Shown piece by piece: positions 1 through 39,467 of a stretch of 39,467 bases of DNA (positions are counted from its first letter, which is position 1; every line of letters begins with the position of its first letter). This DNA is from a virus. The notes beneath the pieces are model-generated. The model was not told the DNA's origin. It ran no database searches and saw nothing but the letters and a program-made list of their open reading frames with translations. Position numbers and translations under genes: made by a program. The stretch covers positions 1-39,467 of IMG/VR virus record IMGVR_UViG_3300027911_000032; one strand, given 5' to 3'.

Positions 1-207
1 GGGTAGGGGCTGGGGGCTCTCTTCGTTATGTAAGTAAGCGCTAACTAACTTTGGTAACCTCCCCCTCCCCCCGGACTGGGGGTGCAACGTGCGGGCGGCC
101 CGTCCCCCCAACCGCGCATAGTTACAATCCTTTGCACACATTGCGTATATTCTTGTAGTCGCCAGTAGTTCCGCTATACTGACCCCACCGTCACTAAAGG
201 TAGCCCC
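1..207. other. Non-coding leader before terminase gene (GC-rich, structured)
   Basis: No convincing gene lies here. The first 20 bases continue the G-rich repeat found at the right end of the window. An octamer CTTCGTTA at 21-28 recurs at 39413-39420. A C-tract (61-72) is followed by an inverted repeat TGGGGG (77-82) / CCCCCA (105-110) that encloses a GC-rich core. TTGCACACATTGCG at 132-145 resembles TGCACACAATGCG at 39395-39407. Position directly upstream of terL and the structured, repeated content fit a packaging (cos/pac) region or late leader, but no terminus can be defined from sequence. Confidence 0.5.
153..180 (+). promoter_or_regulatory. Weak candidate sigma70 promoter for the late block
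   Basis: TTGTAG (153-158) and TATACT (175-180) are separated by 16 bp and lie 27 bp before the terL start. The -10 is good (5/6) and the -35 is poor (3/6). An alternative -35, TTGCAC at 132-137, has no equally good partner. It would drive terL and the genes behind it. Confidence 0.35.
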
Positions 208-2199
208 ATGTCTCTATCGAATGAAGCGATACTCAAAGCAATTAGCACTGACCGAGCGCTCGGTTCAGCGATGTTGTTCAACCATCGTCACCGTCAGGCT
301 TCGCCAACCTTCCATATTTCAATCATGGATTTGTGGGCGAGTGCCGATGAGAATGTGTGTATTGAGGCTTTTCGAGAAGGGGCAAAATCCACTCTCTCTG
401 AAGAGTTCCTTTTGATGGAAGCGGGATTTATCAACTTTAAGTACTGCCTGATATTCGGTGAGACCTACACCAAGGCTTGCCAAAGGTTGTCAGCGATCAA
501 GCATGAGATATTGACCAACTCCAAGATCAAGCAGCTCTTTGGGGATCTCAAAGGGGAAGTGTGGGCTGAAAACAAGATATTGCTCAAAAATGAAGTTTTG
601 CTAGAGGCTCACGGTTGGGAAGAGGAGATTCGAGGCTACAAGCACTTTGACATGCGTCCTGACCGCGCTTACCTTGATGACATTGAAAACTTGGAATCGG
701 TGCGTGATACCTTCACGGTTGATAAGAATTGGAAGAAGATTCACCTCCAGCTCATGCCTGCCTTGGACAAAGAGTTTGGGAAAATCCGAATTACAGGTAC
801 ACCGCTGGCTGACGATTGTTTGATCACACGGGCGTTAAATTCGCCAAGCTGGGTCAGTGCAAAGTTCCCCATCTGCGATCGCGATATTGATGACCCTGAG
901 GCTCAGTCACTTTGGCCGGATCGTTATCCGATGGAGTGGATACGGGAAAAGCGGGATCAATACGCCAGGGAGGGGATGCTGCGGGAATTTATGCAGGAAT
1001 ACATGCTCATTGCGGCAGGTTCTCAAGGTAAACCATTTACCGAAGAAATGATTGCGGTTGCTGACATCGCCCCCACTACATACAGTCCAAAGGTTGTGAT
1101 CATGGACCCGGCGCGTACGGTGGAAGTCAAAAAGTCGGACCAAACGGGTACCGTCACGGTGTCTCGTATGGGGACGACAATCTACGTTCATGAGTCGGGC
1201 GGCCACTATTGGCAGCCAGATGAGATCGTGCGGGGCGCGTTTGAAATGAGTGAACGTCACGATAACGCTGAAGTGGTAATTGAGAAGAACTCGCTTGATG
1301 ACTGGCTCTTGCAACCAATCCGCGCCCATGCGCTCACTACGGGAAAACACCTAGATATTCGCCCAATCAACGCTCCACAAGATCGAGATAAAGCGCAGTT
1401 CATCATGGGCTTGCGTCCGTTTTTCATTGCGGGGGACATCATCTTGGTTGGGGGGCGCGCTAAGCACCAGCAGTTGATCAGCCAGATTTTGAACTTCCCG
1501 TCAGGTAAACGAGACATCCTAAACGCCTTAGCCTACTCGCTTCGGGTGTTCTCTGGGGTGCCGGTCTATGGCGATTTTGGCCAAGCAAACATTGTGCAGG
1601 ATGCTGAGCTCAATCGTCGTGACGCTTTGCTTCTTGCTTGCAATGCCACGGGGACTGAAACCACAGCTTGCTTGGTGGCGGTCAATGGGCGAAACATGAC
1701 GGTATTGGCCGACTGGGTGTCACCACTCATGCCAAACGATGCGATCCCCGATGTGGTCGCTTTGATTCGAGCGGTCTATCCTGGACGTAAAGTGACGACT
1801 TGGGTACCAGCCGATGTGTACGATCAGGTTGGGCGAAACCCATTGATCAGTGCTCTCAAGTCATCAGGGTTCACCCCTAATCGGGCTGAAAACGCAATCA
1901 TGAGCAGGTCAGCACTCAGCCCCATGATCCGTACTGAAATGAACGGGCGCAGGATGTTCCAAGTCGATGATCGGGCTGAAAACACACTCAAGGCGTTATC
2001 GGGGGGCTACCACTGGCCAATCAAGTCCGGTGGGGAGCGTGGAGCTGAACCACAGAAAAATTCAGCAAAAACTTTAATTGAGGGTTTAGAAGCATTGACC
2101 TTTGCTATGAATCAGCCTGATAATCGGTTATCAAAGACGAGTGCAAATGCTGTAAACTCCACTGGAACCCCTTACTTGAGCGCTTTACCTAAACGATAA
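208..2199 (+). CDS. terL: Terminase large subunit (TerL)
   Basis: Packaging motor: an ATPase that pumps DNA into the prohead and a nuclease that cuts concatemers. Visible motifs are a deviant Walker A REGAKST (residues 56-62), Walker B RAYLDDIE (153-160), coupling motif ITGTPL (195-200), and RNase H-fold nuclease acids D300 (VVIMDPA), E359 (VVIEKN) and D436 (GKRDILNALAY). An AAAGG ribosome site lies 7 nt before ATG. At 663 aa it is long. Residues about 450-663 form an extra domain whose layout echoes the nuclease domain without its acidic residues. It is followed 2 nt later by the portal gene. The small subunit is not adjacent; the best candidate is at 23594-24124. Identity is secure; the role of the C-terminal extension is unknown. 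Confidence 0.93.
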   Translation: MSLSNEAILKAISTDRALGSAMLFNHRHRQASPTFHISIMDLWASADENVCIEAFREGAKSTLSEEFLLMEAGFINFKYCLIFGETYTKACQRLSAIKHEILTNSKIKQLFGDLKGEVWAENKILLKNEVLLEAHGWEEEIRGYKHFDMRPDRAYLDDIENLESVRDTFTVDKNWKKIHLQLMPALDKEFGKIRITGTPLADDCLITRALNSPSWVSAKFPICDRDIDDPEAQSLWPDRYPMEWIREKRDQYAREGMLREFMQEYMLIAAGSQGKPFTEEMIAVADIAPTTYSPKVVIMDPARTVEVKKSDQTGTVTVSRMGTTIYVHESGGHYWQPDEIVRGAFEMSERHDNAEVVIEKNSLDDWLLQPIRAHALTTGKHLDIRPINAPQDRDKAQFIMGLRPFFIAGDIILVGGRAKHQQLISQILNFPSGKRDILNALAYSLRVFSGVPVYGDFGQANIVQDAELNRRDALLLACNATGTETTACLVAVNGRNMTVLADWVSPLMPNDAIPDVVALIRAVYPGRKVTTWVPADVYDQVGRNPLISALKSSGFTPNRAENAIMSRSALSPMIRTEMNGRRMFQVDDRAENTLKALSGGYHWPIKSGGERGAEPQKNSAKTLIEGLEALTFAMNQPDNRLSKTSANAVNSTGTPYLSALPKR

Positions 2200-2201
2200 T
2201 C

Positions 2202-4370
2202 ATGGCGAAAAAGAAACCGGAACTCCAAAAAGTCGATAGCCCCACCATCGAAAAGGAAAGCACCGAGAAAAAAGAGATTGAGAATTGGGCTGATCAGCCT
2301 GATTCTGAGATTTATGAAAAGTGCGAGGGTTTTTATAAAACCATTCAGCAAGCGTATAAAAATCGGGATGAAGCCAATGACGCTATTGTGGAGTATTGGA
2401 ATATCTACAACGCTCAACCTGACACTAATCAGCAATACGTTGGTAACTCAAGGTGCTATGTACCCGCAGTTCGAGACGCGATTAATGCTCGTTCTAAGCG
2501 AGCGCTAAAGCAGCTTTTTCCAAACAAGTACACTCACGTTGAGGCAGTTGGTTCAGATCCACAAACCCCAGGGCCTCAGCTCTCATTGCTCGAGCATTAC
2601 ATTCGCAGCACTAATCTGAAGTCCGTTGTTCGTTCGATTTTGATCTCTGGTGATGTAACCGGTCAATGGAGCCTGTACATTGATTGGAAGCGCAACTACA
2701 AGACCATTACGGATTTTGTAAAACGCAATCCAGTGCTTGAGACCATTGATGGCGAAACGCTGGAGATGGAAGATCCAACCGATCTTGAGGAATCTGAAGA
2801 TACCATGGAGGTATTGGAAGAGGGGCCTGAGATTGTGGATGTGGCCACAGAAGATTTGGTGGTTATTCCCCCAACGGCTCCAAGTGTTGAGAAGGCTGAC
2901 ATTACCTGCATCAAATTGCGCATGTCTAAAGACCAAGTGCAAAAGATGATGGATGAGGGTATTTTTGTAATTGATCTTGACGGTAAAGGTCAGCTATCTT
3001 CTTGGATGGCCGATCGTAAAGGTCAGGAAAAAACCAATCCACAAAAGGCGCGCACATCGGATGCAGGTGTTAAAACTGAAGGCACCTTTAAGTACGCTTT
3101 GATCTATGAAGCGCACGTTCGCTTGGAGTTTGAAAAAGGTAAAAAAGAACTCGCTTACGTTTACTACGCTGGCGAGAACGAGATCATTGGAATTATTAAG
3201 GCTCCACAATGGGGTCAAAAACGTCCAATTTTGTCAGCTCCAGTCGATCGATTGAGCGGTTCGTTCAACGGTGTGTCCAAGATCGAAGCCGTCAAGTTCC
3301 TACAGTGGAACTTAAACGACTTTTGGAATATGGGCCAAGACTCCGCAATGTACTCATTGCTACCAGTCGTTATGACCGATCCTGAAAAGAATCCAAACTA
3401 CGCCATGATGGTATTTGGTTTGGCAGCAGTGTGGCCGGTTGATCCGAACTCTACCAAGTTCCAATCCTTCCCACAGTTGTGGAAAGACTCTGTGCAAATG
3501 TGCGCCGCAATCGAAGCGCGTATTCACCAGTCTTTAGAATCTAATGAAGCCATGATGGGTAGGCCACAGGGTAAGAAAAACGCTCAGGCAGTTGGCGCTC
3601 AAATGCAAGAGCAATCTGTGGCGATTGTTGACCATGCTGAACGATTTGAAGAAGAGATTTTGAATCCATTGATGGAGCGATTCTTTGAATACGACTGCCA
3701 GTTCCGCGAAGATGACATATCCATCCTGAACATCGGTGAGCTTGGCGTTAAAGCCACTGTGCAATCGATCCCACCAAATCAATGGGGTCAGCGTTATTTC
3801 TTCCAATGGACTGGTACTTCATTCGTGATGAACATGCAGCGCATGCAACAGCAAATTGCCACTATGAACGTCTTGCGTGGTATTCCACCGCAGCAACTCA
3901 ATGGCCGTCGCCTTGACATTACTCCGATACTTGACACTATGGTTGAGAATGTTTTTGGCCCAGAGTTGGGTAATCAGATCTTGATCGATGATCGTAACAA
4001 GTTCACGATTGATCCTGACATTGAAAATGAAATGATGGTCAATCACATTTTGGCTGAAGTTCACGAAGCCGATGATGACGCTGATCATATTCAAAAGCAT
4101 GCTCAGGCGGGTCAAATGACGGGTGACGTAACCGGTATGATGCGCGCCCATATTCAGAAGCACATGGAGCAATTGCAGAAGAAACGCCAAGCTGCAATGC
4201 CACAGCAACCGCAGGCCCCACAAGGTATGCCTGGTGTTCCAGGCGGCGCTGCCCCTGGTGTAGCGGGAACTCCACGCATGGGTGCTCAGCCACAAATGCC
4301 GCGCCCAGGTCAGCAACCTGCCGGTGCAATTCATCCTGACGCAATGCCTGGTGGCGTACCTAGAGGTTAA
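2202..4370 (+). CDS. Portal protein
   Basis: Dodecameric portal at the capsid vertex through which DNA enters and leaves. Recognition rests on position directly after terL, length (722 aa, typical of podovirus portals), a polar helical N-terminus with a YxxRDEANDAIVEYW segment, and a central core including RLSGSFNGVSKIEAVKFLQWNLNDFW-like text (about 347-373, a typical podovirus portal stretch). A long helical C-terminus ends in a low-complexity Met/Gln/Pro/Gly tail (about 664-722). An acidic insertion lies at about 186-220. The start is ATG 2 nt after the terL stop, implying coupled translation. The Pro/Gly/Gln tail probably faces the capsid interior; that is inference. Confidence 0.85.
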   Translation: MAKKKPELQKVDSPTIEKESTEKKEIENWADQPDSEIYEKCEGFYKTIQQAYKNRDEANDAIVEYWNIYNAQPDTNQQYVGNSRCYVPAVRDAINARSKRALKQLFPNKYTHVEAVGSDPQTPGPQLSLLEHYIRSTNLKSVVRSILISGDVTGQWSLYIDWKRNYKTITDFVKRNPVLETIDGETLEMEDPTDLEESEDTMEVLEEGPEIVDVATEDLVVIPPTAPSVEKADITCIKLRMSKDQVQKMMDEGIFVIDLDGKGQLSSWMADRKGQEKTNPQKARTSDAGVKTEGTFKYALIYEAHVRLEFEKGKKELAYVYYAGENEIIGIIKAPQWGQKRPILSAPVDRLSGSFNGVSKIEAVKFLQWNLNDFWNMGQDSAMYSLLPVVMTDPEKNPNYAMMVFGLAAVWPVDPNSTKFQSFPQLWKDSVQMCAAIEARIHQSLESNEAMMGRPQGKKNAQAVGAQMQEQSVAIVDHAERFEEEILNPLMERFFEYDCQFREDDISILNIGELGVKATVQSIPPNQWGQRYFFQWTGTSFVMNMQRMQQQIATMNVLRGIPPQQLNGRRLDITPILDTMVENVFGPELGNQILIDDRNKFTIDPDIENEMMVNHILAEVHEADDDADHIQKHAQAGQMTGDVTGMMRAHIQKHMEQLQKKRQAAMPQQPQAPQGMPGVPGGAAPGVAGTPRMGAQPQMPRPGQQPAGAIHPDAMPGGVPRG

Positions 4371-4372
4371 TC

Positions 4373-5179
4373 ATGGGAACAAATCAGCAAGGCCATCCCA
4401 ATCGCCAGATTTACATTGGTTTTGATCCCAATACCTTAGATTCGGCAGCGCCGTATGTGGCCAATGGATTGCTTAGTATTGCGTCTTATGTTTACAACTC
4501 AACTACGCAAACATGGGTGCCTGCCACACCTCAATTGGCTGAGACTCAGTTTAGCTACATCAACTGGATTGCAACGGCAAATGGCACTGGTTACAACACG
4601 AATGATTATTTGCAGCAAGTTGACGAGTACAACATTAATGTCACCCCTGCTCAATATTTAGGCACTACTTGGCGCAATATTACCCAGGGCACCACATTAA
4701 GTTCTACCCCGACACCCGGTACTTACATTCCTGTCAGTTCAATTATCAGTACAGTCAGTGTCAATAACTTTCCTGCGGTTCAAGCCATTAGCGCTACGGC
4801 TTTGCCTTTACCAATTGGGGCGGCCACTTCAGCAAATCAAACCTCTGAGATCGCTTTATTGACTTCAATTGCGGCTGACGTTTCAGCTTTAGGTGGCGGT
4901 CAAAATACCATTCTTAGCGGCCAAAAGACAATCGCAGTCACCGGTACCGCAGTTCAGTTAGGCTCGGGCGCTTTAGTTAATGGTGTGATCATTACGGCAA
5001 ATATTAATAACACTGCACCAATCAGCGTCGGCCCCAGTGGCGTTAATAACACTCAAACAGGTTCAGGTAACGGTTACATATTGCAGCCTGGAACTTCAAT
5101 TGCGTATTCAGTAACAAACTTATCCCCAATTTACATTAACGGAACCGCTGGCGATTTCGTATCGTACAGCGGCAATTAA
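4373..5179 (+). CDS. Virion structural protein (beta-rich, head/tail decoration-like)
   Basis: 268 aa, no catalytic motif. The C-terminal part (about 180-268) has the pattern GQKTIAVTGTAVQLG ... SVGPSGVNN ... GYILQPGTSIAYSV ... IYINGTAGDFVSYSG, a beta-sandwich type seen in many small phage virion proteins annotated only as structural. The N-terminal half is Thr/Asn/Ser-rich. It starts 2 nt after the portal stop and ends 1 nt before the next gene, so it is translated with the portal and a fibre gene. Exact place in the virion cannot be told from sequence. Confidence 0.6.
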   Translation: MGTNQQGHPNRQIYIGFDPNTLDSAAPYVANGLLSIASYVYNSTTQTWVPATPQLAETQFSYINWIATANGTGYNTNDYLQQVDEYNINVTPAQYLGTTWRNITQGTTLSSTPTPGTYIPVSSIISTVSVNNFPAVQAISATALPLPIGAATSANQTSEIALLTSIAADVSALGGGQNTILSGQKTIAVTGTAVQLGSGALVNGVIITANINNTAPISVGPSGVNNTQTGSGNGYILQPGTSIAYSVTNLSPIYINGTAGDFVSYSGN

Positions 5180-5180
5180 C

Positions 5181-7247
5181 ATGCTGCCTCCAATCCCGTC
5201 GCCACCACCGGGCGTTGCGATTGCTAATGATACGTCTAGCTCGTCAGCGCGTTATCCTGTCTTTGTCTCAATCACAAATGGTCAGGCCTCAAAAGAATAC
5301 GTCTCATCTTCCAAGCTGTATTACGTACCTAGCACTGGCGTTTTTAGTGCCACTGGGTTTGCTGGAGCGGGCACAGGTTTAACTGGCACTGCTGCAAGTC
5401 TATCTATTGGTGGCAACGCTGCCACAGCCACTTTAGCTACCGCGGCAACCAATTTAGCTGGCGGTGTGGCCAATAACATGGCGTATCAAACTGGAGCTGG
5501 CACAACGGCCTTTATCACTGCACCGTCAATTAGCGGATCGTATCTGCAATGGACTAGCGTTGGTGGGTTTGCTTGGACTGCGTTTAACGGAGTGACTTCG
5601 TTTAGCGCTGCAAGTACTGGTTTGACACCTAACGTAGCAACTACGGGCGCAATTACATTAGGTGGTACTTTAAGCGCGGCTTATGGTGGCACTGGCGCTA
5701 ATACGTTGACCGGTTATGTATATGGCAACGGCACTGGCGCTATGACTGCCTCATCGACTATCCCCAATACTGCAATTAGCGGTTTAGGTACGATGTCCAC
5801 ACAAAATGCAAATAGTGTGGCTATCACAGGTGGGGCAATTAACGGTACCGCAATTGGTGGATCGGTTGCTGCTGCGGGGGCCTTTACTACTTTAGGCGGT
5901 ACAACCATTACTGCTAGTACGCAGTTTAGTGGACCAGGTACAGGTTTGACGGGTACGGCCACTTCATTGTCTATTGGTGGTACCGCCGCATTGGCCACAT
6001 CATTGTCGGGTGGATCGTCTTACGCAATACCGTATCAAACTGGAGCGGGAAGCACAGCCTATTTGGCCGCTACTACTTCAGGCACTTTATTAATGAGTTT
6101 GGGAACGGTTACTGCTCCAATTTGGGCTAGTCCCTCTTCTTTGCAGGTTGGGTCAGCTACTAATATTGCGGGCGGTAATTCAGGTTATGTGGCGTATCAA
6201 AGTGCAGCAAATACGACTGCTTTTGTAAGCGCTGGGACTACCGGTCAAGTATTTACTTCAGGTGGTACTGGTTCGCCTACATGGACATCGCAATCAGCAT
6301 TAAGTGTAGGGACTGCTACCAACTTGGCGGGCGGTGGTACGTATTATGTGCCGTATCAAACTGGCGCTGGTGCCACAGGGTTTTTAGCCCCTGGTACCGC
6401 CGGTCAAGTTTTGACTACCAATGGCGTGGGCTCAGCTCCAAGTTGGACCACGCCGTCTAGTATTTTTACTTCTACTGAAGTTACTGCGACTGCTGGTCAA
6501 ACTACATTTACGGTAAGTTACACCGTTGGTTTAATTTGGGTTTTCCGTAATGGCGTTAAGCTGGGATCAGCCGATTACACTGCAAGCAATGGAACTAGCG
6601 TTGTATTGGCAAGTGGTGCGACTGCGGGAGATTTAATTACCTTTGTTGCCTATAAACCATTTAATATTGCATCGGCCACAGGTACAGGTAATGTAGTATT
6701 GGCCACTGGGCCTACTGTCACTAATCCGATACTAGCTGGTGCAACATCGGGCGGTGTGACTTTAGCGGTTCCTGCCGTCGCTGGTAGCAACACCGCTACA
6801 TTCCCTTCAGCTACTGGTACCGTCATGGTATCTGGCAATATGCCAGCGTTTAGTGCTTATCAAAGTACAGCGCAAACATTAACATCAGCAACTTTTACAA
6901 AAATAGTGTTTCAAACTAAAGAGTTTGATACTGCTAATGCTTTTGATGCCACCACAAATTATCGTTTTCAACCATTAGTAGCTGGTTATTATCAAGTAAA
7001 CGGAAATCTTAGTGCAGGTGTTTCTGCATCTGAAATTATTTCCGCAATTTATAAAAATGGTTCTATTTATAAAAGTGGAGGCGCAGCAAGTGGTCCATAT
7101 GCATATGCTGCTAATGTTTCTGCTCTTGTGTATTTAAATGGTAGTACGGACTATATTGAAATATATGGATTTTTTTCTGTTTCACAAATTACACAGGCAA
7201 GTGTTAATGGAACATATTTCCAAGCATCTATGGTAAGGACAGCTTAA
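5181..7247 (+). CDS. Repeat-containing tail fibre with C-terminal C1q-like domain
   Basis: 688 aa, rich in Gly/Ala/Thr/Ser. The shaft holds degenerate repeats. GTGLTGTAxSLSIGG occurs twice (codons near 5376 and 5940). A unit of roughly 45-50 residues containing YQTGAGxTAF/Y and a GQVxTxxGxGxPxW-like stretch recurs with starts near 5481, 6030, 6191 and 6351. Residues about 555-688 resemble a C1q/TNF-like trimeric head: SAYQSTAQTLTSATFTKIVF, then YRFQPLVAGYYQVNG and ALVYLNGSTDYIEIYGFF. Such heads end many phage fibres and are expected to bind the receptor. Base composition becomes more AT-rich at about 6840, where the head begins, suggesting the head was swapped in. Confidence 0.8.
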   Translation: MLPPIPSPPPGVAIANDTSSSSARYPVFVSITNGQASKEYVSSSKLYYVPSTGVFSATGFAGAGTGLTGTAASLSIGGNAATATLATAATNLAGGVANNMAYQTGAGTTAFITAPSISGSYLQWTSVGGFAWTAFNGVTSFSAASTGLTPNVATTGAITLGGTLSAAYGGTGANTLTGYVYGNGTGAMTASSTIPNTAISGLGTMSTQNANSVAITGGAINGTAIGGSVAAAGAFTTLGGTTITASTQFSGPGTGLTGTATSLSIGGTAALATSLSGGSSYAIPYQTGAGSTAYLAATTSGTLLMSLGTVTAPIWASPSSLQVGSATNIAGGNSGYVAYQSAANTTAFVSAGTTGQVFTSGGTGSPTWTSQSALSVGTATNLAGGGTYYVPYQTGAGATGFLAPGTAGQVLTTNGVGSAPSWTTPSSIFTSTEVTATAGQTTFTVSYTVGLIWVFRNGVKLGSADYTASNGTSVVLASGATAGDLITFVAYKPFNIASATGTGNVVLATGPTVTNPILAGATSGGVTLAVPAVAGSNTATFPSATGTVMVSGNMPAFSAYQSTAQTLTSATFTKIVFQTKEFDTANAFDATTNYRFQPLVAGYYQVNGNLSAGVSASEIISAIYKNGSIYKSGGAASGPYAYAANVSALVYLNGSTDYIEIYGFFSVSQITQASVNGTYFQASMVRTA

Positions 7248-7248
7248 C

Positions 7249-7428
7249 ATGGCACTATACGACCAAATTTTAGCAATATATCCTACGCTTACTCCAGCAG
7301 ACTTTATGTCAAATGGCACAATCCATCTTCAAAATGATTCTAATGGTAAAGGCGATTACATTAAGTCTTGGAATCACCCAACATTGACACAGCCAACGCA
7401 GGCTGAACTAGAGGCTACTGGCAAATGA
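7249..7428 (+). CDS. Small fibre-associated protein, XkdW-like
   Basis: 59 aa, starting 1 nt after the fibre stop and overlapping the next gene by ATGA (7425-7428). The text MALYDQILAIYP at the N-terminus and YIKSWNHPTLTQPTQAELEA near the C-terminus matches the small XkdW-type proteins found beside phage fibre and baseplate genes, where the SWxHPTLxQPT pattern is common. Probable role is assembly or chaperoning of the neighbouring fibre (inference from neighbours). Confidence 0.6.
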   Translation: MALYDQILAIYPTLTPADFMSNGTIHLQNDSNGKGDYIKSWNHPTLTQPTQAELEATGK

Positions 7429-8435
7429 CACAAGCAAACGTACTCGCTCAACTAGGATCCACCAGCGGCCCAACATTTAGAAATCGCATTATTAGCGGTG
7501 CGATGGTTATTGACCAAAGAAATGCTGGTGCAAGTGTTACTCCTAACGGAACATATACTCTCGATAGATGGAAAGCTGGAAACAGCCAAACAGGAAAGTT
7601 TACAGTCCAACAAAATGCTGGTGCTGTAACTCCACCAGTAGGATTTAGCAACTATTTGGGCATAACTTCATCATCTGCTTATTCTGTTTCATCATCAGAT
7701 GAGTTCACTATATTTCAACCTATTGAAGGATATAATTTTGCTGATTTAGGATGGGGAACTGCTAACGCTAAAACTGTTACTTTATCATTTCAGGTGTATT
7801 CAAGTCTTACAGGAACTTTTGGCGGTGCATTAAACAATGCAGCAACAAATCGCAGTTATCCATTTAGTTATTCCATTCCTGTTGCAAACACATGGACTAC
7901 TGTTAGCGTAACCATTGCTGGAGATACTACTGGAACATGGGTTGGAGCAACTAATGGTGTTGGTGTCTATGTTCAGTTTAGTATTGGGGCTGGCTCTACA
8001 AAAAGCGGAACTGCTGGCTCATGGGCTGGTACTTATTATGTATCTGTTACAGGTGCAACATCCGTAGTAGGAACAAACGGAGCAACCTTCTACATTACTG
8101 GTGTTCAACTAGAAGTAGGAAGTAGTGCTACTGGATTTGAATATCGTCAGTATGGTCAAGAATTGGCTTTGTGTACTCGTTATGCACAACCAGTTCAGGG
8201 GACTTTAAATGCTAACAATCAAGGCGGTGCTGGTGCTCCTTTTGCACAAACTTTAATGTTTCAGCAAATGAGAACATCGCCAACATTTTCTACAAATACT
8301 GGTGCGGCAAATAGTAGTGCGGCTACAACAACAATGGACACTATTACGCCATATTCTGTTCGTATGTATTCAACCACAACAGCTTCTGGAAATGTACAAA
8401 TTAACTATACTGGTTTAGCAACTGCGGAATTATAA
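7425..8435 (+). CDS. Tail fibre / receptor-binding protein
   Basis: 336 aa. The N-terminal segment [25 protein letters not shown]...YTLDRWKA and the later [32 protein letters not shown] pattern belong to a widespread phage fibre/adhesin family with a jelly-roll-like beta domain between (about 60-230). It overlaps the XkdW-like gene by 4 nt and is followed by a second small chaperone-like gene. Codon use (many GGA, ACA, AGA) differs from the upstream fibre shaft but resembles its C1q head, so 6840-8580 looks like one exchangeable host-range cassette. Confidence 0.75.
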
Positions 8436-8436
8436 A

Positions 8437-8580
8437 ATGTATAAATTATCCAATTCTGATGCAAAAATTATTATCCGTTTATCAGATAACGCCTATATTC
8501 CATTCGATGAATCCAACACAGACTACCAAGACTATCTTAAATGGTGCGCTGAAGGCAATACTCCATTACCAGCAGATTAA
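8437..8580 (+). CDS. Small tail-fibre assembly-like protein
   Basis: 47 aa, starting 1 nt after the previous stop. The C-terminal pattern [20 protein letters not shown] is typical of short phage fibre-assembly proteins (Y..YL.W...GNTP.PAD). The N-terminus ([24 protein letters not shown]) gives a short beta/loop region. It most likely assists the fibre encoded just upstream. Confidence 0.55.
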
Positions 8581-8586
8581 AATTAG

Positions 8587-8614
8587 TTGACGATGTGGTC
8601 ATTAGTGCTAAACT
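8587..8614 (+). promoter_or_regulatory. Internal late promoter with overlapping operator
   Basis: TTGACG (8587-8592), a 16-bp spacer and TAAACT (8609-8614) form a sigma70-like promoter in the 75-bp gap before the 8656 gene, so it can drive peptidase, scaffold and capsid genes. The imperfect palindrome TGAC-GATGTG-GTCA (8588-8601) overlaps the -35 box. Seventeen of 18 bases (TTGACGATGTkGTCATTA) recur in the leftward early promoter at 30838-30866, which supports a shared regulator. Confidence 0.65.
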
Positions 8615-8655
8615 AAAGCCTAACTATCTTTTAACCAAAGTTACAGGAGCACACC

Positions 8656-8886
8656 ATGTTTAGTTTTCAAGATTTAACGCAATCGGACGTTCAAAATATT
8701 ATGGCCGGATTGATGGAATTGCCCGCCAAGTTTGCCAACCCGGTTTTACAAAAGCTCGACGCCCAGTTTCAAATTCAAGTGCAAGCTCAAAATGCGGCAT
8801 TGCAACAAAAAAAGCCCGATCCCGCGCAAATTCAAGACGAAAACACCGGCGGCGATAATGCCCCAGAAGTAAATCAAGCGCAATGA
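8656..8886 (+). CDS. Small hypothetical protein, Gln-rich
   Basis: 76 aa. The N-terminal half (FQDLTQSDVQNIMAGLMELPAKFANPVLQKL) can form amphipathic helices; the C-terminal half is Gln/Asp/Asn-rich and probably disordered. An AGGAG ribosome site precedes the ATG. It is the first gene behind the promoter at 8587 and overlaps the peptidase gene by ATGA. I do not recognise a family. Position before the capsid genes suggests a morphogenesis accessory. Confidence 0.6.
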   Translation: MFSFQDLTQSDVQNIMAGLMELPAKFANPVLQKLDAQFQIQVQAQNAALQQKKPDPAQIQDENTGGDNAPEVNQAQ

Positions 8887-9269
8887 AAGTAATTTACACA
8901 AGCGAAAATATGATTGCTCGTTCCCTAAGTTTCCTGTGGTGGAAACGGATTTATTTGGGGACGAGGTATTGGAATTTGTTAAGATCTCAAAAAGAAGCAG
9001 TTTTAGCTCATGAAGAAGGACATTGCAAGTTCCATCACACGGAGTTAAGATTACTTACGTTGTTGTTTTGCCCAGTTTTAATTAAGTGGGTTTGCCATAA
9101 AACCGAATTTGCAGCAGACCGATACGCCGCAAGTAAAGGATTGGCAAAGCCGCTATCACAGGTGCTTAGTTTTGATCGTGAAGAGGACTGGTTGTATCCC
9201 TCAAACATAGATCGACGCAAAGCCTTGGAGCAGTACGAGTACACTCGCATGACACCCGTTAAGTGTTAA
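8883..9269 (+). CDS. Minimal M48-like zinc metallopeptidase
   Basis: 128 aa. Zinc motif HEEGH (His43, Glu44, His47) with a downstream EFAAD (Glu75, Asp79) matches the gluzincin layout of the M48 family (HExxH plus Glu in ExxxD). A hydrophobic segment (about 55-70, LRLLTLLFCPVLIKWV) lies between, as in M48 enzymes, but the rest of the usual M48 membrane domain is missing. It overlaps the upstream gene by 4 nt and lies directly before scaffold and capsid genes, where many phages keep the prohead protease. That role is inference; a free-standing peptidase acting on the host membrane is the alternative. Confidence 0.65.
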   Translation: MKVIYTSENMIARSLSFLWWKRIYLGTRYWNLLRSQKEAVLAHEEGHCKFHHTELRLLTLLFCPVLIKWVCHKTEFAADRYAASKGLAKPLSQVLSFDREEDWLYPSNIDRRKALEQYEYTRMTPVKC

Positions 9270-9309
9270 TTTCGCCCGTTCGGCGTAACCGACCAAAGGA
9301 GTAAGAAGT

Positions 9310-10116
9310 ATGTGGAAATTGTTAATGAGTTATTTATTGGCTATGCTGGCTGTAATCTCGCCAGGTGTAGATGATCCTTTTGGTGATACTGATCCAGAAC
9401 CAGATACAGATCCAAATGCTGATCCTGATCCAGATGGGGACACTGATCCTGATGCTGATCCTGATTCAGATGGGGATACTGATCCTGATGCTGATCCTGA
9501 TCCAGCCCCACGTCAATTGACACGGGCGCAAAAAGACATCATTGAAACCCGTAAAAGAGCACAGGAAGCAGAAGCTAAGTTGGCTCAAGCGCAAGCTGAA
9601 TTGGAAGCGGCTCGCCGTCAACCATCACAGTCAAGCAATGTACAAGCCACGGAAGAGCAACGTGTTTGGCAGCAAGAAGAGGAAGTTTTACGTAATCCTG
9701 AGTCAACTGATTGGCAGAGATACGCCATTCAAGCGAATCGTCAGGCCCGTTTAGCTAACTCAAACTCGCAAAATGCCTTACGCCAAGCTGAAGATTTAGC
9801 TGATCGGACTAAGTTTGAGCAATTGGCGATTCAAAAACCAAAAATGTTCAATGCTTACAAAGATAAAGTTGAAGCTGAATTGTCCCGACTTCGTGCAAAC
9901 GGCAACAATGCACCACGCGAAGAACTACTCGCGTTGCTCATTGGACGTGATTTAAGAGACGGAAAGCTCAAAGCTGGTTCAAGCACTCCACCCAAAAAAG
10001 GCGGTGCTGGACGCGGAACTACACCGGGAGCTCGATCTGATGTGGCTAGTACAGGATCAGGACGAATGACCGAATCGGAAAAACGTGCGAAGCGCCTTGA
10101 AAATATCCGTATCTAA
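9310..10116 (+). CDS. Scaffolding protein with Asp-Pro repeats
   Basis: 268 aa, placed directly before the capsid gene. After a hydrophobic N-terminus (MWKLLMSYLLAMLAVISPGV) comes an acidic D-P-D repeat (about 22-67), then a charged coiled coil (RKRAQEAEAKLAQAQAELEAARR, about 78-100), a helical Gln/Arg/Asn region and a basic C-terminus ending KRAKRLENIRI. Helical, charged, basic-ended proteins at this position are phage scaffolds; the basic tail usually binds the capsid protein. The start is fixed by AAGGAGTAAGA (9296-9306). The hydrophobic N-terminus is unusual for a scaffold and shares SPGV with the capsid N-terminus. Confidence 0.75.
   Translation: MWKLLMSYLLAMLAVISPGVDDPFGDTDPEPDTDPNADPDPDGDTDPDADPDSDGDTDPDADPDPAPRQLTRAQKDIIETRKRAQEAEAKLAQAQAELEAARRQPSQSSNVQATEEQRVWQQEEEVLRNPESTDWQRYAIQANRQARLANSNSQNALRQAEDLADRTKFEQLAIQKPKMFNAYKDKVEAELSRLRANGNNAPREELLALLIGRDLRDGKLKAGSSTPPKKGGAGRGTTPGARSDVASTGSGRMTESEKRAKRLENIRI
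9418..9510 (+). repeat. 36-bp tandem repeat encoding acidic Asp-Pro units
   Basis: Two near-identical 36-bp units (9418-9453 and 9454-9489) and a partial third (from 9490) encode ADPDPDGDTDPD and ADPDSDGDTDPD. The DxDxDGD spacing resembles calcium-binding loops of thrombospondin type 3 repeats. The near-identity at DNA level implies recent duplication and a tract that can change in copy number. Confidence 0.8.
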
Positions 10117-10133
10117 TATTTAGAGGACTTATC

Positions 10134-11549
10134 ATGAAACTCGTAACACTACTCAAAGGCTTACTCAGCCCAGGCGTAACAAACTACTCTCCTGGTGCTG
10201 GTGGTCAAACAATCGCCAACGACGTTGAGTTGCATATTAAAGACGAAGTATTGCGCTTGAGCCAACGTCAATTAGTTGCTTATCAATTCGGTCAACCACT
10301 GCGTATTGAAAAGAATACTGGTGTGACTTACACGGCTACTCGTTATGAGCGTTTACCGTTGCCATTCGCACCATTGTCCGAAGGCGTACCTGCTGCTGGT
10401 GAATCGATCTCGATTGCTCAAGTTAGCGCAACCGCTCAGCAATGGGGTGACTTGGTTCGTGTGACCGACGTTGCTGACATGACTATCAAACACCCATTGT
10501 TTAAACAAGCAATCCGTTTGATCGCCTTGCAACAGCCTGAAACCATTGAGCGTAACGTGCTCAATATCCTCATGACTGCTACTCAAGTCAACTATGCAAA
10601 CGGTAAGGCCAACCGCGCCTCATTGTTGGCTACTGACGTTAACAGCCCAGTTGAAATTGGTAAGATCGTTGGTGCTTTAGAGACCTTCGGTGCTCCAACT
10701 TTCATGGGTGACGAGCGTGAAGATATGATGATCGACATGGACGGCAAAACCAAGGCAAGTAACAAGCCAAGCGTGATGCCTCACTATGTTGCATTGGTAC
10801 ACCCATTAGTTGTGCAAGATTTGCGTCAGAACAGCACTATTGCTACTGCATGGTCCTACTCTGACATCAATCGCTTGTACAACAGCGATTTGGGCGAATG
10901 GGGTGGTGCACGTTTCTGCAAATCCAACATGATCCCTTACTGGACTGGTGTGGCTGCCGTTAGCGGTACTGCTTCCTCTTCAGGTGGTGCATTGGCAACT
11001 GGCACTTATTACATCCAAGTAACTGGTGCTCCAGCTTCCACTTCAGTTGAGCAAAAAATCTACCAAGTATCTGGCTCTATCTCTGTGACTGGCCCAACAG
11101 GCTCGATCAGCGTGACATTGCCAACCTTGGCTGGTTATGTATTCAACGTGTATATTGGTACTTCTGCTGCTCCTAGCAACCTTGGTCTATCTGCTTCTGG
11201 TCCTACTACTGGTCCTTTAGCCGGTAACGCAACTCAGTTGGCTTCTGGCTCAACCGTTGTGATCACAGGTACAGGCGCTTCACAAACTCCTCCTGCTGCA
11301 CCTGCCACAGGCGTAACTGTATTCCCAACGTTCTATTTTGGTACAGACGCTTACGGTCAAGTGTTGCTTGATGATGTTGAGTACCACTATCTGCGTAATG
11401 CAGACAAGTCCGATCCACACAACCAGACTCGCGTTGTTTCATGGAAGATGATGTACGGCACTATCATCCTGAACAATGCTTATTTGGCTCGTACTGAATC
11501 GGGTAGCGCATTTACACCAGGCTACACTGCTGGTACAGCGACCGAGTAA
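10134..11549 (+). CDS. Major capsid protein, N4-gp56 family, with Ig-like insertion
   Basis: 471 aa, HK97-fold capsid subunit of the N4-gp56 type. Diagnostic stretches are the early Gln/Arg-rich helix with QFGQPLRIEKNTG (52-63), YTATRYERLPL (66-76), LSEGVPAAGESI (81-92), the ATAQQWGDLVRVTDVAD segment (99-115) and, near the C-terminus, FYFGTDAYGQVLLDD (400-414) and VVSWKMMYGTIILN. Residues about 272-392 are a Thr/Ser/Gly-rich beta domain (TYYIQVTGAP..., YVFNVYIGTSAAPSN) that interrupts the core and looks like a surface Ig/fibronectin-type decoration. It follows the scaffold by 17 nt and is followed by a strong terminator. N-terminus MKLVTLLKGLLSPGV resembles that of the scaffold. Confidence 0.88.
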   Translation: MKLVTLLKGLLSPGVTNYSPGAGGQTIANDVELHIKDEVLRLSQRQLVAYQFGQPLRIEKNTGVTYTATRYERLPLPFAPLSEGVPAAGESISIAQVSATAQQWGDLVRVTDVADMTIKHPLFKQAIRLIALQQPETIERNVLNILMTATQVNYANGKANRASLLATDVNSPVEIGKIVGALETFGAPTFMGDEREDMMIDMDGKTKASNKPSVMPHYVALVHPLVVQDLRQNSTIATAWSYSDINRLYNSDLGEWGGARFCKSNMIPYWTGVAAVSGTASSSGGALATGTYYIQVTGAPASTSVEQKIYQVSGSISVTGPTGSISVTLPTLAGYVFNVYIGTSAAPSNLGLSASGPTTGPLAGNATQLASGSTVVITGTGASQTPPAAPATGVTVFPTFYFGTDAYGQVLLDDVEYHYLRNADKSDPHNQTRVVSWKMMYGTIILNNAYLARTESGSAFTPGYTAGTATE

Positions 11550-11567
11550 TATTTAGTCGGTCATTAG

Positions 11568-11591
11568 GGGGGAGGCAACTCCCCCTTTTTT
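11568..11591 (+). terminator. Intrinsic terminator after the capsid gene
   Basis: Perfect 7-bp stem GGGGGAG (11568-11574) / CTCCCCC (11579-11585) with a GCAA tetraloop, followed by six T (11586-11591). It lies between the capsid gene and the next gene of the same strand. I see no promoter in the remaining gap to 11609, so downstream late genes probably depend on read-through, which would keep capsid mRNA in excess. Confidence 0.9.
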
Positions 11592-11608
11592 AACGAAGGA
11601 GTAAGAGC

Positions 11609-11836
11609 ATGAATCACGAAGTCACTTATCGTTCTTTTGGCCGCCCTGACGCAAATGAAGTTGCACCAGCGGTAGTCAATGTTTCGCCAACAGTTGAGGC
11701 TGAAACACAAGAAGTAGAAGAAGTATTAGCTACAAACGCACCCGAAGGTGTGGATGAGGCCCCTGCGCTCCCAGTAGATGAAACTCCTACTGAAGAAGCC
11801 CCAGCAGTTGAAACAGTTGCTCCAACTGGAGAATAA
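11609..11836 (+). CDS. Small acidic protein
   Basis: 75 aa, strongly acidic and Val/Ala/Pro/Thr-rich from residue 17 onward (EVEEVLATNAPEGVDEAPALP), likely disordered. It has the strong ribosome site AAGGAGTAAGA (11596-11606) just downstream of the capsid terminator and is 2 nt from the next gene. No family is recognised. Acidic small proteins next to capsid genes are often head accessory factors, but nothing here proves that. Confidence 0.65.
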   Translation: MNHEVTYRSFGRPDANEVAPAVVNVSPTVEAETQEVEEVLATNAPEGVDEAPALPVDETPTEEAPAVETVAPTGE

Positions 11837-11838
11837 TC

Positions 11839-12339
11839 ATGAGTGAAGTCAAAAAGAACTCAGAGTTAAGTTACGAAGAGCTACAAGCACAAGTTGCTGA
11901 GCTACAGAAAAAACTTAAAGTTGAAACTAAAGCCCGTTCTGAAGCTGAAGAATTAGCTTCTGCTGTGGCTCAAGCTGGTCAATTTTCAGCCAATACTGAA
12001 GAGCAGCCTACTGGTAAAACAATTACCCTTTCCGTTTGCTTGAATCCTGCTGAAAAAGACGAGAAGAAGCAAAAATGGAAAGACGTTGAATATCCAACTT
12101 ATTACTACACCATTCAATTACCTGCTGGTGCTGGATTGGACTTAACCACAAATGGCGTGGCTTATTACCATGGTCAGACTTATGAAGTTGATCCAATGAC
12201 ATTGGCTGACTTGAAAAGCCGTGTTGCTCGTTGCTGGGATCATGAGAAATCAATCCACGGTGACAACGAAAATGCTTACCGCAGACAAAGTGGTGCATCA
12301 TTAGTGAGTCCTGCCGCTAGAGCCCGTGGTGCTCGTTAA
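11839..12339 (+). CDS. Head-region protein with N-terminal coiled coil
   Basis: 166 aa. Residues about 8-48 form a coiled coil (SYEELQAQVAELQKKLKVETKARSEAEELASAVAQ). The middle (about 60-115) is beta-rich with KTITLSVCLNPAEKD and YYYTIQLPAGAGLDLTTNGVAYYHGQTYEVD. The C-terminus is basic (ARARGAR). The stop overlaps the next ATG (TAATG). A coiled-coil plus beta-domain layout next to the capsid gene would suit a decoration or head-vertex protein; this is inference. Confidence 0.6.
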   Translation: MSEVKKNSELSYEELQAQVAELQKKLKVETKARSEAEELASAVAQAGQFSANTEEQPTGKTITLSVCLNPAEKDEKKQKWKDVEYPTYYYTIQLPAGAGLDLTTNGVAYYHGQTYEVDPMTLADLKSRVARCWDHEKSIHGDNENAYRRQSGASLVSPAARARGAR

Positions 12340-12587
12340 TGGCTACCAAAATAGCCAAAGTAGCAATCAAACAACCATCTGGCAAGGTTAAGTCCGAGCC
12401 GATGGGTTTGAAACATAAAGATTTGCAAACTTCGGGTAAACGCGGATTTGTCACTACAAATGGTAAATTCGTTGGGCGCACTGAAGGCGCAAAAATCGCC
12501 AATAAGGCAAACCAGACCAAAACCCCTGTCTCTAGGCTTCATTCAGAGGATTTGAAAGCATATAAACCAAGGAGTAAGAGTAAATGA
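12339..12587 (+). CDS. Small basic Lys-rich protein
   Basis: 82 aa, about one fifth Lys (MATKIAKVAIKQPSGKVKSEPMGLKHK..., ending YKPRSKSK). Likely binds nucleic acid or an acidic partner such as the 11609 product. Starts inside the stop of the upstream gene (TAATG) and overlaps the next start by ATGA. Family not recognised. Confidence 0.6.
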   Translation: MATKIAKVAIKQPSGKVKSEPMGLKHKDLQTSGKRGFVTTNGKFVGRTEGAKIANKANQTKTPVSRLHSEDLKAYKPRSKSK

Positions 12588-13006
12588 ACAAAGCAGACGT
12601 AATTGACGAATCTCAAGCAGCCGTAACTGGCAATTTCACATTGACTGCTAATTTGCCAAACGGCAAGAACTTTAGCGTTAGTGGCTATCTGTACTCTGGT
12701 GAGTCTATGGAGTCCATTAATGACCGTGTAGATATTTTGCATGACGTGGTTGACCGCCAACGCACTCGCGCTGAGATTCCTGAATTGGAAGCTAAACGTG
12801 ATCAAATCGTTACTGCAATGGGCCAAATGAAGGACGTAATGGCTTCTTTAGAGCAAAAACAGAGCACTGAAGGCAAGAAATTGACCTCTCAAGAGAAGTT
12901 GACCCTTGAAAATATGCAACGCAGCCTAGTTAAAGCTGTGGAAGATATTGAAAAAGGTGAAAAAGCCATTAAAGATGCTAAACTGAAGGCTGGAATCAAG
13001 GCCTAA
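12584..13006 (+). CDS. Coiled-coil virion-region protein
   Basis: 140 aa. N-terminal beta segment (GNFTLTANLPNGKNFSVSGYLYSGESMESINDRVDIL, about 16-52) then a long helical, charged region (about 52-138: RAEIPELEAKRDQIVTAMGQMKDVMASLEQ ... EKGEKAIKDAKLKAG). The ribosome site AAGGAGTAAGA (12569-12579) is identical to those of the scaffold and 11609 genes, suggesting high expression. Not assignable to a family by eye. Confidence 0.6.
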   Translation: MNKADVIDESQAAVTGNFTLTANLPNGKNFSVSGYLYSGESMESINDRVDILHDVVDRQRTRAEIPELEAKRDQIVTAMGQMKDVMASLEQKQSTEGKKLTSQEKLTLENMQRSLVKAVEDIEKGEKAIKDAKLKAGIKA

Positions 13007-13011
13007 AGATC

Positions 13012-13704
13012 ATGTCAATTACCGCAGCCCAAATCGTTGCTGACGCTTGTGCAATAGCCAAATGCCCTGGATTTACTTCTCAAGGTGGCCGAGCACTGAA
13101 TCTTGTTCTCTCCGATTTGGTTTTGCATCGTAATTTGAAAGTGAACTTAGTAAGTACGACCATTGCCATTCCCGCCAATAGCAATGGTCCTTTTAATTTA
13201 GAGTCCGATTATTTACGCACTTATGAGCTGATGTACTACATTGAAGATCAGCCATATTTCTTGCAGCCATCTAATCGCGCTCAGTTTGATTCCGAACCAA
13301 ATAAATCCACCACATCAAATTACCCATACGAATGGGCTACTGACTTGTCCCCTGTGGCCAATGGTGGTCTTGCATTACTTTATATCTATCCTCAGTCAAA
13401 TCAAAATTTGACTATGAATCATCGTTATATGGTTCAAAGAGCCGATATAACGACCCCTGAGACAAGTTCTACAGTTCCTTGGTTCTCAGATCAAGACTAC
13501 CTTGTTCATGCCACGGCAATGCGTTTAATGCGTATTACTGACGACGCTCGCTACGATCGTTTTGTGGCTGATTGTGAACGCATGCTTCAGATCCATTTAT
13601 TGACTGAAGGTGACGAACAGCAAGTAGTTAAAGAAGTTAAGCTCGATCCACGTCGTTTCAGAACTGCTGGATCACTTCGACCAACAAAACTTGACCCGTG
13701 GTAG
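13012..13704 (+). CDS. Head-tail connector / adaptor (P22 gp4-like)
   Basis: 230 aa. The N-terminal helical part (AAQIVADACAIAKCPGFTSQGGRALNLVLSDLVLHRNLK), the central PFNLESDYLRTYELMYYI segment with beta strands, and the helical C-terminal YLVHATAMRLMRITDDARYDRFVADCERML follow the pattern of podovirus adaptor proteins that bind below the portal (gp4 of P22, tail tube A of T7). Its place before the gp10-like gene supports this. Confidence 0.7.
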   Translation: MSITAAQIVADACAIAKCPGFTSQGGRALNLVLSDLVLHRNLKVNLVSTTIAIPANSNGPFNLESDYLRTYELMYYIEDQPYFLQPSNRAQFDSEPNKSTTSNYPYEWATDLSPVANGGLALLYIYPQSNQNLTMNHRYMVQRADITTPETSSTVPWFSDQDYLVHATAMRLMRITDDARYDRFVADCERMLQIHLLTEGDEQQVVKEVKLDPRRFRTAGSLRPTKLDPW

Positions 13705-13707
13705 ATC

Positions 13708-15345
13708 ATGGGTATTCGCGACGCTAGAGTTGTCCGATTTACGCCTATTGGCCTAGCCGACGCGTATGATGCAACCGATAAGTTCTTAGGGGCTTGTCGA
13801 AGTATGCAGAACTTGGTATTTGATCAATCTAATCCTTCTTGCGTAATACCACGCCCAGGTGTCGGTACGGCATTTACATCATTTGCTGGGTTTACATCCC
13901 CAACATTTATTTCATGCCAAGTAGTTGTTGGCAACTATGTTTTTGGAATGGTATCAACGGGTTTAACTGCGGGCCACGACCAGCCGTTTTGCTACAACAT
14001 GTCCACTAATTCGTTCGTTACTATATCGAACGTAACTTCAGGTAATTCGGAAGGGCGACCCGCCTCACCATCAACTACAGGCGCTTGGACTCCCCCAACC
14101 ATGGCGGTAATTGGTGTAAAAATAATTATTACCCACCCTGGATATACTGGAAGTGGAAGCAATTTCTTTGGTGTGATTGATATTACCAATCCTGCCGCGC
14201 CCGCTTACAGCACCATGAATACCACAACGCATGCTTTGCCAAGCGTTCCGACTTTTGTTGCCAACTTTAATAACCGCGCTTATTTTATTTGCGGTAATGC
14301 CGTTTATTACAGCGATGTTTTAGTGCCAACAAGTATGACTAACGCCGGTCAAGCTCTTACCGTTGGCGATACATCCAATTGCACAGCGTTGTCAGGTTTG
14401 CCGATTCAAACGACCACCGCCGGTGTTGCTGCAGCACTGATCGTATTTAAAACTTCTCAAATTTGGCAAATTACAGGCGATGCCGCCATTTCAGGGTCAT
14501 TGGCTCTAAACTATTTATCATTAAACGTTGGTAGCGTTGCGCCCCGATCAGTTCAACCTTCACCGATTGGCACCATATTTGTTTCACAAGATTCAGCCTA
14601 TGTGGTCAATCCTTTGGGTGCCGTGATTCCATTGTCAAATCAATTGGGATCATTTAACGCAACTTCGGATATTCGGCAGCCATTTAACTATTGCACTCAA
14701 CCAACTAGAATTTCAGCCGCGTATTCAAACGGTATTTATCGGATGTGCATACCGACCATTATTGATGGTAATGTGACTACAAACGATTATTGGTTCGATA
14801 CCAAACGTATGCGTTGGAACGGTCCTCATACTTTTATTTATGACACGGCCTCATCGGCTGGCGGTAACTTTGTATTATCTGGCGCTGGATCAGGCGCAAA
14901 ATTGTTTTATAGCTACACCGTACCGAGCACTAATACAGTCTATAACGACAATGGAGCAAGCTATTTAATTGATTTGAAAACTGCCGATTTTCCCAATACT
15001 GGCGAAATGGCAATGAATCAAATTGTGGAATCCACTATAGCGTTGGCATCATCTGGCGCTTCTCAAAATTTTAGCGTTTCCGCTTTTGACGACGCTGGCA
15101 ATTACATTACTAGCACAAACGTAAAAACTAACTCTAGCGGCTCTTTATGGGGGTCTAATTATTGGGGTGATGGGTCACTGTGGAAATCATCGCTGGTTCG
15201 GCCACAAACCTATTTACTTGCTTGGCCAATTCCAATAGTATTTAACCGAATTGCAATTGAAATAGTTGCTACTGCTGGGGCTGGTGTGGCTATTGATAGC
15301 TTTTTTGCAAGAACCCAAAAAACTGGCTACACACTTCAAAGTTAA
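13708..15345 (+). CDS. Tail hub / packaged-DNA stabilisation protein (P22 gp10-like)
   Basis: 545 aa, almost entirely beta, consistent with a propeller-like tail nozzle. The N-terminus GIRDARVVRFTPIGLADAYDATDKFLGACRSMQNLVFDQ...VIPRPG and the VGTAF/VVGNYVFGM segments match proteins annotated as gp10-like tail accessory factors, and a propeller-like IWQITGDAAISGSLALNYLSLNVGSVAP block lies at about 250-278. The adaptor gene is directly upstream, and a collar fibre directly downstream, as expected for the tail hub that closes the head. Confidence 0.72.
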   Translation: MGIRDARVVRFTPIGLADAYDATDKFLGACRSMQNLVFDQSNPSCVIPRPGVGTAFTSFAGFTSPTFISCQVVVGNYVFGMVSTGLTAGHDQPFCYNMSTNSFVTISNVTSGNSEGRPASPSTTGAWTPPTMAVIGVKIIITHPGYTGSGSNFFGVIDITNPAAPAYSTMNTTTHALPSVPTFVANFNNRAYFICGNAVYYSDVLVPTSMTNAGQALTVGDTSNCTALSGLPIQTTTAGVAAALIVFKTSQIWQITGDAAISGSLALNYLSLNVGSVAPRSVQPSPIGTIFVSQDSAYVVNPLGAVIPLSNQLGSFNATSDIRQPFNYCTQPTRISAAYSNGIYRMCIPTIIDGNVTTNDYWFDTKRMRWNGPHTFIYDTASSAGGNFVLSGAGSGAKLFYSYTVPSTNTVYNDNGASYLIDLKTADFPNTGEMAMNQIVESTIALASSGASQNFSVSAFDDAGNYITSTNVKTNSSGSLWGSNYWGDGSLWKSSLVRPQTYLLAWPIPIVFNRIAIEIVATAGAGVAIDSFFARTQKTGYTLQS

Positions 15346-15354
15346 GGTTTCGTC

Positions 15355-16344
15355 ATGTCAACAATTATTGGAAGTTTCCCAACCACTCTTGCAAACGGTC
15401 AGCCCGAAGATGCAACTCAGGTAATGTCGCTTTTTACTTGGATTCAAAGTCAGGTAAACGGTAATGCTTGTGCAGCTACAACAACGACCAATGTTTTAAA
15501 AGGTGACGGTAGCGGAAACACGACATCGGCTGTATCCGGCATTGATTACTTAGCTCCAAATGCAGATTACATACTTGGCGCTGGAACCGCAAACGTTTAC
15601 ACAGCCACATTTATTCCAGCAATTCCAGCTTTGACTGACGGTATTAAATTTCGTTTTAAGGCCAATGTAGCCAATACTGGCGCTTCCACTTTAAATGCTA
15701 GTTCATTGGGAGTAAAACCAATTGTGAACTGGTACGGCAATCCTTTGGTTGGCGGTGAGATTGTCGCCAACGCTAATATTGAAGTTACTTACAACACTTC
15801 ATTTAATAGCGGTAATGGTGCTTGGGTAATTGAGAATACTATTGCGTTACCCCCAGTTGGTTCAACTATGCGTTGGAAAACGGCAAGTGCTCCCGCTGGT
15901 TGGCTAGTATGTAACGGGGCCGCAGTATCAAGAACGGTTTACGCTGCATTGTTTGCACTGCTTGGAACAACTTATGGTGCTGGTGACGGATCAAGCACAT
16001 TCAACCTACCAAACTCTACCGATAGAATGAACGTCGGTGCAGGTAATTTGTATGGATTGGCATCAACTGGTGGTTCTCCAACTACAACTTTAAGTACAGC
16101 TAATTTACCAGCGCATACCCACGCCAACACCCTTACTGACCCTGGTCACTTTCATACCACGAACGCTATTTATTATGGTTCTGGCGGCCCCGCTTCTTCT
16201 TCCGGCGGTAATAATTTGGTACCTGGTGCAACAATTAATTCAGCAGCTACCGGAATTACTATTAATAACGCCTCAGTAGGTTCCGGTACACCAGCAACAA
16301 CTATTTCACCATACATTGCGGACTACGAAATCATCAAGGCTTAA
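15355..16344 (+). CDS. Short tail fibre with phage tail collar domain
   Basis: 329 aa. Residues about 168-225 are a tail collar domain: VGSTMRWKTASAPAGWLVCNGAAVSR, then ALLGTTYGAGDGSSTFNLPN. A later His-rich stretch LPAHTHANTLTDPGHFHTT (about 254-272) resembles the metal-binding HxH positions of T4 gp12-type fibres. The N-terminal part (PTTLANGQPEDATQVMSLFTWIQSQVNGN) is a typical virion-attachment segment. The last residues IADYEIIKA match the usual end of this family (YI.NYIIK). Probably an attachment fibre at the tail hub. Confidence 0.82.
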   Translation: MSTIIGSFPTTLANGQPEDATQVMSLFTWIQSQVNGNACAATTTTNVLKGDGSGNTTSAVSGIDYLAPNADYILGAGTANVYTATFIPAIPALTDGIKFRFKANVANTGASTLNASSLGVKPIVNWYGNPLVGGEIVANANIEVTYNTSFNSGNGAWVIENTIALPPVGSTMRWKTASAPAGWLVCNGAAVSRTVYAALFALLGTTYGAGDGSSTFNLPNSTDRMNVGAGNLYGLASTGGSPTTTLSTANLPAHTHANTLTDPGHFHTTNAIYYGSGGPASSSGGNNLVPGATINSAATGITINNASVGSGTPATTISPYIADYEIIKA

Positions 16345-16346
16345 TC

Positions 16347-16613
16347 ATGACTGCGCCAAAAATTCCAAATCTTTCAGATGAAGCCATTATTGAAGCGGCT
16401 GTTGATTCAGCCATCAAAAAGACTTTTGCGATTCTTGGTGTGGACATTGACAAGCCTGAGTCAGTTGAAGCGTTTAGAGAAGATCTACGTTTTGGGCGAA
16501 AGTTACGAAAAATGTCCGATCACGGGGCAATGGCAATGGTGACCGTCGTTATTGGCGGTCTTTTATTAGCACTTTGGTACGGAATTAAAGCTGCGGCATC
16601 AACAAAAATATGA
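16347..16613 (+). CDS. Small membrane protein of the lysis region
   Basis: 88 aa with a soluble N-terminus (PESVEAFREDLRFGRKLRKMSDHG) and one C-terminal membrane segment (about 62-80, AMVTVVIGGLLLALWYGI). Proteins with this RxDLxxxRxLR then single-TM layout are common beside phage holins. It overlaps the holin gene by ATGA (16610-16613). Possible holin partner or antiholin; not provable here. Confidence 0.65.
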   Translation: MTAPKIPNLSDEAIIEAAVDSAIKKTFAILGVDIDKPESVEAFREDLRFGRKLRKMSDHGAMAMVTVVIGGLLLALWYGIKAAASTKI

Positions 16614-16819
16614 ACCTTTATCCACATTGGCGAACCATTCTGCGTAAGGCGTGGTCTCTCAAATTTGGAGCGGCGGGAATATTCTTTACTTGTGCTGGAG
16701 CAATTCTGCCAATGTATGACTATAAGTTTCAAGGTCATGAGAACTTATTTGCTGCGCTTACCGTCATTTGCATAGCGGGCGCAATGATCTCTCGTTTAGT
16801 AGCACAGCAGGATGTTTGA
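16610..16819 (+). CDS. Putative holin
   Basis: 69 aa with two hydrophobic segments (about 18-35, KFGAAGIFFTCAGAILPM; and about 46-64, LFAALTVICIAGAMISRLVA) and the N-terminal HWRTILRKAWS pattern seen in small two-TM proteins beside phage lysozymes. It lies directly before and overlaps the lysozyme gene by 8 nt. Expected to collapse the inner membrane and activate the signal-anchor lysozyme. Confidence 0.7.
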   Translation: MNLYPHWRTILRKAWSLKFGAAGIFFTCAGAILPMYDYKFQGHENLFAALTVICIAGAMISRLVAQQDV

Positions 16820-17297
16820 GCGCACTAAAACTGCAGCTTTATCCCTCACAGCCGTTGGGCTGGTGACAATTGCACTTAACGAAAGCTATACCCCTGTGGC
16901 TGCACCTCCCGTTAAAGGTGATGTGCCGACTTATGGATTCGGCTCGACTGGCCCCGATGTTCATAATGGGGACAGAATCACTCCACCAAAAGCACTTGAA
17001 CGAGTTTTAAGGGATGTTCAAAAAGATGAATCGGCAGTCAATGCGTGTGTGCATGTACCTTTAGCCCAAAACGAATATGATGCTTACATTGATTTGGCGT
17101 ATAACATTGGGCCTGCCGCATTTTGTGGTTCAACCCTAGTAAGACGGTTAAACGCTGGCGATTACGTTGGGGCTTGCCGTGAAATTCTAAAATGGGATCA
17201 GTTTAAGGGCAAACCCTTGGCTGGGCTTACAAAACGCCGTCAGCAGGAGTACCATACCTGTATTGGGGATCAAAATGCTAACCTCGCTTCAAATTAA
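16812..17297 (+). CDS. Endolysin, GH24 lysozyme with signal-anchor N-terminus
   Basis: 161 aa. The catalytic Glu24 is in ALNESY; GDVPTYGFGST (36-46) is the conserved loop of this lysozyme type, and the QNEYDAYIDLAYNIGPAAFCGST and LAGLTKRRQQEYHTC segments match the GH24 core. A weakly hydrophobic, Ala/Gly-rich N-terminus (TAALSLTAVGLVTIALNES) looks like a signal-arrest-release sequence, so export would be by Sec and release on membrane depolarisation. Overlaps holin (upstream) and Rz (downstream). Confidence 0.85.
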   Translation: MFERTKTAALSLTAVGLVTIALNESYTPVAAPPVKGDVPTYGFGSTGPDVHNGDRITPPKALERVLRDVQKDESAVNACVHVPLAQNEYDAYIDLAYNIGPAAFCGSTLVRRLNAGDYVGACREILKWDQFKGKPLAGLTKRRQQEYHTCIGDQNANLASN

Positions 17298-17733
17298 GAT
17301 TATTGGTATTGTTTTAGGTGTGGCTATCCTCATTGGAGGCGCTTGGGCTCTAGCTAATCATTTTGAGAACGTTGGGTACCAAAAGCGGGTAGCTGAAGAT
17401 ACAGTTCAATTGAATAAAGACTTAATTGCAGCAAAAGCCAAATCCACGGAACTTCAAGGTAAATTAGACAAGGCACTATATGATCTCGCGCAAAGTAAAA
17501 TCAATCTTGATAAGACTACTTCCTATAACCGCCTTGTTGTTAGCGGGTTGCGGGACCAGCTCAATGCCTACAACGGCAGCTTGTCCAACAATTCCAGAGA
17601 AGCCCTCCAGAACCGAATCACAGCCCTCTCAACAGTGGTCCAAGAGTGCACAAGTGAATATGCAACGTTGGCAGAGCATGCTGACAAAACCGAACTAGAC
17701 CTTCAAACTATAGAAAACTCCTGGCCAAAATGA
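17275..17733 (+). CDS. Inner-membrane spanin (Rz)
   Basis: 152 aa from ATG 17275, preferred over an upstream TTG because GGGGA stands 6 nt before it. One N-terminal membrane segment (about 5-26, IKIIGIVLGVAILIGGAWALA) is followed by a periplasmic helical coiled region (TVQLNKDLIAAKAKSTELQGKL..., REALQNRITALSTVVQE). With Rz1 it fuses inner and outer membranes at lysis. It overlaps the lysozyme and carries Rz1 inside it in another frame, the classic nested arrangement. Confidence 0.85.
   Translation: MLTSLQIKIIGIVLGVAILIGGAWALANHFENVGYQKRVAEDTVQLNKDLIAAKAKSTELQGKLDKALYDLAQSKINLDKTTSYNRLVVSGLRDQLNAYNGSLSNNSREALQNRITALSTVVQECTSEYATLAEHADKTELDLQTIENSWPK
17480..17698 (+). CDS. Outer-membrane spanin lipoprotein (Rz1), nested in Rz
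   Basis: 72 aa, wholly inside Rz in a different frame. The N-terminus MISRKVKSILIRLLPITALLLAGC ends in a lipobox (LLAG-C24). The mature part is short, Pro/Ser-rich (CPTIPEKPSR) and ends in a helix. This is the o-spanin of the pair. Confidence 0.85.
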   Translation: MISRKVKSILIRLLPITALLLAGCGTSSMPTTAACPTIPEKPSRTESQPSQQWSKSAQVNMQRWQSMLTKPN

Positions 17734-18053
17734 TCTCAGCCATTACACATCACTTCTCAGATAACCTTTACGCTAAAGAAACTCACATTCCAGCGGGTCA
17801 TGCGCTTATGCAACACAAGCATAAGTTCAGTCATTTATCGATTGTGGCCCAAGGTACTGTTGAAGTTACTGTGGATGATGAGACTAGGGTTTACATGGCC
17901 CCAGCGTGTATTGAAGTGGAAAAAGGTAAAAATCATCGGGTTTTTGCAATAACTGACACTATTTGGTATTGCGTCCACTCGACTCCTGAGAAGGATGTGT
18001 CTAAAATAGACGAAGTTCTCATTCGCATTAATAGTCCCGAAGAAGAGGTGTAA
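17730..18053 (+). CDS. Cupin-fold protein
   Basis: 107 aa single cupin barrel. Metal-site pattern HALMQHKHKFSHLSIVAQGTVEV (about 24-46) supplies the HxH and the following Gly; the second motif is near KGKNHRVFAITDTIWYCVHS (about 70-89), including His74 and His88. No enzyme class can be told. It overlaps the Rz stop by ATGA and precedes the internal virion genes. Single cupins at this place occur in other podoviruses; whether virion part or enzyme is unknown. Confidence 0.75.
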   Translation: MISAITHHFSDNLYAKETHIPAGHALMQHKHKFSHLSIVAQGTVEVTVDDETRVYMAPACIEVEKGKNHRVFAITDTIWYCVHSTPEKDVSKIDEVLIRINSPEEEV

Positions 18054-18055
18054 TC

Positions 18056-19168
18056 ATGGCTTGGATTGGTGGAGCACTTGCTGCCGGTGGTAGTATTTTA
18101 GGAGGCCTGATTGGCGGTTCTAGCTCTGGGAACAGTGCTGGGCCTACTTCTTACGCATATACACCACAAGGATTAACTGCCGCTGATACCGCTTGGCAAC
18201 AAGCCTTTGGTAATGAGCAAGGTGTGGCTAATCAAGTTGGATCAACCGTTCAACCTCTATATCAGCAATCACTTAACGCTCAGCAAGGCATTAATTACGC
18301 CCCTTATTTGCAAGGTGCTCAGCAAGCAGGGCAAGCCTATAGTGGTTTAGCTGGAATGGCTGGTCAGCAGGCCGGCATGTATGGTAACGCGGCTCAAACT
18401 GCTCAAGGCCAACAATCAAATCTTTACGGTTTAGCTAATCAAGTCGCCAATACGGCGTTTGATCCACAAAGCGCTTTATTTGCTCAAACACAGCAACAAT
18501 TATCCGATCAGGTCAATGCTGGTCAAGCTCAGCGTGGACTTGGTGTTTCCCCTGTGGGTGGTAGCGAGTACAACCAAGCGATGAGTAACTTTGATATCAA
18601 TTGGCAAAATCAGCAGTTGGCTCGTCAGACTCAAGGCTTGCAAGCAGCCGCGCAAGGTAGTCAAGCGGGCGCTCAGCAAGGTACGTTAATGGGTGCCGAT
18701 TTAGCTGCGCAATTATCAGCTCAAGGTCAAGTGCCAACTTACTTACAGCAAGCAGGTCAAATTCCAACCACAGCGCAGCAGTATGTGGCTGGTCAACCTG
18801 CGGCTAATGCGGCGTCTTATCAAACCAATATGGGTCAACTGGCCAATTTATATGGCGGTGTGCAAAATCAAGCCATTCCATATATGAACGCCGGTGTGGG
18901 TGCTCAGCAAACTCAACAACAATTTAACGCTCAACAGCAGGCTGCTGGTGCTGCCGCTGGTAGTCAATTGGGTGGAATGTTGGGTAATGCGGCTGCTTCA
19001 GCTTATGGTGCAAGTTCAGCCTATAACCCTAGCTCTTGGTTATCTTCATTGAGCTCACCAACATTAAGTACCAACTATATTGGTAATACCACGGGCGGAT
19101 CTGGAACAAACTACCTTAATATGGGTGGCTCTGGTTATGGTATTGGCGGTTATTCTCCAACCTATTAA
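18056..19168 (+). CDS. Internal virion / DNA ejection protein A (Gln/Ala/Gly-rich)
   Basis: 370 aa. N-terminal glycine zipper-like hydrophobic segment (GGALAAGGSILGGLIGG, 5-21) then a long low-complexity Gln/Ala/Gly helical region and a Tyr/Gly/Ser tail. Glycine-zipper plus Q/A-rich helices is the usual look of ejected proteins such as P22 gp7 that form a channel through the host envelope. First of three consecutive such genes. Confidence 0.65.
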   Translation: MAWIGGALAAGGSILGGLIGGSSSGNSAGPTSYAYTPQGLTAADTAWQQAFGNEQGVANQVGSTVQPLYQQSLNAQQGINYAPYLQGAQQAGQAYSGLAGMAGQQAGMYGNAAQTAQGQQSNLYGLANQVANTAFDPQSALFAQTQQQLSDQVNAGQAQRGLGVSPVGGSEYNQAMSNFDINWQNQQLARQTQGLQAAAQGSQAGAQQGTLMGADLAAQLSAQGQVPTYLQQAGQIPTTAQQYVAGQPAANAASYQTNMGQLANLYGGVQNQAIPYMNAGVGAQQTQQQFNAQQQAAGAAAGSQLGGMLGNAAASAYGASSAYNPSSWLSSLSSPTLSTNYIGNTTGGSGTNYLNMGGSGYGIGGYSPTY

Positions 19169-19177
19169 GGACAGATC

Positions 19178-20632
19178 ATGTATTTAGGGAGCGTTCTTGG
19201 TGGCATAACTGAGGGAATGAACAGCTTGCAAGCTGCGCAATTGCGTGACCAACAGCTCAAGCAAAATCAATTAAAACTTGAGCAGGAACGCGCCGCTAAT
19301 GCAAAACAGGCGCAATTAGCCACATACGGTGGAGCTGTAGCAGGTCAGTTGTTTGCGCCACCTCCAGTTAGTCCAAATCAAGCTAGTCCTCAGCCACCAA
19401 TGCCAGGACAGGCTTCTCAGCCAATGTCCCCTCCAGGTGGCGGTCAACCGCAAGTGCCTATGGGGATGGATCAAGGTGCGGCTCAACCGCCTGCTCCAGC
19501 AATACCACCTTATCAAACAGTTCAAGGTGCTGCACAACAACGTCAAATGACTCCACAGCCTGCGCCTTCTGGAATAATGGCACCTCCATCTGTGAGTTCA
19601 CCTCAGCAACAAATGCAGCAAAATCAACCTGCTCAAGCCGGTCAGATTACGGTTGAGTCGCTAGTTGGCGCATTAAAGTCTCAAAATGTACCTCAAGATC
19701 AATGGTTGGATGTGATTAATCAGTTCACACCATTAATGAACGCTCAAAATAAAAGTGAAGCCCAAAACCTTGCGCAACAATTGGCTGTGGCCAAACTTGG
19801 TTTACAAGCTCAAAATACGCAATCGATGGTTGATTATCGCAATCGTAAAGCTGGCGGTGGAGCTGGCGGTATGGGTGGCGGCACTCCTGGATTACCTAAA
19901 GGCGCAACACCTGACGGTATTCGAGCCGAGACTTACGCTTACTTAATCAGAGGCGACGCTCCCCCAAAACGTACAAATGAATATTCAGCAGTAATGGCTG
20001 ATATTGCCAAGTTGGCCAAAGAAAACGGTATGTCCACTGAACAACTGATCTCCGCTGGCGCAGATATTAAATCCCGTGTCATAGCTAAACGTAGCTTTGA
20101 GGTTCGTACACAAAACTTAGCTCGCGCTGAAAACCAATTGTCATTGGAGATTCCAGTAATGGAAGATGCAATGAAGGCTCTAAGTCCATCTAATATCCCA
20201 GCTCTTGCCAATCTGCAATTATCAGCAATTCGTCAAGGCGCTGGTGGTAAAGAGGCGATGGCCAATGTTCGCAAGCTCGATCAGGCAGCCCAGACAGTAT
20301 TTAACGAATTTGAAGGAATTATCACTGGTAATCCAGGAACCCTTAACGTTCAGGACGTAAACAGTGCCAAAGAGCAATATAAGAGCGCTCAAACTCCAGC
20401 TCAAATGGAAGCCTCGATTGCTGGTATGAAGCGGATTATTGCGAACGCCAAACAAGCCAACGAAATGACTCGTAAAGAGATTATGGATGGGGTTCAATCA
20501 GCGCTGCGTGGTGGATCAAGCGAATCAGGTATTCCAAATACCAATGCTAAGGGCTGGACATTGCATACAGATGCAAAAGGTAATAAAGCGTATGTTTCGC
20601 CAGATGGCAAACAATATGAGGAAGTCAAATAA
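19178..20632 (+). CDS. Internal virion / DNA ejection protein B (Gln/Pro-rich)
   Basis: 484 aa. Helical start (EGMNSLQAAQLRDQQLKQNQLKLEQERAANAKQ), a Pro/Gln/Met-rich linker (about 60-150), then a helical domain (about 250-450) and a short beta C-terminus ending GWTLHTDAKGNKAYVSPDGKQYEEV. The stop overlaps the next ATG (TAATG). Assigned by composition and by its place between two similar genes. Confidence 0.6.
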   Translation: MYLGSVLGGITEGMNSLQAAQLRDQQLKQNQLKLEQERAANAKQAQLATYGGAVAGQLFAPPPVSPNQASPQPPMPGQASQPMSPPGGGQPQVPMGMDQGAAQPPAPAIPPYQTVQGAAQQRQMTPQPAPSGIMAPPSVSSPQQQMQQNQPAQAGQITVESLVGALKSQNVPQDQWLDVINQFTPLMNAQNKSEAQNLAQQLAVAKLGLQAQNTQSMVDYRNRKAGGGAGGMGGGTPGLPKGATPDGIRAETYAYLIRGDAPPKRTNEYSAVMADIAKLAKENGMSTEQLISAGADIKSRVIAKRSFEVRTQNLARAENQLSLEIPVMEDAMKALSPSNIPALANLQLSAIRQGAGGKEAMANVRKLDQAAQTVFNEFEGIITGNPGTLNVQDVNSAKEQYKSAQTPAQMEASIAGMKRIIANAKQANEMTRKEIMDGVQSALRGGSSESGIPNTNAKGWTLHTDAKGNKAYVSPDGKQYEEVK

Positions 20633-22236
20633 TGGCTTTTGATCTAGCTACTGCCAAACCCGCGTCATCTAGCGGGTTTGATTTATCGACTGCTACACCG
20701 GTTGAAGGTGTCACGCCAGTTGTTAAAAAACCAGAAATGGGGATGATTGAGCGAGGCGCTAGAGAACTAGTTGGTGCTGGACAAACTGGCGCGGCATTAG
20801 CCGCAGGTGTGGCCGCCCCTGTTATTGGTCAAGTTGCGGCAATTGGCTCCGACATATTAGGGCAAAAGCCAGGTGAAACTCGTACTCAAAGTCAAATGCG
20901 CGGAGCCCAACAAGGCGACGTAACAGCTAATGCTGTGAACGAGTGGGTTCGCCGTAACATTGGCCAAAACCCTGAAGCTCAACGCAACCTTCAAGCTATT
21001 GGTAATGTGGGGCAGTCAATCGGTGAACTTGGACGTAAAGTCACTGGCTCAGATATGCCAATGTCACCACTGCCTGAATTGGCTGGAGTTACGCAAGGTA
21101 TGTCTTCAGTAGTTGCCCCTAGAGTTAATGCAGCGATGGGCGCTGGTCTATCACAGGTGCCAAAAGTTGTAGGTAAGGCTGACGAGCTAGTTGGTCAAGG
21201 TATTGGAAAAATGAAGGAAGCTGGTGCGCCACTAGCAGAAAAAGCTATTTCAGCAATGACTCCTGAGATTGATCCATACAAATTGCAGACTTTCAGAAAA
21301 GCTCATGCCATGGGTATTCCAGTTAGCCCTGCAATGTTGACTGACAACAAATTATTTCAAATGGTTAACTCAATTGCTGAAAATACCCCGCTATCGGGTA
21401 GCCCATTAAAGCAACGTCAAACTCTGTTTAATCAAAAACTGATCGAAACTATTGGTGGCGATGCAACTAGAAAAGGTTTGACTCCCGATGTATATAACGC
21501 AGCATTAGATGCTTCAGGCTCGCAAATTGGTAGCTTATCTGCCAAATATAAAATTCCTCGTTCTGCTGAACTTGGTGACGGTTTAAAAGGAATTAAAGCT
21601 GGATTAGAGTTTGAGCCAGATGAAGGTGTGGTCAAAGTGGTCAATAAATACGTTGATCAAATTGCCGATCTTGCAACTAAAACAAAAGAAAAAAGCGGTA
21701 GAGCGTATATGGACGGTGAAGCCTTCCGTAAAATTCGCACTCAGATTACTACTCAAATGCGCAAAACGACAAATGGAGATTTAAGAGATCAGTTGGCGAA
21801 CTTAAATGAATTAATGCTTGACACCATTGAAACTCAAATGAGTCCTAATGATTTAGAAAAATTTAGAACAGCTCGATCACAATATCGTAACGGTATATTG
21901 GTTCGCGATCTAGTCAACCCAGAAGGCACTATTAGCCCCAGCGCTTTATCTGGCCGTATGCGAGCTACAGGTAATTTGAAAATGGACATGGCCCGTGATC
22001 GCGCTGGTGATCTAGGGGACTTGGCCAATATTGGTACCTTATTTATTAAAGAATCAGCCAACCCGCTTGAAAAGTTAGGGCCATACGGCACTGGTGGTTT
22101 AGGTGTTGGTATTGGTTCAGTAATGGGCGTTCCTGGTGCTGCTGCCGCTGGTGCTGGCGTACTAGGTGGTGCCAACCTCTATAATCGTGTGATTGCACCG
22201 GCGATTACTCAAAAATTATTAATCCCCCCACCATAA
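20632..22236 (+). CDS. Internal virion / DNA ejection protein C
   Basis: 534 aa. The N-terminus carries the twofold motif FDLATAKPA / FDLSTATPV that is common in podovirus internal proteins, then a Gly/Ala-rich helical segment (AGQTGAALAAGVAAPVIGQVAAIG, about 50-73), a long helical body and a hydrophobic Gly/Ala-rich C-terminal segment (about 480-520, GTGGLGVGIGSVMGVPGAAAAGAGVLGG). These features suit a protein that is ejected and inserts in the membrane. Confidence 0.65.
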   Translation: MAFDLATAKPASSSGFDLSTATPVEGVTPVVKKPEMGMIERGARELVGAGQTGAALAAGVAAPVIGQVAAIGSDILGQKPGETRTQSQMRGAQQGDVTANAVNEWVRRNIGQNPEAQRNLQAIGNVGQSIGELGRKVTGSDMPMSPLPELAGVTQGMSSVVAPRVNAAMGAGLSQVPKVVGKADELVGQGIGKMKEAGAPLAEKAISAMTPEIDPYKLQTFRKAHAMGIPVSPAMLTDNKLFQMVNSIAENTPLSGSPLKQRQTLFNQKLIETIGGDATRKGLTPDVYNAALDASGSQIGSLSAKYKIPRSAELGDGLKGIKAGLEFEPDEGVVKVVNKYVDQIADLATKTKEKSGRAYMDGEAFRKIRTQITTQMRKTTNGDLRDQLANLNELMLDTIETQMSPNDLEKFRTARSQYRNGILVRDLVNPEGTISPSALSGRMRATGNLKMDMARDRAGDLGDLANIGTLFIKESANPLEKLGPYGTGGLGVGIGSVMGVPGAAAAGAGVLGGANLYNRVIAPAITQKLLIPPP

Positions 22237-22243
22237 AAGAATC

Positions 22244-23593
22244 ATGAGCAAAAGACTACTATTAATTGATCCCGCCTCTAACTGCCTCGATATGGCCCTT
22301 AGAGCCCAAAACGCCGGATGGGACGTTAAATGGTACGATGCTCCCCGTAAAGACGGTATGCCTCGTTTAGCTGGCAAGGGCATGATTGAAAAAATCAGCG
22401 ATTTTAGTGAGATCACACGCAAATGGATGGATTGGGCTGACCTAATCTACCTGCCCGACAATACTCGCTGGCTTGATATGTTGGAGCCGTATCGCCTTAA
22501 AGGTTATCCAATTCTCGCCCCTTCGGCTGAAGCTGCAAAACTAGAGACTGATCGTGATATTGGTCAAAAGGCCATGGCTAAAGCTGGTATTCCGATCATG
22601 TCGTCTAAAGCGTTTCATGACTATAACGACGCTATAGCGTTCGTCAAAAAGAATCCTGAGTTCTTGGTGTCAAAGCCTTCTGGTGACGCCAATAAAGCCT
22701 TGTCTTATGTGGCTTCAGATCCAGCCGATTTGATCTACATGCTTAGTCGTTGGGGTCAACGCGATGATTTACGAGCTGCCGCCAAAAAAGACGGATTCAT
22801 TTTGCAAGAGCGCAAATACGGCATTGAAATGGCTGTGGGCGGCTGGTTCGGTCCTGGAGGCTGGTCTAAATGGTTCTATGAGAATTGGGAATACAAAAAG
22901 CTCATGGACGGTGATTTGGGTGTGGCCACAGGTGAAATGGGTACGCTTAGCCGTATGACCAAGCGCTCCAAATTAGCTGAGCAAGTATTGCTCCCAATCG
23001 GCGACACTTTGGCCAAATTGGGCTATGTTGGCTACATTGACAACAATTGCATCATTGATAAAGACGGCCCTTGGCCAATGGAGTGGACCATGCGTGACGG
23101 CTGGCCAACCAAGCATAATGTCACTGCACACGTCAAAAACGAAGATCCAATTCAATGGCAACTTGATTTAGTGAATGGTAAAGACACCATTGAAGCGATC
23201 GACAATGAAGTTTGCGTAAGTATCTTGATGGCACTGCCAGACTTCCCGTACTCGAAGATCACAAATAAAGACCTTTGCGGTATTCCGATTCGTGGCGCCG
23301 AAGATTATTTAGGTAAGGTTCATTTATCTGAAGTCATGATTGGTACCGCCCCCACTATGGTTGGCGACAAAGTTGTGGATTTACCAGGCTTAGTAACTGC
23401 TGGAGACTATACCCTGATTGTGACCGGCACTGGCGATAACATCACTGCTGCTCGTCGCAATGCGTACAACTCAATCAAAAAGATTAAGATCCCAAATAAC
23501 CCGTTTTATCGCCTTGATATTGGCGCAGGTAGAATGAAAAAACAGTTACCGGAATTGCATAGAATGGGTTACGCAAAGGGTTTGGAGTTCTAA
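22244..23593 (+). CDS. PurD-like ATP-grasp ligase
   Basis: 449 aa. Domain order is that of phosphoribosylamine-glycine ligase: an N-terminal Rossmann-like part (RLLLIDPASNCLDMALRAQ, 4-22), an ATP-grasp with Lys144 (LVSKPSGDA), Glu189 (ILQER), MDGDLGVATGEMGTL (221-235, counterpart of the PurD DGDxGPNTGGMG loop), metal-site Glu280 (PMEWTMRDGWP), and a C-terminal FYRLDIGAGRM. It differs from housekeeping PurD in these loops. The N-terminal PurD glycine-rich loop is replaced by IDPASN. It lies between ejection genes and the small terminase rather than among metabolic genes. Substrate unknown; could be nucleotide synthesis, DNA-base or protein modification. Confidence 0.75.
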   Translation: MSKRLLLIDPASNCLDMALRAQNAGWDVKWYDAPRKDGMPRLAGKGMIEKISDFSEITRKWMDWADLIYLPDNTRWLDMLEPYRLKGYPILAPSAEAAKLETDRDIGQKAMAKAGIPIMSSKAFHDYNDAIAFVKKNPEFLVSKPSGDANKALSYVASDPADLIYMLSRWGQRDDLRAAAKKDGFILQERKYGIEMAVGGWFGPGGWSKWFYENWEYKKLMDGDLGVATGEMGTLSRMTKRSKLAEQVLLPIGDTLAKLGYVGYIDNNCIIDKDGPWPMEWTMRDGWPTKHNVTAHVKNEDPIQWQLDLVNGKDTIEAIDNEVCVSILMALPDFPYSKITNKDLCGIPIRGAEDYLGKVHLSEVMIGTAPTMVGDKVVDLPGLVTAGDYTLIVTGTGDNITAARRNAYNSIKKIKIPNNPFYRLDIGAGRMKKQLPELHRMGYAKGLEF

Positions 23594-24124
23594 ATGGCTA
23601 GGGAAGCTCTACGAGAAGGTTTAATTAGCGAAGATACGATTAAGGATGCCTTGACGCAAGCCAAGGGTGATCTTTTCTTGTCCTCATGTTATTTAGGCGT
23701 TACCGCTAGAGAACTAGACGGCTATATTCGCGCTTCCGATACGCTTCAAGGCTTTGTGGCCGCTATCGCTAAAGTTAAGCAGGACCCCGAATACCGCAAA
23801 ATGAGCAATGAGCAGTTCTCAGATGAGTTAGAGCGATTGACTCGCGCTTACCATCTTGAGGCGCTTGAGGTCATTCATGGTTTAGCAATGGAAGGCGCAA
23901 CTAGCGCAGCAGGTAAAGAAGTCCAGCTCAAGGCCGCAATTGCGCTTATGGGTAGTGCGCCACAAAAGAAAGTGGATAGCGGTCAAATGGCCACACTCCA
24001 AGAGCTTAACGAGCTTTATCATCAAAGCGCACCGCGCATTAAGTCGGTTCGGATTCAAACGGCTCAGATTGAGTTTCACCCTCAAGACACTGAATCAATG
24101 GATATTCGGGTGATTGATCAATAA
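23594..24124 (+). CDS. terS: Candidate terminase small subunit
   Basis: 176 aa beginning directly at the upstream stop. The N-terminus (ISEDTIKDALTQAKGDLFLSSCYLGVTARELDGYIRAS, about 11-48) reads as a helix-turn-helix; helices in the middle could oligomerise; the C-terminal part is beta (IKSVRIQTAQIEFHPQD). This layout and size fit TerS, which binds the packaging site and hands DNA to TerL. It is the last late gene and overlaps the convergent leftward gene by 86 bp. Confidence 0.65.
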   Translation: MAREALREGLISEDTIKDALTQAKGDLFLSSCYLGVTARELDGYIRASDTLQGFVAAIAKVKQDPEYRKMSNEQFSDELERLTRAYHLEALEVIHGLAMEGATSAAGKEVQLKAAIALMGSAPQKKVDSGQMATLQELNELYHQSAPRIKSVRIQTAQIEFHPQDTESMDIRVIDQ

Positions 24125-25034
24125 GGTTTCGCATGCGGAACCACTCGCCACGCCGAGCGTTGGCAATCGCATCAATCACAGGGTAATCAAGCGGCTTGTA
24201 GCCCGTTCTAATAACGTAAATGTGTGGGTTTTTCTTGACGTACTTTTCACGAACTAAGCGGCTCATAAGGCGACTTTGACCTTGCAATCGCTTATGGCCA
24301 GGAAACAAATCCATTCTCAAATAGCGCTCGTTATTTGGCATTGCGGGGCAAGATTCAAGCAACTTGTAGAAATACAATAAATCAGGATCTTCCGGCTCAA
24401 TCATCGGTGTGTAGCAGTGGTAGCGACTGTAAACGTTGTGCAAACCTTTACCATTGAGCACAGTGCGTATTTGACGATCATCCAATCCTATGATGGCCTG
24501 AATCTCTTTGGCCTCAAATACAGCTACTTTATCTCTTGCTCGATACTCAGAGTATTGCAATGCGGCCTCTAATCGCGGTGGAAGTTCTCGCCCCATAAGG
24601 CAATGGATCAATGTATAAAGCGTGTAATAGATATTGCTTGTGGGATTCTTGTATTCCAGCATATCTTCATGCAAGTTCCAAGTTGGCGGGCGATAAATTA
24701 CTACTTCACGCTGGATGTGGCTACTGAGTATTTCAAACTCCATGTAGCTTAATGGGGCTTCCGTGAATAAAGCTGCCTCTGCTTCCACAGGCTTAGGGTC
24801 AACTGGTCCATGACGGTACAAAAGCATGCCGCCTTCATCTTTCCAAAAATCAATGCTCTTTTGAAAAAAAGGGTCCCATTCCCTTGCAATGACCATCGAA
24901 ATGTCTTTGACTTCATTAAGGCGAAGTGGGATCTTACGACGATTCTTTTGAGTGCAATAAACTACAAATGCGTGATTGCGCAAAGACATTTCACGAACTG
25001 CTAGTTCCATCTGATCAGTTTGATAAATATTCAA
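24039..25034 (-). CDS. Hypothetical protein, end of the leftward replication block
   Basis: 331 aa, no motif I recognise. Helical, charged, with two regions that could be winged-helix folds (AKEIQAIIGLDDRQIRTVLNGKGLHNVYSRYHCYTP, about 174-210; and SRLMSRLVREKYVKKNPHIYVIRTG, about 255-280), so a DNA-binding replication or regulatory role is possible. Start ATG overlaps the PP-loop gene stop. Its 3' end overlaps terS by 86 bp on the opposite strand. Confidence 0.6.
   Translation of the reverse strand: MNIYQTDQMELAVREMSLRNHAFVVYCTQKNRRKIPLRLNEVKDISMVIAREWDPFFQKSIDFWKDEGGMLLYRHGPVDPKPVEAEAALFTEAPLSYMEFEILSSHIQREVVIYRPPTWNLHEDMLEYKNPTSNIYYTLYTLIHCLMGRELPPRLEAALQYSEYRARDKVAVFEAKEIQAIIGLDDRQIRTVLNGKGLHNVYSRYHCYTPMIEPEDPDLLYFYKLLESCPAMPNNERYLRMDLFPGHKRLQGQSRLMSRLVREKYVKKNPHIYVIRTGYKPLDYPVIDAIANARRGEWFRMRNLIDQSPEYPLIQCLEGETQSEPFESEPT
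24125..24142. terminator. Inverted repeat at the end of the late block
   Basis: GGTTTCGCATGCGGAACC is an 18-bp inverted repeat with one mismatched pair, starting directly after the TerS stop codon and inside the leftward gene 24039-25034. No T-tract follows on either strand, so intrinsic termination is doubtful; it may act with a factor or protect the mRNA 3' end. Confidence 0.35.
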
Positions 25035-25753
25035 TCTTTTATCTCACAAGTAAATCCACAATCGGCTGGTGAATCATCTTTAAATCTTCCCCTATTTGGC
25101 TTTAACTCATCTAAATACACAGCGCCCTTATCATCTTTATTTATAGAATGACCAATAAATCGCTCTAGTTTTGCCATTTTTTCAAACTGAATTGGGAAAT
25201 CTTTTCTTATTTTGTTCCAATAGCCCATACCACCTTTAACGCACCCGATACAGTTATTATTAGAATACCCAAGGCGATACATAATTGGCAATTCAATGCC
25301 TAATTCAACTAACTTTTTATAACAATCGCGTTTAGTAATTTTTTGGTTTATTAAAATAAAATCTTCATTGACTTCATTGTTAGCGTCAATAAATCTATCG
25401 GCTCTATTTTGTTCATCTATCGTATAGCCAAAGATTTGTATATCAGTTGGTAATTGATATTTTTTTCGTGCATCTTTTTTTAAAGCAGTTGTACATGGTG
25501 CACCATTTTGCCCTTTTAAAAATTTTCGTTGAGTAAAAACTTCATAAATGGACCCTTTATATTTTTCATTTTCAATAATCTTTACCGAAATTCCAGTAGA
25601 ATTTACAAAGTCGTTAAGAAAGCGAATGTTATCTTCGTGTTCTTCAATCACTCTGCAATATACGGCTTCAATTGCTCCATATTTTTCTTTCGCCAGTATT
25701 GTTGCTACAGCACTTGCTGCACCACAGCTAAACCAAGAAATAACTCTGCTCAT
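25031..25753 (-). CDS. PAPS-reductase-like PP-loop ATPase with cysteine pairs
   Basis: 240 aa. PP-loop FSCGAASA (8-15), where the usual SGGKDS-type loop is changed, then NGAPCTTALKK (84-93), GYTIDEQNRADR, and NNCIGCVKGGMGYW (167-180). Cys87, the C168-x2-C171 pair and C232/C236 could hold an Fe-S cluster, as in reductases of this family. Phage homologues are usually labelled phosphoadenosine phosphosulfate reductase, but the real reaction is not established. It is clearly more AT-rich than its neighbours and sits between polymerase and an unknown gene with ATGA overlaps, so it looks like an acquired cargo gene. Confidence 0.75.
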   Translation of the reverse strand: MSRVISWFSCGAASAVATILAKEKYGAIEAVYCRVIEEHEDNIRFLNDFVNSTGISVKIIENEKYKGSIYEVFTQRKFLKGQNGAPCTTALKKDARKKYQLPTDIQIFGYTIDEQNRADRFIDANNEVNEDFILINQKITKRDCYKKLVELGIELPIMYRLGYSNNNCIGCVKGGMGYWNKIRKDFPIQFEKMAKLERFIGHSINKDDKGAVYLDELKPNRGRFKDDSPADCGFTCEIKD

Positions 25754-27537
25754 TGTAAATACCCCACGTCATTGAGAATAGATTGTGCTTCTTTGACATA
25801 CCAGTCGTAATCGATGTCCTGTGGCAGAACAGCGGGTAATTCCATTAAAGGAAAGGCCCCATCGGATCGAGCAACTTTATTGTTATTAGCTGCATAACGG
25901 ATTGAGCGAGTTTCACCTTTTCGGTAATACCATCGAACAGCTTTGCCAAGGTACTGATCATCATACTTCGCTCCACCGTTCACTTGTCGAATGGTTATAA
26001 ACTTACGAATATCTATACATCCCATAATTGTATTGGCTAATGGAATTCCAGATTTAAGATATTCGATCACAGCCTCAACGCAAATAGAGTTAGTGACATT
26101 TTTTTGCATACCCGCAGGGGCGTAAAGACCCTTTAGTTTGACATCGCCGCTAGGCTTAATGGCAATATAGTTATTAACATCCTTTGAGTACAGAGCGCGG
26201 TATTCAGTCTCTTCGGTGTTGAATCCTGTGATCATCTCCCAATAGGCAATGATTGCGTTTAGATCATCGACTTTAGACGCATCGCCTTTGATCACAATCC
26301 CGTCAGTATTGGCGCTCACTACAGTAAGCCCAGCGAGCTCAACGCTCTCAATAAGCATGAGAAGCGCTAGTTGACCAGTGACAGTGGTTTGAATCAATAA
26401 ATCGGGAGAATAGAGAACCGACCACTTGCTGCCAAACTTACCAAAAGATCCGTTAATCATAACCTTCATGGCCGCGTCAGTAACCTTGTCGCCAATCCGC
26501 TTGGCTTCAATACGTTGAGTAACGATGCCTTGATAGACTTCCAAAAACGCTTCGCCCATGTGCGCTGGGAATAGGCTTTGATTCAAAATAATCGATGGAT
26601 AATAACTGGTAACGTCACGATCTTTAAGGAAGAGTCCACTATTTGTAATATGAGAATTGCACTGCTCATTGCTATGCAAGCCACCAATACCCATAGTGTA
26701 AGTCCCAGCACCAATGCGTATGCGCAATGATTCAAAAATCTGAGGCAACTCAACAGAGCCTTTTTTATTAATCGTAAATGTGGCATTGCGAATAATCTCC
26801 AATACTTGATTTAGCCCAGGTGCGTTAAAACTAACAAAGTCAGGCACATGGTACTTGAAACTGTAATCAGGGCTAATATCGGGGCGGTAAACCTTACGGC
26901 CCACCTTGTTTTGTACTTCCTGACGAATCACGGCCTCTGCAATTTGTTCATTGGATTTGGATCGTAAATCGATACCGTACTTTGCGCTCATAGCCACACG
27001 CAAATCAATCTGAGGCTTGAGCTGACGGTACATGTCGATCGTCGTATTCAAATCGTTGACGCAATAATCTTTAAGCGCAATACGATCAGCAGGTGTGATA
27101 TTAGCTGACGGCTCTATTGGCAAATCTTGCAATCGCTGTGAGTGCATACGGCCACCGTAGAGCTTGAGGCCAACCATTCCAGGAGCGACTTCAATCAAGT
27201 CGATGTGATCGGGGTGAAAATCAGCCCCACCATACATTGTCTCTAGCTCCCAAGGGCGCATGTTTTCAATAATGATTGCGTCACTAGCTTTCTTTAAAGT
27301 CGCATTATCATTGTTAGCAAAGAAAAGCCGTAGTAAAGGAATATCGTAATTAATGCCGTTAAAGCTAATAAGTTGTTTCGTTGTAAGACTCGTCTTAATG
27401 CGCTCATAATCAGGTTCAATCCCTGGGTAAAATTCGTAGGCTTCAACTTCGCCTGAATAAACGTTTTTGAGTGCTATGAGGAAGTAATCGACATAGCACT
27501 CAGTATCAAATACCCAGACTGGTGGGACTGGAATCAT
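25750..27537 (-). CDS. Compact family B DNA polymerase with 3'-5' exonuclease
   Basis: 595 aa. Exonuclease motifs: I FDTE (Asp11, Glu13), II SFNGINYD (59-65), III Y158xxxD162. Polymerase motifs: A RDVTSYYPSII (307-317), B KVMINGSFGKFG (358-369), C ANTDGI (409-414), where the first Asp of the usual DTD is Asn but the catalytic second Asp (412) remains. It is shorter than cellular PolB and shows no obvious protein-priming insertion. With the primase at 33535, ssDNA-binding protein and helicase it forms the replisome. Overlaps neighbours by ATGA. Confidence 0.88.
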   Translation of the reverse strand: MIPVPPVWVFDTECYVDYFLIALKNVYSGEVEAYEFYPGIEPDYERIKTSLTTKQLISFNGINYDIPLLRLFFANNDNATLKKASDAIIIENMRPWELETMYGGADFHPDHIDLIEVAPGMVGLKLYGGRMHSQRLQDLPIEPSANITPADRIALKDYCVNDLNTTIDMYRQLKPQIDLRVAMSAKYGIDLRSKSNEQIAEAVIRQEVQNKVGRKVYRPDISPDYSFKYHVPDFVSFNAPGLNQVLEIIRNATFTINKKGSVELPQIFESLRIRIGAGTYTMGIGGLHSNEQCNSHITNSGLFLKDRDVTSYYPSIILNQSLFPAHMGEAFLEVYQGIVTQRIEAKRIGDKVTDAAMKVMINGSFGKFGSKWSVLYSPDLLIQTTVTGQLALLMLIESVELAGLTVVSANTDGIVIKGDASKVDDLNAIIAYWEMITGFNTEETEYRALYSKDVNNYIAIKPSGDVKLKGLYAPAGMQKNVTNSICVEAVIEYLKSGIPLANTIMGCIDIRKFITIRQVNGGAKYDDQYLGKAVRWYYRKGETRSIRYAANNNKVARSDGAFPLMELPAVLPQDIDYDWYVKEAQSILNDVGYLQ

Positions 27538-28385
27538 CCTTGCATCATTCCATGAGCAACTAACAATGCGTCAGTCCAACCCGCAGCAATCATCGCTTCA
27601 TACGTTGCACCTTGAGCTGGTGGCAACATCACACGGGCTGGTGCTACCGGTGCTACTGGAGGTGCAGCAGGCACAGGTGGTTGTAAAAACGCTGGATTAG
27701 GAGTCGGCATCGGAGCTGGTGCTGCTGCAACTGGAGCAGGTTGAGCTGAAGGCGTGAACGCTGCTGGTGGTGTGGTTGTAGCACCCGCTGGCAATGGCGC
27801 TTGACCAAATCCTACGCTAGACGCATCGGCTCCAACAACAATCTCAGGGCCATAAGCAGACAACGCAACCATGCTGTGATTGATATACACGCCAGGGTTT
27901 TGATTACTACCGTTACCATCTACATCGGCATTAACCTGTACAAAGTAACCGAGCTTAACCGCATCAGGTTCAACGATTGCTTGGCTGCCGTCGTTGTTGT
28001 AAATCTTTGGAGCAAAGCCACTAGAAAATGAGATCACCCAGTTGCCCTTATAACCTTCACGGGTAATTGGAGCAATACCCTTTTTGTTAGGGATAGTGGA
28101 GTCACCATCCACAACTTTCCATGCAAATGAAGGGGCTTGGCAAGCCTGTGGGAACGCTTCAGATCCAGCTTTATAAATTGTTGCGCCCCATGGTGTTTGG
28201 CTCCAATGAGTCTCGCCTGGGTTCTTAGGAATCGCTAAAGCAAAAAAGTAAGTAACCTTTGGTTGACCCGCATTAGGTCCTGATTTAACAACTAATGGCT
28301 TACCATCAGCGTCAGTTGTTTGTGGCTTGTACAAAGAGCCCATTACTAAACGGCCAACTGGAGTAGTGAAGTTAATTCTTGACAT
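27534..28385 (-). CDS. ssDNA-binding protein, DUF2815 type
   Basis: 283 aa. The N-terminal part (about 1-185: FTTPVGRLVMGSLYKP, KVTYFFALAIPK, HWSQTPWGATIYKAGSEAFP, YFVQVNADVDGNG...PGVYINHSMVALSAYGPEI) matches DUF2815, an OB-fold phage ssDNA-binding family. A Pro/Ala linker (about 200-260) ends in a short conserved tail (GWTDALLVAHGMMQG) that may recruit partners, as bacterial SSB tails do. The polymerase gene follows with a 4-nt overlap. Probable ssDNA coating at the fork. Confidence 0.8.
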   Translation of the reverse strand: MSRINFTTPVGRLVMGSLYKPQTTDADGKPLVVKSGPNAGQPKVTYFFALAIPKNPGETHWSQTPWGATIYKAGSEAFPQACQAPSFAWKVVDGDSTIPNKKGIAPITREGYKGNWVISFSSGFAPKIYNNDGSQAIVEPDAVKLGYFVQVNADVDGNGSNQNPGVYINHSMVALSAYGPEIVVGADASSVGFGQAPLPAGATTTPPAAFTPSAQPAPVAAAPAPMPTPNPAFLQPPVPAAPPVAPVAPARVMLPPAQGATYEAMIAAGWTDALLVAHGMMQG

Positions 28386-28390
28386 GATAT

Positions 28391-28597
28391 TTATTCCTCT
28401 GTTTTGTTAAGTTCGGTTTGAATCTTGCGTTGGATCTCAATTAAATCAGAACGCAAAAGGGTTTGCTCAACGTGAAAAGACTCACGTTCGTCATAATCTA
28501 GCCCAGCGATATTGCGTTGCTGATTGGCTTGAATTGTGGATAAAGTTGCATACTCTAGCTTAGCTAGTTCTGCGATTCGTTCGCGTCTAGTGCTCAT
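28391..28597 (-). CDS. Small helical protein
   Basis: 68 aa, predicted helical hairpin or coiled coil (RERIAELAKLEYATLSTIQANQQRN; VEQTLLRSDLIEIQRKIQTELN). Overlaps the nuclease stop by ATGA and lies 5 nt before the ssDNA-binding gene. No known family recognised; part of the replication operon by position. Confidence 0.6.
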   Translation of the reverse strand: MSTRRERIAELAKLEYATLSTIQANQQRNIAGLDYDERESFHVEQTLLRSDLIEIQRKIQTELNKTEE

Positions 28598-29691
28598 GAT
28601 TGATCCTTAAATATTAAGCGGGCGCGGTTCAAATCATCTTCAACTAACTTGATCTCACCCACTGGGGTTTCGCTATATTGACTTACAATCTCTGCCGACA
28701 ATCCAGCTTTGATCGCTTGCTTTGGAGTAATGGCTGAAGGTTTAGCGATATTCACACCCATCATCTGACCTAAAGCTAAAACCTCATCAATAGGTTTACT
28801 CCATTTCTCTCTACCCATACCTTGCTCAGTGCGCCATCCAGCAATCGGTGTACCTTGTTTTAGTTTGGCTAGTACTTCGTTCTCAAGTCCACTCTCACGG
28901 GCTTTGAGAATATCAATTGCTCGCTTGATCTTACGCAGCTCCCAGCTTTGTGCGTTGGCTGGCAAATCAAACGGCGCGTTGACCACACTCATTTCAACTT
29001 CATGTAATGCTTCACGCTGAAGATTAGTACACGCATGACGTGCTGAACAATCGCGGCACTCAGGGCCAGTACGGACGGGACAATCAGGCTTCATCGATTC
29101 GGACTCAGACTTTTGCAAGCGCGTCATGTACTTAGCTAATTCGTCAGCGTCGATCTCCCAAGTGCGTACTGGGCCTTCCTTGTGATAACAACGTGGCTGC
29201 ACAATCGTTAAACGAATCTTCTTGAGTTCATTGCGAAATACTTTGATGTGATCGCACACACCGATTGCATATTCAAGCAACTGCCAGTTCTCAAACACAT
29301 CAACGTAACGATGGCCGAACTTATAGTCAACAACATCAATGATCTTATTCTCGTTATCGTATGACCAAAAGTCAGGTGTACCAGAGCACTCAGAGTGAAC
29401 TGAGTAGATTGTTAGCCATTGCTCAAAGCCGAATTGGACTGACTCAGATCGAGCAAGTATTCCAGTAATTACTTCCATCCACAGGTCAGCACCTTCAAGC
29501 ATTTCTTCAGTATGACCATCGGGTAATGGCTTGTTGCCAAATACCGATTGGTTTACTAAATGCGCGAGCGTACCTTCCAATGCGCGTGGATCATCTTCAG
29601 ATTGTGGGTATGTCGCTTCCATTACCCGTGAACCAGGACATTGCATACGACGTGATGCAGAGCTGGGGGCTAATATGGCGTGTACGCTCAT
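28594..29691 (-). CDS. RecB/Cas4-like PD-(D/E)XK nuclease with Fe-S cysteines (DUF2800)
   Basis: 365 aa. Nuclease signature: Glu39/His44 (LEGTLAH), Asp107 (SGTPDFW), Asp122-Tyr-Lys124 (VVDYKFG), Q137xxxY141 (QLLEY). Cys18 together with Cys212, Cys215 and Cys221 (ECRDCSARHAC) matches the split four-cysteine iron-sulphur clamp of AddB/Cas4-type nucleases. C-terminal helices follow. The DUF2800-DUF2815-polymerase order is a known phage replication module. Probable exonuclease for recombination or end processing. Confidence 0.82.
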   Translation of the reverse strand: MSVHAILAPSSASRRMQCPGSRVMEATYPQSEDDPRALEGTLAHLVNQSVFGNKPLPDGHTEEMLEGADLWMEVITGILARSESVQFGFEQWLTIYSVHSECSGTPDFWSYDNENKIIDVVDYKFGHRYVDVFENWQLLEYAIGVCDHIKVFRNELKKIRLTIVQPRCYHKEGPVRTWEIDADELAKYMTRLQKSESESMKPDCPVRTGPECRDCSARHACTNLQREALHEVEMSVVNAPFDLPANAQSWELRKIKRAIDILKARESGLENEVLAKLKQGTPIAGWRTEQGMGREKWSKPIDEVLALGQMMGVNIAKPSAITPKQAIKAGLSAEIVSQYSETPVGEIKLVEDDLNRARLIFKDQS

Positions 29692-30092
29692 CTAAAACCT
29701 CCATTTTGAAATTGTTGACGAATATTGTTTTCGAACATATAAAGCTGTCTTGAAAAAGCGCTTGAAATAGCAGCCAATACAGCATTTCCAGCACCTTCTT
29801 TTGCTACTTTGTTTATAGCCTCTACAACTTCTTTTTCATGAAGCGATACATATTGTTGAGCAAAAATCCTGATTTTTTCCTCAAGCAGTTCTTTTACAAT
29901 AGACTCAATTAAAGCTGGTCCATCTTCATAGTCGTAGCCTTTTTTGATTCGTGTCTTTTTAAAAAAAACATCCTCAATTCCACGATTTACCAATTTTGTT
30001 AAATCTTCATCGGTAATTAAATCGCCAATAGAATCCTTAATGCGATCCTTCATGCGTTCTTCAAAAGTTTTGTTTTCAGTTATAGCGTTCAT
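29688..30092 (-). CDS. Hypothetical helical protein
   Basis: 134 aa, charged and helical (FEERMKDRIKDSIGDLITDEDLTKLVNRGIEDVFF; ESIVKELLEEKIRIFAQQYVSLHEKEVVEAINKVAKEG). No motif recognised. It is more AT-rich than its neighbours and overlaps both by ATGA, so it is translated in the operon but may be a later arrival. Confidence 0.6.
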   Translation of the reverse strand: MNAITENKTFEERMKDRIKDSIGDLITDEDLTKLVNRGIEDVFFKKTRIKKGYDYEDGPALIESIVKELLEEKIRIFAQQYVSLHEKEVVEAINKVAKEGAGNAVLAAISSAFSRQLYMFENNIRQQFQNGGFR

Positions 30093-30787
30093 AGTGCTAA
30101 CCCCAAAGCTGTGGCCACTACTGGAACTAAATCAGGGCGTGAAGCCAACATTGGTAATGAAGGTAAACCTGCCGCTTGAACTGCCGCGCCAATTGCCGCT
30201 TGATCCAAAGTCTTAGCTGCAAACGCTGCTGTGATCTTTTGCATCAACTTAGGAAAAGTAATCTGCTCAGAAGGGGATGCACCAATCGCAGTACCAGCCT
30301 GGGGGGTTTCCGTAGGTAACGTAGTCGCTGGGGGAGCAGGGGGCGCAGCAGGAGGTACAAAAGGGGGTGGTGGCACCTGTGCCGCTGGTTGCGCAAACAC
30401 TTGAGCAGGTGGAGGTGTCAATGGTGTTGGTGGCACGACTTCAGTTGGAGCCAAGCCCATTGTTTGACGCAATTCGTTCAATACGGCTGAGACAATATCG
30501 TCGTCCACACCGCGACGCATTTTCCAATTACCGTCTTGAGTCTTACTGCGAGTGCTCGCATGAATACGGCCATCCCAAGGTAAACCTGAAGCGTCAACTT
30601 CAATACCGTTGGCATGTGGGGCTGGCTCGTCAGTTGTAGGCTCATTTACATGTTGGAATTCATCTTCATCTTCAACTTCTTGCTGTGGCTGATCAAAGCC
30701 AATCTTTTTAGCAATAAATTCAAGCGCCATAACAACATCGCTACGTTGCATTTCTTCAATATTCGTAAGGGTTATAGAGGTACCCAT
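30089..30787 (-). CDS. Proline-rich early protein, first gene of the leftward block
   Basis: 232 aa. Acidic start, then a conserved-looking core LPWDGRIHASTRSKTQDGNWKMRRGVDDD (about 69-97) seen in many phage proteins of unknown role, a Pro/Ala linker (about 119-165), and a helical C-terminal region (FPKLMQKITAAFAAKTLDQAAIGAAVQAAG). Strong ribosome site AAAGGAG before ATG. It is the promoter-proximal gene of the replication block; the function is unknown. Confidence 0.65.
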   Translation of the reverse strand: MGTSITLTNIEEMQRSDVVMALEFIAKKIGFDQPQQEVEDEDEFQHVNEPTTDEPAPHANGIEVDASGLPWDGRIHASTRSKTQDGNWKMRRGVDDDIVSAVLNELRQTMGLAPTEVVPPTPLTPPPAQVFAQPAAQVPPPPFVPPAAPPAPPATTLPTETPQAGTAIGASPSEQITFPKLMQKITAAFAAKTLDQAAIGAAVQAAGLPSLPMLASRPDLVPVVATALGLAL

Positions 30788-30824
30788 AGTTACTCCTTTG
30801 GTTAAATTTAATTTACAAAACTAC

Positions 30825-30852
30825 TTGACACGGATGCAGAATAAACGATAAT
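30825..30852 (+). promoter_or_regulatory. Rightward early promoter of the helicase-primase block
   Basis: Consensus -35 TTGACA (30825-30830), 16-bp spacer, GATAAT (30847-30852; 5/6). It faces the leftward promoter and overlaps it. The transcript would start near 30859, giving a leader of about 30 nt. Among the candidate promoters I identified, its two boxes are closest to consensus. Confidence 0.75.
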
Positions 30853-30866
30853 GACAACATCGTCAA
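30838..30866 (-). promoter_or_regulatory. Leftward early promoter of the replication block
   Basis: On the minus strand TTGACG (30866-30861), a 17-bp spacer and TATTCT (30843-30838). It is placed about 50 bp before the start at 30787. The -35 lies in the TGAC-N6-GTCA palindrome, as in the promoter at 8587. Confidence 0.65.
30852..30865. promoter_or_regulatory. Candidate operator TGAC-N6-GTCA in the divergent promoter region
   Basis: TGACAACATCGTCA is an inverted repeat with TGAC/GTCA arms. It touches the end of the rightward -10 box and covers most of the leftward -35 box, so one bound protein could block both. On the minus strand the surrounding 18 bases match the operator at 8587-8604 in all but one position. 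A phage repressor such as the TetR-like protein (33218) or HTH protein (35837) is the likely ligand (inference). Confidence 0.6.
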
Positions 30867-30887
30867 TAACTTCTAACAAATATTTTC

Positions 30888-32480
30888 ATGACCGAATTAA
30901 GGCCATTCCAAGCACAAGCGAAATTCGAGATCTACTCAGCGTGGGCGTCGGGCAGCAGAAATACATTATTGGTCATCCCTACTGGGGGTGGCAAAACAGT
31001 CACATTCAGCAACATCATGGCTGAAGAGCAAGGTGCATGTGTAGCGATTGCGCATCGTCAAGAATTGGTAACTCAAATCAGTCTAGCCCTTGCTCGTTAT
31101 GGGGTGAGACATCGGATTATAGGCCCTAAGACTGTAGCTAAAACTTGCACTCAGATTCACTTAGCTGAGCTGGGTAAAAACTACGTTGACCCCCTTAATA
31201 AACATGCTGTGGCAGGCGTTGATACCCTTATTCGTATGCCCGCCGATGATCCTTGGTTTAAGCAAGTAGCGCTCACTGTGACCGATGAGGCTCATCATGT
31301 CCTACGCAAAAACAAGTGGGGGCAGGCCATGTCTATGTTCCCTAATGCTAGGGGACTAGGGGTGACGGCTACACCTTGCAGGGCAGATGGGAACGGCCTT
31401 GGTAGTCATGCCGATGGGCTTTTTGACTATATGGTTGAGGGCCCCACTATGCGTCAATTGATCAATGAGGGTTGGCTTACGGAATACCGCATATTCGCCC
31501 CACCTTCAGACATTGATCTGTCCTTGGTACCTTTGTCAGCTTCAGGGGACTTTAGCCCTCCAAAGCTCGCTAAGGCCGTCCACCAGTCTCATATTGTCGG
31601 TGATGTGGTCGCACATTACATCAAGATTGCGGGCGGCAAGCTAGGTGTGACTTTTGCAGTGGATGTGGAGTCAGCTCAAGAAATAGCCACAGCATATCGA
31701 TCTAAAGGGGTTGAGAGCCAGGTAGTATCAGCTAAGACCCCTGACACTCTACGGGCTTCCATCCTTCGCAGATTTGCAGCAGGTGAGATCAAGCAGTTGG
31801 TCAACGTCGATTTATTTGGAGAAGGCTTTGATTTACCCGCTTTAGAGGTCGTCTCTTTTGCCCGCCCCACTCAGTCTTATTCGCTCTACTGCCAACAATT
31901 TGGGCGCGCATTGCGCATTAAAGAGGGCAAAGATCGGGCGATCATCATTGATCATGTGGGGAACGTACACCGCCACGGCTTGCCAGACGCCTCCCGCGAA
32001 TGGAGCTTAGATCGTAGGGAGCGCAGGGCTAGGGGGACCATGGATGGGGTAATCCCTATTAAGACTTGCCCTAAGTGTGTATCGGCCTATGAGCGTATAT
32101 ACAAGGCTTGCCCCTATTGTGGATTTGAGCCTGAACCAGCGGGTAGATCGACTCCAGATGAGGTCGATGGTGACTTAATGGAGCTCAGTCCTGAGGCTTT
32201 AGCTAAAATTCGTGGTGAAATAGACGCTCAGCCGACTTTTCCCTATGGTGCTGGCCCTGAAGTCATTGGGGCTATCAAAAAGCGCCACCGAGAAAAACAG
32301 GAAGCTCAGGCCGCTTTACGTGAGGCAATGGCTATCTGGGGTGGTGCAAGAACAGAGCAAGGTGAGGATATACCTACTGCGCAGCGCAGGTTCTATCACA
32401 CCTTCGGGATTGATGTATTGACGGCTCAAACTTTGAATCGCAAAGAGTCGGAAGAACTTTTAGAGAGGATCAGTAAATGA
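30888..32480 (+). CDS. SF2 DEAH helicase, RadD-like
   Basis: 530 aa. Motif I PTGGGKT (31-37), II DEAH (133-136), III TATP (160-163), VI QQFGRALR (336-343), then a zinc-binding module CPKC (394-397) and CPYC (408-411), the arrangement of RadD/YejH. The C-terminal part (about 420-530) is helical. RadD interacts with SSB in bacteria, so it may act on forks coated with the DUF2815 protein. No Shine-Dalgarno is visible before ATG 30888. First gene of a tightly coupled rightward operon. Confidence 0.85.
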   Translation: MTELRPFQAQAKFEIYSAWASGSRNTLLVIPTGGGKTVTFSNIMAEEQGACVAIAHRQELVTQISLALARYGVRHRIIGPKTVAKTCTQIHLAELGKNYVDPLNKHAVAGVDTLIRMPADDPWFKQVALTVTDEAHHVLRKNKWGQAMSMFPNARGLGVTATPCRADGNGLGSHADGLFDYMVEGPTMRQLINEGWLTEYRIFAPPSDIDLSLVPLSASGDFSPPKLAKAVHQSHIVGDVVAHYIKIAGGKLGVTFAVDVESAQEIATAYRSKGVESQVVSAKTPDTLRASILRRFAAGEIKQLVNVDLFGEGFDLPALEVVSFARPTQSYSLYCQQFGRALRIKEGKDRAIIIDHVGNVHRHGLPDASREWSLDRRERRARGTMDGVIPIKTCPKCVSAYERIYKACPYCGFEPEPAGRSTPDEVDGDLMELSPEALAKIRGEIDAQPTFPYGAGPEVIGAIKKRHREKQEAQAALREAMAIWGGARTEQGEDIPTAQRRFYHTFGIDVLTAQTLNRKESEELLERISK

Positions 32481-32662
32481 AGCCGCGCATCAAATTTATA
32501 AATGGCCAATGGTTTTGTGGCCTTACCGTTACTGACAATAAAACTTGGCTCACTTGCCAAGGGCGCGGGTCATCAATAACGGATGCTTACGAAGATTGGC
32601 AACTTGTCGCTCGTATTCCAGCGTTATGTAATCCGTTTTCTTATTTGGGGATGGCGCAATGA
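32477..32662 (+). CDS. Small hypothetical protein
   Basis: 61 aa (IKFINGQWFCGLTVTDNKTWLTCQGRGSSITDAYEDWQLV...). A short beta-hairpin region with a conserved-looking GxGxSxxDAYxDW end, common in tiny phage proteins of unknown role. Overlaps both neighbours by ATGA. Confidence 0.6.
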   Translation: MKPRIKFINGQWFCGLTVTDNKTWLTCQGRGSSITDAYEDWQLVARIPALCNPFSYLGMAQ

Positions 32663-32862
32663 ACGCAAATGAACTAGCTGATGAATTAATAACTTTTGTT
32701 GAAGTTTACAAAATTAACAATCTTGACTGCATGATTCTTAGTGATGCAATTACCATGCTACGCCAGCAACAAGCTGAAATAGAGGCGTTGAAAGCAAAGT
32801 TAGCACGAGCAGATAGAGTGTATGACTTTGATAATCCTTTGCTTGATGAGGAGAAGAAATGA
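32659..32862 (+). CDS. Small helical protein
   Basis: 67 aa with a coiled-coil stretch (MLRQQQAEIEALKAKLARADRVYDF, about 33-57). ATGA overlaps on both sides. Family not recognised. Confidence 0.55.
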   Translation: MNANELADELITFVEVYKINNLDCMILSDAITMLRQQQAEIEALKAKLARADRVYDFDNPLLDEEKK

Positions 32863-33221
32863 ACGAAGCCGAGATACAAAATCAAGTACGGCTTGAGGCC
32901 TCAGAGTTAGGTTGGCGCTTGTGGCGCAATAACGTGGGCGCGGGCAAGTTGGAGAACGGCTCATTCATTCGCTGGGGTTTGGCCAATGATTCTAAGGCCG
33001 TCAACGAAGAGATTAAATCAGGTGACTTGATCGGCATTAAGCCAGTTGTCATCACGCAGGACATGGTAGGTAGTGTGATCGGTCAATTTATTTCAAGAGA
33101 ATGTAAGCGATCCGATTGGAAGTTTAATCCTAACAATCCACGGGATCTAGCACAGATGAAATGGGTTGAATTAATTTTAATTCTTGGCGGTGACGCGAAG
33201 TTTACAACAGGTAAGTTATGA
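32859..33221 (+). CDS. VRR-NUC domain nuclease
   Basis: 120 aa. Layout of the phage single-domain VRR-NUC family: N-terminal EIQNQVRLEASELGWRLWRNNVGAG, catalytic Asp56 (SGDLIGI), the VGSVIGQFISRECKRSDW segment with Glu81 and Lys83, and Gln99 (AQMKWVELILILGG). Such PD-(D/E)XK nucleases are structure-specific and can resolve branched DNA made in replication. Overlaps neighbours by ATGA. Confidence 0.82.
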   Translation: MNEAEIQNQVRLEASELGWRLWRNNVGAGKLENGSFIRWGLANDSKAVNEEIKSGDLIGIKPVVITQDMVGSVIGQFISRECKRSDWKFNPNNPRDLAQMKWVELILILGGDAKFTTGKL

Positions 33222-33535
33222 AAGTTAGACGCGGAGAAGAGGTACGAAAGTCCGAGATATTAGCGGCAGCATTAGAGCTGGCGCATGACATCGGTTATCA
33301 GAAGATCACACGGGATGCACTTGCCATCAAGGCTTGTTGTTCAACGGGATTGATTACGACTTATTTTGGCACGATGAATCATTTACGTCGCGCCATTATT
33401 AGTCATGCAATCGCTAAGCACGATCTTCAAGTGATCGCTCAAGGGCTCACTGCCAATGAAGCCAAAGCACATCACGCAAGCGAAGAGCTCAAACGTGCCG
33501 CCATGGAACACACGCTATTGATGGGACAAGAATAA
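33218..33535 (+). CDS. Minimal TetR-like HTH protein
   Basis: 105 aa. The first 55 residues (RKSEILAAALELAHDIGYQKITRDALAIKACCSTGLITTYFGTMNHLRRAII) follow the TetR N-terminal HTH pattern. The usual C-terminal ligand/dimer domain (about 130 more residues) is absent; a short helical tail remains. It may dimerise through this tail. It lies between nuclease and primase, 2.3 kb downstream of the divergent promoters, and is a good candidate for the TGAC-N6-GTCA operator (inference). Confidence 0.7.
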   Translation: MKVRRGEEVRKSEILAAALELAHDIGYQKITRDALAIKACCSTGLITTYFGTMNHLRRAIISHAIAKHDLQVIAQGLTANEAKAHHASEELKRAAMEHTLLMGQE

Positions 33536-35856
33536 TGCTACCAGCCGCACTTCAACCTTTAAATGCTTACCGGCAGTTCATTGTTTACAAACTGCAACCG
33601 AGTTCTCGCCCTGGCAAGATGGATAAGATGCCAGTCGATTGGCGCACAGGCAATGTGGCCGACGCGCACGATCCAGCGATTTGGACTGATTACGATACCG
33701 CCTATGCTTGCGGTAACGGCCAAGTCGGATTTGTCTTTACTGATAACGATCCATTTTGGTTTGTTGATATTGATGAGTGTTTGCTACCTAGTGGATGGTC
33801 GCCACTCGCTCAAGAAATATGTAACCTATTGCCAGGCGCAGCCATTGAAGTTTCCGTATCAGGACGCGGGCTGCATTTATTTGGTACCGGCCAAATACCA
33901 CCGCATAAGACCCGTGGTCCATCGGGATCTGGAATCGAGCTCTATCACACGGGCCGATTCGTTGCGCTTGGCAACCCCGAAGGTACTACCGGTAATGCCC
34001 TGCAAGATTGCACTGCTGGCATTACGACATTAGTTAATCGTTACTTCCCCAAGACGGCTGAAGAGTTGCAGGAAGCGAGCTGGTCGCTAGGGCCAGTGGA
34101 GGAATGGAGCGGGCCACTTGAAGATGAGCAGTTGATCTCTCACGCTTGCAATACGAAGTCCTCAACCAGTGTATTTGGTTCTAAGGCGACATTCAAAGAC
34201 CTATGGACTGGCGATGCTGCCGCGTTAGGGAAGTCTTATCCCGATGGTGCCGGTCGCCCTTATGATGAGAGCACTGCCGATGCTGCATTGGCTCAGCACT
34301 TAGCATTTTGGACAGGCAAAGATTGTGAGCGCATGAAGCGTTTAATGTTAGCTTCAGGACTCAAGCGCGATAAGTATGACCGCGAAGATTACCTACCGCG
34401 CACCATTTTGCAGGCTGTGGCCAAACAAAAGGAAGTATGTAAGTACAAGGCCGTTGAAGATAACAAGCTGGTAGTCAAAGCCCGTGAAGTTGAAGGCGAG
34501 ACGTACATTCACCCTGACGCACAAAAAGTATTATTCGATGGCTGCGTGTACGTCATGGACAATCACACCATTCTCATGCCGGGCGGCCATAGCGTCAACC
34601 AATCGCGTTTTGATGCTATGTGTGGTGGTTATTCATTCGTGCTTGATAAGAGCAACACCAAGACCACCAAGTCAGCGTGGGAAGCCTTCACACAATCACA
34701 GGCTTTACGGTTCCCTAAAGTGCATGCTGGTGAGTTCGTACCATCGCGCCCGACTGCTGATATATGGACAAGAGGCAATAAGATCTATGTCAATACCTAT
34801 GCCCCTATCTCTACCCCCAGCAAGCGCGGCAACCCATCACCATTCTTAGAGCACCTCAAAAAGATTCTACCCAACGAGCAAGATCGCCAGATCATCTTAG
34901 CGTACATGGCCGCAGTAGTGCAGTACCCTGGCGTTAAGTTCAAGTGGGCTCCACTCATTCAAGGTGCTCCTGGTAACGGTAAGACATTACTATCTCGCTG
35001 TGTCACTGAAGCAGTCGGGCGCGAATATTGCCACACGCCTAAAGCCAATCAGTTGTCGAGTAAGTTCAATGACTGGCTGGAAGGTCGAATCTTTATCAGC
35101 GTGGAGGACGTCTTTATTGGTGAGCATCAATCTGAGCTTGCTGAGGCCTTAAAGCCTATGCTGACCGACGATTGGATTGAGATTGAGGCTAAGGGTGGCG
35201 TCAAGGCTTCTCGCGCTGTATGCGCCAATTTCATTCTCAACTCAAACCACAAGGACGCAGTACGTAAGACAAGGGATGATCGCCGCTTGGCCGTATTCTA
35301 TTGCAAGCAGCAATCCTATGAGGACATCAAGCGCGATGGAATGGGTGGCAGTTACTTCCCCGATCTCTACTCATGGTTATCCCGTGATGGCTATGCGATT
35401 GTGACTGAGTACCTTCAGACTTACCCTATTCCAGCAGCGCTTAATCCAGCGGGTGAGTGCCACCGCGCCCCAATGACATCCTCCTTTGAAGAGGCCGTGA
35501 TGGAGTCGGCTGGACGCTTGGAGCAAGAGATCAAGAGTGCAATTGAGAATGAGCACATCGGCTTTAGGCATGGCTGGATTAGCTCTCACTTCCTTGATGA
35601 TCTCATTCGTAAAGTGGGCGCGGAGCGTCAATATCCACCCAATAAGCGGCGCGATCTACTTAAAACAATGGGGTATGTACCGCACCCAGGATTAAGCAAT
35701 GGACAAGTGAATAATGCGGTTAGTCCAGATGGTTGCAAGCCACGCTTATACGTTGAGCCCACACATCCTACCTTTAGTAAAACTGGCCGGGTCGTCGCAG
35801 ATCAATACACTAGCGATCAAACCCAGCCATCACACCTTAGAGCTGTGGCGGCGTAA
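33535..35856 (+). CDS. Primase-polymerase / SF3 helicase fusion
   Basis: 773 aa. N-terminal archaeo-eukaryotic-type primase: WFVDID (Asp78, Asp80) and SGRGLHLFG (109-117, His114). C-terminal superfamily 3/D5-like helicase: Walker A GAPGNGKT (477-484), Walker B ISVED (521-525), then an Asn/Arg-rich motif (ANFILNSNHKDAVRKTRDDRRLAVF). The middle links them. This is the NrS-1-like phage replicase-helper arrangement and should prime and unwind for the family B polymerase. Begins in the stop of the upstream gene (TAATG) and converges with the HTH gene, overlapping by 20 bp. Confidence 0.87.
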   Translation: MLPAALQPLNAYRQFIVYKLQPSSRPGKMDKMPVDWRTGNVADAHDPAIWTDYDTAYACGNGQVGFVFTDNDPFWFVDIDECLLPSGWSPLAQEICNLLPGAAIEVSVSGRGLHLFGTGQIPPHKTRGPSGSGIELYHTGRFVALGNPEGTTGNALQDCTAGITTLVNRYFPKTAEELQEASWSLGPVEEWSGPLEDEQLISHACNTKSSTSVFGSKATFKDLWTGDAAALGKSYPDGAGRPYDESTADAALAQHLAFWTGKDCERMKRLMLASGLKRDKYDREDYLPRTILQAVAKQKEVCKYKAVEDNKLVVKAREVEGETYIHPDAQKVLFDGCVYVMDNHTILMPGGHSVNQSRFDAMCGGYSFVLDKSNTKTTKSAWEAFTQSQALRFPKVHAGEFVPSRPTADIWTRGNKIYVNTYAPISTPSKRGNPSPFLEHLKKILPNEQDRQIILAYMAAVVQYPGVKFKWAPLIQGAPGNGKTLLSRCVTEAVGREYCHTPKANQLSSKFNDWLEGRIFISVEDVFIGEHQSELAEALKPMLTDDWIEIEAKGGVKASRAVCANFILNSNHKDAVRKTRDDRRLAVFYCKQQSYEDIKRDGMGGSYFPDLYSWLSRDGYAIVTEYLQTYPIPAALNPAGECHRAPMTSSFEEAVMESAGRLEQEIKSAIENEHIGFRHGWISSHFLDDLIRKVGAERQYPPNKRRDLLKTMGYVPHPGLSNGQVNNAVSPDGCKPRLYVEPTHPTFSKTGRVVADQYTSDQTQPSHLRAVAA

Positions 35857-36019
35857 CGCCTGTCATTAGTAGGAAGAGATTGTACTTAGCGGGGGGCATA
35901 TTACGCCTCCCGCCTTCCCATTCCTGCCAAGCGCGCAGGGTGCCACCAATCATCATGGCTGCTTGAGTTTGCGTAAGGCCTGACAATCGACGCACCTCTT
36001 TAATTAACTTAGGGTTCAT
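35837..36019 (-). CDS. Small HTH (XRE-like) regulator
   Basis: 60 aa from ATG 36019, chosen over an upstream TTG because this ATG overlaps the stop of the preceding small gene (ATGA). The text IKEVRRLSGLTQTQAAMMIGGTLRAWQEWEGGRRNMPPAKYNLFLLMTG is a Cro/XRE-type helix-turn-helix; the GLTQTQAAMMIG segment is the recognition core. Last gene of the leftward early block. Probably a transcription regulator; possible ligand of the AGTTAA-type repeats upstream (inference). Confidence 0.72.
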   Translation of the reverse strand: MNPKLIKEVRRLSGLTQTQAAMMIGGTLRAWQEWEGGRRNMPPAKYNLFLLMTGVTPPQL

Positions 36020-36120
36020 TTTCCAATCGCTTTCATAAAGAAAATACCCATAAAAATTCCGCAAGCATATCCAAACAACATATAAAACAATAATTGATTA
36101 TCGGTAAGTACATGTATCAT
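36016..36120 (-). CDS. 34-residue membrane peptide
   Basis: Starts in the stop of the secreted-protein gene (ATGA at 36117-36120) and ends in the start of the HTH gene (ATGA at 36016-36019). Residues 10-30 (LLFYMLFGYACGIFMGIFFM) form one membrane segment. The double overlap supports real translation. Function unknown. Confidence 0.55.
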   Translation of the reverse strand: MIHVLTDNQLLFYMLFGYACGIFMGIFFMKAIGK

Positions 36121-36416
36121 TTAATCACCCTCCCTTGAGGTTGATAGATATAAGGTTGCGCCGCTGGATAAGGATTGGGCGCGGCCTGTGTGGTACCAAT
36201 GGGCTTACCAGCAGCATTAGTGTAGTAAGTTGTATCACCATAGGTTGTGGCTGTACCTAATGGCTTACCAGTTTGATCACTGATATTGACCACTTGACTA
36301 GGCGGCTGCGTCCACGGGTTCTGTGGTGGGAATAATGCCTGCGCGTGGCAATCGGATGCCGTCGCAAAAGTTCCCAATAAAATACCGATACCAATTAGAA
36401 ATAGTCGTTCAAGCAT
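36117..36416 (-). CDS. Secreted protein with signal peptide
   Basis: 99 aa from ATG 36416; GGAGG (36427-36423) stands 6 nt before it, which makes it better than an ATG five codons upstream. Signal peptide LERLFLIGIGILLGTFATASDCHAQA with a likely cut after AQA (about residue 26). Mature part holds a near-repeat, TGKPLGTATTYGDTTYYTN then AGKPIGTTQ, and Pro-rich ends. Similar small periplasmic proteins of unknown role occur in other phages. Possibly acts on the host envelope. Confidence 0.65.
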   Translation of the reverse strand: MLERLFLIGIGILLGTFATASDCHAQALFPPQNPWTQPPSQVVNISDQTGKPLGTATTYGDTTYYTNAAGKPIGTTQAAPNPYPAAQPYIYQPQGRVIK

Positions 36417-36570
36417 TTTGTGCCTCCACATTGATTAGACCCGCGAAAGGGATCGGTTCATATTTATCGTCAGGGCGTTTACCCCCAGTGACTAGACTAG
36501 GGATAACCCTAAACTGCTCAAGGCGATGCTGCATTGGATGTGGCTCTGGTTTATACGGTTTGGAGTTCAT
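36409..36570 (-). CDS. Small hypothetical protein (53 aa)
   Basis: Pro-rich N-terminus (MNSKPYKPEPHPMQHRLEQ) and a short core (RVIPSLVTGGKRPDDKYEPIPFAGLINVE). An AAGGAAC site precedes the ATG. It overlaps the metallopeptidase gene (20 bp) and the secreted-protein gene (8 bp), in line with the compact operon. Function unknown. Confidence 0.5.
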   Translation of the reverse strand: MNSKPYKPEPHPMQHRLEQFRVIPSLVTGGKRPDDKYEPIPFAGLINVEAQNA

Positions 36571-37201
36571 GTAAGGTTCCTTTAAAGTTAGATCTAAGGC
36601 GGTTGACGTAAGGTTTTGCTATTTCGTGAAAATTAATTTCTCTGAGCTCAGCTAAAGTACCGGTGGACATATAGGCCTGTAATTCATCTTCAAGCACATC
36701 ATCGTGGTAGCCCATGTCAGATAGAGCCTTGAGCATGCGCCCATAATCAAAACGATCGTACTCTTTGAATGTTTCTAGGATCGCTCTGGCCATTCTACGG
36801 TAGCCCATGTCCAAATACCACATTGCGTGGGCTAGTTCATGGTTGACAGTATCGTTATCGCCTACCAATGTACCAATCACATAGAATGGTTTGCGTGTAT
36901 CGAGTTTGTCGTCCATGATCTTGATGAGCGATTTTTCTTGTTTGCTACGCTCCCAGGGAAGCCACCTGCGCCACACAATGTCATTGAAGTTGTACCCGTC
37001 CCATTCATTGAAGTAAGTGATCACGCCTTTTGAATCCATGTGAGCGTGTACAAACTCAGCAAAAGATAGGGGGATCCCCTTTACATCGGCGAGTTTAGAC
37101 TCCTGAAACTCTTGGACTCGACAAAAGGACAGGGATAATTCTCGTTTGTCCTCAAATTGAACCAAAAGGCATTGTGGTATCGGGGTAATAATTTGTATCA
37201 T
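36551..37201 (-). CDS. HExxH zinc metallopeptidase-like protein
   Basis: 216 aa from ATG 37201 (a TTG 12 codons upstream is less likely). The motif NHELAHAMWYLD has His121, Glu122, His125; a downstream DELQAY (Glu173) can supply the third zinc ligand, as in gluzincins. No signal peptide, so cytoplasmic. Its place in the early block suggests cleavage of a host protein or an immunity-type function; neither is shown by sequence. Second HExxH protein of this genome and unrelated in sequence to the one at 8883. Confidence 0.65.
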   Translation of the reverse strand: MIQIITPIPQCLLVQFEDKRELSLSFCRVQEFQESKLADVKGIPLSFAEFVHAHMDSKGVITYFNEWDGYNFNDIVWRRWLPWERSKQEKSLIKIMDDKLDTRKPFYVIGTLVGDNDTVNHELAHAMWYLDMGYRRMARAILETFKEYDRFDYGRMLKALSDMGYHDDVLEDELQAYMSTGTLAELREINFHEIAKPYVNRLRSNFKGTLHELQTV

Positions 37202-37278
37202 GTGGTCAGCTTGTCCTAAAAGTTTCAAAGTTCCCAAAAAAATTTTTACTTTTGTGTATATGGTAAATTGAAATTGGA

Positions 37279-37434
37279 TTAATTCTCCTCCTCTTGACGA
37301 TCGGGTATCTCTTCCGTCTCTTCTATACTGAGCGCGTACATGGCCGAAATCAAATACTCAGTAATTTCTGACAATTTATAGTCACCCGCCCTAAAGGCGT
37401 TACGCTTTATTTCCTCAAGTTCACGTATGTGCAT
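37279..37434 (-). CDS. Small early protein (51 aa)
   Basis: Start ATG 37434 is set by GGAGG (37446-37442) 7 nt upstream; the longer frame starts with TTG and runs through a strongly structured stretch. MHIRELEEIKRNAFRAGDYKLSEITEYLISAMYALSIE is helical; the end is very acidic (EETEEIPDRQEEEN). Small acidic early proteins of phages often bind host enzymes; no direct evidence here. Confidence 0.6.
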   Translation of the reverse strand: MHIRELEEIKRNAFRAGDYKLSEITEYLISAMYALSIEETEEIPDRQEEEN

Positions 37435-37454
37435 GTTAAAACCTCCATTTAATA

Positions 37455-37542
37455 GGGTGAGCTCTACCCCTTGCTTGCGCAAGTCATGGGCGCGAGTTAC
37501 CCCGTAAGGGCGTACACCCTTAAAGCCGGGCAAAATTACCCG
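37455..37542 (-). promoter_or_regulatory. Structured leader with four successive inverted repeats
   Basis: Between genes 37581-37712 and 37279-37434, the 146-bp gap holds CGGG/CCCG (37527-37530/37539-37542), AAGGG/CCCTT (37506-37510/37517-37521), the perfect palindrome CTTGCGCAAG (37474-37483) and the near-palindrome GGGTGAGCTCTACCC (37455-37469). No T-tract follows. It could be an mRNA leader controlling the downstream gene, a processing site or a small RNA. Confidence 0.4.
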
Positions 37543-37580
37543 CCTAAAGCCTCACAAGGTAAGGCCTTAAACTGATAGTT

Positions 37581-37712
37581 TTATGTCAGCATCTCAACGC
37601 GGCCACCAAAGCGCTTGGCGAATTTATCGGCCTGTTTACGGGTAGCAAACTCCATCGAGCAAGCCTCCCCGCTCTTATCGCGATAATGTACGAGCCACCT
37701 TAATGTGATCAT
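37581..37712 (-). CDS. Small early protein (43 aa)
   Basis: Start ATG 37712 is set by GGGGAGG (37724-37718) 5 nt upstream, and it overlaps the stop of the gene before it. MITLRWLVHYRDKSGEACSMEFATRKQADKFAKRFGGRVEML reads as a small beta-alpha-beta unit of the type found in many tiny phage proteins. Function unknown. Confidence 0.6.
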   Translation of the reverse strand: MITLRWLVHYRDKSGEACSMEFATRKQADKFAKRFGGRVEMLT

Positions 37713-37900
37713 AAAAACCTCCCCAATAGATAGCCAAAACCGAACACAATCAGGAAAACCCCCAGCCAATCAGCCAGGGCGTGAAGTTTAGCCATGCGTG
37801 TGGACTGGCAACGCCATAAGCCGGTGGCATAATCGGCGGTTTTAAATGCTTCGGCCACGCTGGAATAAGTGCGTGGCTCATCGTGGTAATTGTGGATCAT
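37709..37900 (-). CDS. Small membrane-anchored early protein (63 aa)
   Basis: Soluble N-terminus (HNYHDEPRTYSSVAEAFKTADYATGLWRCQSTRMAKL) and a C-terminal membrane segment (about 42-62, LADWLGVFLIVFGFGYLLGRF). GGAGGG stands 9 nt before ATG. ATGA-type overlap with the next gene. Function unknown. Confidence 0.6.
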   Translation of the reverse strand: MIHNYHDEPRTYSSVAEAFKTADYATGLWRCQSTRMAKLHALADWLGVFLIVFGFGYLLGRFL

Positions 37901-38041
37901 TTAATAAACCCTCCGAAATGGTTTGAACTCAACGCCATAAGCGCTATTAATGAATATTTCTTGCCATTGGTTGCGGTGGCCGTAACGATCCACCCAATTA
38001 TTGAAAGCCTCACGCGTTTTGAATATCTTAGTGTTCCACAT
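37901..38041 (-). CDS. Small early protein (46 aa)
   Basis: Begins at ATG 38041 with AGGGG upstream, just after the stop of the 28-residue peptide; the longer frame starts at TTG and is not needed. MWNTKIFKTREAFNNWVDRYGHRNQWQEIFINSAYGVEFKPFRRVY has the small alpha-beta look of phage proteins of unknown role. Confidence 0.6.
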   Translation of the reverse strand: MWNTKIFKTREAFNNWVDRYGHRNQWQEIFINSAYGVEFKPFRRVY

Positions 38042-38043
38042 GA

Positions 38044-38130
38044 TTAAACCCCTAGCAATGCGGTTGCAAACATGGCGCCCAATACTGAGGCCATGACGAT
38101 AAATAAGATTATTTTTAATAGTTTGCGCAT
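38044..38130 (-). CDS. 28-residue hydrophobic peptide
   Basis: MRKLLKIILFIVMASVLGAMFATALLGV: basic start then one membrane segment or an uncleaved signal. AGGGGG lies 8 nt before the ATG, and it sits exactly between the stop of the upstream gene and the start of the downstream one. Likely translated. Function unknown. Confidence 0.5.
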   Translation of the reverse strand: MRKLLKIILFIVMASVLGAMFATALLGV

Positions 38131-38132
38131 GA

Positions 38133-38417
38133 TTAAGCCCCCTGGCGCTTAGCAAACTCTAAGCCCTTAATAAATGCGTGCATCTCGTTATATAGTTCGC
38201 GCTTAGTGACGTGGCCGTGCACGATTGGAGTAGAGCAGCCGCCGCCCTCATTCACAATCCGATGAACACACACGCCGCCATAAGCATGGGACAAAGTGAA
38301 ATGCCCTATATTGATCTTGCCGGTTTCTTTGTTTCGATATTCAACTGGTGAGCCGGTTAGCTCGTTGATCCAGGTTACTAGGTTTTCTAATTGCTTCTCA
38401 GTGATTCGCTGTGTCAT
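38133..38417 (-). CDS. Conserved phage hypothetical protein (94 aa)
   Basis: Contains LSHAYGGVCVHRIVNEGGGCSTPIVHGHVTKRELYNEMHAFIKGLE (about 42-87), a pattern I have seen in many unrelated phages and prophages without a known role. N-terminal helix TEKQLENLVTWINELTG. First gene behind a candidate leftward promoter with a 13-bp palindrome in its leader. Confidence 0.68.
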   Translation of the reverse strand: MTQRITEKQLENLVTWINELTGSPVEYRNKETGKINIGHFTLSHAYGGVCVHRIVNEGGGCSTPIVHGHVTKRELYNEMHAFIKGLEFAKRQGA

Positions 38418-38437
38418 GATCTTGATCCTTTGTTTAA

Positions 38438-38450
38438 AGTTAAATTAACT
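38438..38450. promoter_or_regulatory. 13-bp palindrome AGTTAA-A-TTAACT in the leader
   Basis: Perfect inverted repeat just downstream of the leftward promoter 38469-38497 and about 20 bp before the gene at 38417. The same half-site (AGTTAA/TTAACT) recurs at 38915-38938 over the next promoter upstream, so it may be an operator for an early regulator. Confidence 0.45.
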
Positions 38451-38468
38451 GTGAACTACTAAGTTTCT

Positions 38469-38497
38469 ACTATACACGCTTTGTGTACATTGTGCAA
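38469..38497 (-). promoter_or_regulatory. Candidate leftward early promoter
   Basis: Minus strand TTGCAC (38497-38492), 17-bp spacer, TATAGT (38474-38469). Good -10 (5/6), weak -35 (3/6). Lies in the 96-bp gap before the 38417 gene and would serve the long series of small leftward genes. Confidence 0.5.
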
Positions 38498-38513
38498 ACT
38501 ATTTACTAGGTGT

Positions 38514-38861
38514 TTACCCTAATTGGTTAGATGCAATAATTGCCGTGAATTGATCTCTAATGGCTTCAAGTTGCACCAATATTTCAGGCTTAGAGCTAAT
38601 ACGCTCAAACTCTATAAAGCTATCATCCAGCAAACGATTAGACGAAAGTGCACCGATTTCTTTAGCTATCTTAATTACTTCACTTTGCTGATAGTTTTGC
38701 CCAGATTGATAGCGTATCGAATAGTCTTTTCTGCACTCAACGCATTCACAATTACGCACGTATCTCTTAGCGGTATGACCATTCTTACAGGCCTTACCAG
38801 TGAAGTAGTAAAGTGAGTTGGACATGATGGCCTCACGTCGGTTAGTTGGTAAATTTTGCAT
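38514..38861 (-). CDS. Small zinc-finger protein
   Basis: 115 aa. The text YYFTGKACKNGHTAKRYVRNCECVECRKDY (about 18-47) is the zinc-binding N-terminal module (C-x3-H ... C-x2-C) that precedes HNH/endonuclease VII domains in many phage enzymes, but no HNH motif follows; the rest is helical. So it is either a truncated nuclease or a free zinc finger. Start ATG 38861 has GGGAG 6 nt upstream; ATG 38825 is an alternative. First gene of the leftward early block. Confidence 0.65.
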   Translation of the reverse strand: MQNLPTNRREAIMSNSLYYFTGKACKNGHTAKRYVRNCECVECRKDYSIRYQSGQNYQQSEVIKIAKEIGALSSNRLLDDSFIEFERISSKPEILVQLEAIRDQFTAIIASNQLG

Positions 38862-38896
38862 TTAATACTCCCTGTTATTAGTTTGCATGAGTAGTG

Positions 38897-38926
38897 AGTT
38901 TAATATAGTATAGGTTTAACTGTCAA
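38897..38926 (-). promoter_or_regulatory. Main leftward early promoter
   Basis: Minus strand TTGACA (38926-38921), 18-bp spacer, TAAACT (38902-38897), about 36 bp before the zinc-finger gene. The -35 is perfect and the -10 is the same as at 8609. An inverted repeat TTTAACT (38915-38921) / AGTTAAA (38932-38938) flanks the -35 region and could be an operator. Confidence 0.55.
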
Positions 38927-38946
38927 TTGGTAGTTAAAGGTGACGC

Positions 38947-39186
38947 TAAAAGGTAGAAAATATCTTTATAAATCAATTACTTAAATGTTTCTACCTCGAA
39001 CTTTTTACCACCTCGATGACACTTCATACCCTTTTTATATTATAATATCATAATAACATATAGTATATATACTCTTTTACGTACACTATTACTCTATTCT
39101 ATTTTATAAAAGGTAGAAAGGTAATAGGGAATAAGGGTATATAAATCAACGGGTTAGGCCACCTCATCGAACTTACCTCGAACTTT
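38947..39186. repeat. Duplicated repeat module flanking an AT-rich core (possible origin)
   Basis: Three words occur twice in the same order: TAAAAGGTAGAAA (38947-38959, 39107-39119), TATAAATCAA (38967-38976, 39140-39149) and TACCTCGAACTTT (38992-39004, 39174-39186). TTTCTACCT (38988-38996) is an inverted copy of the first. Between the modules, 39031-39110 is almost pure A/T with palindromes ATATTATAATAT (39037-39048) and GTATATATAC (39063-39072). Repeats plus an easily melted core are typical of replication origins, but a regulatory role is also possible. Confidence 0.5.
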
Positions 39187-39230
39187 AAGCATGTGGTTGC
39201 TAAAGGTAAGCTATCAGTGCATGAGGTTAG

Positions 39231-39257
39231 TTGGCACTCATCGACTTAGAGTGCTAA
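39231..39257. promoter_or_regulatory. CIRCE element (HrcA operator)
   Basis: Arms TTGGCACTC (39231-39239) and GAGTGCTAA (39249-39257) with exactly 9 nt between. The CIRCE consensus is TTAGCACTC-N9-GAGTGCTAA; the only difference is G for A at position 3 of the left arm. CIRCE is bound by HrcA, the heat-shock repressor of groESL/dnaK operons in many bacteria. No hrcA or heat-shock gene is in this window. On the plus strand a weak promoter (TTGGCA 39231-39236, 18 bp, TAATAA 39255-39260) is embedded. Confidence 0.8.
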
Positions 39258-39354
39258 TAAATGGGACATAGTGACGCACTCAGTTACATAACGAAACGAG
39301 CCGCCCGCGCCCGCTGGTGCTTGTGGCTTTAAAGGTTCGCTCGGTGGCTCCCAG

Positions 39355-39370
39355 TGTTTCACGTGAAACA
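39355..39370. promoter_or_regulatory. Perfect chromosomal-type parS site
   Basis: TGTTTCACGTGAAACA is a perfect 16-bp palindrome identical to the conserved bacterial parS consensus bound by chromosomal ParB (Spo0J). No parA or parB gene is present in this window, so it would be read by host ParB. It is 97 bp from the CIRCE element. Confidence 0.85.
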
Positions 39371-39423
39371 ATTGACGCCTGGGGACTCCCCCAATGCACA
39401 CAATGCGAGGGGCTTCGTTAGTG

Positions 39424-39467
39424 CTGGGGGCTACCTAGGGGGCTGGGGGTTACCTAGGGTACTGGGG
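39424..39467 (+). repeat. G-rich 19-bp tandem repeat with G-quadruplex potential
   Basis: CTGGGGG-yTACCTAGGG units begin at 39424, 39443 and 39462. The third is cut by the window end and would continue into bases 1-9, with a fourth CTGGGGGCT at 10-18 if the ends join. The G-runs are separated by loops of 7, 2, 7 and 4 nt, which meets the usual G-quadruplex rule. CCTAGG palindromes lie in the loops. Confidence 0.7.

Follow-up and report, generated by a model that had tools for sequence, protein, structure and literature searches.

A CIRCE element beside a parS site in a gene-free region of a lake phage genome: a possible array of decoys for host regulators

An operator of the bacterial repressor HrcA that lies on a phage genome, away from any chaperone gene, raises the question of what it does there. 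The DNA analyzed (here called the window) is a stretch of 39,467 bp, IMG/VR record IMGVR_UViG_3300027911_000032, which was confirmed as a virus record and derives from an uncultured lake virus of bacteria. From sequence comparison, we lean toward the reading that its CIRCE belongs to an array of binding sites that would titrate several host regulators as the phage DNA multiplies.

The CIRCE element and its surroundings in the window

The features used in the analysis are listed below.

38514-38861, minus strand: first leftward gene adjoining the array, an ORF of no assigned function
38862-39467, no strand: non-coding divergent intergenic region with CIRCE and parS, running on into 1-207 up to terL if the contig ends join
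38897-38926, minus strand: promoter-like TTGACA-N18-TAAACT belonging to the leftward gene set, the distance to CIRCE being about 305 bp
39231-39257, no strand: predicted CIRCE (HrcA operator) by consensus match, TTGGCACTC-ATCGACTTA-GAGTGCTAA, with an N9 spacer
39258-39269, minus strand: CIRCE flank, the minus strand reading ATGTCCCATTTA-TTAGCACTC and running into CIRCE
39355-39370, no strand: predicted chromosomal parS (ParB site), exact TGTTTCACGTGAAACA, 97 bp from CIRCE
30-49, no strand: third palindrome, GTAAGTAAGCGCTAACTAAC, of TetR type (TTAGTnAGnnCTnACTAA), a candidate operator
153-180, plus strand: TTGTAG-N16-TATACT, probably the promoter of terL, about 360 bp beyond CIRCE in the joined map, recognized by eye and scoring below the promoter-scan threshold
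208-2199, plus strand: terL, terminase large subunit gene (PHROG 38, E 1.8e-50)
33218-33535, plus strand: 105-aa protein with a TetR_N DNA-binding domain only (TetR_N E 1.4e-5)

The element at 39231-39257 has the form of the 9-bp inverted repeat TTAGCACTC/GAGTGCTAA with a 9-nt spacer, and differs by one mismatch from the consensus TTAGCACTC-N9-GAGTGCTAA. It was the only match at ≤3 mismatches in the window, and none of 100 dinucleotide shuffles of the window contained one; the composition-based expectation of a CIRCE with ≤1 mismatch was 3.5e-5. Gene and profile searches of the window ORFs revealed neither a chaperone gene nor an HrcA gene. The original prediction, which had placed a one-mismatch CIRCE at these coordinates, put its chance occurrence at about 3e-5 and reported no heat-shock gene nearby, was confirmed in these three respects. 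An RNA element at the same position was considered and discarded, as Rfam gave no match and the folded hairpin, which has no U run, follows from the palindrome.

Two further sites had been missed by that prediction. The 16-bp parS palindrome TGTTTCACGTGAAACA is matched at 16 of 16 bases at 39355-39370, with an expectation of 1.2e-5 in the window by itself and of about 3e-12 jointly with a CIRCE within 150 bp. The TetR-type palindrome at 30-49 falls downstream of parS and before terL when the contig ends are joined; overlapping ends were seen in the two nearest relatives, G001 and G002, from which we infer the same join for the window. An AT-rich stretch lies at about 39030-39080, between the leftward gene and CIRCE.

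One explanation is that CIRCE serves as operator of an HrcA-controlled phage promoter, switched on when the host chaperones are overloaded, and the original prediction had proposed in this sense a stress-sensing switch of a transcript toward terL. Such promoters apparently exist in other phages (see below), and the flank at 39258-39269 is similar to CCCnATTA-TTAGCACTC, the junction at which -10 and CIRCE meet in bacterial groESL promoters. A similar junction, CCCnATTATTAGCACTC, was found in 55 of 274 gammaproteobacterial genomes, where the examples inspected resemble groESL promoters, and TGTCCC(C/A)ATTATTAGCA, akin to the window flank, was found in G002 and in the unrelated phages L050/L127. 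However, no -35 pairs with the flank in the window, nor in these phages. The promoter scan of the region showed no -35/-10 pair overlapping CIRCE, the nearest promoter-like sites being >175 bp away, with weak ones at 39016-39051. The distance from CIRCE to the leftward gene is about 370 bp and that to terL about 417 bp; no gene start lies within about 150 bp of 39231-39257, and the promoter-like sites of the two genes, of which the terL -10 stretch CCGCTATACTGACC is kept in G001 and G002, are about 305 and 360 bp off. Nor does the element belong to a chaperone operon promoter, as no chaperone gene is near. Owing to the missing -35 and to these distances, an HrcA-controlled promoter at the window CIRCE is quite unlikely, and the proposed switch toward terL found no support, since no promoter overlaps the element.

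Among the genes of the window are those for terL, a T7-type portal, primase, helicase, exonuclease, DNA polymerase and a gp2.5-like ssDNA-binding protein, a set that points to a podovirus-like genome of lytic type. No integrase, ParA, ParB or HrcA was detected among the scanned ORFs; a plasmid prophage dependent on host ParB also finds no counterpart there, as integrase and plasmid partition or replication genes are lacking among them. These absences suggest that the host would supply the ligands of the sites, with the TetR-type site as a possible exception. The TetR_N protein at 33218-33535 has no ligand domain, is conserved in six genomes of the family and is a possible phage-encoded ligand of the third palindrome. 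It lends some support to the idea that the palindromes are operators of phage regulators mimicking host specificity, but the searches of the window revealed no protein resembling HrcA or ParB, and TetR-type palindromes are shared by L059, L127 and G293 without a detectable TetR_N protein (two of these records are fragments). That idea is accordingly given little probability. The window also carries GARS-like (purine synthesis, ATP-grasp) and PAPS-reductase-like genes at 22244-23593 and 25031-25753.

Conservation and turnover before terL

Blastn of the window region against the phage collection gave no match, and tblastn of terL against cultured phages reached about 20-25% identity at most, indicating no close cultured relative. 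Conservation in related phages, a check suggested by the original prediction, was found in the nearest of them and lost with distance. G001 and G002, with a terL identity of 97%, each keep a CIRCE with one mismatch and a parS with one or two mismatches (TGTTTCACGTGGAACA and TGTTTCACGTGGAACG), and the palindrome at 30-49 is identical in both. The order CIRCE, parS, TetR-type palindrome, terL is common to the three genomes, across the contig join in G001 and G002. In any pair among them, 2 of the 18 arm positions of CIRCE differ, whereas the spacer of G002 differs from those of the window and G001 at 5-7 of 9 positions, which fits selection on the arms. The spacers of the window and G001 (38058-38084) are dissimilar unless one of the two elements is inverted, with 2 of 9 positions then differing, and CIRCE thus seems to have been flipped between the two; such an inversion would hardly be tolerable for an operator tied to one promoter.

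More distant relatives (terL identity 68-76%) showed no CIRCE at ≤3 mismatches. In a sister subclade (L012, L015, L016, L018, L022), four exact DnaA boxes are located 300-500 bp before terL, and none was found elsewhere in up to 17 kb of those genomes. L006 has a TetR-type palindrome in the pre-terL slot. Comparison of these sequences indicates that the slot is kept in the family while its content changes. Other repeats seen in it are ATATCGACCAGTAGCG (L005, about 300-410 bp before terL) and CAGTAATTTATAGTAATTTAC direct repeats (upstream regions of L027 and L028).

CIRCE elements on other viral contigs

The exact CIRCE was present in 104 stretches of the viral collection, compared to 1 for a control palindrome made by scrambling its letters. 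Chance, assembly error or host DNA could be invoked for the window, as its contig is uncultured; the low expectation, the recurrence in two further assemblies and the 104-to-1 control make this very improbable.

A total of 81 loci were read, comprising 80 of the 104 stretches (one contig giving two) and L047. A chaperone gene was located within 600 bp of the exact CIRCE at 28 of these loci (18 Hsp20, 8 GroES and 2 HSP90), although some records of the collection may be fragments of bacteria, the groESL-linked loci in particular. The hsp20 genes lie mostly 22-31 bp downstream of CIRCE (some 60-105 bp), in many cases with a -10 immediately upstream, and phage genes for small heat-shock proteins behind CIRCE are apparently HrcA-controlled.

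hsp20 with exact CIRCE: L049:1219-1690, L058, L070, L071, L075, L076, L077, L080, L091, L099, L103, L105, L114, L122, L123, L125
HSP90 (HtpG) genes 65-75 bp behind exact CIRCE, viral contigs: L066:255-2008, L081:709-2714

The other 53 of the 81 loci, without a chaperone gene within 600 bp, are referred to as orphan CIRCEs. Around them, the window included, 68 further palindromes were found in 26 kb against 11.3 in shuffles (6 times), whereas chaperone-linked CIRCEs had 6 in 10.6 kb against 3.3 (1.8 times). A second CIRCE within 500 bp was observed at 10 of 46 orphan loci and at 0 of 18 chaperone-linked loci. Within 400 bp of CIRCE, the observed and expected (shuffled) numbers of operator-like sites were, respectively, 5 and 0.00 for parS, 8 and 0.10 for Rex, 7 and 0.00 for NtrC, and 10 and 0.05 for TetR-type, counted with working consensus sequences and with the near-duplicates L050 and L069 included, so that not all are independent. 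The names Rex-, NtrC-, Fur- and TetR-type denote resemblance to a consensus.

Many orphan CIRCEs sit in arrays that combine two to four CIRCEs, parS and Rex-, NtrC-, Fur- or TetR-type sites. L047 has three CIRCEs and two exact parS within 175 bp, L124 two CIRCEs and a parS within 100 bp, L062 two CIRCEs and a parS, L073 four CIRCEs at 49-bp spacing, and L078 two CIRCEs with many TTGTGAAAAAATTCACAA (Rex-type) and GTTAGTCTAAACTAAC boxes. NtrC-type boxes (TGCACCAAAATGGTGCA), TetR-type boxes and CIRCE occur together upstream of the terminase region in L059 (480-720), L127 (11400-11680) and L050 (1780-2070), the TetR-type boxes in these unrelated phages being of the motif class of the window's third palindrome; in L059 there are two NtrC-type, four TetR-type and one Fur-like box. 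Carriers of orphan arrays bear portal, tape-measure, tail, endolysin or terminase genes of differing kinds, and the arrays are therefore not confined to one phage family. Linkage of CIRCE and parS was found in four unrelated lineages (the window family, L047/L048, L062 and L124), and scans at other CIRCE-parS spacings returned these known loci only. In 13 of 13 records checked, CIRCEs were confined to a single locus. By itself, parS was present in >120 stretches, and none of the 80 matches listed had a CIRCE within 500 bp, which indicates that solitary parS is common and often unrelated to arrays.

Some further observations were made on these contigs. Three to five exact parS copies occur in L163, L170, L197, L206 and L216. 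Long arrays of Rex-type TTGTGAAAAAATTCACAA and GTTAGTCTAAACTAAC extend over several intergenic gaps in L078:3800-5250 (a 176-kb contig) and L093:9460-10260; several TTGTTAAAnATTTAACAA (Rex-type) and AACATATGTT boxes adjoin CIRCE at L056:2540-2750; and in L084:7037-7190 two CIRCEs are followed by three ATGAAACGTTTCAT (LacI-type) palindromes. The names DtxR for the GTTAGTCTAAACTAAC boxes and LacI for ATGAAACGTTTCAT were considered as labels by resemblance and dropped.

The position of the arrays bears on a local role, in which ParB (perhaps with SMC or ParA), DnaA and repressors would form a nucleoprotein patch on the phage DNA that could mark an origin or packaging end, position the genome, block transcription between the divergent gene sets or shield the DNA from nucleases. 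The array adjoins packaging genes in the window family and lies upstream of the terminase in the unrelated L050/L127 type, and the AT-rich stretch together with the DnaA boxes of the sister phages looks origin-like. In addition, ParB accumulates in foci on phage DNA with a parS after its injection (PMC13190303). On the other hand, HrcA, Rex-, NtrC- and Fur-type sites, which belong to metabolism and stress, would be odd in an origin or partition site, the GC skew shows no clear switch at the window array, and the arrays of other phages are not at a fixed genome position. A local role is thus judged unlikely, although it deserves some weight.

Proposed titration of host regulators

In the titration reading, host HrcA and ParB would bind their candidate sites on the phage DNA, and replication of that DNA would multiply the sites, so that free repressor would fall. 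With HrcA titrated, groESL (and dnaK, where HrcA-controlled) would be de-repressed and capsid folding helped, while ParB, DnaA and other regulators would be drawn off their chromosomal sites. This reading is favored by the joint rarity of CIRCE and parS and their recurrence in G001 and G002, by the roughly 100-fold excess of exact CIRCE over the scrambled control, and by the abundance of palindromes and second CIRCEs at orphan loci and not at chaperone-linked ones. The repetition of sites far beyond the need of a promoter (the four CIRCEs of L073, the several Rex-type boxes of L078), the unrelated tailed phages that carry them and the four DnaA boxes before terL in the sister clade point in the same direction. 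The similar clusters of unrelated phages suggest that phage DNA may act as a bait soaking up host regulators.

The original prediction had offered titration of HrcA, for the benefit of groESL and capsid folding, as its other reading; the titration part fits the comparative data best, but the proposal was too narrow, given that parS and other regulator-type sites accompany CIRCE. As CIRCE sits with an exact parS, and unrelated phages add further regulator-type sites, the function of the array probably extends beyond groESL and capsid folding. More generally, many unrelated tailed phages may carry a DNA-encoded, multi-target sponge of high-affinity sites (HrcA, ParB, DnaA, Rex-, NtrC-, Fur- and TetR-type) in a gene-free slot, matched to the host and quickly exchanged, which would reprogram the host by titration without a protein or RNA effector; this wider proposal is put forward tentatively, with a serious but not quite even chance of holding.

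Against titration, one CIRCE per genome would require many genome copies to titrate HrcA. Many ParB clamps are loaded from one parS. Since a few sites suffice for ParB, which slides, a single parS would be a poor sponge and may have another purpose: the outcome could be a disturbance of chromosome segregation or a positioning of the phage genome, with a gain that is less clear than for HrcA. In favor of titration, operator decoys in Escherichia coli have an effect proportional to their copy number (PMC7826281), and the accumulation of ParB on parS-bearing phage DNA (PMC13190303) also fits. The window array shares with those synthetic transcription-factor decoys the promoterless operator copies, clustered here with other sites; it differs in being natural, located on a phage, directed at several regulators and known from sequence.

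The window elements likewise depart from their other known counterparts. CIRCE has the arms and 9-nt spacing of the HrcA operator of bacterial groESL/dnaK operons, and a flank like groESL -10 junctions, but it is on a phage, beside parS, and lacks a chaperone gene and a -35. The parS shares all 16 bases with the chromosomal ParB/Spo0J site, but it occurs on a phage without detected ParA or ParB and is linked to CIRCE. The CIRCEs of phage hsp20 and groES genes, also on viral contigs and exact where that of the window has one mismatch, are at a promoter just before the gene and without extra palindromes, neither of which applies to the window. Phage promoters run by host regulators include those under LexA in CTXphi or GIL01 and under Fur at stx1; these sites control an adjacent phage promoter, and none such is present at the window CIRCE. 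No report of a CIRCE on a phage genome or of natural phage operator decoys was found in the literature searched, which left out most subscription journals.

Takeover of the host by phages has been studied mostly through proteins and small RNAs. If the arrays are sponges, non-coding phage DNA would itself be an effector, and its sequence would reveal which regulators a phage must neutralize. Features of unidentified hosts could then be inferred from the operator content of their phages.

Other clues to the host of the window virus were also sought. The TetR-type palindrome was rejected for this purpose, as it occurred with one mismatch in 2 of 274 Gammaproteobacteria and the one context read was inside a gene. 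The sole bacterial bin with a relative of the window was a Methylococcaceae MAG, the relative being distant (34% identity in terL, 61% in the major capsid protein); host assignment from this single distant match was considered weak and not adopted. HrcA is encoded in the MAG (E 2.9e-64); a CIRCE-like TTGGCACTC...GAGTGCCAA lies about 350 bp upstream, and a CIRCE precedes groES. Since the bin of this distant relative thus has both the repressor and its operator, absence of HrcA from the host range is unlikely.
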